Assembly: GCF_003931915.1 (NCBI RefSeq)
Contig: NZ_RSAA01000015.1
Coordinates: 248,001 to 312,000, forward strand
Length of the DNA stretch: 64,000 nt
Source of the DNA: Saccharopolyspora rhizosphaerae
GTDB taxonomy: Bacteria; Actinomycetota; Actinomycetes; Mycobacteriales; Pseudonocardiaceae
Direction of reading: 5' to 3'
The notes under the pieces were generated by a model, which saw nothing but the letters and a program-made list of their open reading frames with translations, did not search any database and was not told where the DNA came from. This document shows positions 1 through 64,000 of this stretch, in pieces (positions within the stretch are counted from its first letter, which is position 1; each line of letters opens with the position of its first letter). Both the position numbers and the translations under genes were made by a program.

Positions 1-764
1 TGCAGGCCAGCGCGGACCTGCCCGGGGCGAGCGCCAGCATCGAAAGCCGCGGCCACACGGCGGTTCTCGGCGAGGCGATGAACCGCGTTCGCGCCGACCT
101 CGCGGAACGCCCACCGGGCACGCGCTCGGTCGTGCTCGCGCACGCCTTCGTCACCGGCGGTGAGGGCAGCGAGTCCGAGCGCACCATCGCCGTCGGCGGC
201 GTCGAGCAGGTGCCGGGCTCGGTCTTCGACGGCGCCGACTACGTCGCCCTCGGCCACCTGCACGGCCCGCAGACGCTCGCCGAGCACCTGCGTTACTCCG
301 GAAGCCCGCTGGCCTACTCGTTCTCCGAGGCGAGGCAGCGCAAATCGGTGTGGCTGGTCGACCTCGACGCCGAAGGCCTCGCCGAGGTCCGGCGCCAGGA
401 GCTTCCCGTCCCCCGGCGGCTGGCCACCATCGAGGGCGAGCTCGACGACCTGCTGCAGAACCCCGAGCACACCGAGGCGGAGGGCTGCTACGTCTCAGCC
501 ACGCTGACCGACGAGGTCCGCCCGCTGGAAGCCATGCGCCGCCTGCAAGAACGCTTCCCGCACGCTGTGCACCTGGAGTGGAAGCCAGCATCGGGCAAGG
601 CCACGGCCCCGCTGCGCTACGCCGAGATCGTCAAAGGCCGGGACGACAACTCCGTGGCCGCCCGCTTCGTCGAGGACTGCCGCGGCGCCGAGCCCAACGA
701 GTCCGAACGCGCGCTGCTCGACGAGGCGCTGCACGCGGTCACCGCGGCCGAGGGGGCCGGATGA
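1..764 (+). CDS. sbcD: Exonuclease SbcCD subunit D, C-terminal part (5' end outside window)
   Basis: This is the nuclease subunit of the SbcCD (Mre11-Rad50 type) complex, which opens hairpins and processes DNA ends. The reading frame is open to the left edge, so only about 254 C-terminal residues are seen and the first phosphoesterase motifs are missing. The GHLH metal-binding motif is present, followed by the SGSPLAYSFSE block that is typical of SbcD. The stop overlaps the sbcC start as ATGA, so the two subunits are translationally coupled. The identification is firm because the partner gene follows directly; the true start cannot be seen. Confidence 0.93.
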   Translation, partial: QASADLPGASASIESRGHTAVLGEAMNRVRADLAERPPGTRSVVLAHAFVTGGEGSESERTIAVGGVEQVPGSVFDGADYVALGHLHGPQTLAEHLRYSGSPLAYSFSEARQRKSVWLVDLDAEGLAEVRRQELPVPRRLATIEGELDDLLQNPEHTEAEGCYVSATLTDEVRPLEAMRRLQERFPHAVHLEWKPASGKATAPLRYAEIVKGRDDNSVAARFVEDCRGAEPNESERALLDEALHAVTAAEGAG

Positions 765-3715
765 GGCTGCACCGCCTGGAACTCACGGCCTTCGGCCCGT
801 ACTGCGACCACCAGGTCGTGGACTTCGACCAGCTCGGTGCCGACGGCCTGTTCCTGCTGCACGGTGACACCGGCGCGGGCAAGACCACGCTGCTCGACGC
901 CATCGCCTTCGCCCTCTACGGCCAGGTCCCGGGCGCGCGCAACGACGCCAAGCGCCTGCGCTGCGACACCGCCGACGACGAGGTGACCACCAAGGTCGTG
1001 CTGGAGCTGACGATCCAGGGCCAACGGCTGCGGCTGGAGCGCAGCCCCGAGTACCAGCGCCCGAAGAAGCGCGGCGAGGGCTACACCACCCAGCAGGCCA
1101 AGGCGTCGCTGACCTGGGTCGGCGGAGCTCCGGAAGGGCACACGCCCGAGCCGCTGACCCGCATCGACGAGGTCGGCCGCACCGTGCAGCGGTTGCTCGG
1201 CATGAGCGTCGACCAGTTCTTCCAAGTCGTCATGCTCCCGCAGGGCGAGTTCGCGAGGTTCCTGCGCGCCGACACCGGCGAGCGGGAGAAGCTGCTGGAG
1301 CGGCTGTTCGGCACCGAGCGGTTCGGCGAGGTCGAGAGGTGGTTCGTCGACCGCCGCCGGGAACGCGGGCGCGCGGTTGAGGCCCGGTCGCAGCAGGTCC
1401 GCGAGCTCATCGCTCGCCTCTCCCAGGTCTCCGGCGTGCCGCAGGTCTCCGACCTCGGGGAGCCGAACTGGTTGGAGGACATCGAGAAGCAGGCGTTGCG
1501 CGACCTGGAGAACACCGCCGCCGAGCACAGCCGCCTCCGCCGCGAACGCGACCAGGCCGAGACGGTGCTGGCCGAACGCCGCGAACTCGCCGAGAAGGTC
1601 CGCCGGGTCCGCCAAGCCCGCGCCACGCTCGCCGAGATCGACGCCAAGCAGGCCGAACACGAGGCGTGGCGAGCCGAACGCGCCGCCGCGACCCGCGCGA
1701 TCCCGGTCATCTCCGCCCGCCGCACCGCCGAACGCGCGGAGCAGGACCGCGACCGCGCCGAGGCCGAAGTCGTCACCTGGGCCGCGCGCTGCCAGGTCGA
1801 CCCCGCGACGCCCGCGGAGGAGCTGCGCACCCGCGCCGGTGCCGAGCGCGAACAGGCGGGAGCGCTCGCGCAGCTGATCCCCGAAGCGCAGCAGCAGGAA
1901 ACCGACCGCCGCACGCTCAGCGAGCTGGCCGAGAAGATCACCGCAGGCGAGCGCCGCGAGGCCGAACTCGTCGCGCAGCTCGACGGACTGCCCGACCGCA
2001 TCACCGAAGCCCGGAGGCGCGTCGAGGAGGCCAAGCACGCCGAACTGCGCCTGGAGACCACGCGCACCCGCCTCACCGAGGTCGACGCACTGCTCACCGC
2101 CGCGCGCGAAGTGCCCGGCGCCCGGCGGGAGCTGGAGTCCACCACAGCGCGTGCGCAGCAAGCCGTCGACGAGCACCAGCAGGCCCGCGACCGGCTGCAG
2201 GACCTCCGCGCCCGCCGGTTGGCCGGCATGGCCGCCGAGCTCGCCGCCCGCCTGACCGACGGAGAACCCTGCCCGGTCTGCGGGTCGGCGGAGCACCCCG
2301 AGCCGGGACGACCCGTCGACGACCAGGTGCGCGCCGAGGACGAAGAAGCCGCGCACGCGGCCGAGCAGCGCGCACAAGCCGCGCGGGAGCGGGCCACCAC
2401 CGCTGCCCAGCGGGCCGAGCAGCAGGTCAACAACCTGCTCGAACGGCTCGGTCAACACACCGAAGCCGCGCTCGCCGAGGAGCTGGAGCAGCTGCGCTCC
2501 GAGCAGGACCGGCTCAGCGCCACCGCCGCGGAACTGCCGCAGCGGGAGACCGCGCTCGCCGAGCTGGAGTCGGCCACCGACGAACTGGGTGAGCAGCTCT
2601 CCGCGTTGCGCAACGCCATCACCGCTGCCCGCACCGAGAACACCGCGCTCAGCAAGGCGATCGACGAGCGCGAGGCCCGGTTGCGGGACGGGCGCGGCGA
2701 TTTCGACAGCATCGCCGACCGCCGCGCGCACCTGCTCGACACCGCGGAGAAGTTCGAGCAGCTCCTCGCCGCCCGCACTGCCCGCGACGACGCCGCCCAG
2801 CGACTCACCGAGGCGCGTACCGCGCTCACCGAAGCCGCCACCGCAGCGGGCTTCGCCGGCGTCGACGAAGCCGTGGCCGCCGAACGCGACGAGGAGCGCC
2901 TCGCAGAGCTGGAGGAGGCCCTCGCCGAGGTCGACCGCCGCGCAGCGGGCGCCCGCGACGCCCTGGCCAGCGCGGACCTGTTCGGCGTCGACCCGGACAC
3001 CGAGGTCGGCCTGGAGCGCGCGTCGGAAGCGGCGACCACGGCACGCGAAGCCGCCGAACGCGCCGCCGCGCTCTCCCACCGCGCGGAGCAGCGGCACACC
3101 GAGATCGCCGACCTCGGCGAACGCCTCCGCGCCGCTTGGGCGGAGCTGGGGCCGGCGATGGCTGCGCACGCCGAGCTGGAGGCCCTGGCCGACGTGGTCA
3201 ACGGGCGAGGGCAGAACGCGCGCAAGATGTCGCTGCGCGCCTACGTCCTGGCCGCCCGGCTGGAGGAGGTCGCGATCGCGGCCACCCGACGCCTGCAGCG
3301 GATGAGCGACGGACGCTACTCGTTCGTGCACTCCGACGCCGCAGGGGCGCGCGGCACGCGCGGCGGTCTCGGACTGGACGTGCTCGACGACTACTCGGGC
3401 AAGGTCCGCCCGGCCAAGACGCTCTCGGGCGGCGAGTCGTTCTTGGCGTCGTTGTCCCTGGCGCTGGGCCTGGCCGACGTCGTCGCGGCCGAGACCGGTG
3501 GCGCGCTGCTGGACACGCTGTTCATCGACGAGGGCTTCGGCACGCTCGACGCCGACACCCTGGACCTGGTCATGGACACCCTCGACGACCTGCGAGCGGG
3601 GGGTCGCGTCGTCGGCCTGGTGTCCCACGTCGAGGAGATGCGTCAACGCATCGGCGTCCGCCTGCGGGTCCGCAAGTCCCGCCAAGGGTCAACACTGGAA
3701 GTCTCGACCTCCTAA
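761..3715 (+). CDS. sbcC: Exonuclease SbcCD subunit C (SMC-like ATPase)
   Basis: This is the Rad50-like ATPase that holds and regulates the SbcD nuclease. The 984-residue product has a Walker A motif GDTGAGKTT near residue 35. Long Ala/Glu/Arg-rich coiled coils flank a zinc-hook CPVCG near residue 504. An ABC signature LSGGESF lies near residue 888, and a Walker B region with [10 protein letters not shown] lies near residue 920. Length and domain order are normal for the family. The ATG at 761 was chosen because it overlaps the sbcD stop and begins the [14 protein letters not shown] block typical of SbcC; an upstream in-frame extension would run antisense to nothing and lie wholly inside sbcD. 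Confidence 0.95.
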
Positions 3716-4232
3716 CCCCGGCGCAGCCCAGCCAGGCACGGCATCCCGGCCGCGGTGGACGACCTGCCCGCACCCGCCCACCACAGCAGCAGCACATGGC
3801 CGAGCAGGCGTCGACGGCGACTGCGCCCGACCCCAGCAACGACGACACCCAGCGGGTGACGTCACCGACTCCGCGGTTCCCGACGTCGCGCGATGCACGA
3901 GAACCGACCCCGTTGCGCCTCCCCACCGGCCCGCTCACCTCTCGCGCGACGTCGACGGTTGAGGACCCCGCTCACATGGCGCGCGAAGTGTGAACGGCCC
4001 GTGCTGACCAGGTACAACACTCGCCACGTAGCGAATCGTCCTGGCGTGTCGGACTCCAGGTGTGAGTGTGCGTCGTTGTTGCGGGGTGATTCCCCGCCGA
4101 GACTGCGCGGACGTCCCACCCCGCAGCCGGGCGAGGGCCACCCGCGACAGCGGGAGACGAGGACCAGGCCGACCACCAGTGCACTTCCACCCGCGGTGCT
4201 TCTCCACCTCAACCCGAGTCTCAAGAGGAGCT

Positions 4233-4254
4233 TCGAAGTTCGCGCGTGTTTCGA
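4233..4254. repeat. 22-bp palindromic intergenic repeat, copy 1
   Basis: The element reads TCGAAGTTCGC followed by GCGTGTTTCGA. The family consensus is TCGAAGTTCGC followed by its exact reverse complement. This copy closes the first 299-bp unit and its right arm is slightly degenerate. Confidence 0.6.
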
Positions 4255-4531
4255 CGTCTGAGGACCCCGTTCGAATCTCGCACGACATGCGAGCGGCACT
4301 GCGCTGACCAGGTACAACGCCCCGACAGGCCCCGGATCGTTCTGGCGTGTTGGGTACAGGGCGTGAGTGCGGTGCATGTCGGTCGCGCGGAGGGGGTTTC
4401 CGGCCAGGACTGCGCGGACATCCACCCGGCAGCCGGGTGAGCGACAGCGGGAGGTGACGGCCTGACCGACCACCCGTGCACCTCCACCCGCGGTGCTTTC
4501 CCGCCTCACGCCTGGGCCTCGAAGGGGCCGT

Positions 4532-4553
4532 TCGAAGTTCGCGCGAATGTCGA
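4532..4553. repeat. 22-bp palindromic intergenic repeat, copy 2
   Basis: The element reads TCGAAGTTCGC followed by GCGAATGTCGA and closes the second 299-bp unit. A further partial copy (GCGAACTTCGCGCGG) begins near 4569, just before the ogt gene end. Confidence 0.6.
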
Positions 4554-4671
4554 CGTTCGAGGGCCGCGGGCGAACTTCGCGCGGCATGTGAACCGGGGGG
4601 GCGGGAGGGGAGGGGCGCTCCGCGCCGGTCACGCCGAGGCGCCCCACACGGCCCGGGCCACCCTCCACCCT

Positions 4672-5172
4672 TCAGGAGTTGTGGCGTTCGTGTTCCAGGA
4701 GCCACTTCTTGCGGTCTGAGCCCCAGCGGAACTCACCCGCGGAACCGTCGCTGCGGACGATGCGGTGGCAGGGCACGAACAAGGCCACCGCGTTGCGGGA
4801 GCAGGCCGACGCGGCCGCGCGGACGGCCCTGGGTTTGCCGGTGAGACCGGCGAATTCGGAGTAGCTGACCAGTTTCCCGGACGGCACCGTCCGCAGCACC
4901 TTCCACGCGTGCTGCAGGAACGGGCCGGAGTGCTGGTGCACCGGCACGTCGTCGATGGCCTCCAGGTCACCCTCGTGGTAGGCGGTGATCGCCTTGGTGA
5001 CGGGACCGAGGTCGTCGACCTGCACCAAGTCCTCGAACATCAACGACGGCGCCACCTGCGGCAGCAGGTCGTCGGTCCAGGCCGTCCATCCGGAGGCGAG
5101 CACGACGCCGTCGGCGTCGACCACCGCGCAGAACGGGCCGGCCGGAGTTTCCACAGTGGACCACTTGATCAC
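4672..5172 (-). CDS. ogt: Methylated-DNA--protein-cysteine methyltransferase
   Basis: This suicide repair protein transfers methyl groups from O6-methylguanine to its own cysteine. The 166-residue product contains the PCHRIV active-site motif, with the acceptor cysteine near residue 135, and the preceding helix-turn-helix of the family (SGKLVSYSEFAGLTG). The GTG at 5172 is chosen because it overlaps the TGA of the upstream alkA gene as GTGA and begins directly before the family's conserved start. The alkA-ogt order matches M. tuberculosis Rv1317c-Rv1316c (from memory), which supports a joint alkylation-damage operon. Confidence 0.93.
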   Translation of the reverse strand: MIKWSTVETPAGPFCAVVDADGVVLASGWTAWTDDLLPQVAPSLMFEDLVQVDDLGPVTKAITAYHEGDLEAIDDVPVHQHSGPFLQHAWKVLRTVPSGKLVSYSEFAGLTGKPRAVRAAASACSRNAVALFVPCHRIVRSDGSAGEFRWGSDRKKWLLEHERHNS

Positions 5173-6674
5173 GATGTCTCCAAGTCTTCGAAGGATTCCT
5201 GCCGCGTCACGTCGACGGGCCGCGCAAGTGGCCCGCTGCTCGCGGTTTCCCACAGCAGCACACCGGCGTAGGACCGCCACGGGCTCCAGCGCCTGGAGTG
5301 CGCTAGCAGAGCGGCGGGTTCTTCCGGGATTCCTAGCAGTCCCGCACCCCGCCTCAGCGCGAGATCACCGGAAAGCAGCACATCGGGCGCCCCGAGCACG
5401 CGCATCGCGACGTAGTTCGAGGTCCACGGGCCCACGCCACGGATCCGCTCCAGGTCCGCGCGCAGCTCCGCTTCGTCACGCCCGGGGTGCAGCGCCAACC
5501 GTCCCTCGGCGGCCGCTGCCGCCAGGTCCCGCACGGTCTCCGCACGTCGCCGCGGTCCCGGCAGTGCCGCCACCGCGTGCTCGGCGAGCACCTCGGCGGT
5601 GGGGAAAAGCCTGGTCACCCCACCTTCGGGGTGCGGCAGCTCCTCGCCGAGCGCAGTGACCAACCGCTCGGTCGTCGCCCGCGCGGACGCGACCGAGATC
5701 TGCTGGCCGACCACCGCCCGCACCACGATCTCCAGCCCGTCGACCGCCCCCGGCACGCGGACTCCGGGTGAGCGTGCGACCGAGGACCGCAGGAGCGGGT
5801 CGGAGGCGAGCACGTCACCGACCGCGACTGGATCGGCGTCGAGGTCCAGCAGCCGTCGCAGCCTGGCCACGGCGCTGCCGAGGTCACGCAGGTCGGTCAG
5901 CCGCACCGTGCAGGAGACGTGCCCGTCGGCCGGGCGCAGCGTCGCGATCCCGGTGCCGTGCGGGAGCCGCAGCGACCGCGAGTAGCTCCCGTCACCGCAC
6001 TCCTCGATCCCGTCCAGCGCCCGCAGCTTCAGGAACCGCAGCACGCCGGCCGTGTCGCAGGGTGCCCGGAACGGCAACCGCAGCTGCACCGTCCCGTGCC
6101 CGCCGCGTGCACCGCGCCGCTGCCCGCGCAGCTCGGTGGGGGTGCGGCCGAAGATCTCCTGCATGGTGTCGTTGAACTGCCGCAGGCTGGCGAAGCCGGC
6201 GGCGAACGCGACGTCGCTGAACGGGATGTCGGTCGTCTCGATCAGCACCCGTGCGGAGTGCGCCCGGTTGGCCCGGGCCAGTCCCAGCGGACCGGCGCCG
6301 AGCTCGGCGGTGAGCACCCTGGTCAGGTGCCGTTCCGAGTAGCCGAGCTGGTCGGCCAGCCCCTGCACCCCGCACCGGTCCACGACCCCGTCGCTGATCA
6401 ACCGCATCGCCCGCCCGGCCAGGTCGGCCCGCAGGTCCCACTCGGGAGATCCGGGCACGGCGTCGGGCAGGCAGCGGCGGCACGCCCGGTAACCGGCGGC
6501 TTGCGCTGCAGCGGCCGTCGGGAAGAACTCGCTGTTGCTGCGCTTGGGCGTGCGTGCCGGGCAGGACGGTCGGCAGTAGATGCCGGTCGACCGCACGGCG
6601 TGGATGAAGGTGCCGTCGAACCGCGCGTCGCGCGCGGCCACGGCTCTGAACGCATCCTCTGTTCCCACCAGCAC
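5169..6674 (-). CDS. alkA: Ada-AlkA fusion: DNA-3-methyladenine glycosylase with methyl-sensing AraC-type N-terminus
   Basis: The 501-residue protein combines three parts. Residues 1-80 form the Ada zinc domain with the GIYCRPSCP cysteines that accept methyl groups from phosphotriesters. Residues about 95-185 form an AraC-type helix-turn-helix pair (GYSERHLTRVL, FASLRQFNDTMQEIFGRTP). The C-terminal half is an AlkA glycosylase with a helix-hairpin-helix (IRGVGPWTSNYVAMR) and the catalytic aspartate in LLSGDLALRRG. It probably both senses methylation damage and removes alkylated bases. A GTG at 6674 is the first in-frame start; GTG at 6668 is possible. It is divergent from ychF and overlaps ogt. 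Confidence 0.93.
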   Translation of the reverse strand: MLVGTEDAFRAVAARDARFDGTFIHAVRSTGIYCRPSCPARTPKRSNSEFFPTAAAAQAAGYRACRRCLPDAVPGSPEWDLRADLAGRAMRLISDGVVDRCGVQGLADQLGYSERHLTRVLTAELGAGPLGLARANRAHSARVLIETTDIPFSDVAFAAGFASLRQFNDTMQEIFGRTPTELRGQRRGARGGHGTVQLRLPFRAPCDTAGVLRFLKLRALDGIEECGDGSYSRSLRLPHGTGIATLRPADGHVSCTVRLTDLRDLGSAVARLRRLLDLDADPVAVGDVLASDPLLRSSVARSPGVRVPGAVDGLEIVVRAVVGQQISVASARATTERLVTALGEELPHPEGGVTRLFPTAEVLAEHAVAALPGPRRRAETVRDLAAAAAEGRLALHPGRDEAELRADLERIRGVGPWTSNYVAMRVLGAPDVLLSGDLALRRGAGLLGIPEEPAALLAHSRRWSPWRSYAGVLLWETASSGPLARPVDVTRQESFEDLETS

Positions 6675-6780
6675 GACCTCGATGTTCCCAGCGCGCGGGA
6701 GCGGTTACTAGCGGGAATCGGACATGGCGAGGACCACCGGGCCCGATGAGCTGCGGGTGCAACGCCTAGACTTCGCAGAC

Positions 6781-7860
<1,080 letters not shown>

Positions 7861-8088
7861 CCAGCGGGGCGTGCGGTCGCTTCCTCGCTTGACGGTGACC
7901 GCTGCCTCCAGCGCTTGGTACTCTCCTCTCGGCGGCGGTTGTCGCCGTTGGTGCACTTCCAGGCGGAAAGCCTGAATCTCTGCGGAGAGGCCTGAGACGA
8001 TCAGGCCATGTCCCGGTGGGGTGCTGCGCTTCTCATGCGCGTGAACCTGCAGTGCCGACCTCGGGTCGGTTCGCGAAAGGACATGGTC

Positions 8089-8442
8089 ATGTCTTCCAAG
8101 GACGAGAAGAACCTCAAGCAGGTCCTCGACAAGATCGCCAAGACGGAGGAGCCCCGGCGTTCCGCGATGCAGCGGATGCACGAGGTGATCCTCGAGGCAG
8201 CTCCGGACCTCAAGCCGCGGATCTGGTACGGCATGCCCGGCTACGCGAAGGCCGCGAGCACGCCGGTCCTGGTGTTCTTCCGGAACGACGAGCTGATGTC
8301 GCTCGGGATCAGCGAGAAGGCGTCGTTGTCACCCGCCGGCGGCAACGACGGCCTGCTCATCCCGTGCGCCTGGTACTTCGACGCGCTCGACGACACGACC
8401 GAACGCCGAGTCGCGGAAATCGTGCGCGCCGCCGTCGCCTGA
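8089..8442 (+). CDS. DUF1801 (YdhG-like) domain protein
   Basis: The 117-residue product shows the DUF1801 core: an AMQRMHEVILEAAPDLKPRIWYGMPGYAK block followed by a beta-rich half with LVFFRN and GLLIPCAWYFDAL. Members of this fold are small proteins of unknown or iron-chaperone-like function. The ATG at 8089 has AAAGGA seven bases upstream; ATG 8083 and 8008 are also in frame, but the former is too close to the ribosome site. A hairpin (GGCCTGA, 5-nt loop, TCAGGCC, 7989-8007) ends just before ATG 8008. The gene stands alone and ends in a terminator. Confidence 0.75.
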   Translation: MSSKDEKNLKQVLDKIAKTEEPRRSAMQRMHEVILEAAPDLKPRIWYGMPGYAKAASTPVLVFFRNDELMSLGISEKASLSPAGGNDGLLIPCAWYFDALDDTTERRVAEIVRAAVA

Positions 8443-8462
8443 CCGCTCGTTCGCACGAGCGG
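8443..8462 (+). terminator. Hairpin terminator after the DUF1801 gene
   Basis: CCGCTCGT and ACGAGCGG form a perfect 8-bp stem with a TCGC loop, starting at the stop codon. It has no clear T tract, as is common in actinobacteria. Confidence 0.6.
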
Positions 8463-9020
8463 AGTCTTCCGTCGGCATGTGACCGGTCGGGACCGCGCAG
8501 GCGGGTCCGGCCGGTCATCGCCTCCGCCCGCGCAGTGCGGTGCCGGAGGGGCGTCGATCGCAACGTCGAGATCGCCTACCCGCACGTCTCGGCGCTTGCT
8601 CGACGACTCGAGCGCTCACCCACTCGCCGGACAGGTGGCCTGACCTTCAACGGACCGCGTAGGCCGGAAGCGACTCGCCCCGACCCGAGTGTCGGGCTCA
8701 AGCCGCGGTACACCGATCTCGAAGAACACCGAGCCCTGGCTGTGACTGGCTCTGAGCCGGAACACCTGGGTGATCAGGCATTCACCGGGGATCTCGGGTG
8801 GATCACCTTGGCACCGCGGAAGTCGTGAGGTCCATTCCAGGGCGATCCGTCACCTCGGGCGACCAGAACGGGACTGACGACAGTGCGTGGGGCATTGATC
8901 AGTTCGGTTGGCTGCGTTTCGCGACGTCTTGCCCCATGACGAGCGGCTCTGGCCGGCGTTGCGGAGGGGAGTTCCCGTGGGAACTGTTGTCGTGGGTGGG
9001 TGGCCCGAGGAGGGGTGGGC
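8463..9020. other. 558-bp stretch without a supported gene
   Basis: Open frames here have poor codon-position bias and no family resemblance. A loose inverted repeat GGTGAT...ATCACC occurs near 8770-8810. The only functional signal seen is the ribosome site (AGGAGGGG, about 9008-9015) that serves the next gene. Confidence 0.5.
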
Positions 9021-9404
9021 ATGACCGCTGTGGTGCAGGTCAACGTCATCGTTGCGGACCTCGAGCGCAGCCGGGTGTTCTACGAGCGGCTGGGACTCGC
9101 CTTCCGCGCGCGGAACCGGCATGGCGACGGGCCGGCTGAGGCGTGGGTGTCGACGAACGTCGGCATCACCGTCGTGCTGCACTCGACGGAGTTCGCGTCG
9201 TGGTGGGACGAGTCCGCTCCTCGGCCTTCGCCGGGTGGTCCGCAGGTGGACCTGGACCTCGATTCGGCGGAGGCCCTCGACGCGGTGGTCGAAGCGCTCG
9301 ACACGACCGTCGTCAAGACACCGACGGACATGCCCTGGGGGCAGCGCCTCGCCATCGTCCTCGATCCCGACGGGTACCGGATCGGGCTCAAGGCGCCGCT
9401 CTGA
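9021..9404 (+). CDS. VOC-family (glyoxalase/bleomycin resistance-like) protein
   Basis: The 127-residue product has the vicinal-oxygen-chelate fold signature: an opening strand and helix VNVIVADLERSRVFYERLGL and a closing ...VLDPDGYRIGLKAP. Such proteins are metal-dependent isomerases, dioxygenases or drug-binding proteins; the substrate cannot be read from sequence. The ATG at 9021 follows an AGGAGGGG ribosome site at good spacing. The gene converges on the Clp-N gene with only 18 bp between the two stops. Confidence 0.82.
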   Translation: MTAVVQVNVIVADLERSRVFYERLGLAFRARNRHGDGPAEAWVSTNVGITVVLHSTEFASWWDESAPRPSPGGPQVDLDLDSAEALDAVVEALDTTVVKTPTDMPWGQRLAIVLDPDGYRIGLKAPL

Positions 9405-9422
9405 CCCCTGAGCCGACGTCGA

Positions 9423-9956
9423 TCAGGCGGACTTGGCTTCCGGGATCTCGAGGGCTGCTCGCAGGTCGTCCAGGTCGATCCCGGTGGTGCCCAGGACGGT
9501 TCGGCCTGGACAGTCGGCGCGCAGGAGGCCGAGGAGCACGTGGCGGCTGTCGATCGCGCGGTGCTTGAGCCTGATGGCTTCGCGGAGGGCGAGTTCCAGT
9601 GCCTTCTTGGCGTCCTTGGTGAACGGGACGTGGCCTCGGCCCTTGCGTCCTCCCGCGCGGCGGAGCGCCCCGGCACCGAAGATCTCGTCCGCGCGAGCGC
9701 TCACCGCGTCGAGGTCGATCCCCAGCGCTGCGAGGGCTTCCGCGTCCAGGTCCGGGCGGGTGAGGTCGTCGCGGATGCGCGCGTTGAGCTCGGCGGGTTC
9801 CACTCCGCACGAGCGCAGCGCTCGTGCGGCCACGCCTCCGGACGCCAGCCCGGCGAGCAGGTGGCGGGTGTCGATGTGCGGGGACTGCAGTGACCGGGAA
9901 GTCTCCTGCGCCACGATCACGGACTCCCTGGCTTCTCGGGTGAACCGCTCGAACAT
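9423..9956 (-). CDS. Stand-alone double Clp-N (Clp R) domain protein without ATPase
   Basis: The 177-residue protein carries two Clp amino-terminal repeats: FERFTREARESVIVAQ...SPHIDTRHLLAGL near residues 2-45 and FTKDAKKALELALREA...HRAIDSRHVLLGLL near residues 105-150. It has no AAA+ module. In ClpC/ClpA this domain binds substrates and adaptors; alone it may act as a decoy, adaptor or antibiotic/arginine-phosphate binder, which is inference. The ATG at 9956 overlaps the stop of the HTH gene by one base, and its AGGAGGA ribosome site lies inside that gene, so the two are co-expressed. Confidence 0.82.
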   Translation of the reverse strand: MFERFTREARESVIVAQETSRSLQSPHIDTRHLLAGLASGGVAARALRSCGVEPAELNARIRDDLTRPDLDAEALAALGIDLDAVSARADEIFGAGALRRAGGRKGRGHVPFTKDAKKALELALREAIRLKHRAIDSRHVLLGLLRADCPGRTVLGTTGIDLDDLRAALEIPEAKSA

Positions 9957-10165
9957 CACTTCCTCCTGCCGTGCTTCTTGTGGACGGCCTGACGGCTGAC
10001 CCCCAGTGCGTCGGCGATCTCCTGCCACGACATCCCCAGCTCGCGGGCGCGGGCCACCTGGAGCGTCTCCCACCGCTCCGCCAGCTCGCGGAGCGAGCGC
10101 ACCGCGCGCAGTCCGGTGACCGGGTCGTCGCCGGCGGCGGTGGCCGTCAGGTCCTGCTGCGTCAT
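9956..10165 (-). CDS. Small helix-turn-helix regulator, predicted autorepressor
   Basis: The 69-residue protein ends in a clear DNA-binding helix-turn-helix, ELGMSWQEIADALGVSRQAV, followed by a basic HKKHGRRK tail. It lies directly upstream of, and overlaps, the double Clp-N gene. A minus-strand promoter, TTGACA (10202-10197), 18-nt spacer, TACGGT (10178-10173), ends 7 nt before this ATG, so the mRNA is predicted leaderless. Two perfect 16-bp dyads cover the -35 and -10, which suggests that this regulator controls its own operon; that link is inference. Confidence 0.82.
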   Translation of the reverse strand: MTQQDLTATAAGDDPVTGLRAVRSLRELAERWETLQVARARELGMSWQEIADALGVSRQAVHKKHGRRK

Positions 10166-10168
10166 GAT

Positions 10169-10184
10169 GTCAACCGTAGTTGAC
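10169..10184. promoter_or_regulatory. Operator-like dyad 1 over the -10 of the HTH/Clp-N operon
   Basis: GTCAAC-CGTA-GTTGAC is a perfect 6+6 bp inverted repeat with a 4-nt spacer. It overlaps the predicted -10 TACGGT on the minus strand. Confidence 0.7.
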
Positions 10185-10197
10185 GTCTCGGTCGGGT

Positions 10198-10213
10198 GTC
10201 AACGTTGGTTGAC
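10198..10213. promoter_or_regulatory. Operator-like dyad 2 over the -35 of the HTH/Clp-N operon
   Basis: GTCAAC-GTTG-GTTGAC repeats the same half-sites exactly 29 bp from dyad 1. It contains the predicted -35 TTGACA of the minus-strand promoter. Confidence 0.7.
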
Positions 10214-10548
10214 AATCCTGAACCGAAAGCTCCGGCTCGGAGGCTGGGGCGGGGGAGGGCCACTCCTCCAGGTGTGCTTGACCTGCTGCCGTTCCCCTTC
10301 GCACTTCTCACGGAGTTCGGCCCCTGAAGGCCGTGGTCGAATTTCGCGCGAACTTCGAGCCCTGGCGGGGTGTGCACGAGCGGAAGCTCTTCGACGGCGA
10401 GCTTGGTCGAGGAGCGGGAAGGCGGGAGCTGGCGAGGTGGGAGCTGGCGAGGCGAGGTGCGCGGTTCGTGACTCGAAGAAGCTATCTTCGGTGATAGTAT
10501 CGCTGGCGTTAGTATCTGCTGCGTTCCCGGTGGGAGGGCTTGGCGTTG
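10214..10548. other. Intergenic stretch with a palindromic repeat and an AT-rich promoter-like patch
   Basis: It contains repeat copy 3 (10337-10358). Next to the ATPase gene lies an AT-rich patch: CTATC at 10482-10486 faces GATAG at 10493-10497, and TAGTATC occurs at 10495-10501 and again at 10510-10516 with a 15-bp period. The second TAGTAT is a plausible -10 for the ATPase gene. No gene is supported in this stretch. Confidence 0.5.
10337..10358. repeat. 22-bp palindromic intergenic repeat, copy 3
   Basis: TCGAATTTCGC followed by GCGAACTTCGA; it differs from the perfect palindrome at one position. Confidence 0.6.
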
Positions 10549-11976
10549 GTGGACTTCGTCGGTCGGCGGGAGGAGCTGGCCACGCTGGAGCGCGAGCTGC
10601 AGAGGGTCGCCTCCGGCGTGGGGGGTGAGCGGCCGGGCCGGTGCGTGATGCTGCGCGGGCGGCGCCGGGTGGGCAAGTCACGCCTGGTCGAGCGCTTCGC
10701 CGAGCGTTCCGGAGTGCCGTTCCTGTTCTACGCGGCCACGGGTGCGCCGAACGCGGACGAGCTCGCCCGACTCGCTCGCGACGCCCAGGTGTCGAACCTC
10801 CCGCTGGCGCACCTGCTGGCCTCCGCGCAGCCGCAGAACTGGGACGCCGCGTTCGACGTGCTCGCCGCCGCGCTGCCGGCGGACCGGCCGAGTGTGCTGG
10901 TCATCGACGAGGTCCCGTACCTCATGGACGACAGCGGCGCGTTCGAAGGCGTGCTGCAGCGGGCTTGGGACCGGGCGCTGGAAGCGAAACCGGTGCTGCT
11001 GATCTTGATCGGCTCGGACCTGTCGATGATGGAGGCGCTCAACAACTACGGCCGTCCCTTCCACCAACGCGGCCGGGAGATGGTGCTGGGGCCGTTGAAC
11101 CCCGCCGAAGTCGGCAGCATGCTGGGGCTGGACGCAGCGGACGCGTTCGACGCCGCGCTGGTCACCGGCGGACTGCCGCTGATCTGCGCCGACTGGCCGC
11201 GCGGCGCCTGTGTGTGGGACTTCCTCGGCGAGGCGCTGAACGATCCCGTCTCGCCCCTGCTCGTGTCGGCGGAGAGGTCGCTGGCCGCGGAGTTCCCGCC
11301 CAGCGCTCAGCCGCGCAAGGTGCTGTCGGCGATCGGCAGCGGCGAGCGGACCTTCAGCAACATCGCCCGAGCAGCCGGAGGGCTCGCGGCCACCTCCCTG
11401 CAGCGGTCGCTGGAAGTCCTCGTCGACAAGCGGATCGTCGCGGTGGACCTGCCCCTGTCGACCCGCCCGTCGAGGGAACGCCGGTACCGGGTGGCGGACC
11501 CCTACCTCCGGTTCTGGCTGCACCTCGTCGGGCCCTACATCGGGGAGGTCGAGAGGGGGCGTGGTGACCTGACCCTGGCCCGGATCCGGGAGAACTGGAC
11601 CAGCTGGCGCGGTCGAGCCGTCGAACCGCTCGTCCGCGAGGCGCTCGTCCGGATCCTGCCCGGCAACGGGCTGCCGCACGCCCCAGCGGTGGGCGGGTAC
11701 TGGACCCGCAGCAACAACGTCGAGATCGACATCGTCGGGGCGGACCGAGCGCCCATCGCCAAGGAGCTCCGCTTCGTCGGCTCGATCAAGTGGCTGGAGA
11801 ACTCCCCCTTCGACCAGCACGACCTGGCCGCCCTGCACCGGCACCGCGCCGCGCTCACCGACCAACCCCTCCCGGTCCTGGCCGTGTCGCGCAGCGGCGT
11901 CGAGTGCACGGGTCTCGACGCCTCGTGCGGCCCGGCTGATCTGCTCCGAGCGTGGTCGCAGCAGGCGTCGGTCTGA
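10549..11976 (+). CDS. AAA-type ATPase with C-terminal DUF234 (PD-(D/E)XK-like) domain
   Basis: The 475-residue protein begins with FVGRREEL, has Walker A GRRRVGKS near residue 37 and Walker B VLVIDEVPYL near residue 116, a winged-helix region (ERTFSNIARAAGG...LQRSLEVLVDKRIV), and the conserved RRYRVADPYLRFWLHLV block that opens DUF234. The tail VEIDIVGADR...SIKWLENSPFD resembles a nuclease-like fold. These archaeal-type ATPases are widespread, often variably distributed, and of unknown function. GTG 10549 has GGGAGGG upstream; TTG 10546 or 10540 are alternatives. The AT-rich promoter is unlike its neighbours and hints at transfer. Confidence 0.85.
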   Translation: MDFVGRREELATLERELQRVASGVGGERPGRCVMLRGRRRVGKSRLVERFAERSGVPFLFYAATGAPNADELARLARDAQVSNLPLAHLLASAQPQNWDAAFDVLAAALPADRPSVLVIDEVPYLMDDSGAFEGVLQRAWDRALEAKPVLLILIGSDLSMMEALNNYGRPFHQRGREMVLGPLNPAEVGSMLGLDAADAFDAALVTGGLPLICADWPRGACVWDFLGEALNDPVSPLLVSAERSLAAEFPPSAQPRKVLSAIGSGERTFSNIARAAGGLAATSLQRSLEVLVDKRIVAVDLPLSTRPSRERRYRVADPYLRFWLHLVGPYIGEVERGRGDLTLARIRENWTSWRGRAVEPLVREALVRILPGNGLPHAPAVGGYWTRSNNVEIDIVGADRAPIAKELRFVGSIKWLENSPFDQHDLAALHRHRAALTDQPLPVLAVSRSGVECTGLDASCGPADLLRAWSQQASV

Positions 11977-12060
11977 CCCGCTCCAGCGGCTCCGCGACGA
12001 CGGGTGAACCTGGGACTTCTCGGAGTTCCGCCCGACCGTTGGGCTGCTAGCGTCGGACGG

Positions 12061-13017
12061 GTGAGTCCGGTGCTCGTGATCGGTGCGGGTGTGCACGGCT
12101 TGACCTGCGGCGTTGTGCTCGCCGAGGCAGGTCGCCAGGTGCTGATCCGAACTGCTGAGCGGCCGCGCGAGACGACCTCGGCCGTGGCCGGCGCGATGTG
12201 GGGACCGGCGCGGCTCAAACCACCGGAACGCGTCCTGTACTGGGCCACGCTGTCGCACGCCGAGTTCACCTCGCTGGCGCGTGTCGAGAACTCCGGCGTG
12301 CACCTGGCCTCCGGGCGGATGGCCGCGCGGTTCGACCTCGGCGACGTCGTGCCTCCGGAGACCAAGCTGATCCCCGACCTGCAGCGTTGTGACGAGCAGG
12401 AGCTGCCCGACGGGTTCGTCTGGGGCTACCGGGGGACCGTGCCGCTGATCGACATGCCCCGCTACCTCGACCACCTGCTCGACCGCTTCCTCGCCGCAGG
12501 CGGCGAGATCCGGCTGGGTCCCGTGCAGACGTTGGCCGACGCCGCCGCCGAGTGCGACACCATCGTCAACTGCACCGGCGTGGGAGCGCACGAACTCGTC
12601 GGCGACCCCAGCGTGCACGCGGTCTTCGGCCAGCACGTCGTGGTGCGCAACCCGGGCCTGGAGGAGTACTTCATCGAGCTCAGCGACGGCGGTGAGTTCA
12701 CCTCGTGGATGCCGCACGGCGATCGCGTCGTGCTCGGCGGGATCTCGCTGGCCGACGACTGGCGGCGCACTCCGCGGCGCGAGATCAGCGAGGGCATCCT
12801 CCGCCGCGCCGCCCGCCTCGAACCGCGGCTGGCCGACGCCGAGGTCCTCGAGGAGACCGTCGGTCTGCGGCCCGGCCGCGAGTCGGTGCGCGTCGACGTC
12901 GAGCACTACCGAGGAGCCCGCCTCATCCACGACTACGGCCACGGTGCGTGCGGTGTCGGCCTCTCGTGGGGCTGCGCGTTCGAGGTGGCCGAGCTCGTCG
13001 AGGGCAAGACCGAGTGA
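12061..13017 (+). CDS. FAD-dependent D-amino-acid oxidase-like protein
   Basis: The 318-residue product starts with a Rossmann FAD-binding motif VIGAGVHGLTCGVVLAEAG, has the DAO block AVAGAMWGPARL, and ends with the DAO signature HDYGHGACGVGLSWGCA. It probably deaminates a D-amino acid oxidatively with release of peroxide, although residues for a specific substrate cannot be assigned. GTG 12061 is chosen because the nucleotide-binding strand follows at once and because a TAGCGT hexamer lies exactly 7 nt upstream (12048-12053), which predicts a leaderless mRNA. An earlier start at 12004 would add 19 atypical residues. Confidence 0.88.
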   Translation: MSPVLVIGAGVHGLTCGVVLAEAGRQVLIRTAERPRETTSAVAGAMWGPARLKPPERVLYWATLSHAEFTSLARVENSGVHLASGRMAARFDLGDVVPPETKLIPDLQRCDEQELPDGFVWGYRGTVPLIDMPRYLDHLLDRFLAAGGEIRLGPVQTLADAAAECDTIVNCTGVGAHELVGDPSVHAVFGQHVVVRNPGLEEYFIELSDGGEFTSWMPHGDRVVLGGISLADDWRRTPRREISEGILRRAARLEPRLADAEVLEETVGLRPGRESVRVDVEHYRGARLIHDYGHGACGVGLSWGCAFEVAELVEGKTE

Positions 13018-13197
13018 GTTCCGCGGCGCAGCCGCTGTCCCGCGCCCGACGCCCTGCACCGGCGTGCACCAGCAGCAAGTGGCGCCCGAGAGACCCGCGT
13101 CTGCGGTTCCCGCACCCGTGGTCGTGCAGCATCGCGGAGCCGCTGCGTTCTTCCCGCCCGAGGGTTCTGCTCCCCGCACCGCGGAGCGAAGTGCGGC

Positions 13198-13491
13198 CTA
13201 GTCGAACTGCTCCACGACGTCGTCGATCTCCTGGGCCATCGAGGTGTCGTTGCCGGTGATGCCGCCCTTGAAGTGCGTGGACAGGGAGAACGTCACCGTC
13301 GTGTAGCGGATGTCGATGTCGGGGTGGTGGTTCTCGTTCTCCGCGATCTCGGCGACCCGCGTGACAGCCTGGACAGCCTGCGGAAATCCCGCGAACTCGA
13401 CCTCCCGGACGAGCGCGGCGCCCTCGTGGCGCCACGTCGGCAGGTGCTGCAGGGCCTCGGAGATCTGCGCGTCGGTGAGCAGTTCGGTCAT
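13198..13491 (-). CDS. 4a-hydroxytetrahydrobiopterin (pterin-4a-carbinolamine) dehydratase
   Basis: The 97-residue product matches the small PCD family in length and carries the catalytic ENENHHPDIDIRYTTVTFSLSTH block with the paired histidines, then the GGIT.ND motif. The enzyme recycles carbinolamine pterins and in bacteria may also act in pterin-cofactor upkeep. ATG 13491 gives the usual MTELLTDAQI start; the frame could extend to 13563 but that would add non-family residues. It is divergent from the response-regulator gene. Confidence 0.92.
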   Translation of the reverse strand: MTELLTDAQISEALQHLPTWRHEGAALVREVEFAGFPQAVQAVTRVAEIAENENHHPDIDIRYTTVTFSLSTHFKGGITGNDTSMAQEIDDVVEQFD

Positions 13492-13622
13492 GACCACATG
13501 GTGCCCGAGGTGGAGCGGATCGACCGTCCAGTCTGAGATCGAGCTGAGAATCTCGCCGATCACTGTGAGAAGGGACTGAGACCTGGTGCCCGAGCAGGGT
13601 GGAGGTCGGCATCCTGGTCATC

Positions 13623-14306
13623 ATGTTGCCTCGGGTGCTGGTGGTCGACGACGAGCCGGGAGTGCGCGCTGCGCTGCGCCGCGGGTTGACCGCGGAAGGC
13701 ATGGAGGTCAGCGTCGCCGCCGACGGTCCCGAGGCGCTGCGCCTGACCATGACCGGCGCCTTCGACGTCGTGCTGCTCGACGTCATGCTGCCCGGCATGT
13801 CCGGTTACCGGGTGCTGGAGCGGATGCGCGAGCAGGACGTGACCACCCCGGTGCTGCTCATCTCGGCCAAGAGCGGCGAGGTCGACCAGGCCGACGGGCT
13901 CGACCTCGGCGCCGACGGCTACCTGGTCAAACCCTTCTCCTTCCTCGTGCTCGTCGCCCAGGTGCGGGCGTTGCTGCGGCGGCGGGACAACGCCGGTCAG
14001 CAGGCGTGCCTGCGGGTGGGGGCGCTGGAGATCGACCGCAGCAACCGCGAGGTGCACTGGAACGGCCAACCGGTGACGCTCTCACCGCGCGAGTACGGGT
14101 TGCTCGTCGCGCTGGCCAGCCACCCGGAATCCGTGGTTCCCAAGGACGACCTGCGGCGCATGGTGTGGGGCGAGGAGCAGTTCGTCACCCGCAACGTCGT
14201 CGAGGTCTACGTCGGCTACTTGCGGCGCAAGCTGTCCGCGGTCGGTGCCGGTGAGCTCGTGCAGACCGTGCGCGGGCAGGGCTACCGGGTCTGCTGCGAC
14301 GCATGA
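13623..14306 (+). CDS. OmpR/PhoB-family response regulator
   Basis: The 227-residue protein has a receiver domain with the acidic pair in VVDDEPG, the phosphoacceptor aspartate in LLDVMLPGMSGY (near residue 52) and the lysine in LVKPFS. A winged-helix DNA-binding domain follows (SPREYGLLVALASHP...VVEVYVGYLRRKL...VRGQGYR). The ATG at 13623 begins the receiver domain. The stop overlaps the kinase ATG as ATGA, so it works with the histidine kinase that follows. Target genes cannot be deduced. Confidence 0.93.
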   Translation: MLPRVLVVDDEPGVRAALRRGLTAEGMEVSVAADGPEALRLTMTGAFDVVLLDVMLPGMSGYRVLERMREQDVTTPVLLISAKSGEVDQADGLDLGADGYLVKPFSFLVLVAQVRALLRRRDNAGQQACLRVGALEIDRSNREVHWNGQPVTLSPREYGLLVALASHPESVVPKDDLRRMVWGEEQFVTRNVVEVYVGYLRRKLSAVGAGELVQTVRGQGYRVCCDA

Positions 14307-15625
14307 TCAGGGGAATGCGCGGGTGGTGGCAGCGCCGCACCATCCAGTTCCGCACCAGCGTCGTGGCCGCCGCCGTCGCGCTGATCGGCCTCGGGGTCGT
14401 CGCCCACGCCGGAGCCGGCATCGTCAGCTGGCTCTTGATCGACTCCGTCGACGCCGACCTCAAGCGCATCGCGGGCGGCGCCGCCGACCAGGTCGCCGCG
14501 GGCACGCCGATCGTCGGCAGGCCCGACGTGCGGGTGCTGGAGGAGGGCACCGGCGCTCCGGTGGACGGGTTGCCCAGCGCGAACCTGAGCGAGTGGCAGA
14601 TCGTCGAGCTCAGCGCGGGCAGCGGGGTCCTCGACTTCGTGGCGCCCGCCGAGCTGCACCGCTGGCGCGGCGTCCCGGTCACCGATCCCGCAGGCCGGCA
14701 CCTGCTGGTGGCCGCTGAAGCACGCCTGGTCGGCTTCGCCGACACGGCCGGGCGCACCGGCAAGCTGCTCAGCTTCGGATCGGTGGTGGCAGCGGCCCTC
14801 GTCGGGTTCGCGACCTGGCTCGTCGTGCACCGCTCGCTGCGGCCGGTGGACCGGATCCGCAGCGCCGCCGCCGGCCTGCCCGAGGGTGAGCGGTTGCCGG
14901 TGCCCGAGGCCGCCGACGAGATCCGGGCCCTGGCCGAGGAGCTCAACACGATGCTCGCCCGCCGCGACGCCGACACCGAGCGGCTGCGCAGGTTCACCGG
15001 GGACGCCGCGCACGAGCTGCGCAACCCCGTCGCCTCGATCCGCGCTCAGGCCGAGGTCGCGGTCATGCACCCCGATCCGGACATCGCGCACGAGACGCTG
15101 CAGGACATCGCCCTCGAAGCGCAGCGGTTGTCCACGCTGGTGGAGAGCCTGCTCGCGCTCGCCCGCGCCGAGCGGGAAGCCGAGCCCACCCAGCCGGTGG
15201 ACCTGGCGGCGGCCGTGCGGGAGGTCGCCGAACGCCTCGGCAACGACGTCGAGCTGGACGTGCCGGCGGAGCCGGTGCTCGTGCTCGCCGCGCCGGCCGA
15301 GGTCACGACCGTGCTGGAGAACATCATCGGCAACGCCCTGCGCTACACCCGGACGCTGGTGCGGGTGTCGGTGCAGGCCGAGCCGGGGATGGGCGTGCGC
15401 GTGGTCGTCGACGACGACGGCCCGGGCATCCCGCCGGAGCACCGGCCGCGCGTGTTCGACCGCTTCTACCGGGTCGAGCCCGACCGTGCTCGGGCGACCG
15501 GTGGTGCCGGGCTCGGCCTCGCGCTGGCGGCCGAGGCGGTGCGCAGGCGCGGCGGGACCGTGCACGCGGCGGAGTCACCGGTGGGTGGTGCGCGCATCGA
15601 GGTCCGCTGGCCAGCCGCACCCTGA
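14303..15625 (+). CDS. Two-component sensor histidine kinase (HAMP type)
   Basis: The 440-residue membrane kinase has a first transmembrane helix near residues 15-40, an extracytoplasmic sensor of about 110 residues, a second helix near 150-175, a HAMP linker (HRSLRPVDRIRSAAAGL), an H-box FTGDAAHELRNPVASIR with the phosphorylated histidine near residue 237, and an ATPase domain with N-box NIIGNALRY, G1 DDDGPGIP and G2 TGGAGLGLALA. It is translationally coupled to the response regulator. The signal is unknown. Confidence 0.93.
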   Translation: MIRGMRGWWQRRTIQFRTSVVAAAVALIGLGVVAHAGAGIVSWLLIDSVDADLKRIAGGAADQVAAGTPIVGRPDVRVLEEGTGAPVDGLPSANLSEWQIVELSAGSGVLDFVAPAELHRWRGVPVTDPAGRHLLVAAEARLVGFADTAGRTGKLLSFGSVVAAALVGFATWLVVHRSLRPVDRIRSAAAGLPEGERLPVPEAADEIRALAEELNTMLARRDADTERLRRFTGDAAHELRNPVASIRAQAEVAVMHPDPDIAHETLQDIALEAQRLSTLVESLLALARAEREAEPTQPVDLAAAVREVAERLGNDVELDVPAEPVLVLAAPAEVTTVLENIIGNALRYTRTLVRVSVQAEPGMGVRVVVDDDGPGIPPEHRPRVFDRFYRVEPDRARATGGAGLGLALAAEAVRRRGGTVHAAESPVGGARIEVRWPAAP

Positions 15626-15646
15626 CGTGCGGCAAGATTGCCGGGC

Positions 15647-16474
15647 GTGGCGGTCCTGCGGAGCACTGGTCTGATCGAGGCACCCCTGGCCACGGTGGGG
15701 GCCGCGCTGCGGCACACCCGCACGGCGGAGACCGGTCTCGCCGGGCTCGGCGTGCGAGCCAGGAGGCTCACGAGCGCTGATTCGCTGCTGGTGCCCGGCG
15801 ACGAGCTCGCGTTCCGCATCGCCGGGTTGACCCTGACCACCCGGGTCGTGCGTGCCGACGTCGACGGGTTGAGCTCGGTCCTGGTCTCCGGCCCGTTGAG
15901 CCGGTTGCAGCACGACACCGTCCTCGCGCAGGTCGGGCCGCGCACCCTGCTCACCGACTCCGTGCGGTGGACCAGTCCGCTCGGGCCGCTGGGCAGGATC
16001 GGCGACGTCGCCCTCGGGCGTCGCCTGGTGCTCGGCGTGCAGGCGGCCCGCATCCGCGCCGTCCGCGCACTCGCCGAAGCCTGGGCGGACCGGGAGGTGG
16101 TGGTGGGAACCGCGATCGTGCGCGGCGGACGGCTGCTCGCCCAGCAGCGCAGCTACCCCGCCTCGCACGCAGGCCAGTGGGAACTGCCCGGCGGACGCGT
16201 GGAGCCCGGCGAGGACGAGGACGAGGCCGTGGTCCGCGAGTGCCGCGAAGAGCTCGGCGTGGAGGTCAGGCCCACCGGTCGGCTCGGCACCGACGTGCCG
16301 CTGGACAACGGGATGCTGCTGCGCGTCCACACCGGGGAGCTCACGGGTCCCGAGGAGCCCGCAGCGGTCGAGCACCGCGAGGTTCGCTGGGTGAACGCAG
16401 CGGAGCTGCCCGCCCTCGACTGGCTCGAGACCGACCGGGTCCTGCTGCACTCCCTCCGCGCACTGCTGAGCTAG
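15647..16474 (+). CDS. Fusion of an N-terminal START/SRPBCC-like domain with a C-terminal Nudix hydrolase
   Basis: The 275-residue protein has a Nudix box GGRVEPGEDEDEAVVRECREELGV split as GGRVEPG, E, and REELGV near residues 182-205, preceded by VGTAIVRGGRLLAQQRS, and is most like MutT-type 8-oxo-dGTP or CTP pyrophosphohydrolases. The first 145 residues (STGLIEAPLATVGAALRHTR) look like a START/polyketide-cyclase-like domain. The fusion is uncommon; whether the N-domain brings a ligand or a partner is unknown. GTG 15647 is preferred to TTG 15638. Confidence 0.78.
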   Translation: MAVLRSTGLIEAPLATVGAALRHTRTAETGLAGLGVRARRLTSADSLLVPGDELAFRIAGLTLTTRVVRADVDGLSSVLVSGPLSRLQHDTVLAQVGPRTLLTDSVRWTSPLGPLGRIGDVALGRRLVLGVQAARIRAVRALAEAWADREVVVGTAIVRGGRLLAQQRSYPASHAGQWELPGGRVEPGEDEDEAVVRECREELGVEVRPTGRLGTDVPLDNGMLLRVHTGELTGPEEPAAVEHREVRWVNAAELPALDWLETDRVLLHSLRALLS

Positions 16475-16667
16475 GTACCTGGCAACCGAAGAGGGAGGAG
16501 GATTCACCGGCTCCGGTGACCCACTTCCGAGGAAGCGGACACCACCGGTGAGCACGTTCGGCAGGCGAGCCGCGCCCGCAGTTCTCGGAGAACGATCTTC
16601 TTCCGAGCGGAGAGAGCCACAGAATTGATCGGAAGCAAGGGCTGGTCAGGCGAGCTACATTGAGAGG

Positions 16668-16979
16668 ATGTTTGTAGTGCTGTTGAACTACACCGCGCCC
16701 GAATCGGACATCGACGCCAACCTCGTAGATCACTACGAATGGGTCTCCCAGCATTACGACGCAGGCGACTTCATCGCCGCCGGGCACCGGCACCCCCGCA
16801 ACGGGGCGGTGATCATCGCTCGGGCGATGTCCCGCGGCCGGCTGGACGCGATCCTGGCGACCGACCCGTTCGCGCTGCACAAACTGGCCCGCTACGAGGT
16901 CATCGAGTTCCACGCGCTGCGCACGATCCCGGAGCTGGCGGCCTACGCGGACCCGTTGCCCACGACCGCGCAGCGATAG
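16668..16979 (+). CDS. YciI-family protein
   Basis: The 103-residue product has the YciI/DGPF ferredoxin-like fold: VVLLNYTAPESDID at the start, a central H.EW...Y..GDFIAAG segment with a conserved histidine, and DPFALHKLARYEVIEF near the end. Function in most members is unknown; some act as small hydrolases or dehalogenases. ATG 16668 follows TGAGAGG. The gene converges on the Cys/Lys-rich gene; CCGCGG inverted arms at 16997-17016 lie between the two ends. Confidence 0.85.
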   Translation: MFVVLLNYTAPESDIDANLVDHYEWVSQHYDAGDFIAAGHRHPRNGAVIIARAMSRGRLDAILATDPFALHKLARYEVIEFHALRTIPELAAYADPLPTTAQR

Positions 16980-17021
16980 CGGAACGCATGATTCCGCCGC
17001 GGTGCAGGCGCCGCGGTCAGA

Positions 17022-17252
17022 TCACGTCGTGCTCTTCTCCTCGGCCTTCTTGCCGCTCTTCTTCCCGTCCTTCTTGCCTTCCTTCTTCCCGCTCTTCTTG
17101 CCGTCCTTCTTCGCGGCTTTCTTCTTCGCCTTCTTGACCTCTTCCTCCTTGGATTCGCGGAGCAAGGTCTTCAGGACCACGATGGGGCAGCTCTTGCACG
17201 GTGGTTGCGAATGGCAACATTCCTTCTTGACCTTGATGGTGCCTTTGCCCAC
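17022..17252 (-). CDS. Small Cys- and Lys-rich protein with a five-fold GKK repeat, predicted iron-regulated
   Basis: The 76-residue product has two parts. Residues about 11-23 hold CCHSQPPCKSCP, four cysteines that could bind a metal. The second half is almost only Lys, Glu, Ala, Asp and Ser and contains five consecutive tetrapeptides of the form [D/S/E]GKK. I do not know its function. Actinobacterial proteins with a CC..xPxCKxCP core exist in my memory but are uncharacterised. GTG 17252 has GAGGA upstream. An iron-box-like site lies 36 bp before the start and overlaps a TACCCT -10 candidate, which suggests control by a DtxR/IdeR-type repressor. Confidence 0.8.
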   Translation of the reverse strand: MGKGTIKVKKECCHSQPPCKSCPIVVLKTLLRESKEEEVKKAKKKAAKKDGKKSGKKEGKKDGKKSGKKAEEKSTT

Positions 17253-17287
17253 GGTGCTTCTTCCTCAGACGGGTTCGGGGGTGCGGC

Positions 17288-17306
17288 CGAGGGTAGGCGA
17301 ACCTAA
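17288..17306. promoter_or_regulatory. Candidate DtxR/IdeR-type iron box
   Basis: CGAGGGTAGGCGAACCTAA matches 15 of 19 positions of the IdeR/DmdR box TTAGGTTAGGCTAACCTAA by direct comparison. It lies between the Cys/Lys-rich gene (start 17252) and typA (start 17605), much closer to the former. The minus-strand TACCCT (17295-17290) inside it could be a -10. Confidence 0.62.
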
Positions 17307-17604
17307 CCCGGTCTGGCGAACTTGATGTTCGCCCGCACCGGTGGATGTTGCACGGCCCACGTGCGCGCCGGTCGGTGATGTGCTTGCACTACGCTGGAGT
17401 CGGCCGCGTGTCGACGTAGCGCCCCCGCGGACCCGCGGGGTGACGCCGAAATGAGCTCCGCAGCAGCGGCGCAGTGGAGCCGCGGCCGGTGCCTGGCACT
17501 CAGCAGGCACCATGCGGGAGACCCGCATCCGGTGCCATCGCACAGCGGTGCATCACATCGACGAACCGCCGCGTCCTTTCCGCGCCGAGCCATGGAGTAC
17601 CCGC
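17307..17604. other. Leader and promoter region of typA
   Basis: No gene is supported here. CCCCGCGG-AC-CCGCGGGG at 17423-17440 is a compact perfect palindrome about 165 bp before the typA start. An upstream in-frame ATG at 17512 would extend typA by 31 residues not seen in the family. Confidence 0.45.
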
Positions 17605-19518
17605 GTGTCCGCCACCAGCGTCGCCGCCCCCACGCGCAGTGATCTGCGCAACGTAGCCATCGTCGCGCACGTCGACCACGGCAAGACCACCCTGGTCGAT
17701 GCGATGCTGCGCCAGTCCGGTGCCTTCTCCGAGCGCGCCGAGCTCGTCGACCGCGTGATGGACTCCAACGACCTGGAGCGTGAGAAGGGCATCACGATCC
17801 TGGCCAAGAACACGGCGATCCGCCGTGAGACCGAAGACGGTCCGGTCACCATCAACGTCGTCGACACCCCCGGCCACGCCGACTTCGGCGGCGAGGTCGA
17901 GCGAGCGCTGTCGATGGTCGACGGCGTGACCCTGCTGGTCGACGCCAGCGAGGGGCCGCTGCCGCAGACCCGCTTCGTGCTGCGCAAGGCGCTGGCGGCG
18001 AAGCTGCCCGTGATCCTGGTCGTCAACAAGGTCGACCGCCCCGACGCCCGCTGCGCCGAGGTCGTCGAAGAGGCCCACGACCTGCTGCTGGAGCTCGCCA
18101 GCGAGCTCGACGGCGAGGTCGACCTGGACATGGAGTCCATCCTCGACCTGCCGGTCGTCTACGCCTCCGCCCGCGCCGGCCGCGCCTCGTTGGAGCAGCC
18201 GGAGGAGGGCGAGCTGCCCGCCGAGGAGAACCTCGACCCGCTGTTCGAGGTGCTGCTCGAGCACGTGCCCGCGCCGGTCGCCGACTACGACTCGCCGCTG
18301 AGCGCCCTGGTCACCAACCTCGACGCCTCGTCCTTCCTCGGCCGCATCGGCTTGTGCCGGATCCACTCCGGCACGATCCGCAAGGGCCAGACCGTCGGCT
18401 GGTGCCGCGAGGACGGCAGCGTCGAGAAGGTCCGCCTGACCGAGCTGCTGATCACCGAGAACCTCACCCGCGTGCCGGCCGAGCAGGCCTCCGCGGGCGA
18501 CCTGGTCGCCATCGCCGGCGTCCCGGACATCACCATCGGCGACACCCTCACCGACCCGGACGACCCGAAGCCGCTGCCGCGGATCACGGTGGACGACCCG
18601 GCGATCTCGATGACCATCGGTGTCAACACCTCGCCGCTGACCGGCCGCAACGGCGGTTCCAAGATCACCGCCCGGCAGGTCAAGGCCCGGCTGGACAGCG
18701 AGCTGATCGGCAACGTCAGCATGAAGGTGCTGCCGACCGAGAAGCCCGACGCCTGGGAGGTGCAGGGCCGAGGTGAGCTGGCGTTGGCGATCCTGGTCGA
18801 GAACATGCGCCGCGAGGGCTTCGAGCTGACCGTCGGCAAGCCGCAGGTGGTCACCAAGACCATCGACGGCAAGCTGTGCGAGCCGTTCGAGCGGCTGACC
18901 ATCGACACCCCCGAGGAGCACCTCGGCGCCGTCACCCAGCTGCTGGCCAGCCGCAAGGGCCGCATGGAGACGATGGACGGGCACGGCACCGGTCGCATCA
19001 AGCTGGTGTATGTGATCCCCGCCCGCGGGCTGATCGGCTTCCGCACCGAGTTCCTCACCGAGACCCGCGGTACGGGCATCGCCAACCACGTCTTCGAGGG
19101 CTACTTCCCGTGGGTGGGCGAACTGCGCACCCGGCACAGCGGCTCCTTGGTCGCCGACCGTTCCGGTCCGGCCACCAACTACGCGCTGCTGCAGCTGGCC
19201 GACCGCGGTTCGTTCTTCGTGCAGCCGGGCAACGAGGTCTACGAGGGCATGGTCGTGGGCGAGAACCCGCGTGCCGAGGACCTCGACGTGAACATCACCA
19301 AGGAGAAGAAGCTCACCAACATGCGGTCCTCGACCGCCGATGAGCTCGAGAAGCTGGCCAAGCCGCGCACCCTCTCGCTGGAGGAGGCGCTGGAGTTCTG
19401 CTCCGGTGACGAGTGCGTCGAGATCGGACCGGAGGCCATCCGCGTCCGCAAGATCATCCTCGACAGCACCACCCGCGGTCGCGAGCGCTCGCGGCAGAAG
19501 GCCCGCGACAACGCCTGA
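17605..19518 (+). CDS. typA: Translational GTPase TypA/BipA
   Basis: TypA is a ribosome-binding GTPase related to EF-G that helps late ribosome assembly and growth under stress. The 637-residue product has G1 AHVDHGKTT near residue 16, G2 region REKGITI, G3 DTPGHADFGGEVER, G4 NKVD and G5 ASAR, then the C-terminal TypA-specific domain (GRIKLVYVIPARGLIGFRTEF) and Lys/Arg-rich tail. GTG 17605 is chosen because GGAG precedes it by 7 nt and because the family begins shortly before NVAIVAHVDHG. A strong hairpin ends the gene. In M. tuberculosis typA is also beside lpqW. Confidence 0.95.
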   Translation: MSATSVAAPTRSDLRNVAIVAHVDHGKTTLVDAMLRQSGAFSERAELVDRVMDSNDLEREKGITILAKNTAIRRETEDGPVTINVVDTPGHADFGGEVERALSMVDGVTLLVDASEGPLPQTRFVLRKALAAKLPVILVVNKVDRPDARCAEVVEEAHDLLLELASELDGEVDLDMESILDLPVVYASARAGRASLEQPEEGELPAEENLDPLFEVLLEHVPAPVADYDSPLSALVTNLDASSFLGRIGLCRIHSGTIRKGQTVGWCREDGSVEKVRLTELLITENLTRVPAEQASAGDLVAIAGVPDITIGDTLTDPDDPKPLPRITVDDPAISMTIGVNTSPLTGRNGGSKITARQVKARLDSELIGNVSMKVLPTEKPDAWEVQGRGELALAILVENMRREGFELTVGKPQVVTKTIDGKLCEPFERLTIDTPEEHLGAVTQLLASRKGRMETMDGHGTGRIKLVYVIPARGLIGFRTEFLTETRGTGIANHVFEGYFPWVGELRTRHSGSLVADRSGPATNYALLQLADRGSFFVQPGNEVYEGMVVGENPRAEDLDVNITKEKKLTNMRSSTADELEKLAKPRTLSLEEALEFCSGDECVEIGPEAIRVRKIILDSTTRGRERSRQKARDNA

Positions 19519-19533
19519 CAGCTGGACCGAGGA

Positions 19534-19585
19534 GGCGGCGGCGCCGGCTCGTCCCCGGTGGGGGGGCTCAGCCGGCGCCGCCGCC
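19534..19585 (+). terminator. Strong hairpin terminator after typA
   Basis: GGCGGCGGCGCCGGCT (19534-19549) pairs perfectly with 19570-19585 over 16 bp, with a 20-nt loop, 15 bp after the typA stop, followed by GTTTC. Confidence 0.85.
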
Positions 19586-19942
19586 GTTTCGAGCGGCTTC
19601 GTGGTGAGCACGCCGTGCGCCGGCCCAGCGCGCGGAGTCCGCGGAGCCGCAGTGCTCGCCACGCAGCAATCCCTGGACCTGGCCGGCTTCTCCGGTGGGT
19701 GAAGTCCCGTTCCGCTGCCCTCGACGGCTCGATCTCCCGGCGGCGCGAGCTGGTCGCGTGGGGTAAGGAGGAGACGTTCTTGCCGCCTCCTGGCGGCACG
19801 GGTCGTCGACCCCGATGACGATGATCGGATCGTTTCGGGAACGATGGGGGGCTCTCGCGCGTCCTGCGTTCGGGTGACACCGAGCGGCGGGCGCCCGCCC
19901 CGGGGAGGATCCTCCGGCGGCTCGATGTGAGGGAGGTTCGGC
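19586..19942. other. 357-bp region between typA terminator and the LpqW-like gene
   Basis: No gene is supported. ATCGTT-TCGGG-AACGAT at 19829-19845 is a small perfect inverted repeat about 100 bp before the next start and may be an operator. GGGAGG near 19931 is the ribosome site of the next gene. Confidence 0.45.
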
Positions 19943-21697
19943 GTGTCCCAGGGTCGACGCCGCGCACGTGTTGCGGTTCCCCTGCTGGTGGCGATCGTCA
20001 GCCTGGTGGCGAGTTGCACCGACGCACCGCCGCCGCAGCTCGTGGCGCCGAACGAGACGACCAGCCCGCCCACCACGAGCACACCGTCGCAGCCGATGCC
20101 GATCGAAGTCGTCGCCGGCGTTGACGAGCTCGAGGGCGGTTTCAACCCGCACACCCTGGCCGACCTGTCCCCGACGAGCTCCGCGCTCGCCGGCCTGATG
20201 CTGCCCTCGGTGTTCCGGCCCGGCCCGGACGGCGCGCCGCAGCTCGACACCAACCTGGTGGAGTCCGCCGAGGTCGTCCCGGACGCGGAGAAGTTCACCG
20301 TGCGGTACCGGATCAAGCGGCAGGCCAGCTGGTCCGACGGAGCCCCCATCGCCGCCGAGGACTTCGTCTACCTGTGGGAGCAGCTGCGCTCGCAGCCCGG
20401 TGTCGCCGACCCGGCCGGCTACCGGCTGATCGAGGACGTCGCCTCCCGGCAGGGCGGCAAGACCGTCGACGTCACCTTCCGCGAACCCTTCGCGGGCTGG
20501 CAGTCGCTGTTCACCAACCTGCTGCCCGCGCACCTGCTGCGCGCCGCCCCGCGGGGTTGGGCGACCGTCCTCGACGACGGCTACCCGGCGTCGGGCGGAC
20601 CGTTCGCGATCCGGCAGATCGACCTGGACCGCGGCGAGATCATCCTGGAGCGCAACGACCGGTACTGGGGTCCCCCCGCGCAGTCCGACCGGGTCGTGCT
20701 GCGCGCGCTCGACAAGCCGAGGCAGGTCGAGGCGCTGCGCAGCGGCGACAGCCACCTGGCCCTGTTCAGCCCGGACGCCACCACCCTCCAGTCGCTGCGC
20801 AGCCTGGGCGACCAGGTGCAGCTGATGACCGTTCCTCGCCCGGCGACCATGGAGCTGCTGCTGCGGCAGGACAGCCGGGCCCTCGCCGACGTCAGGGTCC
20901 GGCAGGCCGTGCTGGCCGCCCTGGACCGGCCCGCGCTGATCGAGGCCGGAACCGGCGGCGGTGCGCCCGGTGACCAGCTGCAGGCGCACGCGCAGGTCCT
21001 CGCCCCCTCCGAGCGCGGGTACACCCCGACCGAACCGGCCGGGGCGTTGCCGAAGCAGCCGGACCGGTCGCAGGTCGAGCGGTTGCTGACCGAGGCCGGG
21101 TACCAGCGCGCGGGCGGCACGTGGCTCCGCGACGGGCGCCCGCTGAACCTGGTGATCGCCGCGCCGTTCGAGCACGAGAGCTACATCAGCATCGCCGAGG
21201 CCGCCGCCCGGCAGCTCCGCGACCTGGGCATCCAGGCCACCGTGGTGACACCGACCGGGGACCAGCTCTTCCGCGAGATGCTCGCCACCAACCCGCACTC
21301 CGCGGAGGCCGGGACCGCGGGCACCGTCGACATGGCCGTCGCGCCGCGACCGGCCGGCGGCGACCCGGCGGCCACGATGGCCTCGTCGTACGGCTGCCCG
21401 GGCGTTGACCCGGACAGCGAGCAGCCGCTGCCCTACAACGCGGCCGGGTTCTGCGACCAGCTCCTGCAACCGACGATCGACGCGGCGCTGGGCGGGCGGC
21501 TGCCCTTCCAGCAGGCCTCCGCCAACGTCGAGTCGGTGCTGTGGCGGGACGCGATCGCGCTGCCGCTGTACCAGCAGGCGCAGGTCCTGGCGCTGAGCAA
21601 GGAGGCCAGAGGCGTCCAGCCGGGCTTCGGCTTCGCCGGGCCGTTCTCCACGGCCGCCCAGTGGCTCGGAACACCGGCTGAGAACGACGGCTATTAA
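19943..21697 (+). CDS. lpqW: LpqW-like lipoprotein, oligopeptide-type solute-binding fold (SBP_bac_5)
   Basis: The 584-residue product has a basic N-terminus, a hydrophobic stretch and a lipobox VASC near residue 24, so it is a membrane-anchored lipoprotein. The rest is an ABC solute-binding family 5 fold (FTVRYRIKRQASWSDGAPIAAEDFVYLW; GGPFAIRQIDLDRGEIILERNDRYWG). No permease is encoded nearby. In mycobacteria the typA neighbour LpqW is not a transporter but regulates phosphatidylinositol mannoside and lipoarabinomannan synthesis; the same role here is inferred from position and fold. GTG 19943 follows GGGAGG. Confidence 0.82.
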   Translation: MSQGRRRARVAVPLLVAIVSLVASCTDAPPPQLVAPNETTSPPTTSTPSQPMPIEVVAGVDELEGGFNPHTLADLSPTSSALAGLMLPSVFRPGPDGAPQLDTNLVESAEVVPDAEKFTVRYRIKRQASWSDGAPIAAEDFVYLWEQLRSQPGVADPAGYRLIEDVASRQGGKTVDVTFREPFAGWQSLFTNLLPAHLLRAAPRGWATVLDDGYPASGGPFAIRQIDLDRGEIILERNDRYWGPPAQSDRVVLRALDKPRQVEALRSGDSHLALFSPDATTLQSLRSLGDQVQLMTVPRPATMELLLRQDSRALADVRVRQAVLAALDRPALIEAGTGGGAPGDQLQAHAQVLAPSERGYTPTEPAGALPKQPDRSQVERLLTEAGYQRAGGTWLRDGRPLNLVIAAPFEHESYISIAEAAARQLRDLGIQATVVTPTGDQLFREMLATNPHSAEAGTAGTVDMAVAPRPAGGDPAATMASSYGCPGVDPDSEQPLPYNAAGFCDQLLQPTIDAALGGRLPFQQASANVESVLWRDAIALPLYQQAQVLALSKEARGVQPGFGFAGPFSTAAQWLGTPAENDGY

Positions 21698-21768
21698 CAC
21701 CAGGCCTCTTCCGCCCGCGCCGGCCCTCTGACCAGCGCAGACAACCTGGGTCCCCTCGAGGCCTCCGG

Positions 21769-21794
21769 GATGACGTCTCGCGCGAGGTGTCATC
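21769..21794. repeat. 26-bp inverted repeat between lpqW-like gene and mshB
   Basis: GATGAC, GT, the palindrome CTCGCGCGAG, GT, then GTCATC: all but the two GT spacers are symmetric. It may terminate the upstream gene or belong to the palindromic intergenic elements of this genome. The rest of 21698-22014 shows no gene. Confidence 0.5.
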
Positions 21795-22014
21795 CCCTCA
21801 CCCGGACGAGTGGGCGGTGGGTTCTACCTCGGGGCGCACCGCGGCCATGTCGTCCGTGCCTGGTGGAGGTGGAGCGTGCGTGGGGGTGCTGCCGCGATGG
21901 CCGTGGTCTCCGCGGGCAGCCCGGGGCGGTGAACCCGACGTGGGATTCCGTTGGTCCGGTCGGGGGTGGGCGGCCGTTGGTCGTCCGGGGGTGGGCGGAG
22001 ATTAGTCTGGACCG

Positions 22015-22926
22015 GTGACGCTGACGGCCCCACCGCGGTTGCTGCTGGTACACGCGCATCCAGACGACGAGACCTTGTGGACCGGCGGGACGATTGCCCG
22101 CTACGCCGCTCGCGGGGTGCAGGTCACCGTGGTGACCTGCACGCTCGGCGAGGAAGGCGAGGTCATCCCGGAGGGCTTGCAGGAGCTGGTGGCCGACCAG
22201 GCCGACCAGCTCGGCGGCTACCGCGTCGGTGAACTCCGTTCTGCCTGCGCCGCGCTGCGAGTCGCCGACCAGCGGTTCCTGGGCGGTGTCGGCCGGTGGC
22301 GCGATTCCGGGATGCTCTGGGAGCAGCCCGGTCAGGCCACCGCTCGACCCGACGCGCACCCGCGCGCCTTCGCCCTCGGCGAGCCCGAGCCGCAGACCCA
22401 AGCCCTGGTGGACGTCCTCGACGAGGTGAAACCGCAGGTCGTCGTGACCTACGCGGAAGACGGCGGCTACGGCCACCCCGACCACGTCCGCGCCCACGAG
22501 ATCACCCGCGCGGCGGTCGAGCGCGTGCCGGAGGTGGACCGGCTGTTCTACGCGGTGCCCTCGCGGGACTCGCTGGCCGCCGGGCTCGCTGACCTCGCTC
22601 GCTCGGAGGACCTGCCCTTCCACCTGCCCGAGCTGCACGAGCTCGCGAGCGTGCCCGACGAGTCGATCACCACGGTCATCGACATCGCCGAGCACCTGCC
22701 CGCCAAGATCAGCGCGCTGCGGGCGCACGGCACCCAGGTCAAGGTCTGGGTGGAGCAGTGGCGCAACGGCGACGGCGTCGCCGCGTACGCGCTGTCCAAC
22801 GGCGTGGCGCACCCGATCCAGCCCACCGAGCACTACGTGCTGGCCGAGGGGCCCGCGGACGGGTGCGAGACGGACCTGTTCGGCGGCCTCGGGGTGTGCG
22901 GTACCGAGCCGGTGGGGGCCCGGTGA
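22015..22926 (+). CDS. mshB: N-acetyl-1-D-myo-inositol-2-amino-2-deoxy-alpha-D-glucopyranoside deacetylase
   Basis: MshB removes the acetyl group from GlcNAc-inositol in mycothiol synthesis. The 303-residue product has the zinc motif HAHPDDE near residue 13, followed by GEEGEVIPEG, and the second zinc-ligand region YGHPDHVRAHE, all diagnostic of MshB rather than other LmbE-like proteins. GTG 22015 lies 6 nt after TAGTCT (22003-22008), so a leaderless mRNA is likely. The stop overlaps the next gene. Mycothiol synthesis is itself an actinobacterial marker. Confidence 0.94.
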   Translation: MTLTAPPRLLLVHAHPDDETLWTGGTIARYAARGVQVTVVTCTLGEEGEVIPEGLQELVADQADQLGGYRVGELRSACAALRVADQRFLGGVGRWRDSGMLWEQPGQATARPDAHPRAFALGEPEPQTQALVDVLDEVKPQVVVTYAEDGGYGHPDHVRAHEITRAAVERVPEVDRLFYAVPSRDSLAAGLADLARSEDLPFHLPELHELASVPDESITTVIDIAEHLPAKISALRAHGTQVKVWVEQWRNGDGVAAYALSNGVAHPIQPTEHYVLAEGPADGCETDLFGGLGVCGTEPVGAR

Positions 22927-23285
22927 GCCGCGCCGACGCTGCGGTGTTCGGGTTCCTGCTGCTCAACACGGTGCTGCTGGCGATCCTCGAGCTGTTGTAC
23001 CTGCCGCTCTACATCGGCTCGGTGCAGTTCCCGATCTCCGCAGCGGTGGCCGCGGTGACGACCCCGCTGCTGGTCGCCGAGGCCGGCCGGATCTCGAGGA
23101 GCCGCCGCGTCGCCGGCGCCCCGCTGGTGCTGTGGTTCGCGGTCGTGCTCGTCTTCGGCGTCTTCGGCCCCGGCGGTGACGTCGTGCTGCTCGGCAGCGA
23201 CTGGCGGACGCTGCTGCTCATCGGGGGCGGAGCCCTGCCCAGCGCGATGATGCTCGGCATGGTCCTCGCCAAACCGGGCCGCTGA
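22923..23285 (+). CDS. Small integral membrane protein, Rv1171-like
   Basis: The 120-residue product has about four hydrophobic segments (FGFLLLNTVLLAILELLYLPLYI; ISAAVAAVTTPLLVAE; PLVLWFAVVLVFGVFG; LLLIGGGALPSAMMLGMVLA). Function is unknown. GTG 22923 overlaps the mshB stop as GTGA, so it is coupled to mshB, and the same order mshB-Rv1171 exists in M. tuberculosis (from memory). A role linked to mycothiol is possible but unproven. Confidence 0.8.
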   Translation: MSRADAAVFGFLLLNTVLLAILELLYLPLYIGSVQFPISAAVAAVTTPLLVAEAGRISRSRRVAGAPLVLWFAVVLVFGVFGPGGDVVLLGSDWRTLLLIGGGALPSAMMLGMVLAKPGR

Positions 23286-23342
23286 CGAGTTCTGCTGGGG
23301 CTCCTGCCTCGAGGTCGGCAGAATGGGCGCCCGGGAGGACCC

Positions 23343-24101
23343 ATGGCTGAAGTGTTGACCGACGAGCGGGTGGCCGGAGTGCTGCGGCCGTTCGTCCGGG
23401 CCGCCACGCCCGTGCTGGCCGCCTTGCGGGAGGCCGACCCGGTCCGGTTGCGGGGCCGGGAGATCGACGCCCTCGGCGACGGGACGCTGCACAAGCTCCT
23501 GCGGCAGCTCGACTCGATGCAGGTGCCGGGCAGCTCCACCTGGGACGCGATGAGCGTCGACGAGCGCTGCGACTGGTGGACGCTGCGCGTCGGCCGGTTC
23601 CTCGCGCTCGCCGCGGGCCTGCCGCGCTTCGGCGGCGCGATCACTTCACGGTTGCCGCTGCGCAACGCGCTGGGCATCACCGGGCAGAGCCTGGTGCTGT
23701 GCGCGATCGCCGGGGAGCACGGGGTGACCGATCGGGCGGTGCAGGTCCAGCTGATCGCCTCGGTGCTGCTCGGGCGCGAGATCAGCCCGGAGCTGGCCGC
23801 GGGCCGGGTCGAGGACGAGGCGCGCTCGCAGGAGCTCACCGAGGACCTCGACGCCTCGACGCGGAAGCACGGCAAGGCGACGCTGAAGTCCGTGGTGCGC
23901 ACGGTGTGGCGGATGGCACGTGCGCTCTGGGAGATCGACTCGGAGCTCGACAAGAGGCCGCAGGGACGGCTCCACCACCAGCTGCTGGGGAACGTCCCCG
24001 TGGTGGGTGTCGTGGGGGGTTACCTGGGAGAACGTTCCGCCCTGAAGCGCATCGGCCGGAAGGGGGCGGAGTGGGTGCGGCGGAACGGTTTACGCCGTTA
24101 A
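23343..24101 (+). CDS. Conserved-looking hypothetical protein, mostly helical
   Basis: I do not recognise the family of this 252-residue product. It has an acidic, helix-rich N-terminal half (WDAMSVDERCDWWTLRVGRFLALAAG), a charged central segment and a C-terminal hydrophobic hinge NVPVVGVVGGYLGE before a basic tail, which might touch the membrane. ATG 23343 is preceded by GGGAGGA at 6 nt. It sits between the mshB pair and the ferredoxin gene, 58 bp after the former, and could be read through from mshB. Confidence 0.7.
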   Translation: MAEVLTDERVAGVLRPFVRAATPVLAALREADPVRLRGREIDALGDGTLHKLLRQLDSMQVPGSSTWDAMSVDERCDWWTLRVGRFLALAAGLPRFGGAITSRLPLRNALGITGQSLVLCAIAGEHGVTDRAVQVQLIASVLLGREISPELAAGRVEDEARSQELTEDLDASTRKHGKATLKSVVRTVWRMARALWEIDSELDKRPQGRLHHQLLGNVPVVGVVGGYLGERSALKRIGRKGAEWVRRNGLRR

Positions 24102-24241
24102 CCGGACCGACGTAGAGTCGTCACACCTCCCGAGCCGTGGGACCAGTTACGCGCGCAGGGGGGTGCGAGAGATACTGTCAGCAGTCGCGCCAGGAGATTC
24201 CTGCGCGCGCGTTGGACAACGCTTCGAGCAGGAGTGCAACC

Positions 24242-24562
24242 GTGACCTACGTGATCGCCGAGCCCTGCGTGGACGTGCTCGACAAGGCCTGCATCGAGGA
24301 GTGCCCTGTCGACTGCATCTACGAGGGCGGGCGGATGCTCTACATCCACCCCGATGAGTGCGTCGACTGCGGTGCCTGCGAGCCGGTCTGCCCGGTCGAG
24401 GCCATCTACTACGAAGACGACGTGCCGGACGAGTGGGCCGCCTACACGAAGGCGAACGTGGACTTCTTCGACGATCTCGGTTCGCCGGGTGGCGCCGCGA
24501 AGGTGGGCAAGGTCAACAAGGACGTCGAGCCCATCACGAGCCTGCCGCCTCAGGGCGAATGA
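24242..24562 (+). CDS. fdxC: 7Fe ferredoxin (3Fe-4S/4Fe-4S)
   Basis: This 106-residue electron carrier has the seven-iron ferredoxin pattern: an N-terminal [17 protein letters not shown] cluster-binding segment and a C-terminal [14 protein letters not shown] segment. It resembles FdxA/FdxC of actinobacteria. GTG 24242 has GGAG at 7 nt and starts the family's MTYVIAEPC. The stop overlaps the aminotransferase ATG. A TAGAGT hexamer near 24112 may be the promoter -10, giving a leader of about 120 nt. Confidence 0.94.
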
Positions 24563-25671
24563 GCTCCCCGACCGGCCCGGGCGCGGTGGCGTCCGGGCCC
24601 CGGCTCCCTGACTTCCCCTGGGACTCGCTGGCACCGCACAAGGCGACCGCGAACGCCCACCCGGACGGCATCGTCGACCTGTCCGTGGGCACCCCGGTCG
24701 ACCCGGTTCCCGCGCAGCTCCGGGAGGCCTTGGCCGCCGTGGCGGAGGTGCCGGGCTACCCGGCCACGCACGGCACGCCTGCCCTGCGCGAAGCGGCCGT
24801 GGAGTCGCTGCGCAGGCGGTACGGCATCACCGGTCTCGAACCGGACGCCGTGCTGCCCACCATCGGTTCCAAGGAGCTCGTGGCGTGGCTGCCCACGCTG
24901 CTGGGCGTGGGCCCCGGCGACGTCGTGGCGATCCCGGACCTGGCGTACCCGACCTACGAGGTCGGGGCCAAGATCGCCGGCGCCGAGGTCGTGCGGCTCG
25001 CCCCCGGTGAGCTGCCGCCCGGCGGGACCAAGCTGCTCTGGCTGAACTCGCCGTCCAACCCGACCGGCCGCGTGCTCACCGCCGACGAGCTCGGCCGGAT
25101 GGTGCGCGCCGCCCAGGACATGGGCGCGGTGGTCGCCTCCGACGAGTGCTACCTGGCGCTGGGCTGGGACGCCGAGCCGGTCTCGGTGCTGCACCCCTCG
25201 GTCGGCGCCGCGCGCGACGGCCTGCTGGCGGTGCACTCGCTGTCGAAGTCGTCGAACCTGGCCGGCTACCGCGCCGGGTTCGTCACCGGTGATCCGGTGC
25301 TTGTCGCGCGGCTGCTGGAGCTGCGCAAGCACGCCGGCATGATCGTGCCGCGCCCCGTGCAGGAGGCGGTCACCGCCGCGCTGCGCGACGACGAGCACGT
25401 CGCCGAGCAGCGCGAGCTCTACGCCGCTCGCCGTGCGGTGCTGCGGCCCGCGCTGGAGTCCGCCGGCTTCACCATCGAGCACTCGCAGGCCGGGCTGTAC
25501 CTGTGGTCGACCCGGGGCGAGGACGCGTGGGCGACGGTGGAGCGGCTCGCGCAGCGAGGTGTCCTCGTCGCGCCGGGCACGTTCTACGGCCCGGACGGAG
25601 CCGAGCACGTGCGCATCGCGTTGACCGCCACCGACGAACGCGTCGCGGAAGCCGCCAAGCGCCTGGGGTGA
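24559..25671 (+). CDS. dapC: Succinyldiaminopimelate aminotransferase (DapC type)
   Basis: This PLP-dependent class I aminotransferase most likely makes N-succinyl-LL-2,6-diaminopimelate in lysine and peptidoglycan precursor synthesis. The 370-residue product has [13 protein letters not shown], the [12 protein letters not shown] block, the Asp of VVASDECY, and the PLP lysine in [14 protein letters not shown] near residue 230. ATG 24559 overlaps the fdxC stop, and this ferredoxin-aminotransferase pairing is typical in actinobacteria. dapD and dapE, which act before and after it, lie 2-5 kb downstream. Confidence 0.9.
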
Positions 25672-25676
25672 GGACT

Positions 25677-25758
25677 CCTGCTGCGCAGCGGTGCGGGCAG
25701 CAGGACCTGCGGCGGGTTGAGTCCCACACCCGGAACCGGCGGCTCCGTCGCCGGTTCC
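25677..25758 (+). terminator. Double hairpin after dapC
   Basis: CCTGCTGC (25677-25684) pairs with GCAGCAGG (25697-25704), and GGAACCGGCG (25732-25741) pairs with CGCCGGTTCC (25749-25758). The two hairpins separate dapC from the convergent CHAD gene. Confidence 0.72.
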
Positions 25759-25789
25759 GCGGTTCCAGGGGAACTTCCTCGGCTGGTGC

Positions 25790-26713
25790 TCAAACCGCGC
25801 TAGCGGCGGTGGTGAGGGTTTCCCAGGCGGCGGGCCACTGGGCTCGCCGGTGCGCCTTGCGGACTTCCTCGCGTTCCACGAGACGCCCTGCGGCGAAAGC
25901 GGTTCCGGCCTCCGGACGCGGTCCGAAGCCGTCGAGCAGCGCTCGGAGGCGCTCCGCGGCGAAGCAGGCGTCCTGGTGCTCGCCGAGGACGTCCTGGAAC
26001 CCCTTGGCCGCTTTGATCAGCCGGGTCACCGGCGCACCCAGCAGCGGTTCGGCGAGCTCGGCGGTGTAGCGGACCTTCTTGCCGTCGATGCGGAGCGAGT
26101 GCAGTTCGTCGTCGGTCGGTTCGGCCGGAAGCCGCTCTACGGCCCTCCGCAGCTTCGCGATCTGACGCCGCACGAGCCCGCGGAGCAGCGGCTCGGCGTC
26201 CACATCGGAGTCCACGCCGGGCAGTTCCCGCGTCGCCCAGGCCAACCGCTCCAGCAGCTTCCGGTACCGCTCGCTGTCCAGGGCCGCCAGCATCTCGGCC
26301 CTGGCTTTCCGGTGCTCGGCGTCCAGGCCGGAGATCAGCTGCTCCGCGGCGCTGCGCTCGGCGTCGGGAAGGCCGGCGCACTCCGAGCGGAGCCGTTCCC
26401 GCAGCACGTCCAGGTCGCGGACCGGGCCGAGGGCCCGCCCCAGCCAACCGAGTTCCGCGCGCAGCGGCTCGGACTCCTCGCGGTCCAGGAACGGCCGGGC
26501 CGAGCGCAGCATCGCCCGCATCCGGCGCACCGGCACCCGCATCTGGTGGAGGTCTTCCGGATCGTCACCGCGGCGCGCACCGGCCTCGTGGGCGAGCAGC
26601 GCCCGCAGCCGCGCGTCCAGCGCGGCGCGGACGTGCGCCGTGATCGTGGCCTCGCGGTCCACCTCGACCGGCTCGGAGGCCAGCACGTCTTCGAGCAGCC
26701 GGGATGCAGCCAT
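25790..26713 (-). CDS. CHAD-domain protein
   Basis: The 307-residue alpha-helical protein has the two conserved CHAD histidine/arginine motifs, LHQMRVPVRRMRA near residue 57 and LHSLRIDGKKVRYTAEL near residue 205, which bind polyphosphate. No CYTH (triphosphate tunnel) domain is fused to it. CHAD proteins often localise to polyphosphate granules; that role here is inferred. A TAGCAT hexamer 6 nt before ATG 26713 suggests a leaderless mRNA. It lies downstream of dapD on the same strand but is separated by a strong hairpin. Confidence 0.9.
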   Translation of the reverse strand: MAASRLLEDVLASEPVEVDREATITAHVRAALDARLRALLAHEAGARRGDDPEDLHQMRVPVRRMRAMLRSARPFLDREESEPLRAELGWLGRALGPVRDLDVLRERLRSECAGLPDAERSAAEQLISGLDAEHRKARAEMLAALDSERYRKLLERLAWATRELPGVDSDVDAEPLLRGLVRRQIAKLRRAVERLPAEPTDDELHSLRIDGKKVRYTAELAEPLLGAPVTRLIKAAKGFQDVLGEHQDACFAAERLRALLDGFGPRPEAGTAFAAGRLVEREEVRKAHRRAQWPAAWETLTTAASAV

Positions 26714-26778
26714 CCCCCCATGCTAAGACGGCCCAGGGCCGCCACCGTCGCCGCGCACAGGCACGTCTAGGCAGCGAA

Positions 26779-26809
26779 GGGCCCCTCCCGCCGGGAGCGG
26801 GAGGGGCCC
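26779..26809 (-). terminator. 12-bp stem terminator after dapD
   Basis: GGGCCCCTCCCG and CGGGAGGGGCCC form a perfect stem with a 7-nt loop, 16 bp after the dapD stop on the minus strand. Confidence 0.85.
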
Positions 26810-26825
26810 GTCGAGTGCGCTGGGG

Positions 26826-27812
26826 TCAGTCGTTGGCGTGCAGCGCCGCGTTCAGCTCGACCTTGCCGCCGGTGCGGTTGACGACCTCGACCGCGCCGGT
26901 GGTGGAGTTGCGGCGGAACAGCAGGCCGTCGTTGCCCGAGACCTCGGATGCCTTGGTGATCGTGCCGTCCGGCAGCGTGATCTTGGTGCCCGCGGTGACG
27001 TACAGGCCCGCCTCGACCACGCAGTCGTCGCCGAGCGAGATGCCGATGCCACCGTTGGCGCCGATCAAGCAGCGCTCACCGATGGAGATGACCTCCTTGC
27101 CGCCGCCGGACAGCGTGCCCATGATCGACGCACCGCCGCCGACGTCGGAGCCGTCACCGACCACGACGCCCGCCGAGATGCGGCCCTCCACCATGGACGC
27201 GCCCAGCGTCCCGGCGTTGAAGTTCACGAAGCCCTCGTGCATCACGGTGGTGCCGCTGGCCAGGTGCGCCCCCAGCCGGACCCGGTCGGCGTCGCCGATG
27301 CGCACGCCGGAGGGCACCACGTAGTCGACCATGCGCGGGAACTTGTCGACGCTGTAGACGGTGACCGGGCCGCGCGCCCGCAGCCGCAGCCGGGTCGCCT
27401 CGAAGCCCTCCACCGGGCACGGGCCGTGGTTGGTCCACACGACGTTGGCGAGCAGTCCGAACTGGCCGTCCAGGCTCACCCCGTGCGGGCGCACCAGCCG
27501 GTGCGACAGCAGGTGGAGCCGCAGGTAGACGTCGTGCGCGTCAGCCGGCGCATCGGACAGCTTGGCGATGTCGACGCGGACCGCGATGACCTCGACACCC
27601 CGGGCGTCATCCCGCCCGAGCAGCGCGACACCGGCCTCGCCGAGCGATTCGGCGGCCTGCTCCGCGGTCAGCTTCGTCGTACCGGACTCGCCGGAATCGC
27701 TGAGCTTGACGGTCGGGAACCAGGTGTCGAGCACCGTGCCGTCGTCGGTCACGGTCGCCAGGCCCACGCCGTGGGCGCCCGTGGTCTGCGGGTCGGGGAT
27801 GTTCGCGCTCAT
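26826..27812 (-). CDS. dapD: Tetrahydrodipicolinate N-succinyltransferase
   Basis: DapD succinylates tetrahydrodipicolinate, the first committed step of the succinylase branch to diaminopimelate. The 328-residue product has the actinobacterial long N-domain ([19 protein letters not shown]) and the left-handed beta-helix hexapeptide repeats ([57 protein letters not shown]). ATG 27812 is preferred because TACCGT lies exactly 7 nt upstream (27825-27820), which predicts a leaderless mRNA; TTG 27833 is possible. Opposite orientation to dapE, as in M. tuberculosis. Confidence 0.95.
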
Positions 27813-27857
27813 CCTTGGAACGGTAATCGGCAACGCCGCACCCGGCCTGCACGGGGG

Positions 27858-28292
27858 TCAGCTCTTGAGGGCGCTCGGGAGGTGACAACCGGTGGTCAAC
27901 GTCAGGATCGTGGTCCCCGCCGTGCCGAAGGTGTAGACGGCGCCGTAGGCGTCGTTGCCGGTGATCTCGTGGTCGCGGGTGCGGTTGATGATGATCTCCG
28001 GCTCGCCGAAGCCGTACTCGGCCGTGATCGAGCGGACGATGGACACCGCGACCGGCCAGTCGGCGTCGGTGATCGGCTGGGCACCCCGCCACGACTCCAG
28101 CACCCTGCTCTCGGCGTCGGCACCGGCGAACTCCGAGCAGTCGACCCTGCTCTCCGGTGCGGACACCGCCCACTTCAGCGGGCCGACCAGGTGGTCCAGC
28201 AGGTCCCGGAGGCGCTGCTGCATCTGCGCGTACTGCGCGCTGATCTGCTCGATGCTCGGGCGCTGCTGGAGCGCGCTTCGCGGGTCCAACAC
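27858..28292 (-). CDS. LppA-like protein without signal peptide
   Basis: The 144-residue product resembles the actinobacterial LppA lipoprotein family in its second half: ESWRGAQPITDADWPVAVSIVRSITAEYGF, then INRTRDHEITG and FGTAGTTILTLTTGCHLP. Here no signal peptide or lipobox precedes it; the protein starts LDPRSALQQRPSIEQISAQY, a Gln-rich helical region. It may be a cytosolic variant or have lost its signal. It lies between dapD and a small membrane-protein gene on the same strand. Function unknown. Confidence 0.7.
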   Translation of the reverse strand: MLDPRSALQQRPSIEQISAQYAQMQQRLRDLLDHLVGPLKWAVSAPESRVDCSEFAGADAESRVLESWRGAQPITDADWPVAVSIVRSITAEYGFGEPEIIINRTRDHEITGNDAYGAVYTFGTAGTTILTLTTGCHLPSALKS

Positions 28293-28403
28293 TGCTACCC
28301 CCGTCAGAGTCGGACGTCGTTCCGGACGTCAAGAGATGATGCCGGACCGCTCGAGGCGACCCGGACGCGGCACCCGCGGGAGCACCCGTGCGAGTACCGA
28401 TGC

Positions 28404-28904
28404 TCAGCCGAACAGGTTCAGCGCGAAGCTCATCAGGCCGAAGGCGACCACCGGCCCGATGCCCAGGGCGAGCAGGCCCACGACCACCGCGTGACCGTCG
28501 ACCTCGGTCGTCGGACCCGGAACCGCAGGAAGACCGGCCCGGCCAGCAGCACCAGCACGGAGCCCCGTGACGACCCCGGCCGGGGTGCAGCCGCCGTGCC
28601 CGCCGGGATGGCGGGGCACCACAGCGCTCCAGACCCCCGCGAACGCGGTGAACGCGGCCAGCGGCACCGCCACGACCGTCGCGAGAGCCGCGAACCACAG
28701 CGGCGGTGCGGCCGCTGGTGTCGGCGTCGTCGTCCACGACCCGATCCCGTCCGCGGAAGGCAGGTGGTGGCGGGTGCACGCGCTCGGGACCGTGCAACCG
28801 GTTTCGCGGAAGCTGTTGATGGCGTGGAGAACCCCCGGGAGGCGCACCTGCTCGGCCTGCGCTCCGGCTGCGCGCCACGCTCGCGGACCCGCTCCGCACC
28901 CCAT
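28404..28904 (-). pseudogene. Small membrane-protein gene with two compensating frame changes
   Basis: The outer parts read in one frame: a membrane helix FAALATVVAVPLAAFTAFAG, and at the end GHAVVVGLLALGIGPVVAFG. Between about 28500 and 28560 this frame turns into codons with many T third positions (GCT GGT GCT GCT), while a second frame gives nearly all G/C third positions and a hydrophobic segment SVLVLLAGPVFLRFRV. The simplest reading is a protein with about three membrane segments whose frame is broken by one indel on each side. Sequencing error or real mutation cannot be told apart here. The upstream LppA-like gene follows it. Confidence 0.55.
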
Positions 28905-29023
28905 GTCGCCTCCGCCACCACCGGTTCACGAGCCTAGTCCGATGATCTCGGCCGTGGTGGCGGCTGTCGTGATCCGGTCCCGCCGATGCCTGTCCTGCAG
29001 GTCAGCGCGGTAGCCTGCCGGGC

Positions 29024-30100
29024 GTGACCGCTTCGTTGGACCTCACCTCGGACCCCGTCGAGCTGACCGCCGCGCTGGTGGACATCCCCAGCGTGTCCGG
29101 CTCGGAGAAGACCATCGCGGACGCCGTGGAGCAGGCGCTGCGCGCGCAGGCACCGCACCTGGAGGTGGTCCGCAACGGCGAAGCCGTGCTGGCGCGCACC
29201 CACCTCGGCCGCGGCACCCGGGTCGTGCTGGCCGGGCACCTCGACACCGTGCCGGTCAACGACAACCTCCCGTCCCGGCGCACCGGTTCCGGCGAGGACG
29301 AACTGCTGCACGGCTGCGGCACCACCGACATGAAGAGCGGCGACGCGGTGATGCTGAACCTCGCCGCCACGCTGGGCGAACCGCGGCACGACCTCACGTT
29401 CGTGTTCTACGACTGCGAGGAGATCGAGGCCGAGCGCAACGGGCTGGGGCGCATCGAGCGCGAGCTCCCGGAGTGGCTCGAGGGCGATCTGGCGGTGGTG
29501 TGCGAGCCGTCCAACGGCGCGATCGAGGCGGGCTGCCAGGGCACGATCCGCGTCGAGGTCCGCACCACCGGCACCCGCGCCCACACCGCGCGGGCGTGGA
29601 TGGGGGAGAACGCGATCCACGCCGTGCAGCCGATCCTCCAGCGGCTGGTGGAGCACACGCCGCGCAACCCGGTGATCGACGGCCTCCAGTACCGGGAAGG
29701 CCTGCAGGCCGTGAAGATCTCCGGCGGAGTCGCCGGCAACGTCGTGCCCGACTCGTGCGTGGTCACCGTCAACCACCGCTTCGCCCCGGACAAGTCGGCC
29801 GAGCAGGCCGAAGCGGAGCTGCGGGAGATCTTCGCGGGGTACGAGGTCACCGTCACCGACCTGTCGGCGGGTGCCCTGCCCGGGCTGACGTCCCCGGCGG
29901 CGGCGGAACTGGTCGAGGCCTCGCAGTCCGAGCCGGTCGCCAAGCTCGGTTGGACCGACGTCGCCCGCTTCGCCGCCCGCGGCCTGCCCGCGGTCAACTT
30001 CGGCCCCGGCGACCCCACCCTGGCCCACACCCAGCAGGAGCACGTCCGCACTCCCGAGATCCGCCACTGCGCCGAAACCCTCCAACGCTTCCTCAGCTGA
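29024..30100 (+). CDS. dapE: Succinyl-diaminopimelate desuccinylase
   Basis: DapE hydrolyses N-succinyl-LL-diaminopimelate to give LL-diaminopimelate. The 358-residue M20 metallopeptidase has the first metal site GHLDTVPV, the bridging aspartate in [14 protein letters not shown], the catalytic Glu pair in [13 protein letters not shown], and a C-terminal histidine in [12 protein letters not shown] 29024 lies exactly 7 nt after TAGCCT (29011-29016), a leaderless arrangement. Together with dapC and dapD it completes most of the succinylase branch within this window. Confidence 0.94.
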
Positions 30101-30374
30101 CCGCGAGGTCCCTGGAGCCGAGCCCCGATCACCGCGGTTGTCCGTCCTGCTCTGCGGTGTGGTGCTGGGGGAAGCGTGGAGTTGTCGAGTGCTCGGGCCA
30201 GCAGTCCAGGAGTGGAGCTCTGCGGTGGTCGGGTGTCCCGCGCGACTTCGGTCGGACCGACCTGGACACCGCGGTATCCGGGAGTACCCCGGTACTCGGG
30301 CAGCCTGATCCGTCTTCGAACCCGCCCCCCGGCAATCCGCTACCCCGAGCACCGAGGCCGCCCGCCCGGGGAGG
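30101..30374. other. 274-bp gap between dapE and the slipin gene
   Basis: The genes converge here and no gene is supported between them. GAGTACC-CC-GGTACTC at 30282-30297 and GGTCG-GA-CCGACC near 30251 are small inverted repeats that could help terminate either transcript. A weak partial copy of the palindromic repeat (GCGCGACTTCGG) lies near 30240. Confidence 0.4.
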
Positions 30375-31307
30375 TCAGGCCGTGCCGAGGATTCCCGTGT
30401 CGGTGGCCTCCTGCGTGGTGTGCGGGGCGCGTTGGTTGGGGAGTGCCGGGGTCGGGGTGGACTCCTCCGGCAGTTCGGCGGCGTGGCGCTCGGCTTCGGT
30501 GAGTTCCGGCGCCTCGGGTTCTTCGGGCTCCTCGCTGGGCTGCTCCGAGCCCGTCTTCTCCTGGATCTTGTCCACGAACTGCAGCAGCTCCACCGGGAAC
30601 GGCAGGACCAGGGTCGAGTTCTTCTCGGCCGCGACCTCCACGACGGTCTCCAGCAGCCGCAGCTGCAGCGCGGCCGGGGTGTCGGACATGACGCGGGCCG
30701 CGTCGGAGAGCTTGCGGGACGCCTGGAACTCGCCGTCGGCGGAGATGACCCGCGACCGGCGTTCGCGCTCGGCCTCGGCCTGGCGGGCGATGGAGCGCTT
30801 CATCGACTCCGGCAGCGAGACGTCCTTGATCTCCACCCGGTCGATGTGCACGCCCCAGCCCAGCGCCGGGCTGTCGAGCATCAGCTCGAGGCCCTGGTTG
30901 AGCCGTTCGCGGTTGGACAGCAGGTCGTCGAGGTCGCTCTTGCCGATGATCGACCGCAGCGAGGTCTGCGCGACCTGGCCCACGGCGAACAGGTAGTCCT
31001 CGACGTTGACCACGGCACGTGCCGCGTCCTGGACCCGGAAGTAGACGACCGCGTCCACCCGGACCGTGACGTTGTCGCGGGTGATGCCCTCTTGCGCGGG
31101 CACCGGCATCGTGACGATCTGCAGGTTGACCTTCTGCAACTTGTCCACGACCGGGATGATCGTGGTGATGCCCGGGCCGCGGGTGAGTTCCTGCAACTTG
31201 CCGAAGCGGAACACCACGCCCCGCTCGTACTGCTTGATGATCTTGACGCTGGAGGCGGCGTAGACGACACCGAGCACGAGGATTGCGATGAGCAGTTCGA
31301 TGAGCAT
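30375..31307 (-). CDS. SPFH/band-7 protein, slipin type
   Basis: The 310-residue protein has one N-terminal membrane helix (IELLIAILVLGVVYAAS), then a stomatin/slipin band-7 domain (IIKQYERGVVFRFGKL; VDAVVYFRVQDAARAVVNVEDY; AQTSLRSIIGKSDLDDLL; GVHIDRVEIKDVSLP), a coiled coil EAERERRSRVISADGEF and an acidic, Pro-rich C-tail. Slipins form membrane scaffolds and often pair with an NfeD protease partner; no nfeD is seen beside it. GGGAG lies 6 nt before ATG 31307. Confidence 0.93.
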   Translation of the reverse strand: MLIELLIAILVLGVVYAASSVKIIKQYERGVVFRFGKLQELTRGPGITTIIPVVDKLQKVNLQIVTMPVPAQEGITRDNVTVRVDAVVYFRVQDAARAVVNVEDYLFAVGQVAQTSLRSIIGKSDLDDLLSNRERLNQGLELMLDSPALGWGVHIDRVEIKDVSLPESMKRSIARQAEAERERRSRVISADGEFQASRKLSDAARVMSDTPAALQLRLLETVVEVAAEKNSTLVLPFPVELLQFVDKIQEKTGSEQPSEEPEEPEAPELTEAERHAAELPEESTPTPALPNQRAPHTTQEATDTGILGTA

Positions 31308-31543
31308 GACCGGCTCCCGGGCTCGCGGAGGAACACGGCCCGACGGCGCTGGAGCGCCTCCGTAGATCGTGGAGCAGACCTGCGTGTCGCGCCCGGCTCG
31401 CGTCGCCGGCGCCGCTAGATCTTTTCTTCGTATCGTACGCCGCGAGGCCGTCCTGTGAATCCCAGGTGAACAGGCCTTTCGTCCCGCGTGCGCAGCGGCG
31501 GGGCGGCTCGGACGGCGATCTGCAACTGCGTACGCTCGTCGCT

Positions 31544-32329
31544 ATGACAGTCGACGGTCAGTGGGGTGAACCCAACGGTGCGGAGCGACCGCACGAGAAG
31601 CAACGCGGCCCCGTGGTGCTGCGTCGTTCGCGGCTGAGCGAGCCGACCACCACCGACCAGCGGTTGCTGGACTCCAGAGGACCTTCGGACTGGGTGCACA
31701 CCGACCCGTGGCGGGTGCTGCGCATCCAGGCCGAGTTCGTCGAGGGCTTCGGCGCGCTGGCCGAGGTGCCGCGGGCGGTCACCGTGTTCGGCTCCGCGCG
31801 CACCCCGCGGGAGCACCCCGAGTACGCCACCGGCGTGGCCCTCGGGCGTGCCCTCGCGGGCATCGGCTGCGCGGCCATCACCGGTGGTGGGCCCGGCACG
31901 ATGGAGGCGGTCAACCGCGGCGCCTCGGAGGCCGGCGGGCTGTCGATCGGACTGGGCATCGAGCTGCCCTTCGAGCAGGGTCTGAACCCGTGGGTGGACC
32001 TCGGCGTCAACTTCCGGTACTTCTTCGTCCGCAAGACGATGTTCATGAAGTACGCGCAGGCGTTCATCTGCCTGCCCGGCGGGTTCGGGACCATGGACGA
32101 GCTGTTCGAGTCCCTGACCCTGGTGCAGACGAAGAAGGTCACCAAGTTCCCGGTCGTGCTGTTCGGCAAGGACTACTGGCAAGGCCTCTACGACTGGATC
32201 CGGGACAACATGCTCGCCGGCGGCAAGATCGGCGAGAAGGACATGGCGCTGCTGCACGTCACCGACGACATCGACGACGCGGTGTCGGTCGTGGCGGAGG
32301 CGTACGAAGCGTGGGAGGCGACCCATTGA
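31544..32329 (+). CDS. LOG-family (TIGR00730) protein, long form
   Basis: The 261-residue product has the LOG/lysine-decarboxylase-like Rossmann fold: TVFGSARTPREHPEY, ITGGGPGTMEAVNRGA, and the nucleotide-binding PGGFGTMDELFE. LOG enzymes cleave cytokinin-type nucleotide ribosides or other nucleoside monophosphates; the bacterial substrate is usually unknown. ATG 31544 lies 7 nt after TACGCT (31531-31536), which predicts a leaderless mRNA; an upstream ATG 31466 is less likely. A second, shorter LOG gene overlaps its end. Confidence 0.9.
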   Translation: MTVDGQWGEPNGAERPHEKQRGPVVLRRSRLSEPTTTDQRLLDSRGPSDWVHTDPWRVLRIQAEFVEGFGALAEVPRAVTVFGSARTPREHPEYATGVALGRALAGIGCAAITGGGPGTMEAVNRGASEAGGLSIGLGIELPFEQGLNPWVDLGVNFRYFFVRKTMFMKYAQAFICLPGGFGTMDELFESLTLVQTKKVTKFPVVLFGKDYWQGLYDWIRDNMLAGGKIGEKDMALLHVTDDIDDAVSVVAEAYEAWEATH

Positions 32330-32865
32330 GCAACGTGTCGGTGTGCGTCTACTGCGCGTCCGGGCCGGTGCCGCAGCACTACCTGGAGCTGGCCGCAGCG
32401 GTCGGCAGCAAGATCGGCAAGCGCGGGTGGACGCTGGTCTCCGGTGGCGGCAAGGTCTCGATGATGGGCGAGATCGGCCGCGCGGTCCGGGCCGACGGTG
32501 GTCGCACCATCGGCGTCATCCCGCGCGCGCTGGTGGACCGGGAGGTCGGTGACACCGACTCCGACGAGCTGCTGGTCGTCGACACCATGCGCGAGCGCAA
32601 GGGCCTGATGGACGCCCACGCCAACGCGTTCCTGACGCTGCCCGGCGGCATCGGCACGTGCGAGGAGCTCTTCGAGATCTGGACCGCCCGCTACCTGGGG
32701 ATGCACGACAAGCCGGTGGTGCTGCTCGACCCGGACGAACACTTCAAGGGACTGCTGGACTGGCTCCGCGGCCTGGTGGAGAGCGGGTTCGCGTCGCAGC
32801 ACTCGGTGGACGTGCTCACGGTGACCTCGGACATCGACGAGGCGTTGGACGCACTGGTCCCATGA
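32326..32865 (+). CDS. LOG-family (TIGR00730) protein, short form
   Basis: The 179-residue product has SVCVYCASG, the VSGGGKVSMMGEIGRAV block, and PGGIGTCEELFEIWT, the canonical LOG motif with its catalytic arginine-glutamate pair (MRERKGLMD). TTG 32326 overlaps the TGA of the preceding gene as TTGA and has GGAGG at 8 nt, so it is the best start; GTG 32335 is an alternative. It corresponds by position to M. tuberculosis Rv1205, upstream of folP2, and overlaps it. Confidence 0.9.
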   Translation: MSNVSVCVYCASGPVPQHYLELAAAVGSKIGKRGWTLVSGGGKVSMMGEIGRAVRADGGRTIGVIPRALVDREVGDTDSDELLVVDTMRERKGLMDAHANAFLTLPGGIGTCEELFEIWTARYLGMHDKPVVLLDPDEHFKGLLDWLRGLVESGFASQHSVDVLTVTSDIDEALDALVP

Positions 32866-33737
32866 GCGCACGACCACTGCGGTTCCGGGACAAGGAGATG
32901 CCCGCGGACCGGCCGCTGGTGATGGCCATCGTCAACCGCACCCGCGACTCCTTCTACGACCGCGGCCGCACCTTCACCGCCGAGGCGGCGTTCGCCGCGG
33001 TCGACCGGGCCGTGGCGGACGGGGCCGACATCGTCGACATCGGTGGAGTGCGAGCCGGTGCGCAGGGCGAACGTGTCGACGCCGAGAGTGAAGCCGCGCG
33101 CGTGGTGCCGTTCGTGGCGGCCGTGCGCGAACGGCACCCGGGCCTGGTGATCAGCGTCGACACCTGGCGGCACGAGGTCGCCGACCGGGTCTGCGCGGCC
33201 GGTGCCGACCTGGTCAACGACACCTGGGCCGGTGCTGACCCGCGGCTGGCCGAGGTCGCCGCCGAGCACCGAGTCGGGGTGGTCTGCTCGCACACCGGCG
33301 GGCTGGAGCCGCGCACCGACGCCTACCGCTCCCGCTACGCCGACGTCGTCTCCGAGGTGACCGAGGAGCTGGTCGCGCGGGCCGAGCGGGTGGTGGCGCT
33401 GGGCGTGCCGGCCGAGGGGGTGCTCATCGACCCGACGCACGACTTCGGCAAGAACACCTGGCACGGGCTGGCGCTGCTGCGCCACGCCGGTGAGCTGGCC
33501 GCCACCGGCTGGCCGGTGCTGATGGCGCTGTCGAACAAGGACTTCGTCGGCGAGACGCTCGGCACCGAGGTCACCGAGCGGTTGGAAGGCACGTTGGCCG
33601 CGACCGCCGTGGCGGCGTGGCAGGGCGCCCGGGTGTTCCGTGCGCACCAGGTGCGCGAGACGCGCCGGGTGCTCGACATGGTCGCGAGCATCGCCGGGAC
33701 CCGGGAGCCGGACCAGGTGCTGCGCGGCCTGGCCTGA
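32862..33737 (+). CDS. folP2: Dihydropteroate synthase-like protein FolP2
   Basis: The 291-residue TIM-barrel protein resembles DHPS but belongs with the actinobacterial FolP2 group, whose M. tuberculosis member is reported to lack DHPS activity. The first motif reads VNRTRDSFYDRG, with Arg where folate enzymes have Pro, and the second reads DGADIVDIGGVRAGA. DVV/SHTGG and IDPTHDFGKNT blocks are kept. ATG 32862 overlaps the LOG stop as ATGA. A true folP is expected elsewhere. The role is unknown. Confidence 0.9.
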   Translation: MSARPLRFRDKEMPADRPLVMAIVNRTRDSFYDRGRTFTAEAAFAAVDRAVADGADIVDIGGVRAGAQGERVDAESEAARVVPFVAAVRERHPGLVISVDTWRHEVADRVCAAGADLVNDTWAGADPRLAEVAAEHRVGVVCSHTGGLEPRTDAYRSRYADVVSEVTEELVARAERVVALGVPAEGVLIDPTHDFGKNTWHGLALLRHAGELAATGWPVLMALSNKDFVGETLGTEVTERLEGTLAATAVAAWQGARVFRAHQVRETRRVLDMVASIAGTREPDQVLRGLA

Positions 33738-33744
33738 TCAGGCC
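33731..33744. terminator. Palindrome over the two facing stop codons
   Basis: GGCCTGATCAGGCC is perfectly symmetric and contains both stops: TGA of folP2 (33735-33737) and TGA of the minus-strand gene (33740-33738). The two genes meet with no gap. Confidence 0.4.
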
Positions 33745-34091
33745 GCGCCGACCGCGGTGCGGACCAGGTGCGTGAGCGCCGGGATCGGGACGTCCGGGCG
33801 GACCTGGCGCAACACCGGGGCGAACCGGATCCAGCGGGACTGCACCCGCGGCGGGCTGGGCTGCTCGACGGCCAGCTCGTCGACGAGCTCGGCGAGCCGC
33901 CACTTCGACTCCTCCAGGTCCAGGCTCGGCTCGGGGTGCTGGTCGAGGACCTCGACCAGCGAGTTCAGGTAGACGCGGATCTGGTCGAGGGCGGCCAGCC
34001 GCTCCTCCTGCCCGGAGGTGGCTCGTGGTTGCGGCGCGTCCCTGGTGAGCGGGTCGGTGCCGCTGGTCGTGTCGGTCTGGCTGTCACGCAC
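33738..34091 (-). CDS. Hypothetical protein, 117 residues
   Basis: I do not recognise this product. A disordered, Thr/Ser-rich first 25 residues is followed by an amphipathic helix-rich region (EERLAALDQIRVYLNSLVEVLDQ; ESKWRLAELVDELAVE) and a basic-hydrophobic tail (SRWIRFAPVLRQVRPDVPIPALTHLV). GTG 34091 is the first start; an AGGAG lies 13 nt before it, which is long. It takes the position where other actinobacteria carry gpgS, between folP2 and the DivIVA-domain gene. Codon use is normal. Confidence 0.65.
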   Translation of the reverse strand: MRDSQTDTTSGTDPLTRDAPQPRATSGQEERLAALDQIRVYLNSLVEVLDQHPEPSLDLEESKWRLAELVDELAVEQPSPPRVQSRWIRFAPVLRQVRPDVPIPALTHLVRTAVGAA

Positions 34092-34321
34092 GGGTATCGG
34101 CTCCTGGTCTGGTCCGGCCGGAGGGGAGGGGGCCTCCGCTTCCCGATCTCCGAGTGTGCTCGGATCAGCCGATCGGGAGCGTCCGTTCGGGTTCGTGCCA
34201 CCCGAACGGCCGACTCACGCCGCTGTGATTCACATCATGGGAGTCAGGATCCAGAAAGGACCTTGGTCCTCTTGTGCGCAGCCGGTGACACTGCCCGGAA
34301 ATATCCGTAGAGTCACTACCT

Positions 34322-34651
34322 GTGAAGGCTGATGCGCTCCGCGGCCACCTGGACGCCCTGCTCCTCGCCACGCTCGACGGCAGGGCGTTGCACGGGTACG
34401 CGATCATCGAGGCTTTGCAAGAACGCAGTGGTGGCGCCCTGGACCTGCCCACGGGCACGGTCTACCCGGCGCTGCGCAGGCTCGAGCGAGCCGGGTTCGT
34501 GCAGAGCTCCTGGAGCACCGTTGGCGGCCGCCAGCGGCGCACGTACCAGCTCACCCAGGCCGGCACCCAGACCCTCCAGGCGGAACGGCGCGCCTGGCGG
34601 GAGTTCACCCACGCCATCGAAGGTGTGCTCACCGCCCCCGCCAAGGCCTGA
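34322..34651 (+). CDS. PadR-family transcriptional regulator
   Basis: The 109-residue protein has a typical PadR winged helix: LRGHLDALLLATLDGRALHGYAIIEAL, GTVYPALRRLERAGFV, and the wing GGRQRRTYQLTQAG. It lacks a long C-terminal dimerisation domain. GTG 34322 lies 8 nt after TAGAGT (34308-34313), and GTGACA sits 17 nt upstream of that as a -35, so this is a convincing leaderless promoter. No transporter gene lies next to it; the target may be elsewhere or its own promoter. Confidence 0.9.
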   Translation: MKADALRGHLDALLLATLDGRALHGYAIIEALQERSGGALDLPTGTVYPALRRLERAGFVQSSWSTVGGRQRRTYQLTQAGTQTLQAERRAWREFTHAIEGVLTAPAKA

Positions 34652-34699
34652 TCGGCCGTCCGCGGTCGTCCGGTCGGTGCGGCGTGCCACGATTGAGCC

Positions 34700-35047
34700 G
34701 TGGCTAGTGCGCTGATCTACCTGTTCGTGGTGCTGGTGGTCGCGGCCGTCGTGTACCTGCTGGCTTCGCTGGTCTTCGGGCGGGGCGAGCAGCTCGCGCC
34801 GCTGCCGCCGGGCTCCACGCCCACTCGGCTGCCCGCCTCGGACGTCGAGGGCTCCGACGTGCGCGCGGTCCGGTTCCAGCAGGTCCTGCGGGGCTACAAG
34901 GCCACCGAGGTGGACTGGGTGCTGGACCGCTTGGCCGGCGAGCTCGACGAGCTGCACGGCCGGATCGCGGTCCTGGAGCGCCAGCTCGACGTCGCCGGTC
35001 AGGAGCTGGAGAAGGCTCGCGCCCAGGGTGGTGCCGAGGATGGGTGA
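34700..35047 (+). CDS. Membrane-anchored DivIVA-domain protein (Rv1209-like)
   Basis: The 115-residue product has one N-terminal membrane helix (LIYLFVVLVVAAVVYLLASLVFG), a short Pro-rich linker and the DivIVA-type motif VRFQQVLRGYKATEVDWVLDRLAGELDELHGRI with a coiled coil to the end. It may take part in polar growth or septum placement; that is inference from the motif. GTG 34700 starts directly before the helix. It overlaps the tag gene by 8 bp, the same neighbour order as Rv1209-Rv1210. Confidence 0.85.
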   Translation: MASALIYLFVVLVVAAVVYLLASLVFGRGEQLAPLPPGSTPTRLPASDVEGSDVRAVRFQQVLRGYKATEVDWVLDRLAGELDELHGRIAVLERQLDVAGQELEKARAQGGAEDG

Positions 35048-35618
35048 CGGCGCGGTGGTCGTCGGCGAGGACGGCCGCGCCCGGTGCCCGTGGGGCGCCG
35101 GCCAGCCCGACTACGCCGAGTACCACGACCAGGAGTGGGGCGTCCCGCTGCGCGGCATCCCGGAGCTCTACGAGCGGATCACCCTCGAGTCGTTCCAGTC
35201 CGGCCTGTCGTGGCTGACGATCCTGCGCAAGCGGCCCGCCTTCCGGAAGGCCTTCGCCGGGTTCGACCCCGAGACCGTCGCGCGCTTCGACGAGGACGAC
35301 CGGCAGCGGCTCCTGGCGGACGCGTCGATCGTGCGCAACCGCGCCAAGGTCGACGCCGCGATCACCAACGCCCGCGCGGTGCTGGAGCTCGACCGGCCGC
35401 TCGACGAACTGCTCTGGTCCTTCGCGCCTCCGCCGCGCGCCGCGTCCCGGCGCCCGGTCGAGCTCGGTGACGTCCCCGCCACGACGCCCGAGTCCCAGGC
35501 CATGGCCAAGGAGCTGAAACGCCGCGGCTTCGTCTTCGTCGGACCCACCACCTGCTACGCCCTCATGCAGGCCACGGGCATGGTCGACGACCACCTCGAG
35601 GGCTGCTGGCGGGCCTGA
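35040..35618 (+). CDS. tag: DNA-3-methyladenine glycosylase I
   Basis: Tag removes 3-methyladenine from alkylated DNA. The 192-residue product shows the family start RCPWGAGQPDYAEYHDQEWG with the first zinc Cys and His, the SFQSGLSWLTILRKRPAFRKAF block, and the second zinc pair in DDHLEGCWR. ATG 35040 overlaps the previous gene by 8 bp; the frame could extend to 35028 (GTG). With alkA, ogt and sbcCD, it makes a total of five repair genes in the window. Confidence 0.95.
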   Translation: MGDGAVVVGEDGRARCPWGAGQPDYAEYHDQEWGVPLRGIPELYERITLESFQSGLSWLTILRKRPAFRKAFAGFDPETVARFDEDDRQRLLADASIVRNRAKVDAAITNARAVLELDRPLDELLWSFAPPPRAASRRPVELGDVPATTPESQAMAKELKRRGFVFVGPTTCYALMQATGMVDDHLEGCWRA

Positions 35619-35674
35619 CCCGTCGAGCGGCGGAAGCGCGGACCCGCAGCGTCCGGTCAGCGAGCACGGCCGCA

Positions 35675-35698
35675 GCGGCACCCGGGTCCGAGTGCCGC
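35675..35698. terminator. Hairpin between the convergent tag and enoyl-CoA hydratase genes
   Basis: GCGGCAC and GTGCCGC form a perfect 7-bp stem with a 10-nt loop, in the 113-bp gap between two facing stop codons. Confidence 0.5.
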
Positions 35699-35731
35699 CG
35701 AGGTTCCGCGCCCGCCCGCAGCTCTGCGGGA

Positions 35732-36514
35732 TCAGCGACCGGTGAAGCGGGGGTCGCGCTTCTCGACGAAGGCGGCGACCGCTTCCTTGTGGTCCTCGGT
35801 GAGGCCGGCTTCGTTCTGCGCGCCCGCTTCGACGGCGAGGGCCTCGTCGAGGGCTTCCGCCGAAGCCGCCTGGACGGCCTCCTTGATCCGCGCGTAGGCG
35901 AAGGTCGGCCCCGCGGCCATCTTCGTCGCCAGCTCCAGAGCGACGCCCAGCGCGTCGTCGACGACCCGGTTGACCATGCCGATGCGCAACGCCTCGTCGG
36001 CCTGCACCGGCTCCGCCAGCAGCAGCATCTCCACCGCGCGGCCGTAACCGATCAGCCGCGGCAACGTCCAGGACGCGCCGGAATCGGCCGACAGCCCGAC
36101 GTTGGCGAAGGCCATCAGGAACTTCGAGCCGGTCGACGCGATCCGCAGGTCGCTGGCGTAGGCCAGCGAGGCACCCGCGCCCGCGGCGGTGCCGTTGACG
36201 GCGGCGATCACCGGCTTCGGCATGGTGGCCAGCGCCTTCGTGATCGGGTTGTAGTGCTCCTCGACGGTCTTCAGCGGGCTCGGGTCGCCGCTGGAGAGGA
36301 GCTCGATGTGCTCCTTGAGGTCCTGTCCCGCGCAGAACGCCTTCCCGGCTCCGGTGATCACCAGGGCGCGCACCGAGTCGTCCGCCGCAGCTTCGCGCAG
36401 GGCCGCCAGCAGCGCCTGCTTGAGCTCGATGTTGAGCGAGTTGAACGACTCGGGGCGGTTCAACGTGAGCAGCCGCACACCCCCGGTGTCCTCGGTCAGC
36501 AGTACGTCGGTCAC
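35732..36514 (-). CDS. Enoyl-CoA hydratase/isomerase family protein
   Basis: The 260-residue crotonase-fold protein has LTLNRPESFNSLN, the oxyanion-hole ITGAGKAFCAGQDLKEH, and the second loop AAVNGTAAGAGASLAYASDLRIAS...GLSADSGASWTLPRLIG. The SADSG region has Asp where hydratases carry the catalytic Glu, as in PaaG-like isomerases, so it may be an isomerase. GTG 36514 is chosen because AAGGAG lies 7 nt before it; the long frame to 36781 is non-coding sequence. The gene is divergent from the DUF3117 gene. Confidence 0.9.
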   Translation of the reverse strand: MTDVLLTEDTGGVRLLTLNRPESFNSLNIELKQALLAALREAAADDSVRALVITGAGKAFCAGQDLKEHIELLSSGDPSPLKTVEEHYNPITKALATMPKPVIAAVNGTAAGAGASLAYASDLRIASTGSKFLMAFANVGLSADSGASWTLPRLIGYGRAVEMLLLAEPVQADEALRIGMVNRVVDDALGVALELATKMAAGPTFAYARIKEAVQAASAEALDEALAVEAGAQNEAGLTEDHKEAVAAFVEKRDPRFTGR

Positions 36515-36605
36515 TCCAAGCTCCTTGCCTTGACGTCCGTTGTGGCGGGTCGCGCGAGCACTTCCACTGTGGACCGCGCGGCCGGCGTGCCGTCCCGGGT
36601 GGACG

Positions 36606-36652
36606 GTGTCACCGCAGGTCGCCGCGGACTCCGCCGCGACCTGCGGTGACAC
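36606..36652. repeat. Perfect 17-bp inverted repeat between divergent genes
   Basis: The arm 36606-36622 (GTGTCACCGCAGGTCGC) is exactly complementary to 36636-36652, with a 13-nt loop. It sits in the 375-bp gap between the two 5' ends (36514 and 36890), where a terminator is not expected for either gene. It may end an unseen small RNA or serve as an operator. The rest of 36515-36889 shows no gene. Confidence 0.7.
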
Positions 36653-36889
36653 GCCGGAGTGAAACGACTCCTCACGGTGATCGCCGGATCTCCTGCGATG
36701 TGCCGACCGGCGCCGAAACACCCCACACGAACGGTGAGTCTGCCAGCCCGCGGGGATATTCGACCAGCGCACGGGCGACACGAGTTGATCGGTTCGGTTT
36801 CGTCCACGCCTCGGGATGGGGGAGAATGGTGACGGACCCGAACTGGTTGTGGCGACCAGCGGGGGAAGATTTCACGGAGGGAGCACGCT

Positions 36890-37057
36890 ATGGCGGCCAT
36901 GAAGCCCCGGACCGGTGACGGTCCCCTCGAGGTGACTAAGGAGGGACGCGGCATCGTGATGCGCGTTCCGCTTGAGGGTGGTGGGCGGCTCGTCGTCGAG
37001 ATGTCGGTCGAGGAGGCCAAGAACCTGGGCGACGCCCTGGAGTCGGCCACCGGCTGA
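36890..37057 (+). CDS. DUF3117 small protein (Rv1211-like)
   Basis: This 55-residue protein begins AAMKPRTGDGPLEVTKEGRG and continues with IVMRVPLEGGGRLVVEMSVEEAKNLGDALE, the whole of the DUF3117 family, which is found across actinobacteria. Its function is unknown. ATG 36890 has a strong GGAGGGAG site 6 nt upstream. The gene is below the usual length cut-off but is certain on family grounds; M. tuberculosis has the equivalent Rv1211 directly after tag (from memory). Here an enoyl-CoA hydratase gene is inserted on the opposite strand between them. Confidence 0.95.
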   Translation: MAAMKPRTGDGPLEVTKEGRGIVMRVPLEGGGRLVVEMSVEEAKNLGDALESATG

Positions 37058-37175
37058 GGCCGCCAGGCGGCCCGGGACGCGTTGCCGGCCGATCATCCCT
37101 GGTCACGGCGCTTCCCGGCCGAAGCGACAACTCAAGATCACGTCGACGAGCGGTGAGCACGCTTCGCCGTTGTCG

Positions 37176-37205
37176 GGCCCCGGTGCCGAGCGCGGTGCCG
37201 GGGCC
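37176..37205 (+). terminator. Hairpin after the DUF3117 gene
   Basis: GGCCCCGG (37176-37183) pairs with CCGGGGCC (37198-37205) around a 14-nt loop, 119 bp after the stop and 55 bp before pepA. Confidence 0.6.
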
Positions 37206-37259
37206 TCTCGTCGGCCCAGTTCGAGTCAGCACGGCCAGTCCGTGCAGGAAGGTCTTCTC

Positions 37260-38837
<1,578 letters not shown>

Positions 38838-38908
38838 GTCGCGCGCCACCGGTGATGACCGGCACGCTCGCGGGCGCGGGTGATCGGCGGGTGCCTACCG
38901 TCTGAAGC

Positions 38909-40105
38909 ATGGTGTCGGCCCGACGACTGCGGAGGATCCGGTTCGCGCTGCTGCTCGGCGCGCTCGCGCTGTTCGCACTGCTCTACGCGCCACAACCGGT
39001 GCTGCCGCAACTGGCGGGCGAGTACGGCCTGAGTCCGGGAGCCGCGGCGCTGCTGGTGTCCGCGGCCACGCTCGGGCTGGCGGTCTCGGCGATCCCCCTG
39101 GGCACGCTGTCGGAGGCCGTCGGCCGGCGACGCACCATGATCACCACGCTGGTCGTGGCCGAAGTGCTCGGCTTGGCGCTGCCGTGGGTGCACTCGTTCG
39201 CGCTGATGGTGGCGTTGCGGCTGGTGCAGGGTGCGGCCGTGGCCGGGCTCGCCGCGGTCGCCACCGCCTACCTCGCCGACGAGACCGGTGGGGTGCGGCT
39301 GGGCACCACCGTCGGCCTCTACGTCGCGGGCACCACCATCGGTGGCATGACCGGCCGCCTGCTCGGCGGCGTCGTCGGCGACTTCTGGGGCTGGAGCGGC
39401 GGTGTTCTCGCGGTTGCCCTGCTGGCAGCGGTGTGCACGGTCGCGTTCGTCGCGCTGCTGCCGCCGGAGCAGCACCACCACCGGCAGCCGCTGCGCTGGG
39501 CACCGCTGCTCGGCGGCCTGGGGGCGGCCCTGCGCGACCCCGGCCTGTACCCGCCGTACTTGGTCGCGGCGTTGGGCATGGGCAGCTTCGTGACGGTCTA
39601 CAACGTGCTGGGCTTCCGCATCACCGCACCGCCGCTGCTGGTGCCGCCGGCGTTGGCCGCGCTCGCTTTCCTCGCCTACGCCGCGGGCACCGCCACCTCC
39701 GCCCTCGCCGGGCGCGCGGCGGACCGGTGGGGACGGGTGCGAGTGCTGCTGACCAGCCTCGCTGTGACCGTCGCCGGACTCCTGGTGATGCTGCCGGACT
39801 CGGTGCCGATGATCCTGCTCGGTCTGGTCGTGTTCACCGGCGGCTTCTTCGGAGCCCACTCGGTCGCCAACGGATGGGTCGGCACCCGGGCCTCGAAGCA
39901 GGCCCGAGGCCAGGCCTCGGCGCTGTACCAGCTCGCCTACTACGGCGGCAGCAGCGTCGGCGGAGTCCTCGGCGGCATCGCCTACGGCACCTGGGGCTGG
40001 CCCGGTATGACAGTCCTGCTCACGACCTGGCTCGCCCTCGCCGCCACCGCAGTCCTCCTCGCACCCCAGCACCAGCCGACCCCGCACCTCCCACCCCTCA
40101 GCTGA
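38909..40105 (+). CDS. MFS transporter, YnfM/AraJ-like
   Basis: The 398-residue protein has about 12 hydrophobic segments and the major facilitator motif A between helices 2 and 3 (GTLSEAVGRRRTM), repeated in weaker form in the second half (GRAADRWGRVR). It most resembles proton-driven exporters of the YnfM/CynX type; the substrate is unknown. ATG 38909 lies exactly 7 nt after TACCGT (38896-38901), a leaderless arrangement. A Pro-rich tail ends the protein. Long unassigned repeat DNA follows it. Confidence 0.9.
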   Translation: MVSARRLRRIRFALLLGALALFALLYAPQPVLPQLAGEYGLSPGAAALLVSAATLGLAVSAIPLGTLSEAVGRRRTMITTLVVAEVLGLALPWVHSFALMVALRLVQGAAVAGLAAVATAYLADETGGVRLGTTVGLYVAGTTIGGMTGRLLGGVVGDFWGWSGGVLAVALLAAVCTVAFVALLPPEQHHHRQPLRWAPLLGGLGAALRDPGLYPPYLVAALGMGSFVTVYNVLGFRITAPPLLVPPALAALAFLAYAAGTATSALAGRAADRWGRVRVLLTSLAVTVAGLLVMLPDSVPMILLGLVVFTGGFFGAHSVANGWVGTRASKQARGQASALYQLAYYGGSSVGGVLGGIAYGTWGWPGMTVLLTTWLALAATAVLLAPQHQPTPHLPPLS

Positions 40106-40224
40106 CCCGCTCCAGCCGCCACCAGGCACAAGGACCCCGCGGAACTCCCACCTCGAGTCACCCCGGACAGCGTCGACCTTCCCGCGAAGCTCGACCCCCG
40201 AAGGCCGACCCCCGAAGGACGAGT

Positions 40225-40246
40225 TCGAACTTCGCGAGAACTTCGA
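40225..40246. repeat. 22-bp palindromic intergenic repeat, copy 4
   Basis: TCGAACTTCGC followed by GAGAACTTCGA. Confidence 0.6.
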
Positions 40247-40276
40247 GCACCGAAGGGCGAGCCGCGAAGGGAAAGT

Positions 40277-40298
40277 CCGAAGTTCGCGTGAACTTCGA
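40277..40298. repeat. 22-bp palindromic intergenic repeat, copy 5
   Basis: CCGAAGTTCGC followed by GTGAACTTCGA, 52 bp after copy 4, with CGAAGGGCGAGCCGCGAAGG between them. Confidence 0.6.
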
Positions 40299-40532
40299 CC
40301 CCTGGAGTTCGAGGTCGAACTGCACGAGGGATGTGTATCCCCGGCGTGCTGGTACGCGACACGCTGCGGTGAGTCGGGGAGCTGGGTCGTGCCCAGGGGC
40401 GCCTGGGCTCTCACCGGGGTGCCGGAGTGTCTTCTCAAGACTGGCCGGAGCTGTTCTCCGGGACTGGCGGGACTCTTCGGACGGGCTCTTCGGGTGTGCC
40501 CTGTTCGGGCTGCCGTGGGGGCCGTCGGAACA

Positions 40533-40712
40533 CCTCGTCACCAGCGGTGCCGGGCTGGAGCTCCGCGTTCTGGTTCGAGGGGGCAGGACGCCGGGGATCG
40601 GCTTCTCGGAGTGCCTCGTCACCAGTGGCTGGCGCTTGGCCGCTGCACGAACGAGGGGCGCACGCCGGAATGCGGGCCTCGGGGTTGCCTCGTCACAGCG
40701 GCACCGGGCCTC
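40533..40712. repeat. Three degenerate direct repeats of about 75-80 bp
   Basis: CCTCGTCACCAGCGG-like cores start at 40533, 40614 and 40688 (steps of 81 and 74 bp), each preceded by a ...CCGGxxTCGG.. block and followed by a GCxGGGCT/GGCGCT block. Confidence 0.5.
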
Positions 40713-40817
40713 TACCCGCCGCTCTCGTCCGAGAGGCACGAGGTACGCGTGAGGGGGCGGGGGTGGTGGAGGCGCGGGGACCCGCGCACCTGCTCTCCGG
40801 TCCAGGAGGCTTGAGGC

Positions 40818-41234
40818 TCAGGTGGCGTCTGTGTCGTACGGGGGGCGCTCGCCCGGGGCGAGGGGGCGTTCGGGTGGCTTGGGCGCTGCCGCCGGGCTGT
40901 GGCCGTTGCTGGACGTGGGAGGTCCGCTCAGCGGGGAGGAGTTCTTGGAGAACTCGTCGAACGGGTTCTCGCCGTCCCACAGGTGCTTGGTCACGGCCGT
41001 CTTCGGGTTGAAGTTGCGGACGCTGCGGAGCTCGTCGAGCGGCTTCTTCAGCTCGTCGAACTCCGGGCCGATCTCGGAGCGGATCTGCTCGCGGGCTCCG
41101 GTCGCGTACTCCCTGACCTGCCGGATCGTCTTGCCCAGCCACGCGGCTCCCTGGGGCAACCGCTCGGGGCCGAGCACGAAGAGCCCGACCATGGCGAGAA
41201 TCAGGAGCTCGGGCCAGCCGACGCTATCGAACAC
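40818..41234 (-). CDS. tatB: Sec-independent protein translocase TatB
   Basis: TatB works with TatC to recognise twin-arginine signal peptides. The 138-residue product starts [27 protein letters not shown], a membrane helix followed by the conserved Gly-Pro hinge, then an amphipathic helix ([20 protein letters not shown]) and a Pro-rich disordered tail. GTG 41234 follows GAGGAG at 8 nt. It lies after htrA on the same strand; sigE-rseA-htrA-tatB is the order known from M. tuberculosis. Confidence 0.95.
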
Positions 41235-41390
41235 CTCTCGACTCCTCTGGGATCCTCGCGGCTCGGGGACCGACGCCGAGCTGCCAACAGCCCCAGAGTA
41301 CCGACCGGGTGATACCGGTCGAAGAGGGGAATCGGCGCAACTTCACGCCGTGTCCCCGCGGTGCCCTGCTGTTGACGTCGGCGTGACCGG

Positions 41391-43049
41391 TCATGAGAGC
41401 GTCACGTCGAGCACCAGCTCACGGCCCTGCCGGACCACGGTCACGGGTACGCGGTCGCCGACCTGGTACCGGTCCACTGCCACGATGAGTTCGTCGGCGC
41501 TGCCGACCTTGCGGTCGCCGACCTTGATGATCACGTCGCCCTCGGCCATGCCGCCACCTGCGGCGGCGCTGGCGTCCCGCACGTTCTGCACCTGGGCACC
41601 GTCGGCCAGCCCGTCGCTGACGGACTTCACGTTGACGCCGAGGTCGGCGTGCCGGACGGTCCCGGTGCGGATGAGTTCTTGGGCGATCCGCCGGACGTCG
41701 TCGATCGGGATCGCGAACCCGAGACCGATCGAGCCGCCCTCACCGCCCGAGCCGAGCGTGCGGATGGCGCTGTTGATGCCGACCACCGCGCCGGAGCCGT
41801 CGACCAGCGCCCCGCCCGAGTTGCCCGGGTTGATCGCGGCGTCGGTCTGGATGGCGTCGATGACGGCGTTGGTGTCGGTGCCCTCGCCGGCCAGCCGCAC
41901 CGGTCGGTGCACCGAGCTGACGATGCCGGTGGTGACGGTGCCCGCCAGGCCCAGCGGCGAGCCGATGGCGATCACGTCGTCGCCGACCTTGAGCTTGTCC
42001 GAGTCGCCGAGCTGGGCGACCGTCGGGTTCGCGACCTCCACCTTGAGCACCGCGAGGTCGGTCTTGACGTCCCGGCCGACGACCCGCGCCGGAGCCCGGG
42101 TGCCGTCGTGGAAGACCGTCGAGACCTGCGCGTTCGGGGTGTCCGCGGCCATCGAGACGACGTGGTTGTTGGTGACCACGTAGCCGTCGCCGTCGATGAC
42201 CACGCCCGATCCGGAGCCGCCCTGCCCGCCGATGCGGACCTCGATGGAGACCACGGCCGGCACCACCCGCTGCGCGACCTGCGACACCGACCCGCGCGGC
42301 CGGTCGCTCGCCCCCTGGTCGACCTCCGCGAGCGTGACGTCCGGGTTGACCAGCGGGTTCCCCTCCTCGGCGGTGATCCGCCCGAGAAAACCGCCGGCCA
42401 GGCCGACCAGCAGTGCGAGCACGCCGAGGATGGCCAGCGCGCGCGGGTGCACGCGGCGGCCGAAGAGCACTTCGCGGGCGCTGAGCAGTGGCCCGGGTTC
42501 CCGGTCGCCGTCGTCGCCGGACTGCGGCTCGGCGACTGCGGGCGGGCCGAGGATGGCGCCCGCCGCCGGGTTGCGCCACGGGTCGCGGTCACCGGAGTTC
42601 CACAGCGCCGGGTCGGGCTCGGTCTCCGGCGTCATCGGTTCCTCGCCCGGTGCGCGTTGCAGCGGGTCGCTGCCGTGCGGTGGGCGGCCGAACGCCTGCA
42701 CCAGCGCGTCCGGCGCGGGAGGGGCCTGCTCGATGCCGCGCGGGGGAAGTCCGTGTCGCTGCGGGTCGAAGCTGCCGGAGACGCCGTCCGGGCGGGCGAA
42801 GGCGTGGCGCTGGGCGGGGTCGACCTCGGGGCGTTCCAGAGGGCGCGGGCGCAGCCGGTCGTGGGAGCGCCCGTTGCCCTCCTCGGCCTGGGCAGGAGCC
42901 GCCGCGTACCGGTCGGCGGGGACACCGCGGCCGGTCATGGTGCCGCCCTGCCAGGGGTGCACCGGCTCGGCATCCTGCTGACCCGCCGCAGAACGGTCGT
43001 CCCGGCGCGCGCCGGGACCCTGCGCGGGCGTTCCTGGCTGGTCGCTCAT
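41391..43049 (-). CDS. htrA: HtrA-like membrane serine protease with PDZ domain
   Basis: This envelope quality-control protease has a cytoplasmic, Pro/Gly-rich N-terminal region of about 215 residues, one membrane helix (LAILGVLALLVGLAGGFLG), a trypsin-like domain with catalytic His (VTNNHVV), Asp (KTDLAVL) and Ser (NPGNSGGAL), and a C-terminal PDZ domain (ADLGVNVKSVSDGLADGAQV...GDVIIKVGDRKV). The 552-residue length fits actinobacterial HtrA. It lies after rseA and before tatB, so it is probably in the SigE envelope-stress operon. Confidence 0.95.
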   Translation of the reverse strand: MSDQPGTPAQGPGARRDDRSAAGQQDAEPVHPWQGGTMTGRGVPADRYAAAPAQAEEGNGRSHDRLRPRPLERPEVDPAQRHAFARPDGVSGSFDPQRHGLPPRGIEQAPPAPDALVQAFGRPPHGSDPLQRAPGEEPMTPETEPDPALWNSGDRDPWRNPAAGAILGPPAVAEPQSGDDGDREPGPLLSAREVLFGRRVHPRALAILGVLALLVGLAGGFLGRITAEEGNPLVNPDVTLAEVDQGASDRPRGSVSQVAQRVVPAVVSIEVRIGGQGGSGSGVVIDGDGYVVTNNHVVSMAADTPNAQVSTVFHDGTRAPARVVGRDVKTDLAVLKVEVANPTVAQLGDSDKLKVGDDVIAIGSPLGLAGTVTTGIVSSVHRPVRLAGEGTDTNAVIDAIQTDAAINPGNSGGALVDGSGAVVGINSAIRTLGSGGEGGSIGLGFAIPIDDVRRIAQELIRTGTVRHADLGVNVKSVSDGLADGAQVQNVRDASAAAGGGMAEGDVIIKVGDRKVGSADELIVAVDRYQVGDRVPVTVVRQGRELVLDVTLS

Positions 43050-43194
43050 CGCTCCCCGGGCTGTCCGATCGGGCTCGTCGCTTCGAGTGGATCACACGGG
43101 CCCGTGGCCCGCCTCACCGGCATGATGCCGCTGGACCCATTTTGCCCGCAGCGCGGTGAAGTCCGTGTGGAGTGGGCGCGAAATGGCCAGCGGT

Positions 43195-43950
43195 TCAGCC
43201 GGTGGGCGGCGCGGTCGTGGTGGCGGCCGAGGGGCTCGCCGAGGCGACCGGGGGAACGGATTCCTCCGGCGGAGCCGAGGGGACCGGCGGAGAGGCGGGC
43301 TGGCGGGCGGGTGCCGTCGACGACGGCAGCGCGGTGTTGCCCGCGGCCGGGATGACGGCGTTGGTGAACGCCCCGCCGGGCAGCGGCATGGGCGCACCCG
43401 GCAGGGGCTGACCGTCCTCATCGGTGGCGGGGAGGTTCATGAAGGCGAGCGCCCCGAGCACCAGCCCGGAGAAGACGACCCCGGCGCCCTGCTTGGTGCG
43501 CCGCCCGACCCGGCGGTCGGCGTCGTCCTGCGGCGCGTCGTAGGGACTGGCGGCGCTGCCCAACGGCTGCTGCGAGCCGCCGAGCGGCGTGGAGGACCCC
43601 AGAACGGGTCCGCTGCCGAAGCCCTTCACCCGGTTCGGGCGGGACACGGTGACGAGCTGTCCGTCCGAGGTCAGAGCGAGGTTCTCGGGCTGCGCGGGGA
43701 GCTCGGCGCTGGAGGGGATGGCCTGCAGCGCCTGCAGCAGCTCCGGCGAGACCGACGGGGTGTCAGCCGCGCGGATCGCGGCCCGGGCCTGCCGCTGCGC
43801 TGCGGCGTCGGCCGCGCACGCGGGGCAGTTGGCCAGGTGTGCGACCGCGCGGTCGTGGGCGCTCGGGCTGAGCTCGCCGTCGACGAACGCGACGAGAGCG
43901 TCCAGCGCGAGGTGCTGGTCGGACAGCCCCCACCCCCGCAGCACCGTCAT
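43195..43950 (-). CDS. rseA: Anti-sigma factor RseA (zinc-associated)
   Basis: RseA binds SigE and holds it inactive until envelope or oxidative stress. The 251-residue product has the ZAS motif H...C..C as [14 protein letters not shown] near residue 37, followed by a long linker, a hydrophobic segment [15 protein letters not shown] near residue 165, and a Pro/Ser/Thr-rich tail of about 75 residues. The predicted membrane segment makes it longer than the soluble mycobacterial RseA (about 154 residues from memory). ATG 43950 overlaps the sigE stop as ATGA. Confidence 0.9.
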
Positions 43951-44570
43951 CCGTCATTCCTCCCGGCTTGTTCGCGGCGCGCTTCGAGCGTCGACTTCAG
44001 CATCTGCCGCCCACGGTGGATCCTGCTGCGCACGGTACCGAGCTTCACGCCCAAAGTGGTACCGATCTCCTCGTACGAGAGGCCTTCGACGTCGCAGAGC
44101 ACGATGGCCGCGCGGAACTCCGGCGGGAGCTGGTCCAGCGCCGCCTGGAGGTCGGGATCGAGGTGGGTGTCGTGGAAGACCTGCTCCGGCGTGGGAGCGC
44201 CACTGGGCAGCCGGTCGGTGTCCTCCGGCAGTCCTTCCATGCGCAGGCGGGACCTGCGGCGGGCCATGTCCAGGAACAGGTTCGTCGTGATCCGGTGCAG
44301 CCACCCCTCGAACGTGCCCGGCTTGTACGACGCCAGCGAGCGGAAGACCCGGATGAAGGTCTCCTGGGTGAGGTCCTCGGCGTCGTGCTGGTTGCCGGAC
44401 AGGCGGTAGGCGAGCCGGTAAACCCGGTCGGCGTGCTGCCGGACCACCTCGTCCCAGCTGGGCGGTGTCCAGGCGGCTTCCTCCGCACCAGGCGAGACGG
44501 TGGTCGGCGAAACGCTGTTCTCGTGGGACCGGTCGGTGCCGGGGGCCACGCTCATCGGCTGTGTTGCCAT
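43947..44570 (-). CDS. sigE: ECF sigma factor SigE
   Basis: This group 4 sigma factor has region 2 ([49 protein letters not shown]) and region 4 ([41 protein letters not shown]). SigE directs envelope-stress genes. ATG 44570 gives 207 residues and has AGGAGGTGG about 14 nt upstream; ATG 44603 or 44555 are alternatives, and multiple starts are known for this gene in mycobacteria. The order sigE-rseA-htrA-tatB with a divergent O-methyltransferase confirms the assignment. Confidence 0.93.
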
Positions 44571-44883
44571 CGGGCGAAAAGCCACCTCCTGTGGGCCTTG
44601 CATCTACCAGAACGCGCGGAGCGGGGCCTGTGTTCCCAACGCCTGGTGCGCAGGTGAGACGCCGATGGTTGTCGGTGCTGTCGTCCACTGTCGTGTTCCC
44701 CGGTGATATGGGAATGAAAACCACCTGAGATGCACCTGAGAGTTCGGGTGAGGTTGCTCTCACCCGCTTGGCCGCGCGACGGCGGTCACGCGGAGTGACG
44801 AGACGTCGCGCATGGAAACGGCCGTCTAACGATGTCGTCCGAAGACATCATCTGAGCGCCGAACGCCGATAACCTTCCGCGTT

Positions 44884-45501
44884 GTGATTCCCGAGAGGTC
44901 GGTGGCCCGCTACTCGACGGGCGGCGTTGCGGTGGGGGAGCAGACACGTGCTCGCCCGGCCGGTGAGGGTCCGCAGGACTCGCCGGTCGGAGCGTCGTCG
45001 CTGCACGTGCTGCGCTTCCTCGCGGCCGCGCTGCGGGCCAAGGCCGTCGTGGAGATCGGCACCGGGTCCGGTGAGACCGCCCGGTGGCTGCTCCGGGGAA
45101 TGCTTCCCGACGGCGTGCTGACCTCGATCGACGCCGACCCGGCCAACCAGCGCGTGGCCCGGGACGCGCTCGGCGAGGAGGGTGTCGCGCCCGCCCGCAC
45201 CCGGATGATCACCGGCTGCGCCGTGGAGGTGCTGCCCCGGCTCACCGAAGGCGGCTACGACCTCGTCTCGGTGGGCGTCGCCAGCTCCGACTACCCCGCC
45301 TACCTGGAGCTGGGCGTGCGGCTGCTGCGCCCCGGCGGGGTCATCGTCTTCGCCGGAGTCCAGCTGGGCGGCCAGGAGGACAACCGCGGTGCCCTGGCCA
45401 CGGCCATCCGCAGCATGGTCAAGCGCGTCCAGGAGGACGAGGAGCTGGTCCCGGTGACGCTCCCGACCGGACCAGGCCTGCTAGCAGCGGCCAAGCGTTG
45501 A
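44884..45501 (+). CDS. SAM-dependent O-methyltransferase (Rv1220c-like)
   Basis: The 205-residue product is a class I O-methyltransferase of the catechol type, with the SAM-binding glycine loop VVEIGTGSGETARWLL near residue 55, the acidic end of strand 2 (TSIDADP), and motif GYDLVSVG. The substrate is unknown. GTG 44884 lies 8 nt after TAACCT (44870-44875), which predicts a leaderless mRNA. It is divergent from sigE, as in M. tuberculosis. Confidence 0.9.
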   Translation: MIPERSVARYSTGGVAVGEQTRARPAGEGPQDSPVGASSLHVLRFLAAALRAKAVVEIGTGSGETARWLLRGMLPDGVLTSIDADPANQRVARDALGEEGVAPARTRMITGCAVEVLPRLTEGGYDLVSVGVASSDYPAYLELGVRLLRPGGVIVFAGVQLGGQEDNRGALATAIRSMVKRVQEDEELVPVTLPTGPGLLAAAKR

Positions 45502-45548
45502 CCTGGGAACAGCCAGGAGCCGCCCTGCTCCCGCTGGATGAACTCACC

Positions 45549-45574
45549 GCGTCGCGGCGTGCACGCCGCGACGC
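45549..45574. repeat. 26-bp perfect palindrome
   Basis: GCGTCGCGGCGTG is followed at once by its exact reverse complement. It lies between the convergent methyltransferase and mrp genes, 75 bp before a separate strong hairpin. Confidence 0.7.
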
Positions 45575-45649
45575 CGCACCTGGAACAGCGGCTCCGCCGC
45601 CTCGCTGAACGACCCGCGGTGCGAGGTCGGCCCGCTCGGATGCCGAGGT

Positions 45650-45680
45650 GGTCCTTCCCCTCCGCGGGAGGGGAAGGACC
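45650..45680. terminator. 14-bp stem bidirectional terminator between methyltransferase gene and mrp
   Basis: GGTCCTTCCCCTCC pairs perfectly with GGAGGGGAAGGACC around a 3-nt GCG loop, 15 bp after the mrp stop (read on the minus strand) and 148 bp after the methyltransferase stop. Confidence 0.85.
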
Positions 45681-45695
45681 GGCGAACCTCGTGCG

Positions 45696-46835
45696 TCAGG
45701 CGGGCGAGACCGACAGGAGCTTGCCCGCGAGGCCTCGGGCTCGGGTGCCGAGGCGCTTGGCGATGTCGTTGAGGGCCGCGCCCGCCGGGGAGTCCGGCTC
45801 CTGCAGCACCAGCGGCTCGCCCGCGTCGCCGCACTCGCGCAGCCTCGGGTCCAGCGGGATCTGGCCGAGCAGCGGCACCTCGGCGCCCAGCGAGCGGGTC
45901 AGCGAGTCGGCCACGATCTGGCCGCCGCCGGAGCCGAAGACGTCCATGCGCTGGCCGTCGGGCATCTCCATCCAGGACATGTTCTCCACGACGCCGGCCA
46001 GCCGCTGGCGGGTCTGCATGGCGATGGCGCCCGCGCGCTCGGCCACCTCGGCGGCGGCCTGCTGCGGGGTGGTGACCACCAGGATCTCGGCGTTCGGGAT
46101 CAGCTGCGCGGTCGACAGCGCGACGTCGCCGGTGCCGGGCGGCAGGTCGAGCAGCAGCACGTCCAGGTCGCCCCAGAAGACGTCGGCGAGGAACTGCTGC
46201 AGCGCGCGGTGCAGCATCGGCCCGCGCCAGACGACCGGGGTGTTGCCCGGGGTGAACATGCCGATCGAGATGACCTTCACGCCGTGCGACTGCGGCGGCA
46301 TGATCATCTTCTCGACCTGGGTGGGCTTCCCGCCGGCGCCCAGCATGCGGGGCACGGAGTGGCCGTAGATGTCGGCGTCGACCACGCCGACGGACAGGCC
46401 GCGGGCGGCCATCGAGGCGGCCAGGTTGACCGTCACGCTGGACTTGCCGACACCGCCCTTGCCCGAAGCCACGCAGTAGACGCGGGTCATCGAGCCGGGC
46501 TCGGCGAAGGGGATGCGCGGTTCCTCGGCGTCGCCGCGCAGGCTGCGGCGCAGTTCGGTGCGCTGCTCGTCGCTCATCACGTCGAGCTCGACCTGGACCG
46601 AGGTGACCCCGTCGACGGCCGCGACGGCGTCGTTGACCCGCTGCGTGATGGTCTCGCGCATCGGGCAGCCCTGGACCGTCAGGTAGACCTCGACCGTCAC
46701 GGCCCCGCCGTCGCCGATGGACACGCTCTTGACCATGCCCAGGTCGGTGATCGGCTTGCGGATCTCCGGGTCCTCGACCTTGGTGAGCGCCTGGCGAACG
46801 GCTTCCTCGGTCGGCGCGGACTGCGTACTGGTCAC
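45696..46835 (-). CDS. mrp: Mrp/ApbC-type P-loop iron-sulfur carrier ATPase
   Basis: The 379-residue protein has an N-terminal MIP18/DUF59 domain (DPEIRKPITDLGMV; QGCPMRETI with Cys) and an ATPase domain with the deviant Walker A GKGGVGKSSVTVN near residue 120 and LLLDLPPGTGDVAL. It carries Fe-S clusters to target proteins in other bacteria. The C-terminal CxxC of E. coli ApbC is absent (ENMSWMEMPDGQRM instead), as I recall for mycobacterial Mrp. GTG 46835 has GAGGT 5 nt upstream and starts directly before the DUF59 domain. Confidence 0.92.
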   Translation of the reverse strand: MTSTQSAPTEEAVRQALTKVEDPEIRKPITDLGMVKSVSIGDGGAVTVEVYLTVQGCPMRETITQRVNDAVAAVDGVTSVQVELDVMSDEQRTELRRSLRGDAEEPRIPFAEPGSMTRVYCVASGKGGVGKSSVTVNLAASMAARGLSVGVVDADIYGHSVPRMLGAGGKPTQVEKMIMPPQSHGVKVISIGMFTPGNTPVVWRGPMLHRALQQFLADVFWGDLDVLLLDLPPGTGDVALSTAQLIPNAEILVVTTPQQAAAEVAERAGAIAMQTRQRLAGVVENMSWMEMPDGQRMDVFGSGGGQIVADSLTRSLGAEVPLLGQIPLDPRLRECGDAGEPLVLQEPDSPAGAALNDIAKRLGTRARGLAGKLLSVSPA

Positions 46836-47045
46836 GGTTACCTCGACAAGCGTTGGTGAACGTGGTGGGGACGGGACGTGTCCCGCCGAACCTGAAAAGG
46901 GTCTCACACCCGAATCCGGCAGCCCCCATGTTACGGACGAGTAGAGCACCGGGGGAACGCCATCAGCCCCGGTAGGGCTGTCACCCGGGGTGGTGGTCCA
47001 GGGGCGCTGCGAAGTCAAGGGAGTGCGGACAGTAACATCCGTCAC

Positions 47046-47534
47046 GTGGCCGAGACGGCTCTGGACCGATTACCGACGCGAAGTGAATTGTTGGCGTACC
47101 GCAGCTTCCTCCGCGCGCACGCCCGGGTCACGCGCTGCCTCGAAGGCGACCTGATCGCCGAGCAGAGGCTCACCCTGGCCGCTTACGACGTCCTGGAAGC
47201 GCTGGCCGAAGCACCGGAGCAACGGCTCCGGATGACTGAACTCGCCGATGTCGTGCTGCTGTCGCGCTCCGGGGTGACCCGGCTGGTGGACCGCCTGGAA
47301 CGGCTCGGGCTCGTGCGTCGCGTGCGCGTCGACTCCGACGGGCGCGGGGTGCAGGCCGTGATCACCGAACGAGGTGAGGGGCGGCTGCGGATGGCCTCGG
47401 CGACGCACCGCAACGGTGTCGCCCGCTACTTCCTCAACGCCGCCGACGGCGAGCTGGACACCCTGGTGCGCGCCTGCGAACGCCTCGCGGACGGGGGTGT
47501 GCCCTCGCCGCCAGGCCAGCGTGCGCAAGCATGA
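47046..47534 (+). CDS. MarR-family transcriptional regulator
   Basis: The 162-residue protein has the MarR winged helix: LAAYDVLEALAEAPEQRLRMTELADVVLLSRSGVTRLVDRLERLGLVRR and the wing VDSDGRGVQAVITERG, plus dimerisation helices at both ends. GTG 47046 lies exactly 7 nt after TAACAT (47033-47038), a leaderless arrangement. It is followed at once by a Nudix gene on the same strand; the regulated gene may be that one or its own. Confidence 0.92.
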   Translation: MAETALDRLPTRSELLAYRSFLRAHARVTRCLEGDLIAEQRLTLAAYDVLEALAEAPEQRLRMTELADVVLLSRSGVTRLVDRLERLGLVRRVRVDSDGRGVQAVITERGEGRLRMASATHRNGVARYFLNAADGELDTLVRACERLADGGVPSPPGQRAQA

Positions 47535-47538
47535 GCGG

Positions 47539-47934
47539 GTGACCTCCCTGATCAAAGCCGTGGGCCTGGTGCGCTTCGTGGACCGCCGGTTGCTGCTGGT
47601 CCGGTCCGAGGACCAGCACGCCTTCTACCTGCCCGGCGGCAGCATCGAGCCGGGCGAGAGCGAGCCGGAAGCGCTCCACCGCGAGGTCGCCGAGGAACTT
47701 GGCGTCGAGCTGCGCGAACCCCGCTTCTTCGCCCGCTACCGCAACGACGCGGTCGGCCGCGGTGACGGGGTGGAGGTCGACCTCGCCTGCTACACGGGGG
47801 TCTTCGACGGCGAGCCGGTCGCCTCCGCGGAGATCGCCGAGCTCGGCTGGTTCACCCGGGCCGAGTACGCCGAGCACCGCGTCACAGCACCGGCGATCCT
47901 CGACCTCTACGCCGACCTCGATCCGGCGTGGTAG
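47539..47934 (+). CDS. Nudix hydrolase
   Basis: The 131-residue product has the Nudix box GGSIEPGESEPEALHREVAEELGV (GG..EPGES, REVAEELG) near residue 33-56 and is of general Nudix length. The substrate is unknown; the box alone cannot tell 8-oxo-dGTP from NDP-sugar or ADP-ribose enzymes. Start choice is uncertain: GTG 47539 begins the family's conserved strand, GTG 47521 adds six residues, and neither has a strong ribosome site. It lies 4 bp after the MarR stop, so the pair is probably co-transcribed. Confidence 0.87.
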   Translation: MTSLIKAVGLVRFVDRRLLLVRSEDQHAFYLPGGSIEPGESEPEALHREVAEELGVELREPRFFARYRNDAVGRGDGVEVDLACYTGVFDGEPVASAEIAELGWFTRAEYAEHRVTAPAILDLYADLDPAW

Positions 47935-48032
47935 ACACCCAGGCGTGCCCGGCACCCGAGCGGTGCCGGCGTGACCAGGTGGAGCGGTGCGCGACCTCGT
48001 CGTTGCGAGGTCGCGGATGTGGAGGTCGAGAC

Positions 48033-48986
48033 GTGGACGGTCGTCGTGCCCGGCGCAGTTGCTTGGCGGTGCCCGGGTCGAGCGCGAAGATGATCGACAA
48101 GGCCCGCGGGCTCGGCGTCGACCAGTTCTTCCTCGACCTGGAGGACGCGGTCGCACCGCTGGCCAAGGCCGAAGCGCGGGACCGGGTCGTCGGCGCGCTC
48201 AACGAGGGCGGCTGGGACGGCAAGGTCCGGTCGGTGCGGGTCAACGCGCTCGACACCGAGTGGACCTACCGCGACGTGGTGACCGTCGTCGAGGGCGCCG
48301 GTGCCGAGCTGGACACGATCATCCTGCCGAAGGTCTCCAGCCCGGACCACGTGCGCTGGCTGGACCTGACGCTGACCCAGGTCGAGCGCGCGATGGGCCT
48401 GGAGGTCGGCCGGATCGGCGTCGAGCCGCAGATCGAGGACGCCCGCGGGCTGGTCGAGATCGACGCGATCGCCGCGGCACCGCGGGTGGAGGCGCTGATC
48501 TACGGTCCGGCGGACTTCATGGCCTCGGTCAACATGCGTTCGCTCGTGGTCGGCCAGCAGCCTCCCGGCTACGACGTGGGCGACGCCTACCACTACACGC
48601 TGTTCCGCATCCTCACCGCGGCGCGCGCCGCGGACGTGCAGGCCATCGACGGCCCGTACCTGCAGATCAAGGACGTCGACGGGCTGCGCGCGGTCGGCGG
48701 TCGTTCCGCCGCGCTCGGTTTCGACGGCAAGTGGGTGCTGCACCCGGCGCAGGTCGACGCGGTCAACGAGCTGTTCTCGCCGCGCCAGGAGGACTACGAC
48801 CACGCCGAGAACATCCTCGACGCCTACGAGTGGCACACCTCCGCGGCCGGTGGCAAGCGCGGTGCGGCCATGCTCGGCGACGAGATGATCGACGAGGCCT
48901 CCCGGAAGATGGCGCTGGTCATCGCCGGCAAGGGCCGGGCTGCCGGGATGGAGCGCACGGACCGCTGGACGCCGCCGGAAAGCTGA
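48033..48986 (+). CDS. HpcH/HpaI aldolase / CitE-like lyase
   Basis: The 317-residue TIM-barrel protein has the CitE-like core: SCLAVPGSSAKMIDKARGLGVDQFFLDLEDAVAP, the catalytic Arg/Glu region, PQIEDARGLVEIDAIAAAPRVEALIYGPADFMAS and GKWVLHPAQVDAVNELFSP. Enzymes of this group cleave malyl-CoA, citramalyl-CoA or similar thioesters; the substrate is not clear. GTG 48033 has GGAGG at 8 nt. It is followed 42 bp later by the large patatin-like gene. Confidence 0.88.
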   Translation: MDGRRARRSCLAVPGSSAKMIDKARGLGVDQFFLDLEDAVAPLAKAEARDRVVGALNEGGWDGKVRSVRVNALDTEWTYRDVVTVVEGAGAELDTIILPKVSSPDHVRWLDLTLTQVERAMGLEVGRIGVEPQIEDARGLVEIDAIAAAPRVEALIYGPADFMASVNMRSLVVGQQPPGYDVGDAYHYTLFRILTAARAADVQAIDGPYLQIKDVDGLRAVGGRSAALGFDGKWVLHPAQVDAVNELFSPRQEDYDHAENILDAYEWHTSAAGGKRGAAMLGDEMIDEASRKMALVIAGKGRAAGMERTDRWTPPES

Positions 48987-49028
48987 AGCCGGCCCACGGC
49001 GGCCCGTCGTGGCGGTACGTTCGTGATC

Positions 49029-52000
49029 GTGGACGACGGTGACGAACTGCGTCTGGCGCTGGCCATGCGCGGTGGCGCGAGCATGGCGGTGTGGATCGGC
49101 GGCGCGGTCTCCGAGATCAACAGGTTGCGCGAATCCCTCGGCGACGACGCCGGATCCGAACACCCCTGGGCGTCGTTGGCGCGGCTCGCCGGCTACCGGT
49201 CGGCCGCCGTGGACGTGCTGGCCGGTGCGTCGGCCGGTGGGCTCAACGCCGCGTTGCTGTCGGCGACGCTGGTCCACGGCCTGCCGTTCGACGAGATGCG
49301 CCGGATGTGGGTGCAGCTGGCCGACCTGGAGGCGATGTCCCGCCCGGTGCCGAAGTTCTGGCAGCGCGGGCCCGCCTCGCTGCTCGAGGGCGACGACTAC
49401 TTCCGCGCTGAACTCGTCCGCGTCGTCCGCGAGAACTGCCCGCCCGCCGAGGAGCAGCCGGGCTGCCGCGCGGACGTGCTGCTCACCGCGACCCTGCTGG
49501 ACGCGGTGGTGGAGCGGCACCACGACGCCCGCGTCGGCCCGATGCCGCTGGAACGGCGTGCCGCGCGGCTGACCTTCCACCACGAGGGCCGGGCCGGTGA
49601 TCCGCTGTCGGACTTCGGCGAGGTCGACGACACGGCCCTGCGCCTCGCGCACGCCGCGCGCGTCAGCTCCTCGTACCCGTTCGCCTTCGAACCGGCCGCG
49701 GTGCACTCCGGCCCTGGCGAACCCCCGCCCGGTGAGCCGAACATGCTCGGGCTGTTCTCCGAAACCAGCCCCGGTGCAACGCCGTTCCGGGTGATCGACG
49801 GCGGCGTGCTGGACAACATCCCGGTCACCGCCGCGATCGAGGCGATCGCGGACGCTCCCGCGGACCGCCCGACCAAGCGCTTCCTGCTCTACCTCAACCC
49901 GGACCCGGTCGTCTCGCGCGGTCAACGCCGCACCTCCGGGGGCGCGTTGCCGGTGACCGCGGCGGCCCTGCGCGGCCGGTTCACCCAGGAATCGCTGCTG
50001 TCGGACCTCGACGAGCTCGCCGAGCACAACGAGACCGTGGCGCGCAACGCGTTGCGCCGCAGGGCCTTGTTCGCGCCGCTGCGCGACCACCCGGCTCGGC
50101 TGGCCGAGCTCAGCGCGGCCGCGGAGGCCGAGAACGCCGTGGTGCGGGCGGAACTGGACGCCCGGGCGGTGCACGCGTTGCTCACCGAACCCGCGGGCTG
50201 CGAGGACGGTGCCCTGTTGCCGGCGGTGATCGGTGACGCGCTGGCGGAGTGGTCGGCGCAGACCCGCGAGCAGCTGCCGGAACGGCTGTCGGCGGTGGCT
50301 CGGGAGGCCGGGCCGGAGCTCTTCGACGACGTGCGGGGACTGGTGGCCGGAGTGGCGGAGTGCCTCGGCTGGGCGTGGGACGTCGAGAGGTCCGCGGAGG
50401 TCGGTGCGTGCAAGGCGCAGCTGTACCGGCTGCGCACCTTCGCGACCGTGCTGGCCGGGCACGCCGACCGGTACTGGATCCACGGCGCCCAGCTGGAACC
50501 GATCGTGGAGACCGCTGAGATCGACGACTGGATCCGCCGGGTGCAGCGCCGTCGAGAACGCTTGCAGCACAAGCTGCCGTCGCCCATCGAACCGCTGCTC
50601 GGCGCGGTGCTGCGCGCGGTCTCCGACGGCGAGGGTTTCCAGGAGGCGCTCGCCGAGTTCGCCGCCGAGCTCCAGTCCATCCTGGAATCCTCCGGTGCGG
50701 ATGCGGCACCCGAGGCCGACGGGGTGGACGCGGTCGCCCGCGCTCGCGCAGTGCTGCACGACATCGCCGACCGGTTGGCGGGATCCGCGCCCCGGCGGTC
50801 GGAACCCGTTGCGGCGGAGCAGGTCGGTTTCACGTTGCTGGAGAACGCCGAGGACCGCCCCGAGGTGCTGCGGCGACTCGTCGTGCTCACCGCACCGCTG
50901 GACCCCGCCCGCGCTCCCACGGCCCGCATCGACCTGTTGCGCGTGGTCAGCGACGAGTCCACGCCGTTGCCGTTCACCGCGCTGCGCCGTGAGGGATCGC
51001 TGCGCATCGAGGACAAGATCCGGGGCCTGGACCTGGGCAGCTTCGGCGCGTTCCTGTCGGCGAAGTGGCGCGCGAACGACTGGATGTGGGGGCGGATGGA
51101 CGCCGCCGCCACGCTGGTGGGCATGCTCGTGGACCCGGAACGCCTGCTGCGGCACGGGGGTTCGGAGGCGTTGGGTGATGCGCTGCAGTCCATCGTCAGC
51201 CGTCCGACCGAGGCCGAGCTCGGCGTGCTCGACGAGTCCCAAGCCAAGCAGTGGCGTGGTTTCCTCGCCGAGGTGTGGGCGCGGCACGCCGGTGACGTCC
51301 GCGCTGAGCTCGACGCGCTGTTCGCCGCGCCCGAGGACCGGCACACGTTGGTGGAGACCCGCGCTCTGCTGACCGAGCGTCTGCAGTGGACGATCGCGGC
51401 GACCGAGGTCCCGCACGTCGAGTCGGTTCCGCCCGGTGCCGATCCGTCACCGGGCGAGCCGCCCGCCCCAGCGCCGCCCACCGAGCTGTCCCGCGCGGTG
51501 GAGAGCTTCGACGTGGGCCGTGAGCGCGTCCGGGACCTGGGCGAGCGCCGCCTGCTGTCGATGGCGACCCGCGTCGGCCTGCTGGCACAACGCGCGGTGC
51601 GTCCGCAGGGCCCGGGTGCGCTGCGGTGGCTCGGTCGCGTGGCGGTATCGCTGGTCAAGCCGCTGCTGATGCTGGTCGTCCACGCGGTGGCGGCACCCGC
51701 CCGGACGGCCCTGCTCGGTTTCGCCGCGGCCACGACCGTCACCCTGACCACGAGCGGAACCGCGTCCGTGCCCGGGTTCCTCCCGGGGGACTGCCCGTTG
51801 GGGGCCATGTGCAGCGGCAGCGGCTCGGACACGCAGTGGTGGTCGCTCGGAGAGCTCGCCCCGGCGTCCACGACGGCCTGGACGCCGGGGGCCGCGCTGC
51901 TCGCGGTCGTCTTCGCCGTCTGGGCCGGTCGGCGACTGGCCCGGCGCTTCGGCACCGGATTCGCCCGCTGGGTCCCGGCACTGGGCATCGCCGCTGCGCT

Positions 52001-52349
52001 GCTGGCCGCCGCGTTCGCGCTGCACCACACGGGGTTGCGACTCGGCCTGCTCGGGGTCGTGCTCGTCGCGACCGTCCTGACCTGGCCGGCCGCGGTCGCC
52101 TACCGGACCTCGGCGCGCATCCTCGCGGTCGCCCTGACGTTGCTGGTCGGGATCGCCGCGCTGGGCATGGGCGCCGACGTCGAACCCGAGGTCGGCACCT
52201 GGCTCCCGCTGGCCGGGCTGGCGCTGGTCTGCGCCCACAGCGTGCTCCAGAGCTGTGTCGACGTCCTGCCGCCGCGCCCCCGGCCGAGCAGGCGCAAGTC
52301 CGGCACCTCCGGTGACACCGCCCCAGTCCCGGCGCGCCTCGTCCGGTAG
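49029..52349 (+). CDS. Large patatin-like phospholipase-related protein with C-terminal membrane segments
   Basis: The 1106-residue protein has a patatin core at the N-terminus: the oxyanion loop RGGASMAVWIGGAV, the nucleophile elbow AGASAGGLN (serine near residue 66) and the Asp-Gly-Gly motif VIDGGVLDNIP near residue 257. A helical middle of about 500 residues follows, then four or five membrane helices near the end (ARTALLGFAAATTVTLTT; WTPGAALLAVVFAVWAG; ALGIAAALLAAAFALHHTG). It matches the actinobacterial patatin-related family (TIGR03607 type) and may be a membrane-linked lipid hydrolase. GTG 49029 lies 7 nt after TACGTT (49016-49021); GTG 49023 is an alternative. Confidence 0.87.
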   Translation: MDDGDELRLALAMRGGASMAVWIGGAVSEINRLRESLGDDAGSEHPWASLARLAGYRSAAVDVLAGASAGGLNAALLSATLVHGLPFDEMRRMWVQLADLEAMSRPVPKFWQRGPASLLEGDDYFRAELVRVVRENCPPAEEQPGCRADVLLTATLLDAVVERHHDARVGPMPLERRAARLTFHHEGRAGDPLSDFGEVDDTALRLAHAARVSSSYPFAFEPAAVHSGPGEPPPGEPNMLGLFSETSPGATPFRVIDGGVLDNIPVTAAIEAIADAPADRPTKRFLLYLNPDPVVSRGQRRTSGGALPVTAAALRGRFTQESLLSDLDELAEHNETVARNALRRRALFAPLRDHPARLAELSAAAEAENAVVRAELDARAVHALLTEPAGCEDGALLPAVIGDALAEWSAQTREQLPERLSAVAREAGPELFDDVRGLVAGVAECLGWAWDVERSAEVGACKAQLYRLRTFATVLAGHADRYWIHGAQLEPIVETAEIDDWIRRVQRRRERLQHKLPSPIEPLLGAVLRAVSDGEGFQEALAEFAAELQSILESSGADAAPEADGVDAVARARAVLHDIADRLAGSAPRRSEPVAAEQVGFTLLENAEDRPEVLRRLVVLTAPLDPARAPTARIDLLRVVSDESTPLPFTALRREGSLRIEDKIRGLDLGSFGAFLSAKWRANDWMWGRMDAAATLVGMLVDPERLLRHGGSEALGDALQSIVSRPTEAELGVLDESQAKQWRGFLAEVWARHAGDVRAELDALFAAPEDRHTLVETRALLTERLQWTIAATEVPHVESVPPGADPSPGEPPAPAPPTELSRAVESFDVGRERVRDLGERRLLSMATRVGLLAQRAVRPQGPGALRWLGRVAVSLVKPLLMLVVHAVAAPARTALLGFAAATTVTLTTSGTASVPGFLPGDCPLGAMCSGSGSDTQWWSLGELAPASTTAWTPGAALLAVVFAVWAGRRLARRFGTGFARWVPALGIAAALLAAAFALHHTGLRLGLLGVVLVATVLTWPAAVAYRTSARILAVALTLLVGIAALGMGADVEPEVGTWLPLAGLALVCAHSVLQSCVDVLPPRPRPSRRKSGTSGDTAPVPARLVR

Positions 52350-52396
52350 GTCCTGCTGAGGAACCGTCCCGCCAAGCGGTGCGAGTGGCAGGACCT
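52348..52396 (+). terminator. Inverted repeat at the end of the patatin-like gene
   Basis: AGGTCCTGC (52348-52356) pairs with GCAGGACCT (52388-52396) over 9 bp with a 31-nt loop, beginning at the stop codon. Confidence 0.5.
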
Positions 52397-52681
52397 CGGA
52401 AGGGAGAGCACAGCGGCTCAGCGCGCCACTCCTGACGCGTGCGCACGGCGTCGCGGCGGACTCGGCTCAGCGCCGACGGCGGTGCGAGCCTCGATGACGG
52501 CGGCTCCGCCGCGTCCCCGCACTGCTCCACGGGCCCGTTCGGGCTCGCGCCTCACCCACGTGGGGCGGGTATCGGGTGCGCATCGGTGCGGGGACGTTCA
52601 TGATCTCCGAGTGGTGCTGCGAGGTAACCTGGTCGTAGGGGCGTCCTGTCCCAGGACTGCAGTTCAACGGAGGTGTCAGCG
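52397..52681. other. 285-bp promoter region of the GSP17M-like gene
   Basis: No gene is supported. TAACCT near 52627 is a possible -10 and GTCCTG-TCC-CAGGAC near 52643-52657 a small hairpin in the predicted leader. GGAGGT at 52668-52673 is the ribosome site. Confidence 0.4.
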
Positions 52682-53200
52682 GTGTCCAACCCCTTCACCG
52701 GCTCCAGCCGGCCGGCGCCGGGCACACCGAACCTGCCCACCCCGCCGACCGGGTGGCCGATCGGTTCCTACAGCACCTACGAGGAAGCCCAGCGGGCTGT
52801 CGACCACCTGGCCGACAGCGACTTCCCGGTCCAGGAGGTCACCATCGTCGGCGTCGACCTGATGCTGGTCGAACGCGTGACCGGCAGGTTGACCTGGGGC
52901 CGCGTGCTGGGCGGTGGCGCCGCCTCCGGTGCCTGGTTCGGCCTGTTCGTCGGCCTGATCATGGGCATGTTCACCCCGCAGGGCAGCTGGATCGCCCCGG
53001 TGCTCGCCGGTCTGGGCGCGGGCATCGTGTTCGGCCTGGTCTTCGCCGCCGTCGGCTACGCCTCGACGCGGGGTCGCCGCGACTTCTCCTCGGCCAGCCA
53101 ACTGGTCGCAGGGCGTTACGACGTCCTCGCCCAGCCGAAGCACGCCGAGCAAGGACGCGACCTGCTCGCGAAGCTGGCGATGCGCCCGCCGGACCAGTGA
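52682..53200 (+). CDS. GSP17M-like general stress protein, membrane-anchored
   Basis: The 172-residue protein begins with a Pro-rich segment, has the GSP17M-like motif WPIGSYSTYEEAQRAVDHLADSDFPVQEVTIVG, then two membrane helices (GGGAASGAWFGLFVGLIMGMFTP; APVLAGLGAGIVFGLVFAAVGYAS) and a C-terminal strand-helix segment (LVAGRYDVLAQPKHAEQGRDLL). GTG 52682 has GGAGGT at 8 nt. It lies just upstream of lpqY, as Rv1234 does in M. tuberculosis (from memory). Its molecular role is unknown. Confidence 0.85.
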   Translation: MSNPFTGSSRPAPGTPNLPTPPTGWPIGSYSTYEEAQRAVDHLADSDFPVQEVTIVGVDLMLVERVTGRLTWGRVLGGGAASGAWFGLFVGLIMGMFTPQGSWIAPVLAGLGAGIVFGLVFAAVGYASTRGRRDFSSASQLVAGRYDVLAQPKHAEQGRDLLAKLAMRPPDQ

Positions 53201-53245
53201 GGCCCCCTACCTGCGAGTAGCGAAACCCCTGATCCAGCCGCCAAA

Positions 53246-53268
53246 ACGGCTAAGTGAGCCACGGCTAA
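53246..53268. promoter_or_regulatory. Direct repeat ACGGCTAA upstream of lpqY
   Basis: ACGGCTAA occurs at 53246-53253 and 53261-53268, 15 bp apart, each followed by GTGAGC or a GGTGAGC variant. It sits about 88 bp before the predicted -35 and may bind a regulator of the transporter operon. Confidence 0.4.
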
Positions 53269-53333
53269 CGGGTGAGCGATTACCCCGGTCGTTCCTCCTT
53301 TCTTCACGGGTTGGCAACAAGCCGCGGTACTGC

Positions 53334-53362
53334 TTGCCCTCCGTGATCAACGCCTCTAGCTT
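53334..53362 (+). promoter_or_regulatory. Predicted promoter of the lpqY-sugABC operon
   Basis: TTGCCC (53334-53339), a 17-nt spacer and TAGCTT (53357-53362) fit a housekeeping promoter; the leader would be about 100 nt. Confidence 0.5.
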
Positions 53363-53467
53363 TCCTGCCACCGGCGGAACGTCGGTGGTCGTGGTGCGAC
53401 GGAGCGTCCGGCGACATCCCCGGTAGCTCGGTCGCAGCCGCGACCAGTGCACCGGAAGGACCTGAAG

Positions 53468-54724
53468 GTGGAAGCTCGCCGCACTCGTACAGCGGCACTG
53501 CTGGGCGCGTCCCTGGTCTGCGCGTCGGCGCTGACCGCGTGCGGCCAAGCCGCAAGTGCCAACACGATCAACCTCTACAGCGCACCCGAGGAGAACCTGC
53601 AGCAGAACGTCGACCGCTGCAACGCCAAGGCCGCGGGTCGGTACAACATCGTCTACCACAAGCTGCCGCGGGACGCCGACGGCCAGCGGGAGCAGATGGT
53701 GCGCCGGCTCGCCGCAGGCGACGCCGGCATGGACCTGCTCTACCTCGACGTCACCTGGACCGGTGAATTCGCCGAGGCCAAGTGGGTGCGCGAGTGGACC
53801 GGCGCGGACAAGGCGGAGGTCGAGCGGGACACCCTGCCCGGGCCGCTGGAAACCGCGACCTGGCAGGGCAAGCTCTACGCAGCGCCGAAGAACACCAACG
53901 TGCAGCTGCTCTGGTACCGCAAGGACCTCGTCCCCGAACCGCCCCGGACCTGGAGCGAGATGATCTCGACCGCCCAGCGGCTCGAGCGGGAGGGCAAGCC
54001 GCACTGGATCACCCTCACCGGTGCGCAGTTCGAGGGCCTGTACGTGCACTACAACACGCTGCTGGAGTCCGCGGGCGGGCACGTGATCAGCGACGACGGC
54101 ACGAGGGCCGTCGTCGACCAGGGCGCGGTGCGCGGTCTGGAAGCGCTGCGCGACCTCGGCACCGCGGGCGTCACCAGTCCCGGCATGAACAACGCCGAGG
54201 AGGACGACGCGCGCCAGGAGTTCGAGACCGGGCAGTCGGCCTTCCAGCTCAACTGGCCGTTCGTCTACGCCTCGATGCAGGAGGAGAAGCCGGAGCTGGC
54301 GAAGAAGGTCGGCTGGGCGCGGCTGCCGGGGCTGGACCCCGACGTGCCCAGCAAGTCCACCATCGGTGGCGCCAACTACGCGGTCAGCAGCTACTCCACC
54401 AAGCCGGAGCTGTCGTTCGAAGCCGCGAAGTGCCTGCGGGACAGGGAGAGCCAGAAGTTCTCCGCCATCAACGACGGCGTGCCGCCCACCATCGAGTCGC
54501 TCTACAGCGATCCCGAGCTGCGGGCCGAGTACCCGATGCACGAGACGATCCTGCAGGCCCTCAAGGACCCGGGGACGCGGCCGGTGACCCCCGCCGCGCA
54601 GAACGTCTCGACGGTGCTGTCCAACATGCTCAGCCCCATCGCCGAGATCGACCCGCCGACCACCGCTGAGCGGATGCGCCGCGAGGTGCAGAACGCCCTG
54701 GAGTCCAAGGGAGTGATGCCCTGA
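53468..54724 (+). CDS. lpqY: Trehalose-type ABC transporter solute-binding lipoprotein
   Basis: The 418-residue product has a basic start, a hydrophobic stretch and lipobox LTACG near residue 22, so it is a lipoprotein. The remainder is a family 1 sugar-binding fold (NTINLYSAPEENLQQNVDRCN...; MDLLYLDVTWTGEFAEAKWV; YAAPKNTNVQLLWYRKDLV). Order lpqY-sugA-sugB-sugC and neighbours match the M. tuberculosis trehalose importer. GTG 53468 has GGAAGGA at 8 nt; GTG 53447 is possible. The stop overlaps sugA. Confidence 0.9.
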   Translation: MEARRTRTAALLGASLVCASALTACGQAASANTINLYSAPEENLQQNVDRCNAKAAGRYNIVYHKLPRDADGQREQMVRRLAAGDAGMDLLYLDVTWTGEFAEAKWVREWTGADKAEVERDTLPGPLETATWQGKLYAAPKNTNVQLLWYRKDLVPEPPRTWSEMISTAQRLEREGKPHWITLTGAQFEGLYVHYNTLLESAGGHVISDDGTRAVVDQGAVRGLEALRDLGTAGVTSPGMNNAEEDDARQEFETGQSAFQLNWPFVYASMQEEKPELAKKVGWARLPGLDPDVPSKSTIGGANYAVSSYSTKPELSFEAAKCLRDRESQKFSAINDGVPPTIESLYSDPELRAEYPMHETILQALKDPGTRPVTPAAQNVSTVLSNMLSPIAEIDPPTTAERMRREVQNALESKGVMP

Positions 54725-55662
54725 TGGTCACCACCGCCGCAGAACCTCTCAGGGACGGCGAGCAGGGCGCGCAGCCGGTCAGCGAGGGCAAGAAGGCCGA
54801 GCGCCGGCTCGGTCTGCTGCTGGCCGCGCCGGCAGCGCTGGTGATGATCGCTGTCACCGGCTGGCCGATCCTCTACGCCGTCTGGCTGTCGTTCCAGCGC
54901 TTCGACCTGAAGTACCCGGAGCAGCGCGAGTTCATCTGGTTCGACAACTACACCACCGTGCTCACCAACTCCTACTGGTGGAGCGCGTTCTGGGTGACCG
55001 TCCTCGTCACGGCGGTGTCGGTGCTGTTCGAGTTCGTGCTCGGCATGAGCCTGGCGCTGATCATGCACCGGGCGCTGGTCGGCCGGGGCCTGGTGCGCAC
55101 GGTCAGCCTCATCCCGTACGGCATCGTCACCGTCGTCGCCGCGTTCAGCTGGCGCTACGCCTGGACACCCGACACCGGCTACCTCGCCAACGCCATCACC
55201 CCCGACGGCGCTCCGCTGACCGAGTACGGCAGCGCGCTGGCGATCATCATCGTGGCCGAGATCTGGAAGACCACGCCGTTCATGGCGCTGCTGCTGATGT
55301 CGGGGCTCGCGCTGGTGCCCGACGACCTGCTCAAGGCGGCGGCGATGGACGGAGCGGGCCCCTGGCAGCGGTTCGTCAAGGTCATGCTGCCGGTGATGAA
55401 GCCGGCGATCCTGGTCGCGCTGCTGTTCCGCACGCTCGACGCCTTCCGCGTCTTCGACCACATCGTGGTGCTCACCGGAGGAGCGCAGGACACCTCGTCG
55501 GTGTCGGTGCTCGCCTACAACAACCTGATCAAAGGCCTGAACCTGGGCATCGGTTCGACGATGTCGGTGCTGATCTTCCTCGCAGTCGCGCTCGTCGCGT
55601 GGATCTTCGTGAAGCTCTTCGGCACCGCCGCCCCGGGTAGCGACGAGGAGGGGAGGGGCTGA
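54724..55662 (+). CDS. sugA: Sugar ABC transporter permease SugA
   Basis: This 312-residue inner-membrane permease has six membrane segments ([27 protein letters not shown] ... ) and the EAA loop [28 protein letters not shown] that contacts the ATPase. ATG 54724 overlaps the lpqY stop (TGATG) and its own stop overlaps sugB, so the four genes form one operon. Specificity for trehalose is inferred from synteny with LpqY-SugABC. Confidence 0.93.
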
Positions 55663-56507
55663 TGGCTGGTCTCGCCGGAACACCGACGGCCGCGCGCAAG
55701 GCCAAGTGGACCGCGCTCAACGTGATCGTGGTGGCTTACGCGCTGCTCCCGGTGGTGTGGATCGTGTCGCTGTCGTTCAAGACCCCCGACACCCTCTCCG
55801 ACGGGAACCTCATCCCGCGCGAGTGGACGTGGGAGAACTACGCGGCGATCTTCTCCACCACCGAGTTCACCCGCGCGCTGCTGAACTCCATCGGCATCGC
55901 GCTGATCGCCACGGCCATCGCCGTCGTGCTGGGCACCATGGCCGCCTACGCCATCGCCCGGCTCGACTTCCCCGGCAAGCGGGCACTGGTCGGGGCGTCG
56001 CTGCTGATCGCGATGTTCCCGCAGGTCTCGTTGGTCTCCCCGATGTTCGAGATCGAGCGGAAGGTCGGGCTGTTCGACACCTGGCCGGGCCTGATCCTGC
56101 CCTACACCACCTTCTCGCTGCCGCTGGCGATCTACACGCTGTCGGCGTTCTTCCGGGAGATCCCCTGGGAGCTGGAGAAGGCGGCCAAGATGGACGGCGC
56201 CACACCCGCGCAGGCCTTCCGCCGGGTGATCGCTCCGCTGGCCGCACCGGGGGTGTTCACCACCGCCATCCTGGTCTTCATCTTCTGCTGGAACGACTTC
56301 CTGTTCGCCATCTCGCTCACGTCGACGGCGAACTCGCGGACGGTTCCGGTGGCGCTGCAGTTCTTCACCGGTGACTCGCAGTTCGAGGACCCGACGGGGA
56401 CGATCTCCGCCGCCGCCGTGGTGATCACGATCCCGATCATCCTGTTCGTGCTGTTCTTCCAGCGACGCATCGTGTCCGGACTGACCTCCGGCGCAGTGAA
56501 GGGGTAA
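55662..56507 (+). CDS. sugB: Sugar ABC transporter permease SugB
   Basis: The 281-residue permease partner has six membrane segments and the EAA loop [27 protein letters not shown]. It pairs with SugA to form the transport channel. ATG 55662 overlaps the sugA stop as TGATG. Four bases separate its stop from the sugC start. Confidence 0.93.
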
Positions 56508-56511
56508 GCAA

Positions 56512-57684
56512 GTGGCCGACATCGTGCTGGACAAGGTGACCAAGCGCTACCCGGACGGGTCGCTGGCGGTCAACGAGGTGGACCTGGAGATCGCCGACGG
56601 CGAGTTCGTGATCCTGGTCGGTCCGTCGGGCTGCGGGAAGTCCACCACGCTCAACATGATCGCCGGGCTGGAGGACATCAGCGGCGGCGAGCTGCGCATC
56701 GGCGGCGAGCGGATGAACGAGCGCGCGCCCAAGGACCGCGACATCGCGATGGTGTTCCAGTCCTACGCGCTCTACCCGCACATGACGGTGTTCGAGAACA
56801 TGGCGTTCCCGCTGCGGCTGGCCAAGGTCGACGACGCGACGGTGAAGGAGAAGGTCACCGAGGCGGCGAGGATCCTCGACCTGAGCGGCCACCTGGACCG
56901 CAAGCCGGCCAACCTCTCCGGTGGCCAGCGGCAGCGGGTGGCGATGGGCCGGGCGATCGTGCGCAGCCCGAAGGCCTTCCTGATGGACGAGCCGCTGTCC
57001 AACTTGGACGCCAAGCTGCGGGTGCAGATGCGCACGTCGGTGTCGAAGCTGCAGAAGCAGCTGGGCACCACCACCGTCTACGTCACCCACGACCAGACCG
57101 AGGCGATGACCCTCGGCGACCGGGTCGTGGTGCTGCGCGGCGGTGTGGTGCAGCAGGTGGGGGCGCCGCAGCACCTCTACGAGCACCCGGCGAACCTGTT
57201 CGTGGCCGGGTTCATCGGTTCCCCGGCCATGAACTTCGTGCCGGTGGAGCTGGCCGACGGCAAGCTGCGCAGCCCCCTGGGCGACGTGCCGCTGCCGGAC
57301 AGGCTGCGCACGGCCGTGGAGGCCGCGACCGCTCCGCGCGATCTCGTGCTGGGCATCCGCCCAGAGCACTTCGAGGACGCCGCCCTGGTCGACGACGCGG
57401 CTGCGACCAGGGGCGCGACGTTCACCGCTGAGGTGGACGTGGTGGAGGAGATGGGCTCGGACAAGTACGTCTACTTCACGCTGCAGGGCGGCAAGGCCAG
57501 CAGCGCGGAGCTCGACGAACTGGCCGCCGACAGCGGTAGCTCCGAGGTCCCCACCGACGAGGGCCAGGTCGTGACCCGCTTGTCGGTGGAGAGCCAGGCG
57601 AGGGAGAACTCCTCGCTGACGGTCTGGTTCGACACCGAGAAGATCCACCTCTTCAACCCGCGGACGGGCGAGACGATCAGGTAG
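56512..57684 (+). CDS. sugC: Sugar ABC transporter ATP-binding protein SugC
   Basis: The 390-residue ATPase has Walker A GPSGCGKST near residue 38, Q-loop FQSYALYPHM, signature LSGGQRQRVAMGRA near residue 134, Walker B FLMDEPLSNLDA and switch histidine VTHDQTEA, then an MalK/UgpC-type regulatory OB-fold C-domain (VLGIRPEHFEDAAL). It energises import of the LpqY-bound sugar. It ends the operon before a strong hairpin. Confidence 0.94.
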   Translation: MADIVLDKVTKRYPDGSLAVNEVDLEIADGEFVILVGPSGCGKSTTLNMIAGLEDISGGELRIGGERMNERAPKDRDIAMVFQSYALYPHMTVFENMAFPLRLAKVDDATVKEKVTEAARILDLSGHLDRKPANLSGGQRQRVAMGRAIVRSPKAFLMDEPLSNLDAKLRVQMRTSVSKLQKQLGTTTVYVTHDQTEAMTLGDRVVVLRGGVVQQVGAPQHLYEHPANLFVAGFIGSPAMNFVPVELADGKLRSPLGDVPLPDRLRTAVEAATAPRDLVLGIRPEHFEDAALVDDAAATRGATFTAEVDVVEEMGSDKYVYFTLQGGKASSAELDELAADSGSSEVPTDEGQVVTRLSVESQARENSSLTVWFDTEKIHLFNPRTGETIR

Positions 57685-57693
57685 CCCACGCGT

Positions 57694-57726
57694 GTGCGGG
57701 GACGTCCGGACGGGACGTCCCCGCAC
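57694..57726 (+). terminator. 14-bp stem terminator after sugC
   Basis: GTGCGGGGACGTCC pairs perfectly with GGACGTCCCCGCAC around a 5-nt loop, 9 bp after the sugC stop. Confidence 0.88.
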
Positions 57727-57738
57727 AGCGCAGGAGGG

Positions 57739-57798
57739 GAAGTTCCCGCGGAAACCCCACCCGGCGGTTCCGGTGGGAGAGGTTTCGGCGGGAACTTC
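57739..57798. repeat. 60-bp near-perfect inverted repeat between sugC and the 31-residue gene
   Basis: GAAGTTCCCGC-G-GAAACC faces GGTTTC-G-GCGGGAACTTC, with a further CCACCCGG/CCGGTGGG helix inside. The outer GAAGTTCCCGC arms recall the GAAGTTCGCGC family core. It may terminate leftward transcripts from the corA side. Confidence 0.65.
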
Positions 57799-57850
57799 GA
57801 TCAGGCGGGTGGTGGCGGAGTGCTGGCCGCGACTCCGCCACCCGGTGCGC

Positions 57851-57946
57851 TCACAGCTGGTTCGCGATGAGCACGAACTCCGTCGCGATCCAGCCCGCGA
57901 GCAGGGCGACGAGGAAGGTGAGCTTGCTGGAGAGCAGGCGAGCCAT
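57851..57946 (-). CDS. 31-residue single-pass membrane protein
   Basis: The frame encodes MARLLSSKLTFLVALLAGW followed by IATEFVLIANQL, one hydrophobic helix with basic residues at the N-terminus. ATG 57946 has GGGAGG 7 nt upstream, a strong site. It lies 89 bp after the 59-residue gene and is followed by the large inverted repeat. I do not recognise the family; it could be a regulatory peptide of a membrane protein such as CorA, but that is only suggested by position. Confidence 0.6.
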   Translation of the reverse strand: MARLLSSKLTFLVALLAGWIATEFVLIANQL

Positions 57947-58035
57947 GGCGGTGCCTCCCAACGTGAGAACGAGATTCTGGTTGCTGCAGATCCGTTTTCA
58001 CGATGTGGGCCCGCGGTCTACCCGGGCATGTGCCG

Positions 58036-58215
58036 TCAGCGCGCGGCGGCGCTCAGCGCGGGGACCACGTCCCACATCGCGCCGGGTTTTCGCTGCACCC
58101 AAGCCGAGTGCCGGAACAACTTCTCGGCGATCTCCCGGCGGGACACGGGATGGGGTCTCGCCGTGGCGCCGGGGAGGAGCCGCTGCTGGACGAGCGCGTT
58201 GTTCTGCGCGTGCAT
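58036..58215 (-). CDS. 59-residue hypothetical protein downstream of corA
   Basis: The product is basic and helical in the middle (VSRREIAEKLFRHSAWVQRKPG). It has no known domain in my memory. ATG 58215 is preceded by GAGGAGGT about 7 nt upstream, one of the best ribosome sites in the window, which argues that it is translated. It lies 50 bp after the corA stop on the same strand and before the 31-residue gene, so all three could be on one transcript. Confidence 0.65.
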   Translation of the reverse strand: MHAQNNALVQQRLLPGATARPHPVSRREIAEKLFRHSAWVQRKPGAMWDVVPALSAAAR

Positions 58216-58265
58216 GTCGGACCTCCTCACGTTCATGGTTGACATCGTCGGCTGCACCGGAATCG

Positions 58266-59345
58266 TTACAGCCACTTGTTCTTCCGGAAGATCTTGAACA
58301 GCACGATGCACGCCACCAGCATCACGACCATCACCATCGGATAGCCGAACTTCCAACTGGTCTCGGGCATGTGCTCGAAGTTCATGCCGTAGATCCCGGC
58401 GATCATCGTCGGCGTGGAGATGATCGCGACCCAGGCCGAGATCTTCCGCATGTCGGTGTTCTGCTGGAGCGTGATCTTGGCCAGCGTGGCGTCCACCAGG
58501 GTGGTCAGCAGCTCGTCGAAGGAGCCGACCATCTCCGACACCCGCGCGAGGTGGTCCTCGACGTTGCGGAAGTAGGAGCGGACGTCCTCGGCGATCATCG
58601 GCGTGTAGCCCTCGGCCAGTCGCTGCATCGGCTTGGACAGCGGCTGGACCGCGCGCCGCAGCTCCAGGACCTCGCGCTTCATCAGGTAGATCTGCTCGGC
58701 GTCGATCTTGGTGCGGGGCTCGAAGACCTCGGCCTCGATCTCGTCGATGTCGTCCTGGATCGCCTCGGTCACGTCGAGGTAGTTGTCCACCACGGTGTCG
58801 GCCACCCCGTGCAGCACCGCCGACGGACCCAGGGCGAGCTGCTCCGGGTCGTTCTCCAGCCGGCTGCGCAGGTCGCTCAGCTCGGCGTGCTTGCCGTGCC
58901 GGACGGTGATCACGAAGTCCCGGCCGAGGAAGACCATCAGCTCGCCGGTGTTGACGATCTCGCTGGTGGCCGTGCGGTGCTCGGTGTCGGCGTAGCGGAC
59001 CGTCTTGAGCACCATGAACAGCGTGGTGTCGTAGCGCTCCAGCTTCGGTCGCTGGTGCGCGTGGACGGCGTCCTCGACCGCGAGCTCGTGCAGCCCGAAG
59101 GTCTCGGCGATGCCGTTGATCTGCTCTTCGGTCGGCTCGTGCAGCCCGATCCAGACGAAACCGGTACCGCGGCTGCGGACCTCCTCGATCGCGGCGGCGT
59201 GGTTCCAGGTGCCCTCCAGCCGGTGACCGTCGACGTAGACGCCGCAGTCCACCACGTAGGCGGACACCGGCGCCGGCTGGCGGGTGACGGGCTGGGCGGC
59301 GCGACCGGTGCGGTTGCGCAGGCCGAGCGAAGGCAGGTTCGGCAC
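58266..59345 (-). CDS. corA: Magnesium/cobalt transporter CorA family protein
   Basis: The 359-residue product has a long acidic-helical cytoplasmic domain and two C-terminal membrane helices, the first ending in the pore signature YGMNFEHMPE, the second VMVVMLVACIVLFKIFRKNKWL. It imports divalent cations down the membrane potential. GTG 59345 has GGAGG 5 nt upstream and gives family-like length; the frame could extend to 59570 in non-coding sequence. Position after sugABC matches Rv1239c in M. tuberculosis (from memory). Confidence 0.93.
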   Translation of the reverse strand: MPNLPSLGLRNRTGRAAQPVTRQPAPVSAYVVDCGVYVDGHRLEGTWNHAAAIEEVRSRGTGFVWIGLHEPTEEQINGIAETFGLHELAVEDAVHAHQRPKLERYDTTLFMVLKTVRYADTEHRTATSEIVNTGELMVFLGRDFVITVRHGKHAELSDLRSRLENDPEQLALGPSAVLHGVADTVVDNYLDVTEAIQDDIDEIEAEVFEPRTKIDAEQIYLMKREVLELRRAVQPLSKPMQRLAEGYTPMIAEDVRSYFRNVEDHLARVSEMVGSFDELLTTLVDATLAKITLQQNTDMRKISAWVAIISTPTMIAGIYGMNFEHMPETSWKFGYPMVMVVMLVACIVLFKIFRKNKWL

Positions 59346-59843
59346 GACGGCCTCCAGGGTGTGCGGGGCCCGGGGACGTGCGCGGCGCGCGACCGGTGGG
59401 CCGGTCGGCGGTCGTCCGGACGGCGGTCCGGGGACGCGCACCGTGCGGTCTTCCGGGCGGAGATCGCTCTCGCTTGCTGGTTCGCATCCCGCCCTGGCCT
59501 GAAGGGCCGAAGAACCGCTCGGCTGGACTAGCGGCGGGCCTTTTCGGCGGGGATGCGGTTGGTACTGCACGGAAGCGCGCTGTCGGTACTACTGCTCACG
59601 ATCCCTCACCTCCCGAAGTCAGCCACCGCTCAGGTGGGCGCCGCATCAGCCAACGGGCCACGATACTCCGTCCGGGTGGGCTGGTGGCAACCGCGTCGTG
59701 CTCACGTCACACGTCGCAGCGAGCGCTGAACGCGAAAGCGGACCATTCGACTTGTTCGGGCACCCGGAATGGGCTTCCGGTGGCGCCGGTTCCACCGATC
59801 GTCACCGTTGTCTTCGGTGGCGGGTAACCCGCCGGTATTCCGC
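59346..59843. other. 498-bp gap between corA and a Nudix gene
   Basis: This stretch has no domain-bearing frame. A 23-codon minus-strand frame at 59599-59528 starts with GTG after GGGAGGT at 8 nt and reads SSSTDSALPCSTNRIPAEK; it could be a small peptide or leader for corA, but the evidence is weak. No hairpin of note was seen. Confidence 0.4.
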
Positions 59844-60272
59844 TCACTCGTTGCGGGGTGAACAATCCCAGTCCCTGAGGGTCTCGGCCAATCCGGCTGA
59901 CAGCTGTCCATTTCGATCGAGTGTGGCGAAAGTCGCACCGTCCGCCCACATCGCATCGGCGGCGTCGTCACCAGGGGAAAGTTCCCATTCACTGGTCCAG
60001 CAGGAGTAGTCGAGGATCTCGAAGGTGCCGCGGGGTGCGGGTCGCTCGACCCGGCCAACAAGATCACCGACAGTGACGACCAGTCCGGTTTCCTCGAAGA
60101 CTTCGCGCCGTACCGCCGAATGGTCGTCCTCGCCCTGCTCCACTCGGCCCCCGGGGATCGACCACGTGCCCTTTCCCGGCTCATTAGCCCTTTTGACCAG
60201 GCACAACCGACCTCGCGGGTCGAAGATGAGGGCTCCGACGCAGCGGATCACGGGATTCTCCGATACGATCAT
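59844..60272 (-). CDS. Nudix hydrolase (NUDIX, ADP-ribose pyrophosphatase-like length)
   Basis: The 142-residue product has a Nudix box GGRVEQGEDDHSAVRREVFEETGL near residues 37-60, preceded by GRLCLVKRANEPGKGTWSIPGG. It is the third Nudix gene in the window. The substrate is unknown. ATG 60272 lies 8 nt after TACCCT (60286-60281), a leaderless arrangement; a frame to 60332 exists but begins with atypical residues. It is divergent from the small membrane-protein gene. Confidence 0.9.
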   Translation of the reverse strand: MIVSENPVIRCVGALIFDPRGRLCLVKRANEPGKGTWSIPGGRVEQGEDDHSAVRREVFEETGLVVTVGDLVGRVERPAPRGTFEILDYSCWTSEWELSPGDDAADAMWADGATFATLDRNGQLSAGLAETLRDWDCSPRNE

Positions 60273-60417
60273 CGCCACGGAGGGTAGTTGGTCCGGGCCT
60301 GCCCGGGAACGACTGACCCAAGTGCGGTACAAAGCTGCCGTAAAGGGGCGGAGTGCGGTACAACGGATCAGCAGGCGCCTGTGCTACTCAAGGCTTTTTC
60401 GGACGGGGTGCGTCACA

Positions 60418-60582
60418 GTGAACATGAAGAAAATCCTCACCTGGGCAGTGGTTGCTTTCCTCCTGTTCTTCTTGTTTTCCGCGCCGGACCAAGCCAGCAA
60501 TGTCGTGAACGGCATCCTGGCCAGTCTTCGTGGTGCTGCAGAAGCCGTCATCACCTTCATGCAGAACCTCTTCCAGGCATAA
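60418..60582 (+). CDS. 54-residue single-pass membrane protein
   Basis: The product begins VNMKKILTWAVVAFLLFFLF, one membrane helix, then SAPDQASNVVNGILASLRGAAEAV and a helical end. Small proteins of this look lie beside PH-domain genes in several actinobacteria as I recall; the function is unknown. GTG 60418 and ATG 60424 are both possible. The PH-domain gene begins 27 bp after its stop, so the pair is probably co-transcribed. The annotated length is under most gene-caller limits. Confidence 0.75.
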   Translation: MNMKKILTWAVVAFLLFFLFSAPDQASNVVNGILASLRGAAEAVITFMQNLFQA

Positions 60583-60609
60583 AGCGCGAATCGCGGGGAG
60601 GCGGGTGCG

Positions 60610-61182
60610 TTGTTCGCTCCTAGGGATCCCGACGAGTACCTGCTGGACTCCGAGCGCCGGGTGATCCGGGTTCGGCGCCACTGGGCGAGCCTGGTGTGGG
60701 ACCTGTTCGAGGCGTCGGGTCTGCTCGTCGGTCTCGTCCTGGTGTCGTACCTGCTGCCCCCGGGCAGTTCCTGGTTGTTCCAGAACATCCTCTGGTACGC
60801 CGGGCTGGTCGTGCTGCTGCGCTTCACCTACCAGGTCCTCGACTGGTACGTGGAGCGCATCGTGGTGACCGACAAGAGGTTCCTCATCACGACCGGCATC
60901 TTCACCACCAACGTGGCGATGATGCCGGTCACCAAGGTCACGGACCTGACCTTCCACCGGTCGTTGGTGGGCCGGATGATGGGTTACGGCACGCTGATCG
61001 TCGAGTCGGCGGGTCAGATCCAGGCGCTCAACCGGATTGAGTACGTCCCGAACCCGACCGAGGTGGAGGACGCTATCTCGGGCCTGGTCTTCGGCGACAA
61101 GAAGGGTCAGCAGCAGGACCGCTTCTCCATGCTGAAGGCCCGCCGCGCGGCGGTCGGCAAGCGGAAAGCCGCCAAGCTGTAG
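60610..61182 (+). CDS. Bacterial PH-domain (YdbS-like) membrane protein
   Basis: The 190-residue protein has a short N-terminal domain (DPDEYLLDSERRVIRVRRHWASLVWDLFE), two membrane helices (ASGLLVGLVLVSYLLPP; ILWYAGLVVLLRFTY) and a bPH2 domain (ERIVVTDKRFLITTGIFTTNVAMMPVTKVTDLTFHRSLVGRMMGYGTLIVES). Basic residues end it (ARRAAVGKRKAAKL). TTG 60610 has GGGGAGG at 8 nt and is the best start. Function unknown; it pairs with the 54-residue membrane peptide. Confidence 0.88.
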   Translation: MFAPRDPDEYLLDSERRVIRVRRHWASLVWDLFEASGLLVGLVLVSYLLPPGSSWLFQNILWYAGLVVLLRFTYQVLDWYVERIVVTDKRFLITTGIFTTNVAMMPVTKVTDLTFHRSLVGRMMGYGTLIVESAGQIQALNRIEYVPNPTEVEDAISGLVFGDKKGQQQDRFSMLKARRAAVGKRKAAKL

Positions 61183-61188
61183 GTCTCC

Positions 61189-61223
61189 CACCGGTGGTCC
61201 CGGCGTGTCCGGGATCACCGGTG
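61189..61223 (+). terminator. Hairpin after the PH-domain gene
   Basis: CACCGGTG-G-TCCCGG faces CCGGGA-T-CACCGGTG with a 5-nt loop; 14 of 15 pairs are perfect, with one G-T pair. It starts 7 bp after the stop. Confidence 0.8.
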
Positions 61224-61262
61224 TCGGAGCCCTTCCCGGCGGGTCATGGGTCACACTGAGGT

Positions 61263-62135
61263 GTGCTCATCGACCTGCACACGCATTCCACCGAGTCAGA
61301 CGGGACCGACACGCCGGCCGAGCTGGTGGCGACCGCGGTCGCAGCCGGGCTGGACGCGATCGCGATCACCGACCACGACACGACCGCCGGGTGGGCCGAA
61401 GCCGAGCGCGCGGTGCGCGAACTCGGCCGTCCCGGGACGTTCCGGCTGGTCCCGGGTGCGGAGCTGTCCTGCTCCAGTCCCGACGGCCACGGTCGGCAGG
61501 TCACCGTCCACCTGCTGGCCTACCTGTTCAACCCGGAATCCCCGGCCCTGGTGCGCGAGCAGTCGCGGCTGCGCGCCGAACGCCGCGAGCGGTTGCACCA
61601 GATGGCCCGCCGGATGGCCGACGACGGCTTCCAGATCGACCCCGAGGCGATCATGGCCGGCCTTCCGCCGGACTCGCCGGGCGGACGTCCGCACCTGGCC
61701 CGCGCGCTGGTCGCGGCGGGCACCGTCGACAGCGTCGACGAGGCCTTCGCCCAGTACCTCAGCAGCGGTGGCCGCTACTACCTGCCGCGCACCGACACGC
61801 CTGTGCACCGGGCGATCGAGATGATCAGCGATGCCGGCGGAGCGACCGTGCTGGCGCACCCGTTCGCCCAGAAGCGGGGACGGGTCGTCAACGCCGAGGT
61901 GGTGGCGGAGCTGGCCGACCACGGGCTGGCGGGCATCGAGATCGACCACCCTGACCACGACGAACCGACCAGGGCCCGGCTGCGCGAGCTCGCCGCCGAG
62001 CTGGACCTGATCCCGACCGGCAGCAGCGACTACCACGGCACCAACAAGACGATCCGGATCGGTCAGGAGACCACGGCCCCGGACTCGTTGGAGCGGATCG
62101 TCGCGCGCTGCTCCGGGAGCAAGGTCATCAGCTGA
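61263..62135 (+). CDS. PHP-domain phosphoesterase
   Basis: The 290-residue protein has the four PHP metal-binding motifs: LIDLHTHSTESDGTDTP at the start, AIAITDHDTTAGW, GIEIDHPDHDEPTR near residue 220, and a final GSSDYHG. Family members hydrolyse 3'-phosphate groups (RNA oligonucleotides, nucleotide 3',5'-bisphosphates or related); the substrate here is unproven. GTG 61263 begins the family's first motif. It lies between the PH-domain gene and the RecB-like nuclease gene. Confidence 0.9.
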   Translation: MLIDLHTHSTESDGTDTPAELVATAVAAGLDAIAITDHDTTAGWAEAERAVRELGRPGTFRLVPGAELSCSSPDGHGRQVTVHLLAYLFNPESPALVREQSRLRAERRERLHQMARRMADDGFQIDPEAIMAGLPPDSPGGRPHLARALVAAGTVDSVDEAFAQYLSSGGRYYLPRTDTPVHRAIEMISDAGGATVLAHPFAQKRGRVVNAEVVAELADHGLAGIEIDHPDHDEPTRARLRELAAELDLIPTGSSDYHGTNKTIRIGQETTAPDSLERIVARCSGSKVIS

Positions 62136-62170
62136 GCTGGGCGTCGGCCGATCTGCGTAGTGTGGTGGCC

Positions 62171-63016
62171 GTGCAGCAGCAGCTCGGCCTGGAAGGCATC
62201 CCCGCGAAGCTCGTGCGGGTCACGCCCGCCCGCCTGTCGACGTGGGCGGGGTGCCCGCGCCGCTACCGGATGGCGTACCTGGACAGACCAGCGCCGAAGC
62301 GCGGTGGGGCGTGGGCGAACGCCACGCTGGGTGCCGTCGTGCACAACGCGCTGAAGGCCTACTTCGACCTGCGCCCCGAGAAGCGGACGCCGCAGCGCGC
62401 CGAGGTGCTGGTGCACCGGCACTGGAAGTCCGACGGCTTCGCCGACTCCGAGCAGGCCGCCGACTACCGCCGGCGCGCGCAGCGGTGGGTCCGCGACTAC
62501 GTGGCCGGGCTGGACGCCGAGTTCACCCCTGTGGCGGTCGAACGGTGGGTGTCGGCTCCCGTCGGCGAGATCATCGCCGAGGGCCGGGTGGACCGCGTCG
62601 ACTCCCGCGACGGCGAGCTGGTGGTCGTCGACTACAAGACCGGCAGGCACGGTTTGCGGGTCGACGATGCGAAGAACTCGCTGGCATTGGGTTTGTACGC
62701 GCTCGCGGTGCGCAGAGCGCTGCGTCGGCCGTGCAACCGGGTGGAGCTGCACCACCTGCCCACGGGTACGGTCTCGGCCTGGGATCACACCCCCGAGTCC
62801 CTCGACGAGCTCCGCGAGCGTGCCGAACGACTCGCGGGTGAACTGCAGGACGCGACGGACGCGTGGGAATCGGCGACGACGAACACCGTTGCGGAGAAGG
62901 CGTTTCCGGTCCGGACCGGACCGCACTGCTCCTGGTGCGATTTCCGGGCACACTGCACCGAGGGACAGCAGGCCGCACCCGATCTGCGACCCTGGGCGCT
63001 GCTGGGGGACGGATGA
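62171..63016 (+). CDS. RecB-like PD-(D/E)XK exonuclease with Fe-S cluster cysteines
   Basis: The 281-residue protein is a PDDEXK_1-type nuclease. It has an N-terminal GCPRRYRMAYL cysteine, the metal-binding EGRVDRVDS...ELVVVDYKTG core near residue 140-155, and C-terminal CSWCDFRAHC. The four cysteines fit an AddB-like 4Fe-4S cluster that stabilises the fold. It may act in DNA end processing without its own helicase. GTG 62171 lies exactly 7 nt after TAGTGT (62158-62163), a leaderless arrangement; GTG 62162 is an alternative. The stop overlaps the next gene. Confidence 0.9.
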   Translation: MQQQLGLEGIPAKLVRVTPARLSTWAGCPRRYRMAYLDRPAPKRGGAWANATLGAVVHNALKAYFDLRPEKRTPQRAEVLVHRHWKSDGFADSEQAADYRRRAQRWVRDYVAGLDAEFTPVAVERWVSAPVGEIIAEGRVDRVDSRDGELVVVDYKTGRHGLRVDDAKNSLALGLYALAVRRALRRPCNRVELHHLPTGTVSAWDHTPESLDELRERAERLAGELQDATDAWESATTNTVAEKAFPVRTGPHCSWCDFRAHCTEGQQAAPDLRPWALLGDG

Positions 63017-63489
63017 GCTTTCGACCGGAGGACGGGCCGATGCACGCACCGACCCCGCAACGACGGACCCCGCCGCCCCGCACGCGGCACATGCCTCCCA
63101 CCGCCGGCGCGCGCCGCACGCCGCCACCGCCACCGCCGCCGCGCGGCACGCCTCCCGAGGGCCCGCGCGCCCGCCGCTCTCGCGCCCGCCACGAACTCGC
63201 CCAGCCGCGCCGGGTGAGCGCGGCGGGAACGACGGTGCGCAGCTTCACCGGTGCCCTGGCGATGGGGTCGCTGGTGCTGGCGCTGGCGCTGATCGGCGTC
63301 CAGTTCTGGGCGACAAGCCACGGCCAGCAGGGACCGGGCGTCTCAGCGGTGCTCTCGCAGCTGGTGGCCGGCCTGGTCGCCGTCGCGCTGCAGACCTACG
63401 CCGACCGGCACCGCGACCGCGCGGGCGGTGCCGCGGTGGCCGGCGTGCTGGTCGTGGTGCTCGGCTCGCTGTGGTTCTGGTGGTGGTGA
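63013..63489 (+). CDS. Membrane protein with long Pro/Arg-rich N-terminus
   Basis: The first 75 residues of this 158-residue product are Pro-, Arg- and Gly-rich and probably disordered (PRTRHMPPTAGARRTPPPPP). Three hydrophobic segments follow (TGALAMGSLVLALALIGVQFWA; AVLSQLVAGLVAVALQTYA; GGAAVAGVLVVVLGSLWFWWW). ATG 63013 overlaps the nuclease gene stop as ATGA. The function is unknown. Confidence 0.75.
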   Translation: MSFRPEDGPMHAPTPQRRTPPPRTRHMPPTAGARRTPPPPPPPRGTPPEGPRARRSRARHELAQPRRVSAAGTTVRSFTGALAMGSLVLALALIGVQFWATSHGQQGPGVSAVLSQLVAGLVAVALQTYADRHRDRAGGAAVAGVLVVVLGSLWFWWW

Positions 63490-63556
63490 CGACCAGCGCG
63501 GCTGAGGAGGTCGCGCACCGTCTCGTGATTCCGGCTCGTGGTCGGAACCGGCCTGA

Positions 63557-64000
63557 TCAGCGCAGCGCCACCAGCGTGTCGCCGCGCTGCTCCAGGACCA
63601 CCGGGCCGAGGGAGTTCAGCCGCACCGGGCCGGTGTAGCCGCTGCGGTCGACCGGGACGACCCGCTCCACGGCGCCGGTCATCGGGTCGAGGACGGCCAT
63701 GGCGTCCCGCACCGGGACCACCAGCCGGTTCGCCAGCGAGGTTCCCGCCCCGAGGGTGTCCGGGCTGGTCCACAGCGGAGTGAGGGTCTTCGGGTCGAGC
63801 GCGATCGTGTCCACGCCGGTGTGCCAGTAGACGCGCCGCCCGATCGCGGTGGCTTCCACCCGCACGTTGTCGTCGCTCGCCAGCGGGCCGACGCGCACCG
63901 GGTGGCTCTCGACCACACCGCCCTGGTCGTCGAACACCAGCAGCTGCGAGCTGTCGCGCATCACCACCGCGACGCGGTGCTCGCTCACCGCCACCACCGC
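63557..64000 (-). CDS. Beta-propeller (PQQ/WD-like) protein, partial (start outside window)
   Basis: The frame is open to the right edge, so only about 147 C-terminal residues are seen. Repeating strands such as HRVAVVMRDSSQLLVFDDQGG, GRRVYWHTGVDTIALDPKTLTPLW and NRLVVPVRDAMAVLDPMTG fit an outer-membrane-assembly (BamB) or PQQ-like propeller fold. Such proteins in actinobacteria are often exported; the N-terminus that would show this is missing. Function unknown. Confidence 0.75.
   Translation of the reverse strand, partial: AVVAVSEHRVAVVMRDSSQLLVFDDQGGVVESHPVRVGPLASDDNVRVEATAIGRRVYWHTGVDTIALDPKTLTPLWTSPDTLGAGTSLANRLVVPVRDAMAVLDPMTGAVERVVPVDRSGYTGPVRLNSLGPVVLEQRGDTLVALR

What the first reader, a model, noticed from the sequence alone, without database searches (positions are those of the whole stretch)
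17288..17306. Candidate iron box in front of a Cys/Lys-rich small protein
CGAGGGTAGGCGAACCTAA agrees with 15 of 19 positions of the DtxR/IdeR consensus TTAGGTTAGGCTAACCTAA (count made by hand). It overlaps a TACCCT -10 candidate and lies 36 bp before a gene for a 76-residue protein with CCHSQPPCKSCP and a polylysine tail. Iron control of such a protein would suggest a metal-handling, nucleic-acid-binding or iron-sparing role that I have not seen described.
Basis: partly seen in the sequence, partly recalled or inferred. Interest (0 to 1): 0.7.

Follow-up and report, generated by a model that had tools for sequence, protein, structure and literature searches.

The report
Iron-controlled cysteine protein linked to ferritin
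A Saccharopolyspora genome carries a gene for an unnamed 76-residue protein with four cysteines; a DNA site conserved in front of its relatives across many actinobacteria is predicted to let the iron sensor IdeR switch it off, and because some relatives sit right beside ferritin genes the protein would likely help cells use stored iron when iron runs short.

Summary
CGAGGGTAGGCGAACCTAA (17288-17306) matches the IdeR/DtxR consensus at 15 of 19 positions, 35 bp before a 76-residue Cys/Lys-rich protein (17022-17252, minus strand). It is one of 10 comparable sites in the 5.8-Mb genome (reversed-pattern control: 1). Seven of the other nine lie before iron-uptake or probable iron genes. By an independent matrix it is the weakest of its set.

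A box of 13 of 19 or better precedes 25 of 25 first loci, 85 of 120 across the order and 20 of 47 in other orders (reversed control at most 12 in the last two). It keeps its distance to the small gene within genera and overlaps a -10-like element, so repression by Fe-IdeR is predicted. Genus g23 (Mycobacterium by inference) lacks it.

The family matches no Pfam, NCBIfam or PDB entry; four cysteines, CC-x5-C-x2-C, are invariant. In most Mycobacteriales loci it stands head-to-head with typA. Elsewhere a ferritin gene lies directly beside it in 30 genomes of six families (22 in one family). Best reading: an iron-starvation-induced, metal-binding ferritin partner, working like Bfd but unrelated in sequence. 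Iron control is well supported; the ferritin role is inferred (0.35-0.4). No binding or expression data exist.

The parts
17288..17306 (-). IdeR/DtxR iron box; on the gene strand TTAGGTTCGCCTACCCTCG
   Evidence: 15 of 19 to the consensus; one of 10 such sites in the genome; conserved before orthologues
17290..17295 (-). predicted -10 element TACCCT (TANNNT) inside the right half of the box
   Evidence: sequence; across the order TANNNT in or within 6 nt after the right half on the gene strand in 70 of 85 boxes against 22 of 85 mirrored
17257..17266 (-). purine-rich GAGGAAGAAG before the start codon, probable ribosome-binding site
   Evidence: sequence
17022..17252 (-). gene for the 76-residue Cys4/Lys-rich protein (GTG start, stop included)
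   Evidence: orthologues in 20 of 21 other genomes of the genus; third codon positions vary most (30 against 12 and 11 of 40 in 19 sequences)
17187..17219 (-). codons for CCHSQPPCKSC: the four invariant cysteines (C12, C13, C19, C22), predicted metal site
   Evidence: invariant in both family alignments; model confidence about 91 in this part
17025..17135 (-). Lys-rich C-terminal tail, variable in length between relatives
   Evidence: alignment; low model confidence over most of it
17512..19518 (+). typA/bipA translational GTPase, divergent neighbour (longest ORF; the TypA profile match starts at residue 45)
   Evidence: TIGR01394, 901.7 bits against a cut-off of 757.3; typA head-to-head in 106 of 120 order-level loci

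Best explanation
The window holds the gene of a small Lys-rich protein with four invariant cysteines, and the DNA before it carries a conserved iron box at which Fe(II)-IdeR is predicted to block transcription, so the protein would be made when iron is short and would likely bind a metal through its cysteines and act on ferritin to help release stored iron. Shown here by sequence: the box, its overlap with a TANNNT -10-like element, its conservation, the IdeR gene in the same genome, the invariant CC-x5-C-x2-C, and the ferritin gene directly beside relatives in 30 genomes of six families. Inferred: IdeR binding and repression (about 0.9); metal binding by Cys4 (about 0.8; Fe, Zn or Fe-S not decided); a Bfd-like role at ferritin (about 0.35-0.4). 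In Saccharopolyspora and its kin the gene is not beside ferritin but head-to-head with typA, keeping the iron box, so the action at ferritin would be in trans.
For: Box; seven of the nine other sites precede iron or probable iron genes. Conservation: 25 of 25 loci at 13 of 19 or better; 85 of 120 across the order, reversed control at most 12; 20 of 47 in other orders of the class, control at most 12; 4 of 9 loci outside the class, control at most 11. The box stays 67-70 nt from the Cys codons in six loci of the genus while the typA distance runs from 169 to 299. TANNNT bias 70 against 22 of 85, or 48 against 17 at the exact positions 12-17. IdeR: L206 aligns end to end with S. erythraea IdeR 7B1V (409 bits; the first 95 residues, with the DNA-binding part, are the same). 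Ferritin: matched stretches 24-123 bp apart in 23 of the 41 class-sample genomes that hold both, in 4 of 14 order-level loci without typA and in 3 of 7 loci of other classes. Of 20 such loci printed, 10 are divergent, 9 run small gene then ferritin, 1 ferritin then small gene; the box reaches 13 in 14 of the 20. Co-occurrence 41 of 78 against 36 of 316 genomes (not corrected for kinship). Ferritin identity: PF00210 in four of four tested. PF04324 in this genome falls only in two long open frames, so no stand-alone Bfd was seen.
Against: The window's own gene is not next to ferritin; the three PF00210 genes of this genome lie on other contigs. 37 of 78 family genomes have no close ferritin at E 1e-30, including all 16 of family f34. 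22 of the 23 class-level adjacencies are in one family (f41), so the number of independent events is small. Where the small gene precedes ferritin in one direction, a single upstream box would also switch ferritin off in high iron, odd for a storage protein. Genus g23 keeps the gene but has no box (0 of 19, best score 11). This site is the weakest of its set. Of the 10 genus genomes whose sites were listed before the cut, the box of this gene is within 3 mismatches in 5 and not in 5. The best-matching site of this genome (L030) lies between the ends of two convergent genes, so a good match alone does not prove a promoter site. No binding, expression or metal data exist.
Confidence: 0.4

Rival explanations
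1. An iron-starvation protein of the ribosome: IdeR releases the gene when iron is short, and the Zn-knuckle protein with its Lys tail binds rRNA or mRNA and works with the divergent translation GTPase TypA/BipA in an iron-sparing slow-down of translation.
For: Head-to-head with typA in 106 of 120 order-level loci, many lysines, Cys4 part followed by a helix in the model.
Against: typA is not found in the held flanks of any of 47 loci outside the order although 20 of them have the box. In genera g1 and g35 the typA distance drifts while the distance to the small gene is fixed; in g41 both are fixed. Ferritin, not typA, is the neighbour in the other lineages named.
Confidence: 0.25
2. A small metal chaperone or mini DNA-binding regulator: the Cys4 site holds Fe or Zn and the protein delivers the metal or tunes other iron genes, with no direct role at ferritin.
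For: In one relative the model is strand, Cys4 loop, helix, two strands, helix. Copper chaperones take ranks 1, 3, 5 and 8 of the weak Foldseek list (best E 0.96). A weak winged-helix TrmB match appears in 13 of 61 members (best E 0.0081).
Confidence: 0.2
3. The box belongs to typA, and the small gene is a bystander.
For: The box lies between the two divergent genes.
Against: The box is kept before the small gene in 20 of 47 loci where typA is not in the held flank. Within g1 and g35 its distance is fixed to the small gene, not to typA. The -10-like TANNNT is oriented toward the small gene.
Confidence: 0.05
4. A chance 15-of-19 match with no function.
For: It scores below the eight other sites of its set by an independent matrix.
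Against: A site of 13 or more at the orthologous place in 25 of 25, 85 of 120 and 20 of 47 loci, with controls at or below 12 of 19 in the last two.
Confidence: 0.03

Closest known systems
Bfd, bacterioferritin-associated ferredoxin (PF04324)
   Same: Small four-cysteine protein, gene beside an iron-store gene in some lineages, predicted to be made in low iron (Bfd facts: passages of PMC7762939; its control by low iron and its four cysteines recalled).
   Different: No Fer2_BFD match; CC-x5-C-x2-C instead of Bfd's spaced cysteines (recalled); the neighbour is a PF00210 ferritin, not shown to be a haem bacterioferritin; a Lys-rich tail; regulator IdeR rather than Fur (recalled).
IdeR/DtxR/DmdR1 regulon genes (siderophore, SIP, FecCD)
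   Same: Same 19-bp operator at the predicted promoter, and an IdeR gene in the genome.
   Different: The product is a basic Cys4 protein (76 residues here, 51-60 in most of the genus), not a transporter or siderophore enzyme. I did not meet it in the parts of the IdeR, DtxR and DmdR1 papers that I read.
Desulforedoxin and rubredoxin iron centres
   Same: A CC pair plus a CxxC pair could hold Fe(Cys)4 (recalled motif).
   Different: Order of the pairs reversed (recalled) and no Pfam match.
HMA/Atx1 metal chaperones
   Same: Metal loop before a helix in a strand-helix-strand-strand-helix model for one relative.
   Different: No significant structural or sequence match.

Membership tests
IdeR/DtxR regulon | 19-bp iron box near the promoter | tested here: met
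   15 of 19; one of 10 in the genome against 1 control
IdeR/DtxR regulon | box conserved before orthologues | tested here: met
   25 of 25, 85 of 120, 20 of 47 loci at 13 of 19 or better; controls at most 12 in the last two, none run in the first
IdeR/DtxR regulon | IdeR encoded in the genome | tested here: met
   L205 and L206 carry PF02742; L206 aligns with 7B1V at 409 bits
IdeR/DtxR regulon | IdeR binds and iron changes expression | not testable with these tools
   no bench data
Bfd | Fer2_BFD domain | tested here: not met
   no PF04324 match at E up to 1 for the window protein or 61 relatives
Bfd | gene beside a ferritin or bacterioferritin gene | tested here: met
   met in relatives (30 genomes), not in the window itself
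Bfd | [2Fe-2S] cluster and electron transfer to the store | not testable with these tools
   needs protein
HMA/Atx1 metal chaperone | HMA fold | tested here: inconclusive
TrmB-type winged helix | Pfam TrmB above its cut-off | tested here: not met
   13 of 61 members at E 1 or better, best E 0.0081; the one score printed (14.4 bits, E 0.034) is below the cut-off of 25.6, and E 0.0081 implies only slightly more

The most novel reading that the evidence does not exclude
A second, unrelated Bfd: an undescribed family of CC/CxxC mini-metalloproteins, repressed by Fe-IdeR, that dock on the PF00210 ferritins of actinobacteria and drive release of their iron in starvation.
Probability: 0.3. Interest if true: 0.85.

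Novelty: new variant of a known kind. Interest (0 to 1): 0.7.

Why it matters
How iron is drawn back out of ferritins that have no Bfd is, as far as I recall (not searched to the end), not settled. An iron-starvation protein encoded next to such a ferritin would give a direct handle on it. It would also add an overlooked, deeply conserved target to the IdeR regulon of antibiotic-producing actinomycetes, and a name to a family that Pfam and NCBIfam do not hold.

Tried and rejected
Protein look-ups in the large shared database could not be made, so homologues come only from the genome search and the search for related loci. PDB by sequence gave nothing for the family profile or for one g23 member. 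Foldseek gave nothing for the window model and no significant match for the relative. PADLOC: none for two proteins. FliH matches of the Lys tail in NCBIfam (18.8 bits against a cut-off of 180) look like low-complexity noise. The single-member, low-scoring NCBIfam matches of the relatives were not followed. The profile comparison A2 against A3 is not independent, since the two alignments share members, and is not used. The own ferritin upstream region holds partial boxes (12 of 19) no better than the reversed control (12), so nothing is claimed. Of the 10 genome sites one (L037) has no iron gene beside it and one (L030, the best match) lies at the ends of two convergent genes, MFS and superoxide dismutase, not before either. 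L299, a second weak match in G056, was left out of the counts outside the class. Supplementary tables of PMC8464063 could not be read, so the S. erythraea orthologue may already be among its 37 predicted sites. Literature searches on TypA with DtxR, BfrB mobilisation, ferritin with a small IdeR-linked protein, and the peptide motif listed no paper.

Full report
What was reported. Both are there. The count of 15 of 19 is right, the gap is 35 bp, and the TACCCT -10 candidate overlaps the box on the minus strand. The window is G000:C5:248001-312000 of a 5.82-Mb genome. Its genus is Saccharopolyspora by inference: contigs of same-genus genomes have the same lengths as named Saccharopolyspora contigs (for example 181595 bases, S. 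soli).

Does the site rank with siderophore genes? A search for TTAGGTTNGSCNAACCTAA with up to 3 mismatches gave 10 sites in the genome and 1 for the reversed pattern. The site in the window is one of the ten. Of the nine others, seven lie 10-154 bp before a gene that is or may be about iron: Peripla_BP_2 with a divergent siderophore-interacting protein, a second siderophore-interacting protein, a DUF2470 gene, two further Peripla_BP_2 genes, FecCD, and a pyridoxal-dependent decarboxylase. The eighth and best match (L030) lies between the ends of convergent MFS and superoxide dismutase genes, not before either. The ninth (L037) has no iron gene beside it. Over 22 genomes of the genus the same pattern gives 192 sites against 26 for the control (summed by hand from the table); in the 10 genomes whose sites were listed before the cut, the box of this gene is within 3 mismatches in 5 and not in 5. 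A matrix built from eight of the other sites (all but L037) puts the window's site first in the window at 16.7, but below each of the eight scored leave-one-out (18.8-31.8), with 15.0 the best of 20 shuffled windows. So the site belongs to the set but is the weakest of it.

Is the box conserved? Orthologues were found in 25 of 61 genomes (21 of 22 in the genus, the own genome counted, and 4 of other genera). All 25 upstream regions hold a site of 13 of 19 or better within about 220 nt (no control in that call). A family profile found 121 of 397 genomes of the order. In 120 of them I scored 276 nt before the cysteine codons: 85 of 120 reach 13 or more and the reversed consensus never exceeds 12 (12 in 4 of 120). 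Boxes occur in 31 of the 38 genera that have the gene. The 19 loci of genus g23, which the named loci suggest is Mycobacterium, have none (best 11). In the class sample 78 of 394 genomes hold the family. Of the 55 outside the order I examined 47: 20 reach 13 or more, 12 more reach 12, and the control reaches 12 once. Outside the class, 4 of 9 loci reach 13 or more, control at most 11.

Whose box is it? Within six loci of the genus the box sits 67-70 nt before the cysteine codons while the distance to typA runs from 169 to 299; in genus g35 it is 51 six times while typA moves from 82 to 145; in g41 both are fixed. The -10-like TANNNT falls in or within 6 nt after the right half on the gene strand in 70 of 85 boxes and in 22 of 85 on the mirrored strand; at the exact positions 12-17 it is 48 against 17. 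Outside the order typA is not in the held flank of any of 47 loci, yet 20 have the box. So the box belongs to the small gene, and its place over the -10 or just before it predicts repression by Fe-IdeR. This genome encodes two PF02742 proteins; L206 is an IdeR that aligns end to end with S. erythraea IdeR 7B1V and is the same over the first 95 residues. The S. erythraea paper (PMC8464063; abstract, section list, sections 6 and 16, part 1 of section 23 and search passages read) uses the 19-bp consensus, reports apparent KD values of 116 and 94 nM for two sites with three and two mismatches, and proposes the half site TTAGGNNNNCCTAA; the window's box has 9 of its 10 fixed bases, and 13 of 120 order-level upstream regions hold it exactly.

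What is the protein? It is a true coding gene by its codon pattern (variable sites 12, 11 and 30 of 40 by codon position in 19 sequences). No Pfam or NCBIfam family covers it and the PDB holds no relative found by sequence. Across 62 and 61 aligned relatives the four cysteines and the following proline are invariant. The model of the window's protein is confident around the cysteines and the first part of the helix after them. A relative from family f34 is modelled as strand, Cys4 loop, helix, two strands, helix at mean confidence 85, without a significant match.

The neighbour that points to a role. In several lineages where typA is not beside it, the gene lies directly beside a ferritin gene (PF00210, four of four tested). 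By coordinates, 23 of the 41 class-sample genomes that hold both have the matched stretches 24-123 bp apart: 22 are in family f41 and one in f48. Four of the 14 order-level loci without typA (families f2 and f16) and three of seven loci outside the class (f94 twice, f86) add to this: 30 genomes of six families; the f86 member (L297) is a weak family match. Of 20 such loci printed, 10 are divergent with the ferritin, 9 run small gene then ferritin, and 1 runs ferritin then small gene; the box reaches 13 or more in 14 of the 20. L297 is convergent with its ferritin. The family and this ferritin co-occur in 41 of 78 against 36 of 316 genomes (odds ratio 8.6; kinship not corrected; the two searches report the same number of genomes and share handles, so I took them as one sample). 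The other 37 family genomes lack a ferritin at that threshold, among them all 16 of f34.

Mechanism. Fe(II)-IdeR on the box would keep the gene off; in iron shortage it would be made; Cys4 would hold a metal; at ferritin it would help take iron out. The known parallel is Bfd, a small [2Fe-2S] protein with a gene next to bacterioferritin in many genomes but expressed differently, whose loss in P. aeruginosa traps iron in the store (passages of PMC7762939). The new family is not Bfd by sequence, so this is a likeness in working, not membership. In this genome PF04324 was found only inside two long open frames.

Limits. Regulation rests on sequence alone. The ferritin link is seen in six families, mostly in one, and is not present in the window's own genus, where the gene stands against typA, so a ribosomal role remains a serious rival. 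In the co-directional layout one box would repress ferritin too, which I cannot explain. Other papers: PMC12161575 (search passages and section 8), PMC1382209 and PMC12327846 (search passages only); in those parts I saw no mention of this family. Other papers were seen only as search listings. Searches are the basis for saying that I found no description in print.

Noticed in passing
17296-17302 and 17315-17321: GGCGAAC (GTTCGCC on the gene strand) is repeated 19 bp apart, once inside the box and once upstream; a similar upstream copy is seen in many of the Saccharopolyspora upstream regions printed. It could be a second operator.
   Followed up: no
L030, 1501-1519: The best iron box of the genome (CTAGGTTAGGCTAACCTAA) lies between the ends of convergent MFS and superoxide dismutase genes; an unannotated small gene or RNA could start there.
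   Followed up: partly
L033 and L277 (own genome, contig C17): A DUF2470 gene with an iron box (TTAGGCAAGCCTAACTTAA) lies about 4 kb from a ferritin gene of the same genome.
   Followed up: no
genus g23 loci, for example L112 and L132: Genus g23 keeps the small gene, mostly next to typA, but has no iron box in all 19 loci examined, so its control must have changed there.
   Followed up: partly
L246, L261, L238 and kin: In families f34, f48 and f54 some members have, instead of the Lys tail, a winged-helix-like helix and hairpin (VVLKRLADAGLLERESKRRYTF), with a weak TrmB match in 13 of 61 aligned members.
   Followed up: partly
L273, L276, L241 and kin: Small gene and ferritin run in one direction behind one iron box, which predicts a ferritin repressed by Fe-IdeR, contrary to the activation of ferritin genes by DtxR in C. 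glutamicum (PMC1382209 passages).
   Followed up: no
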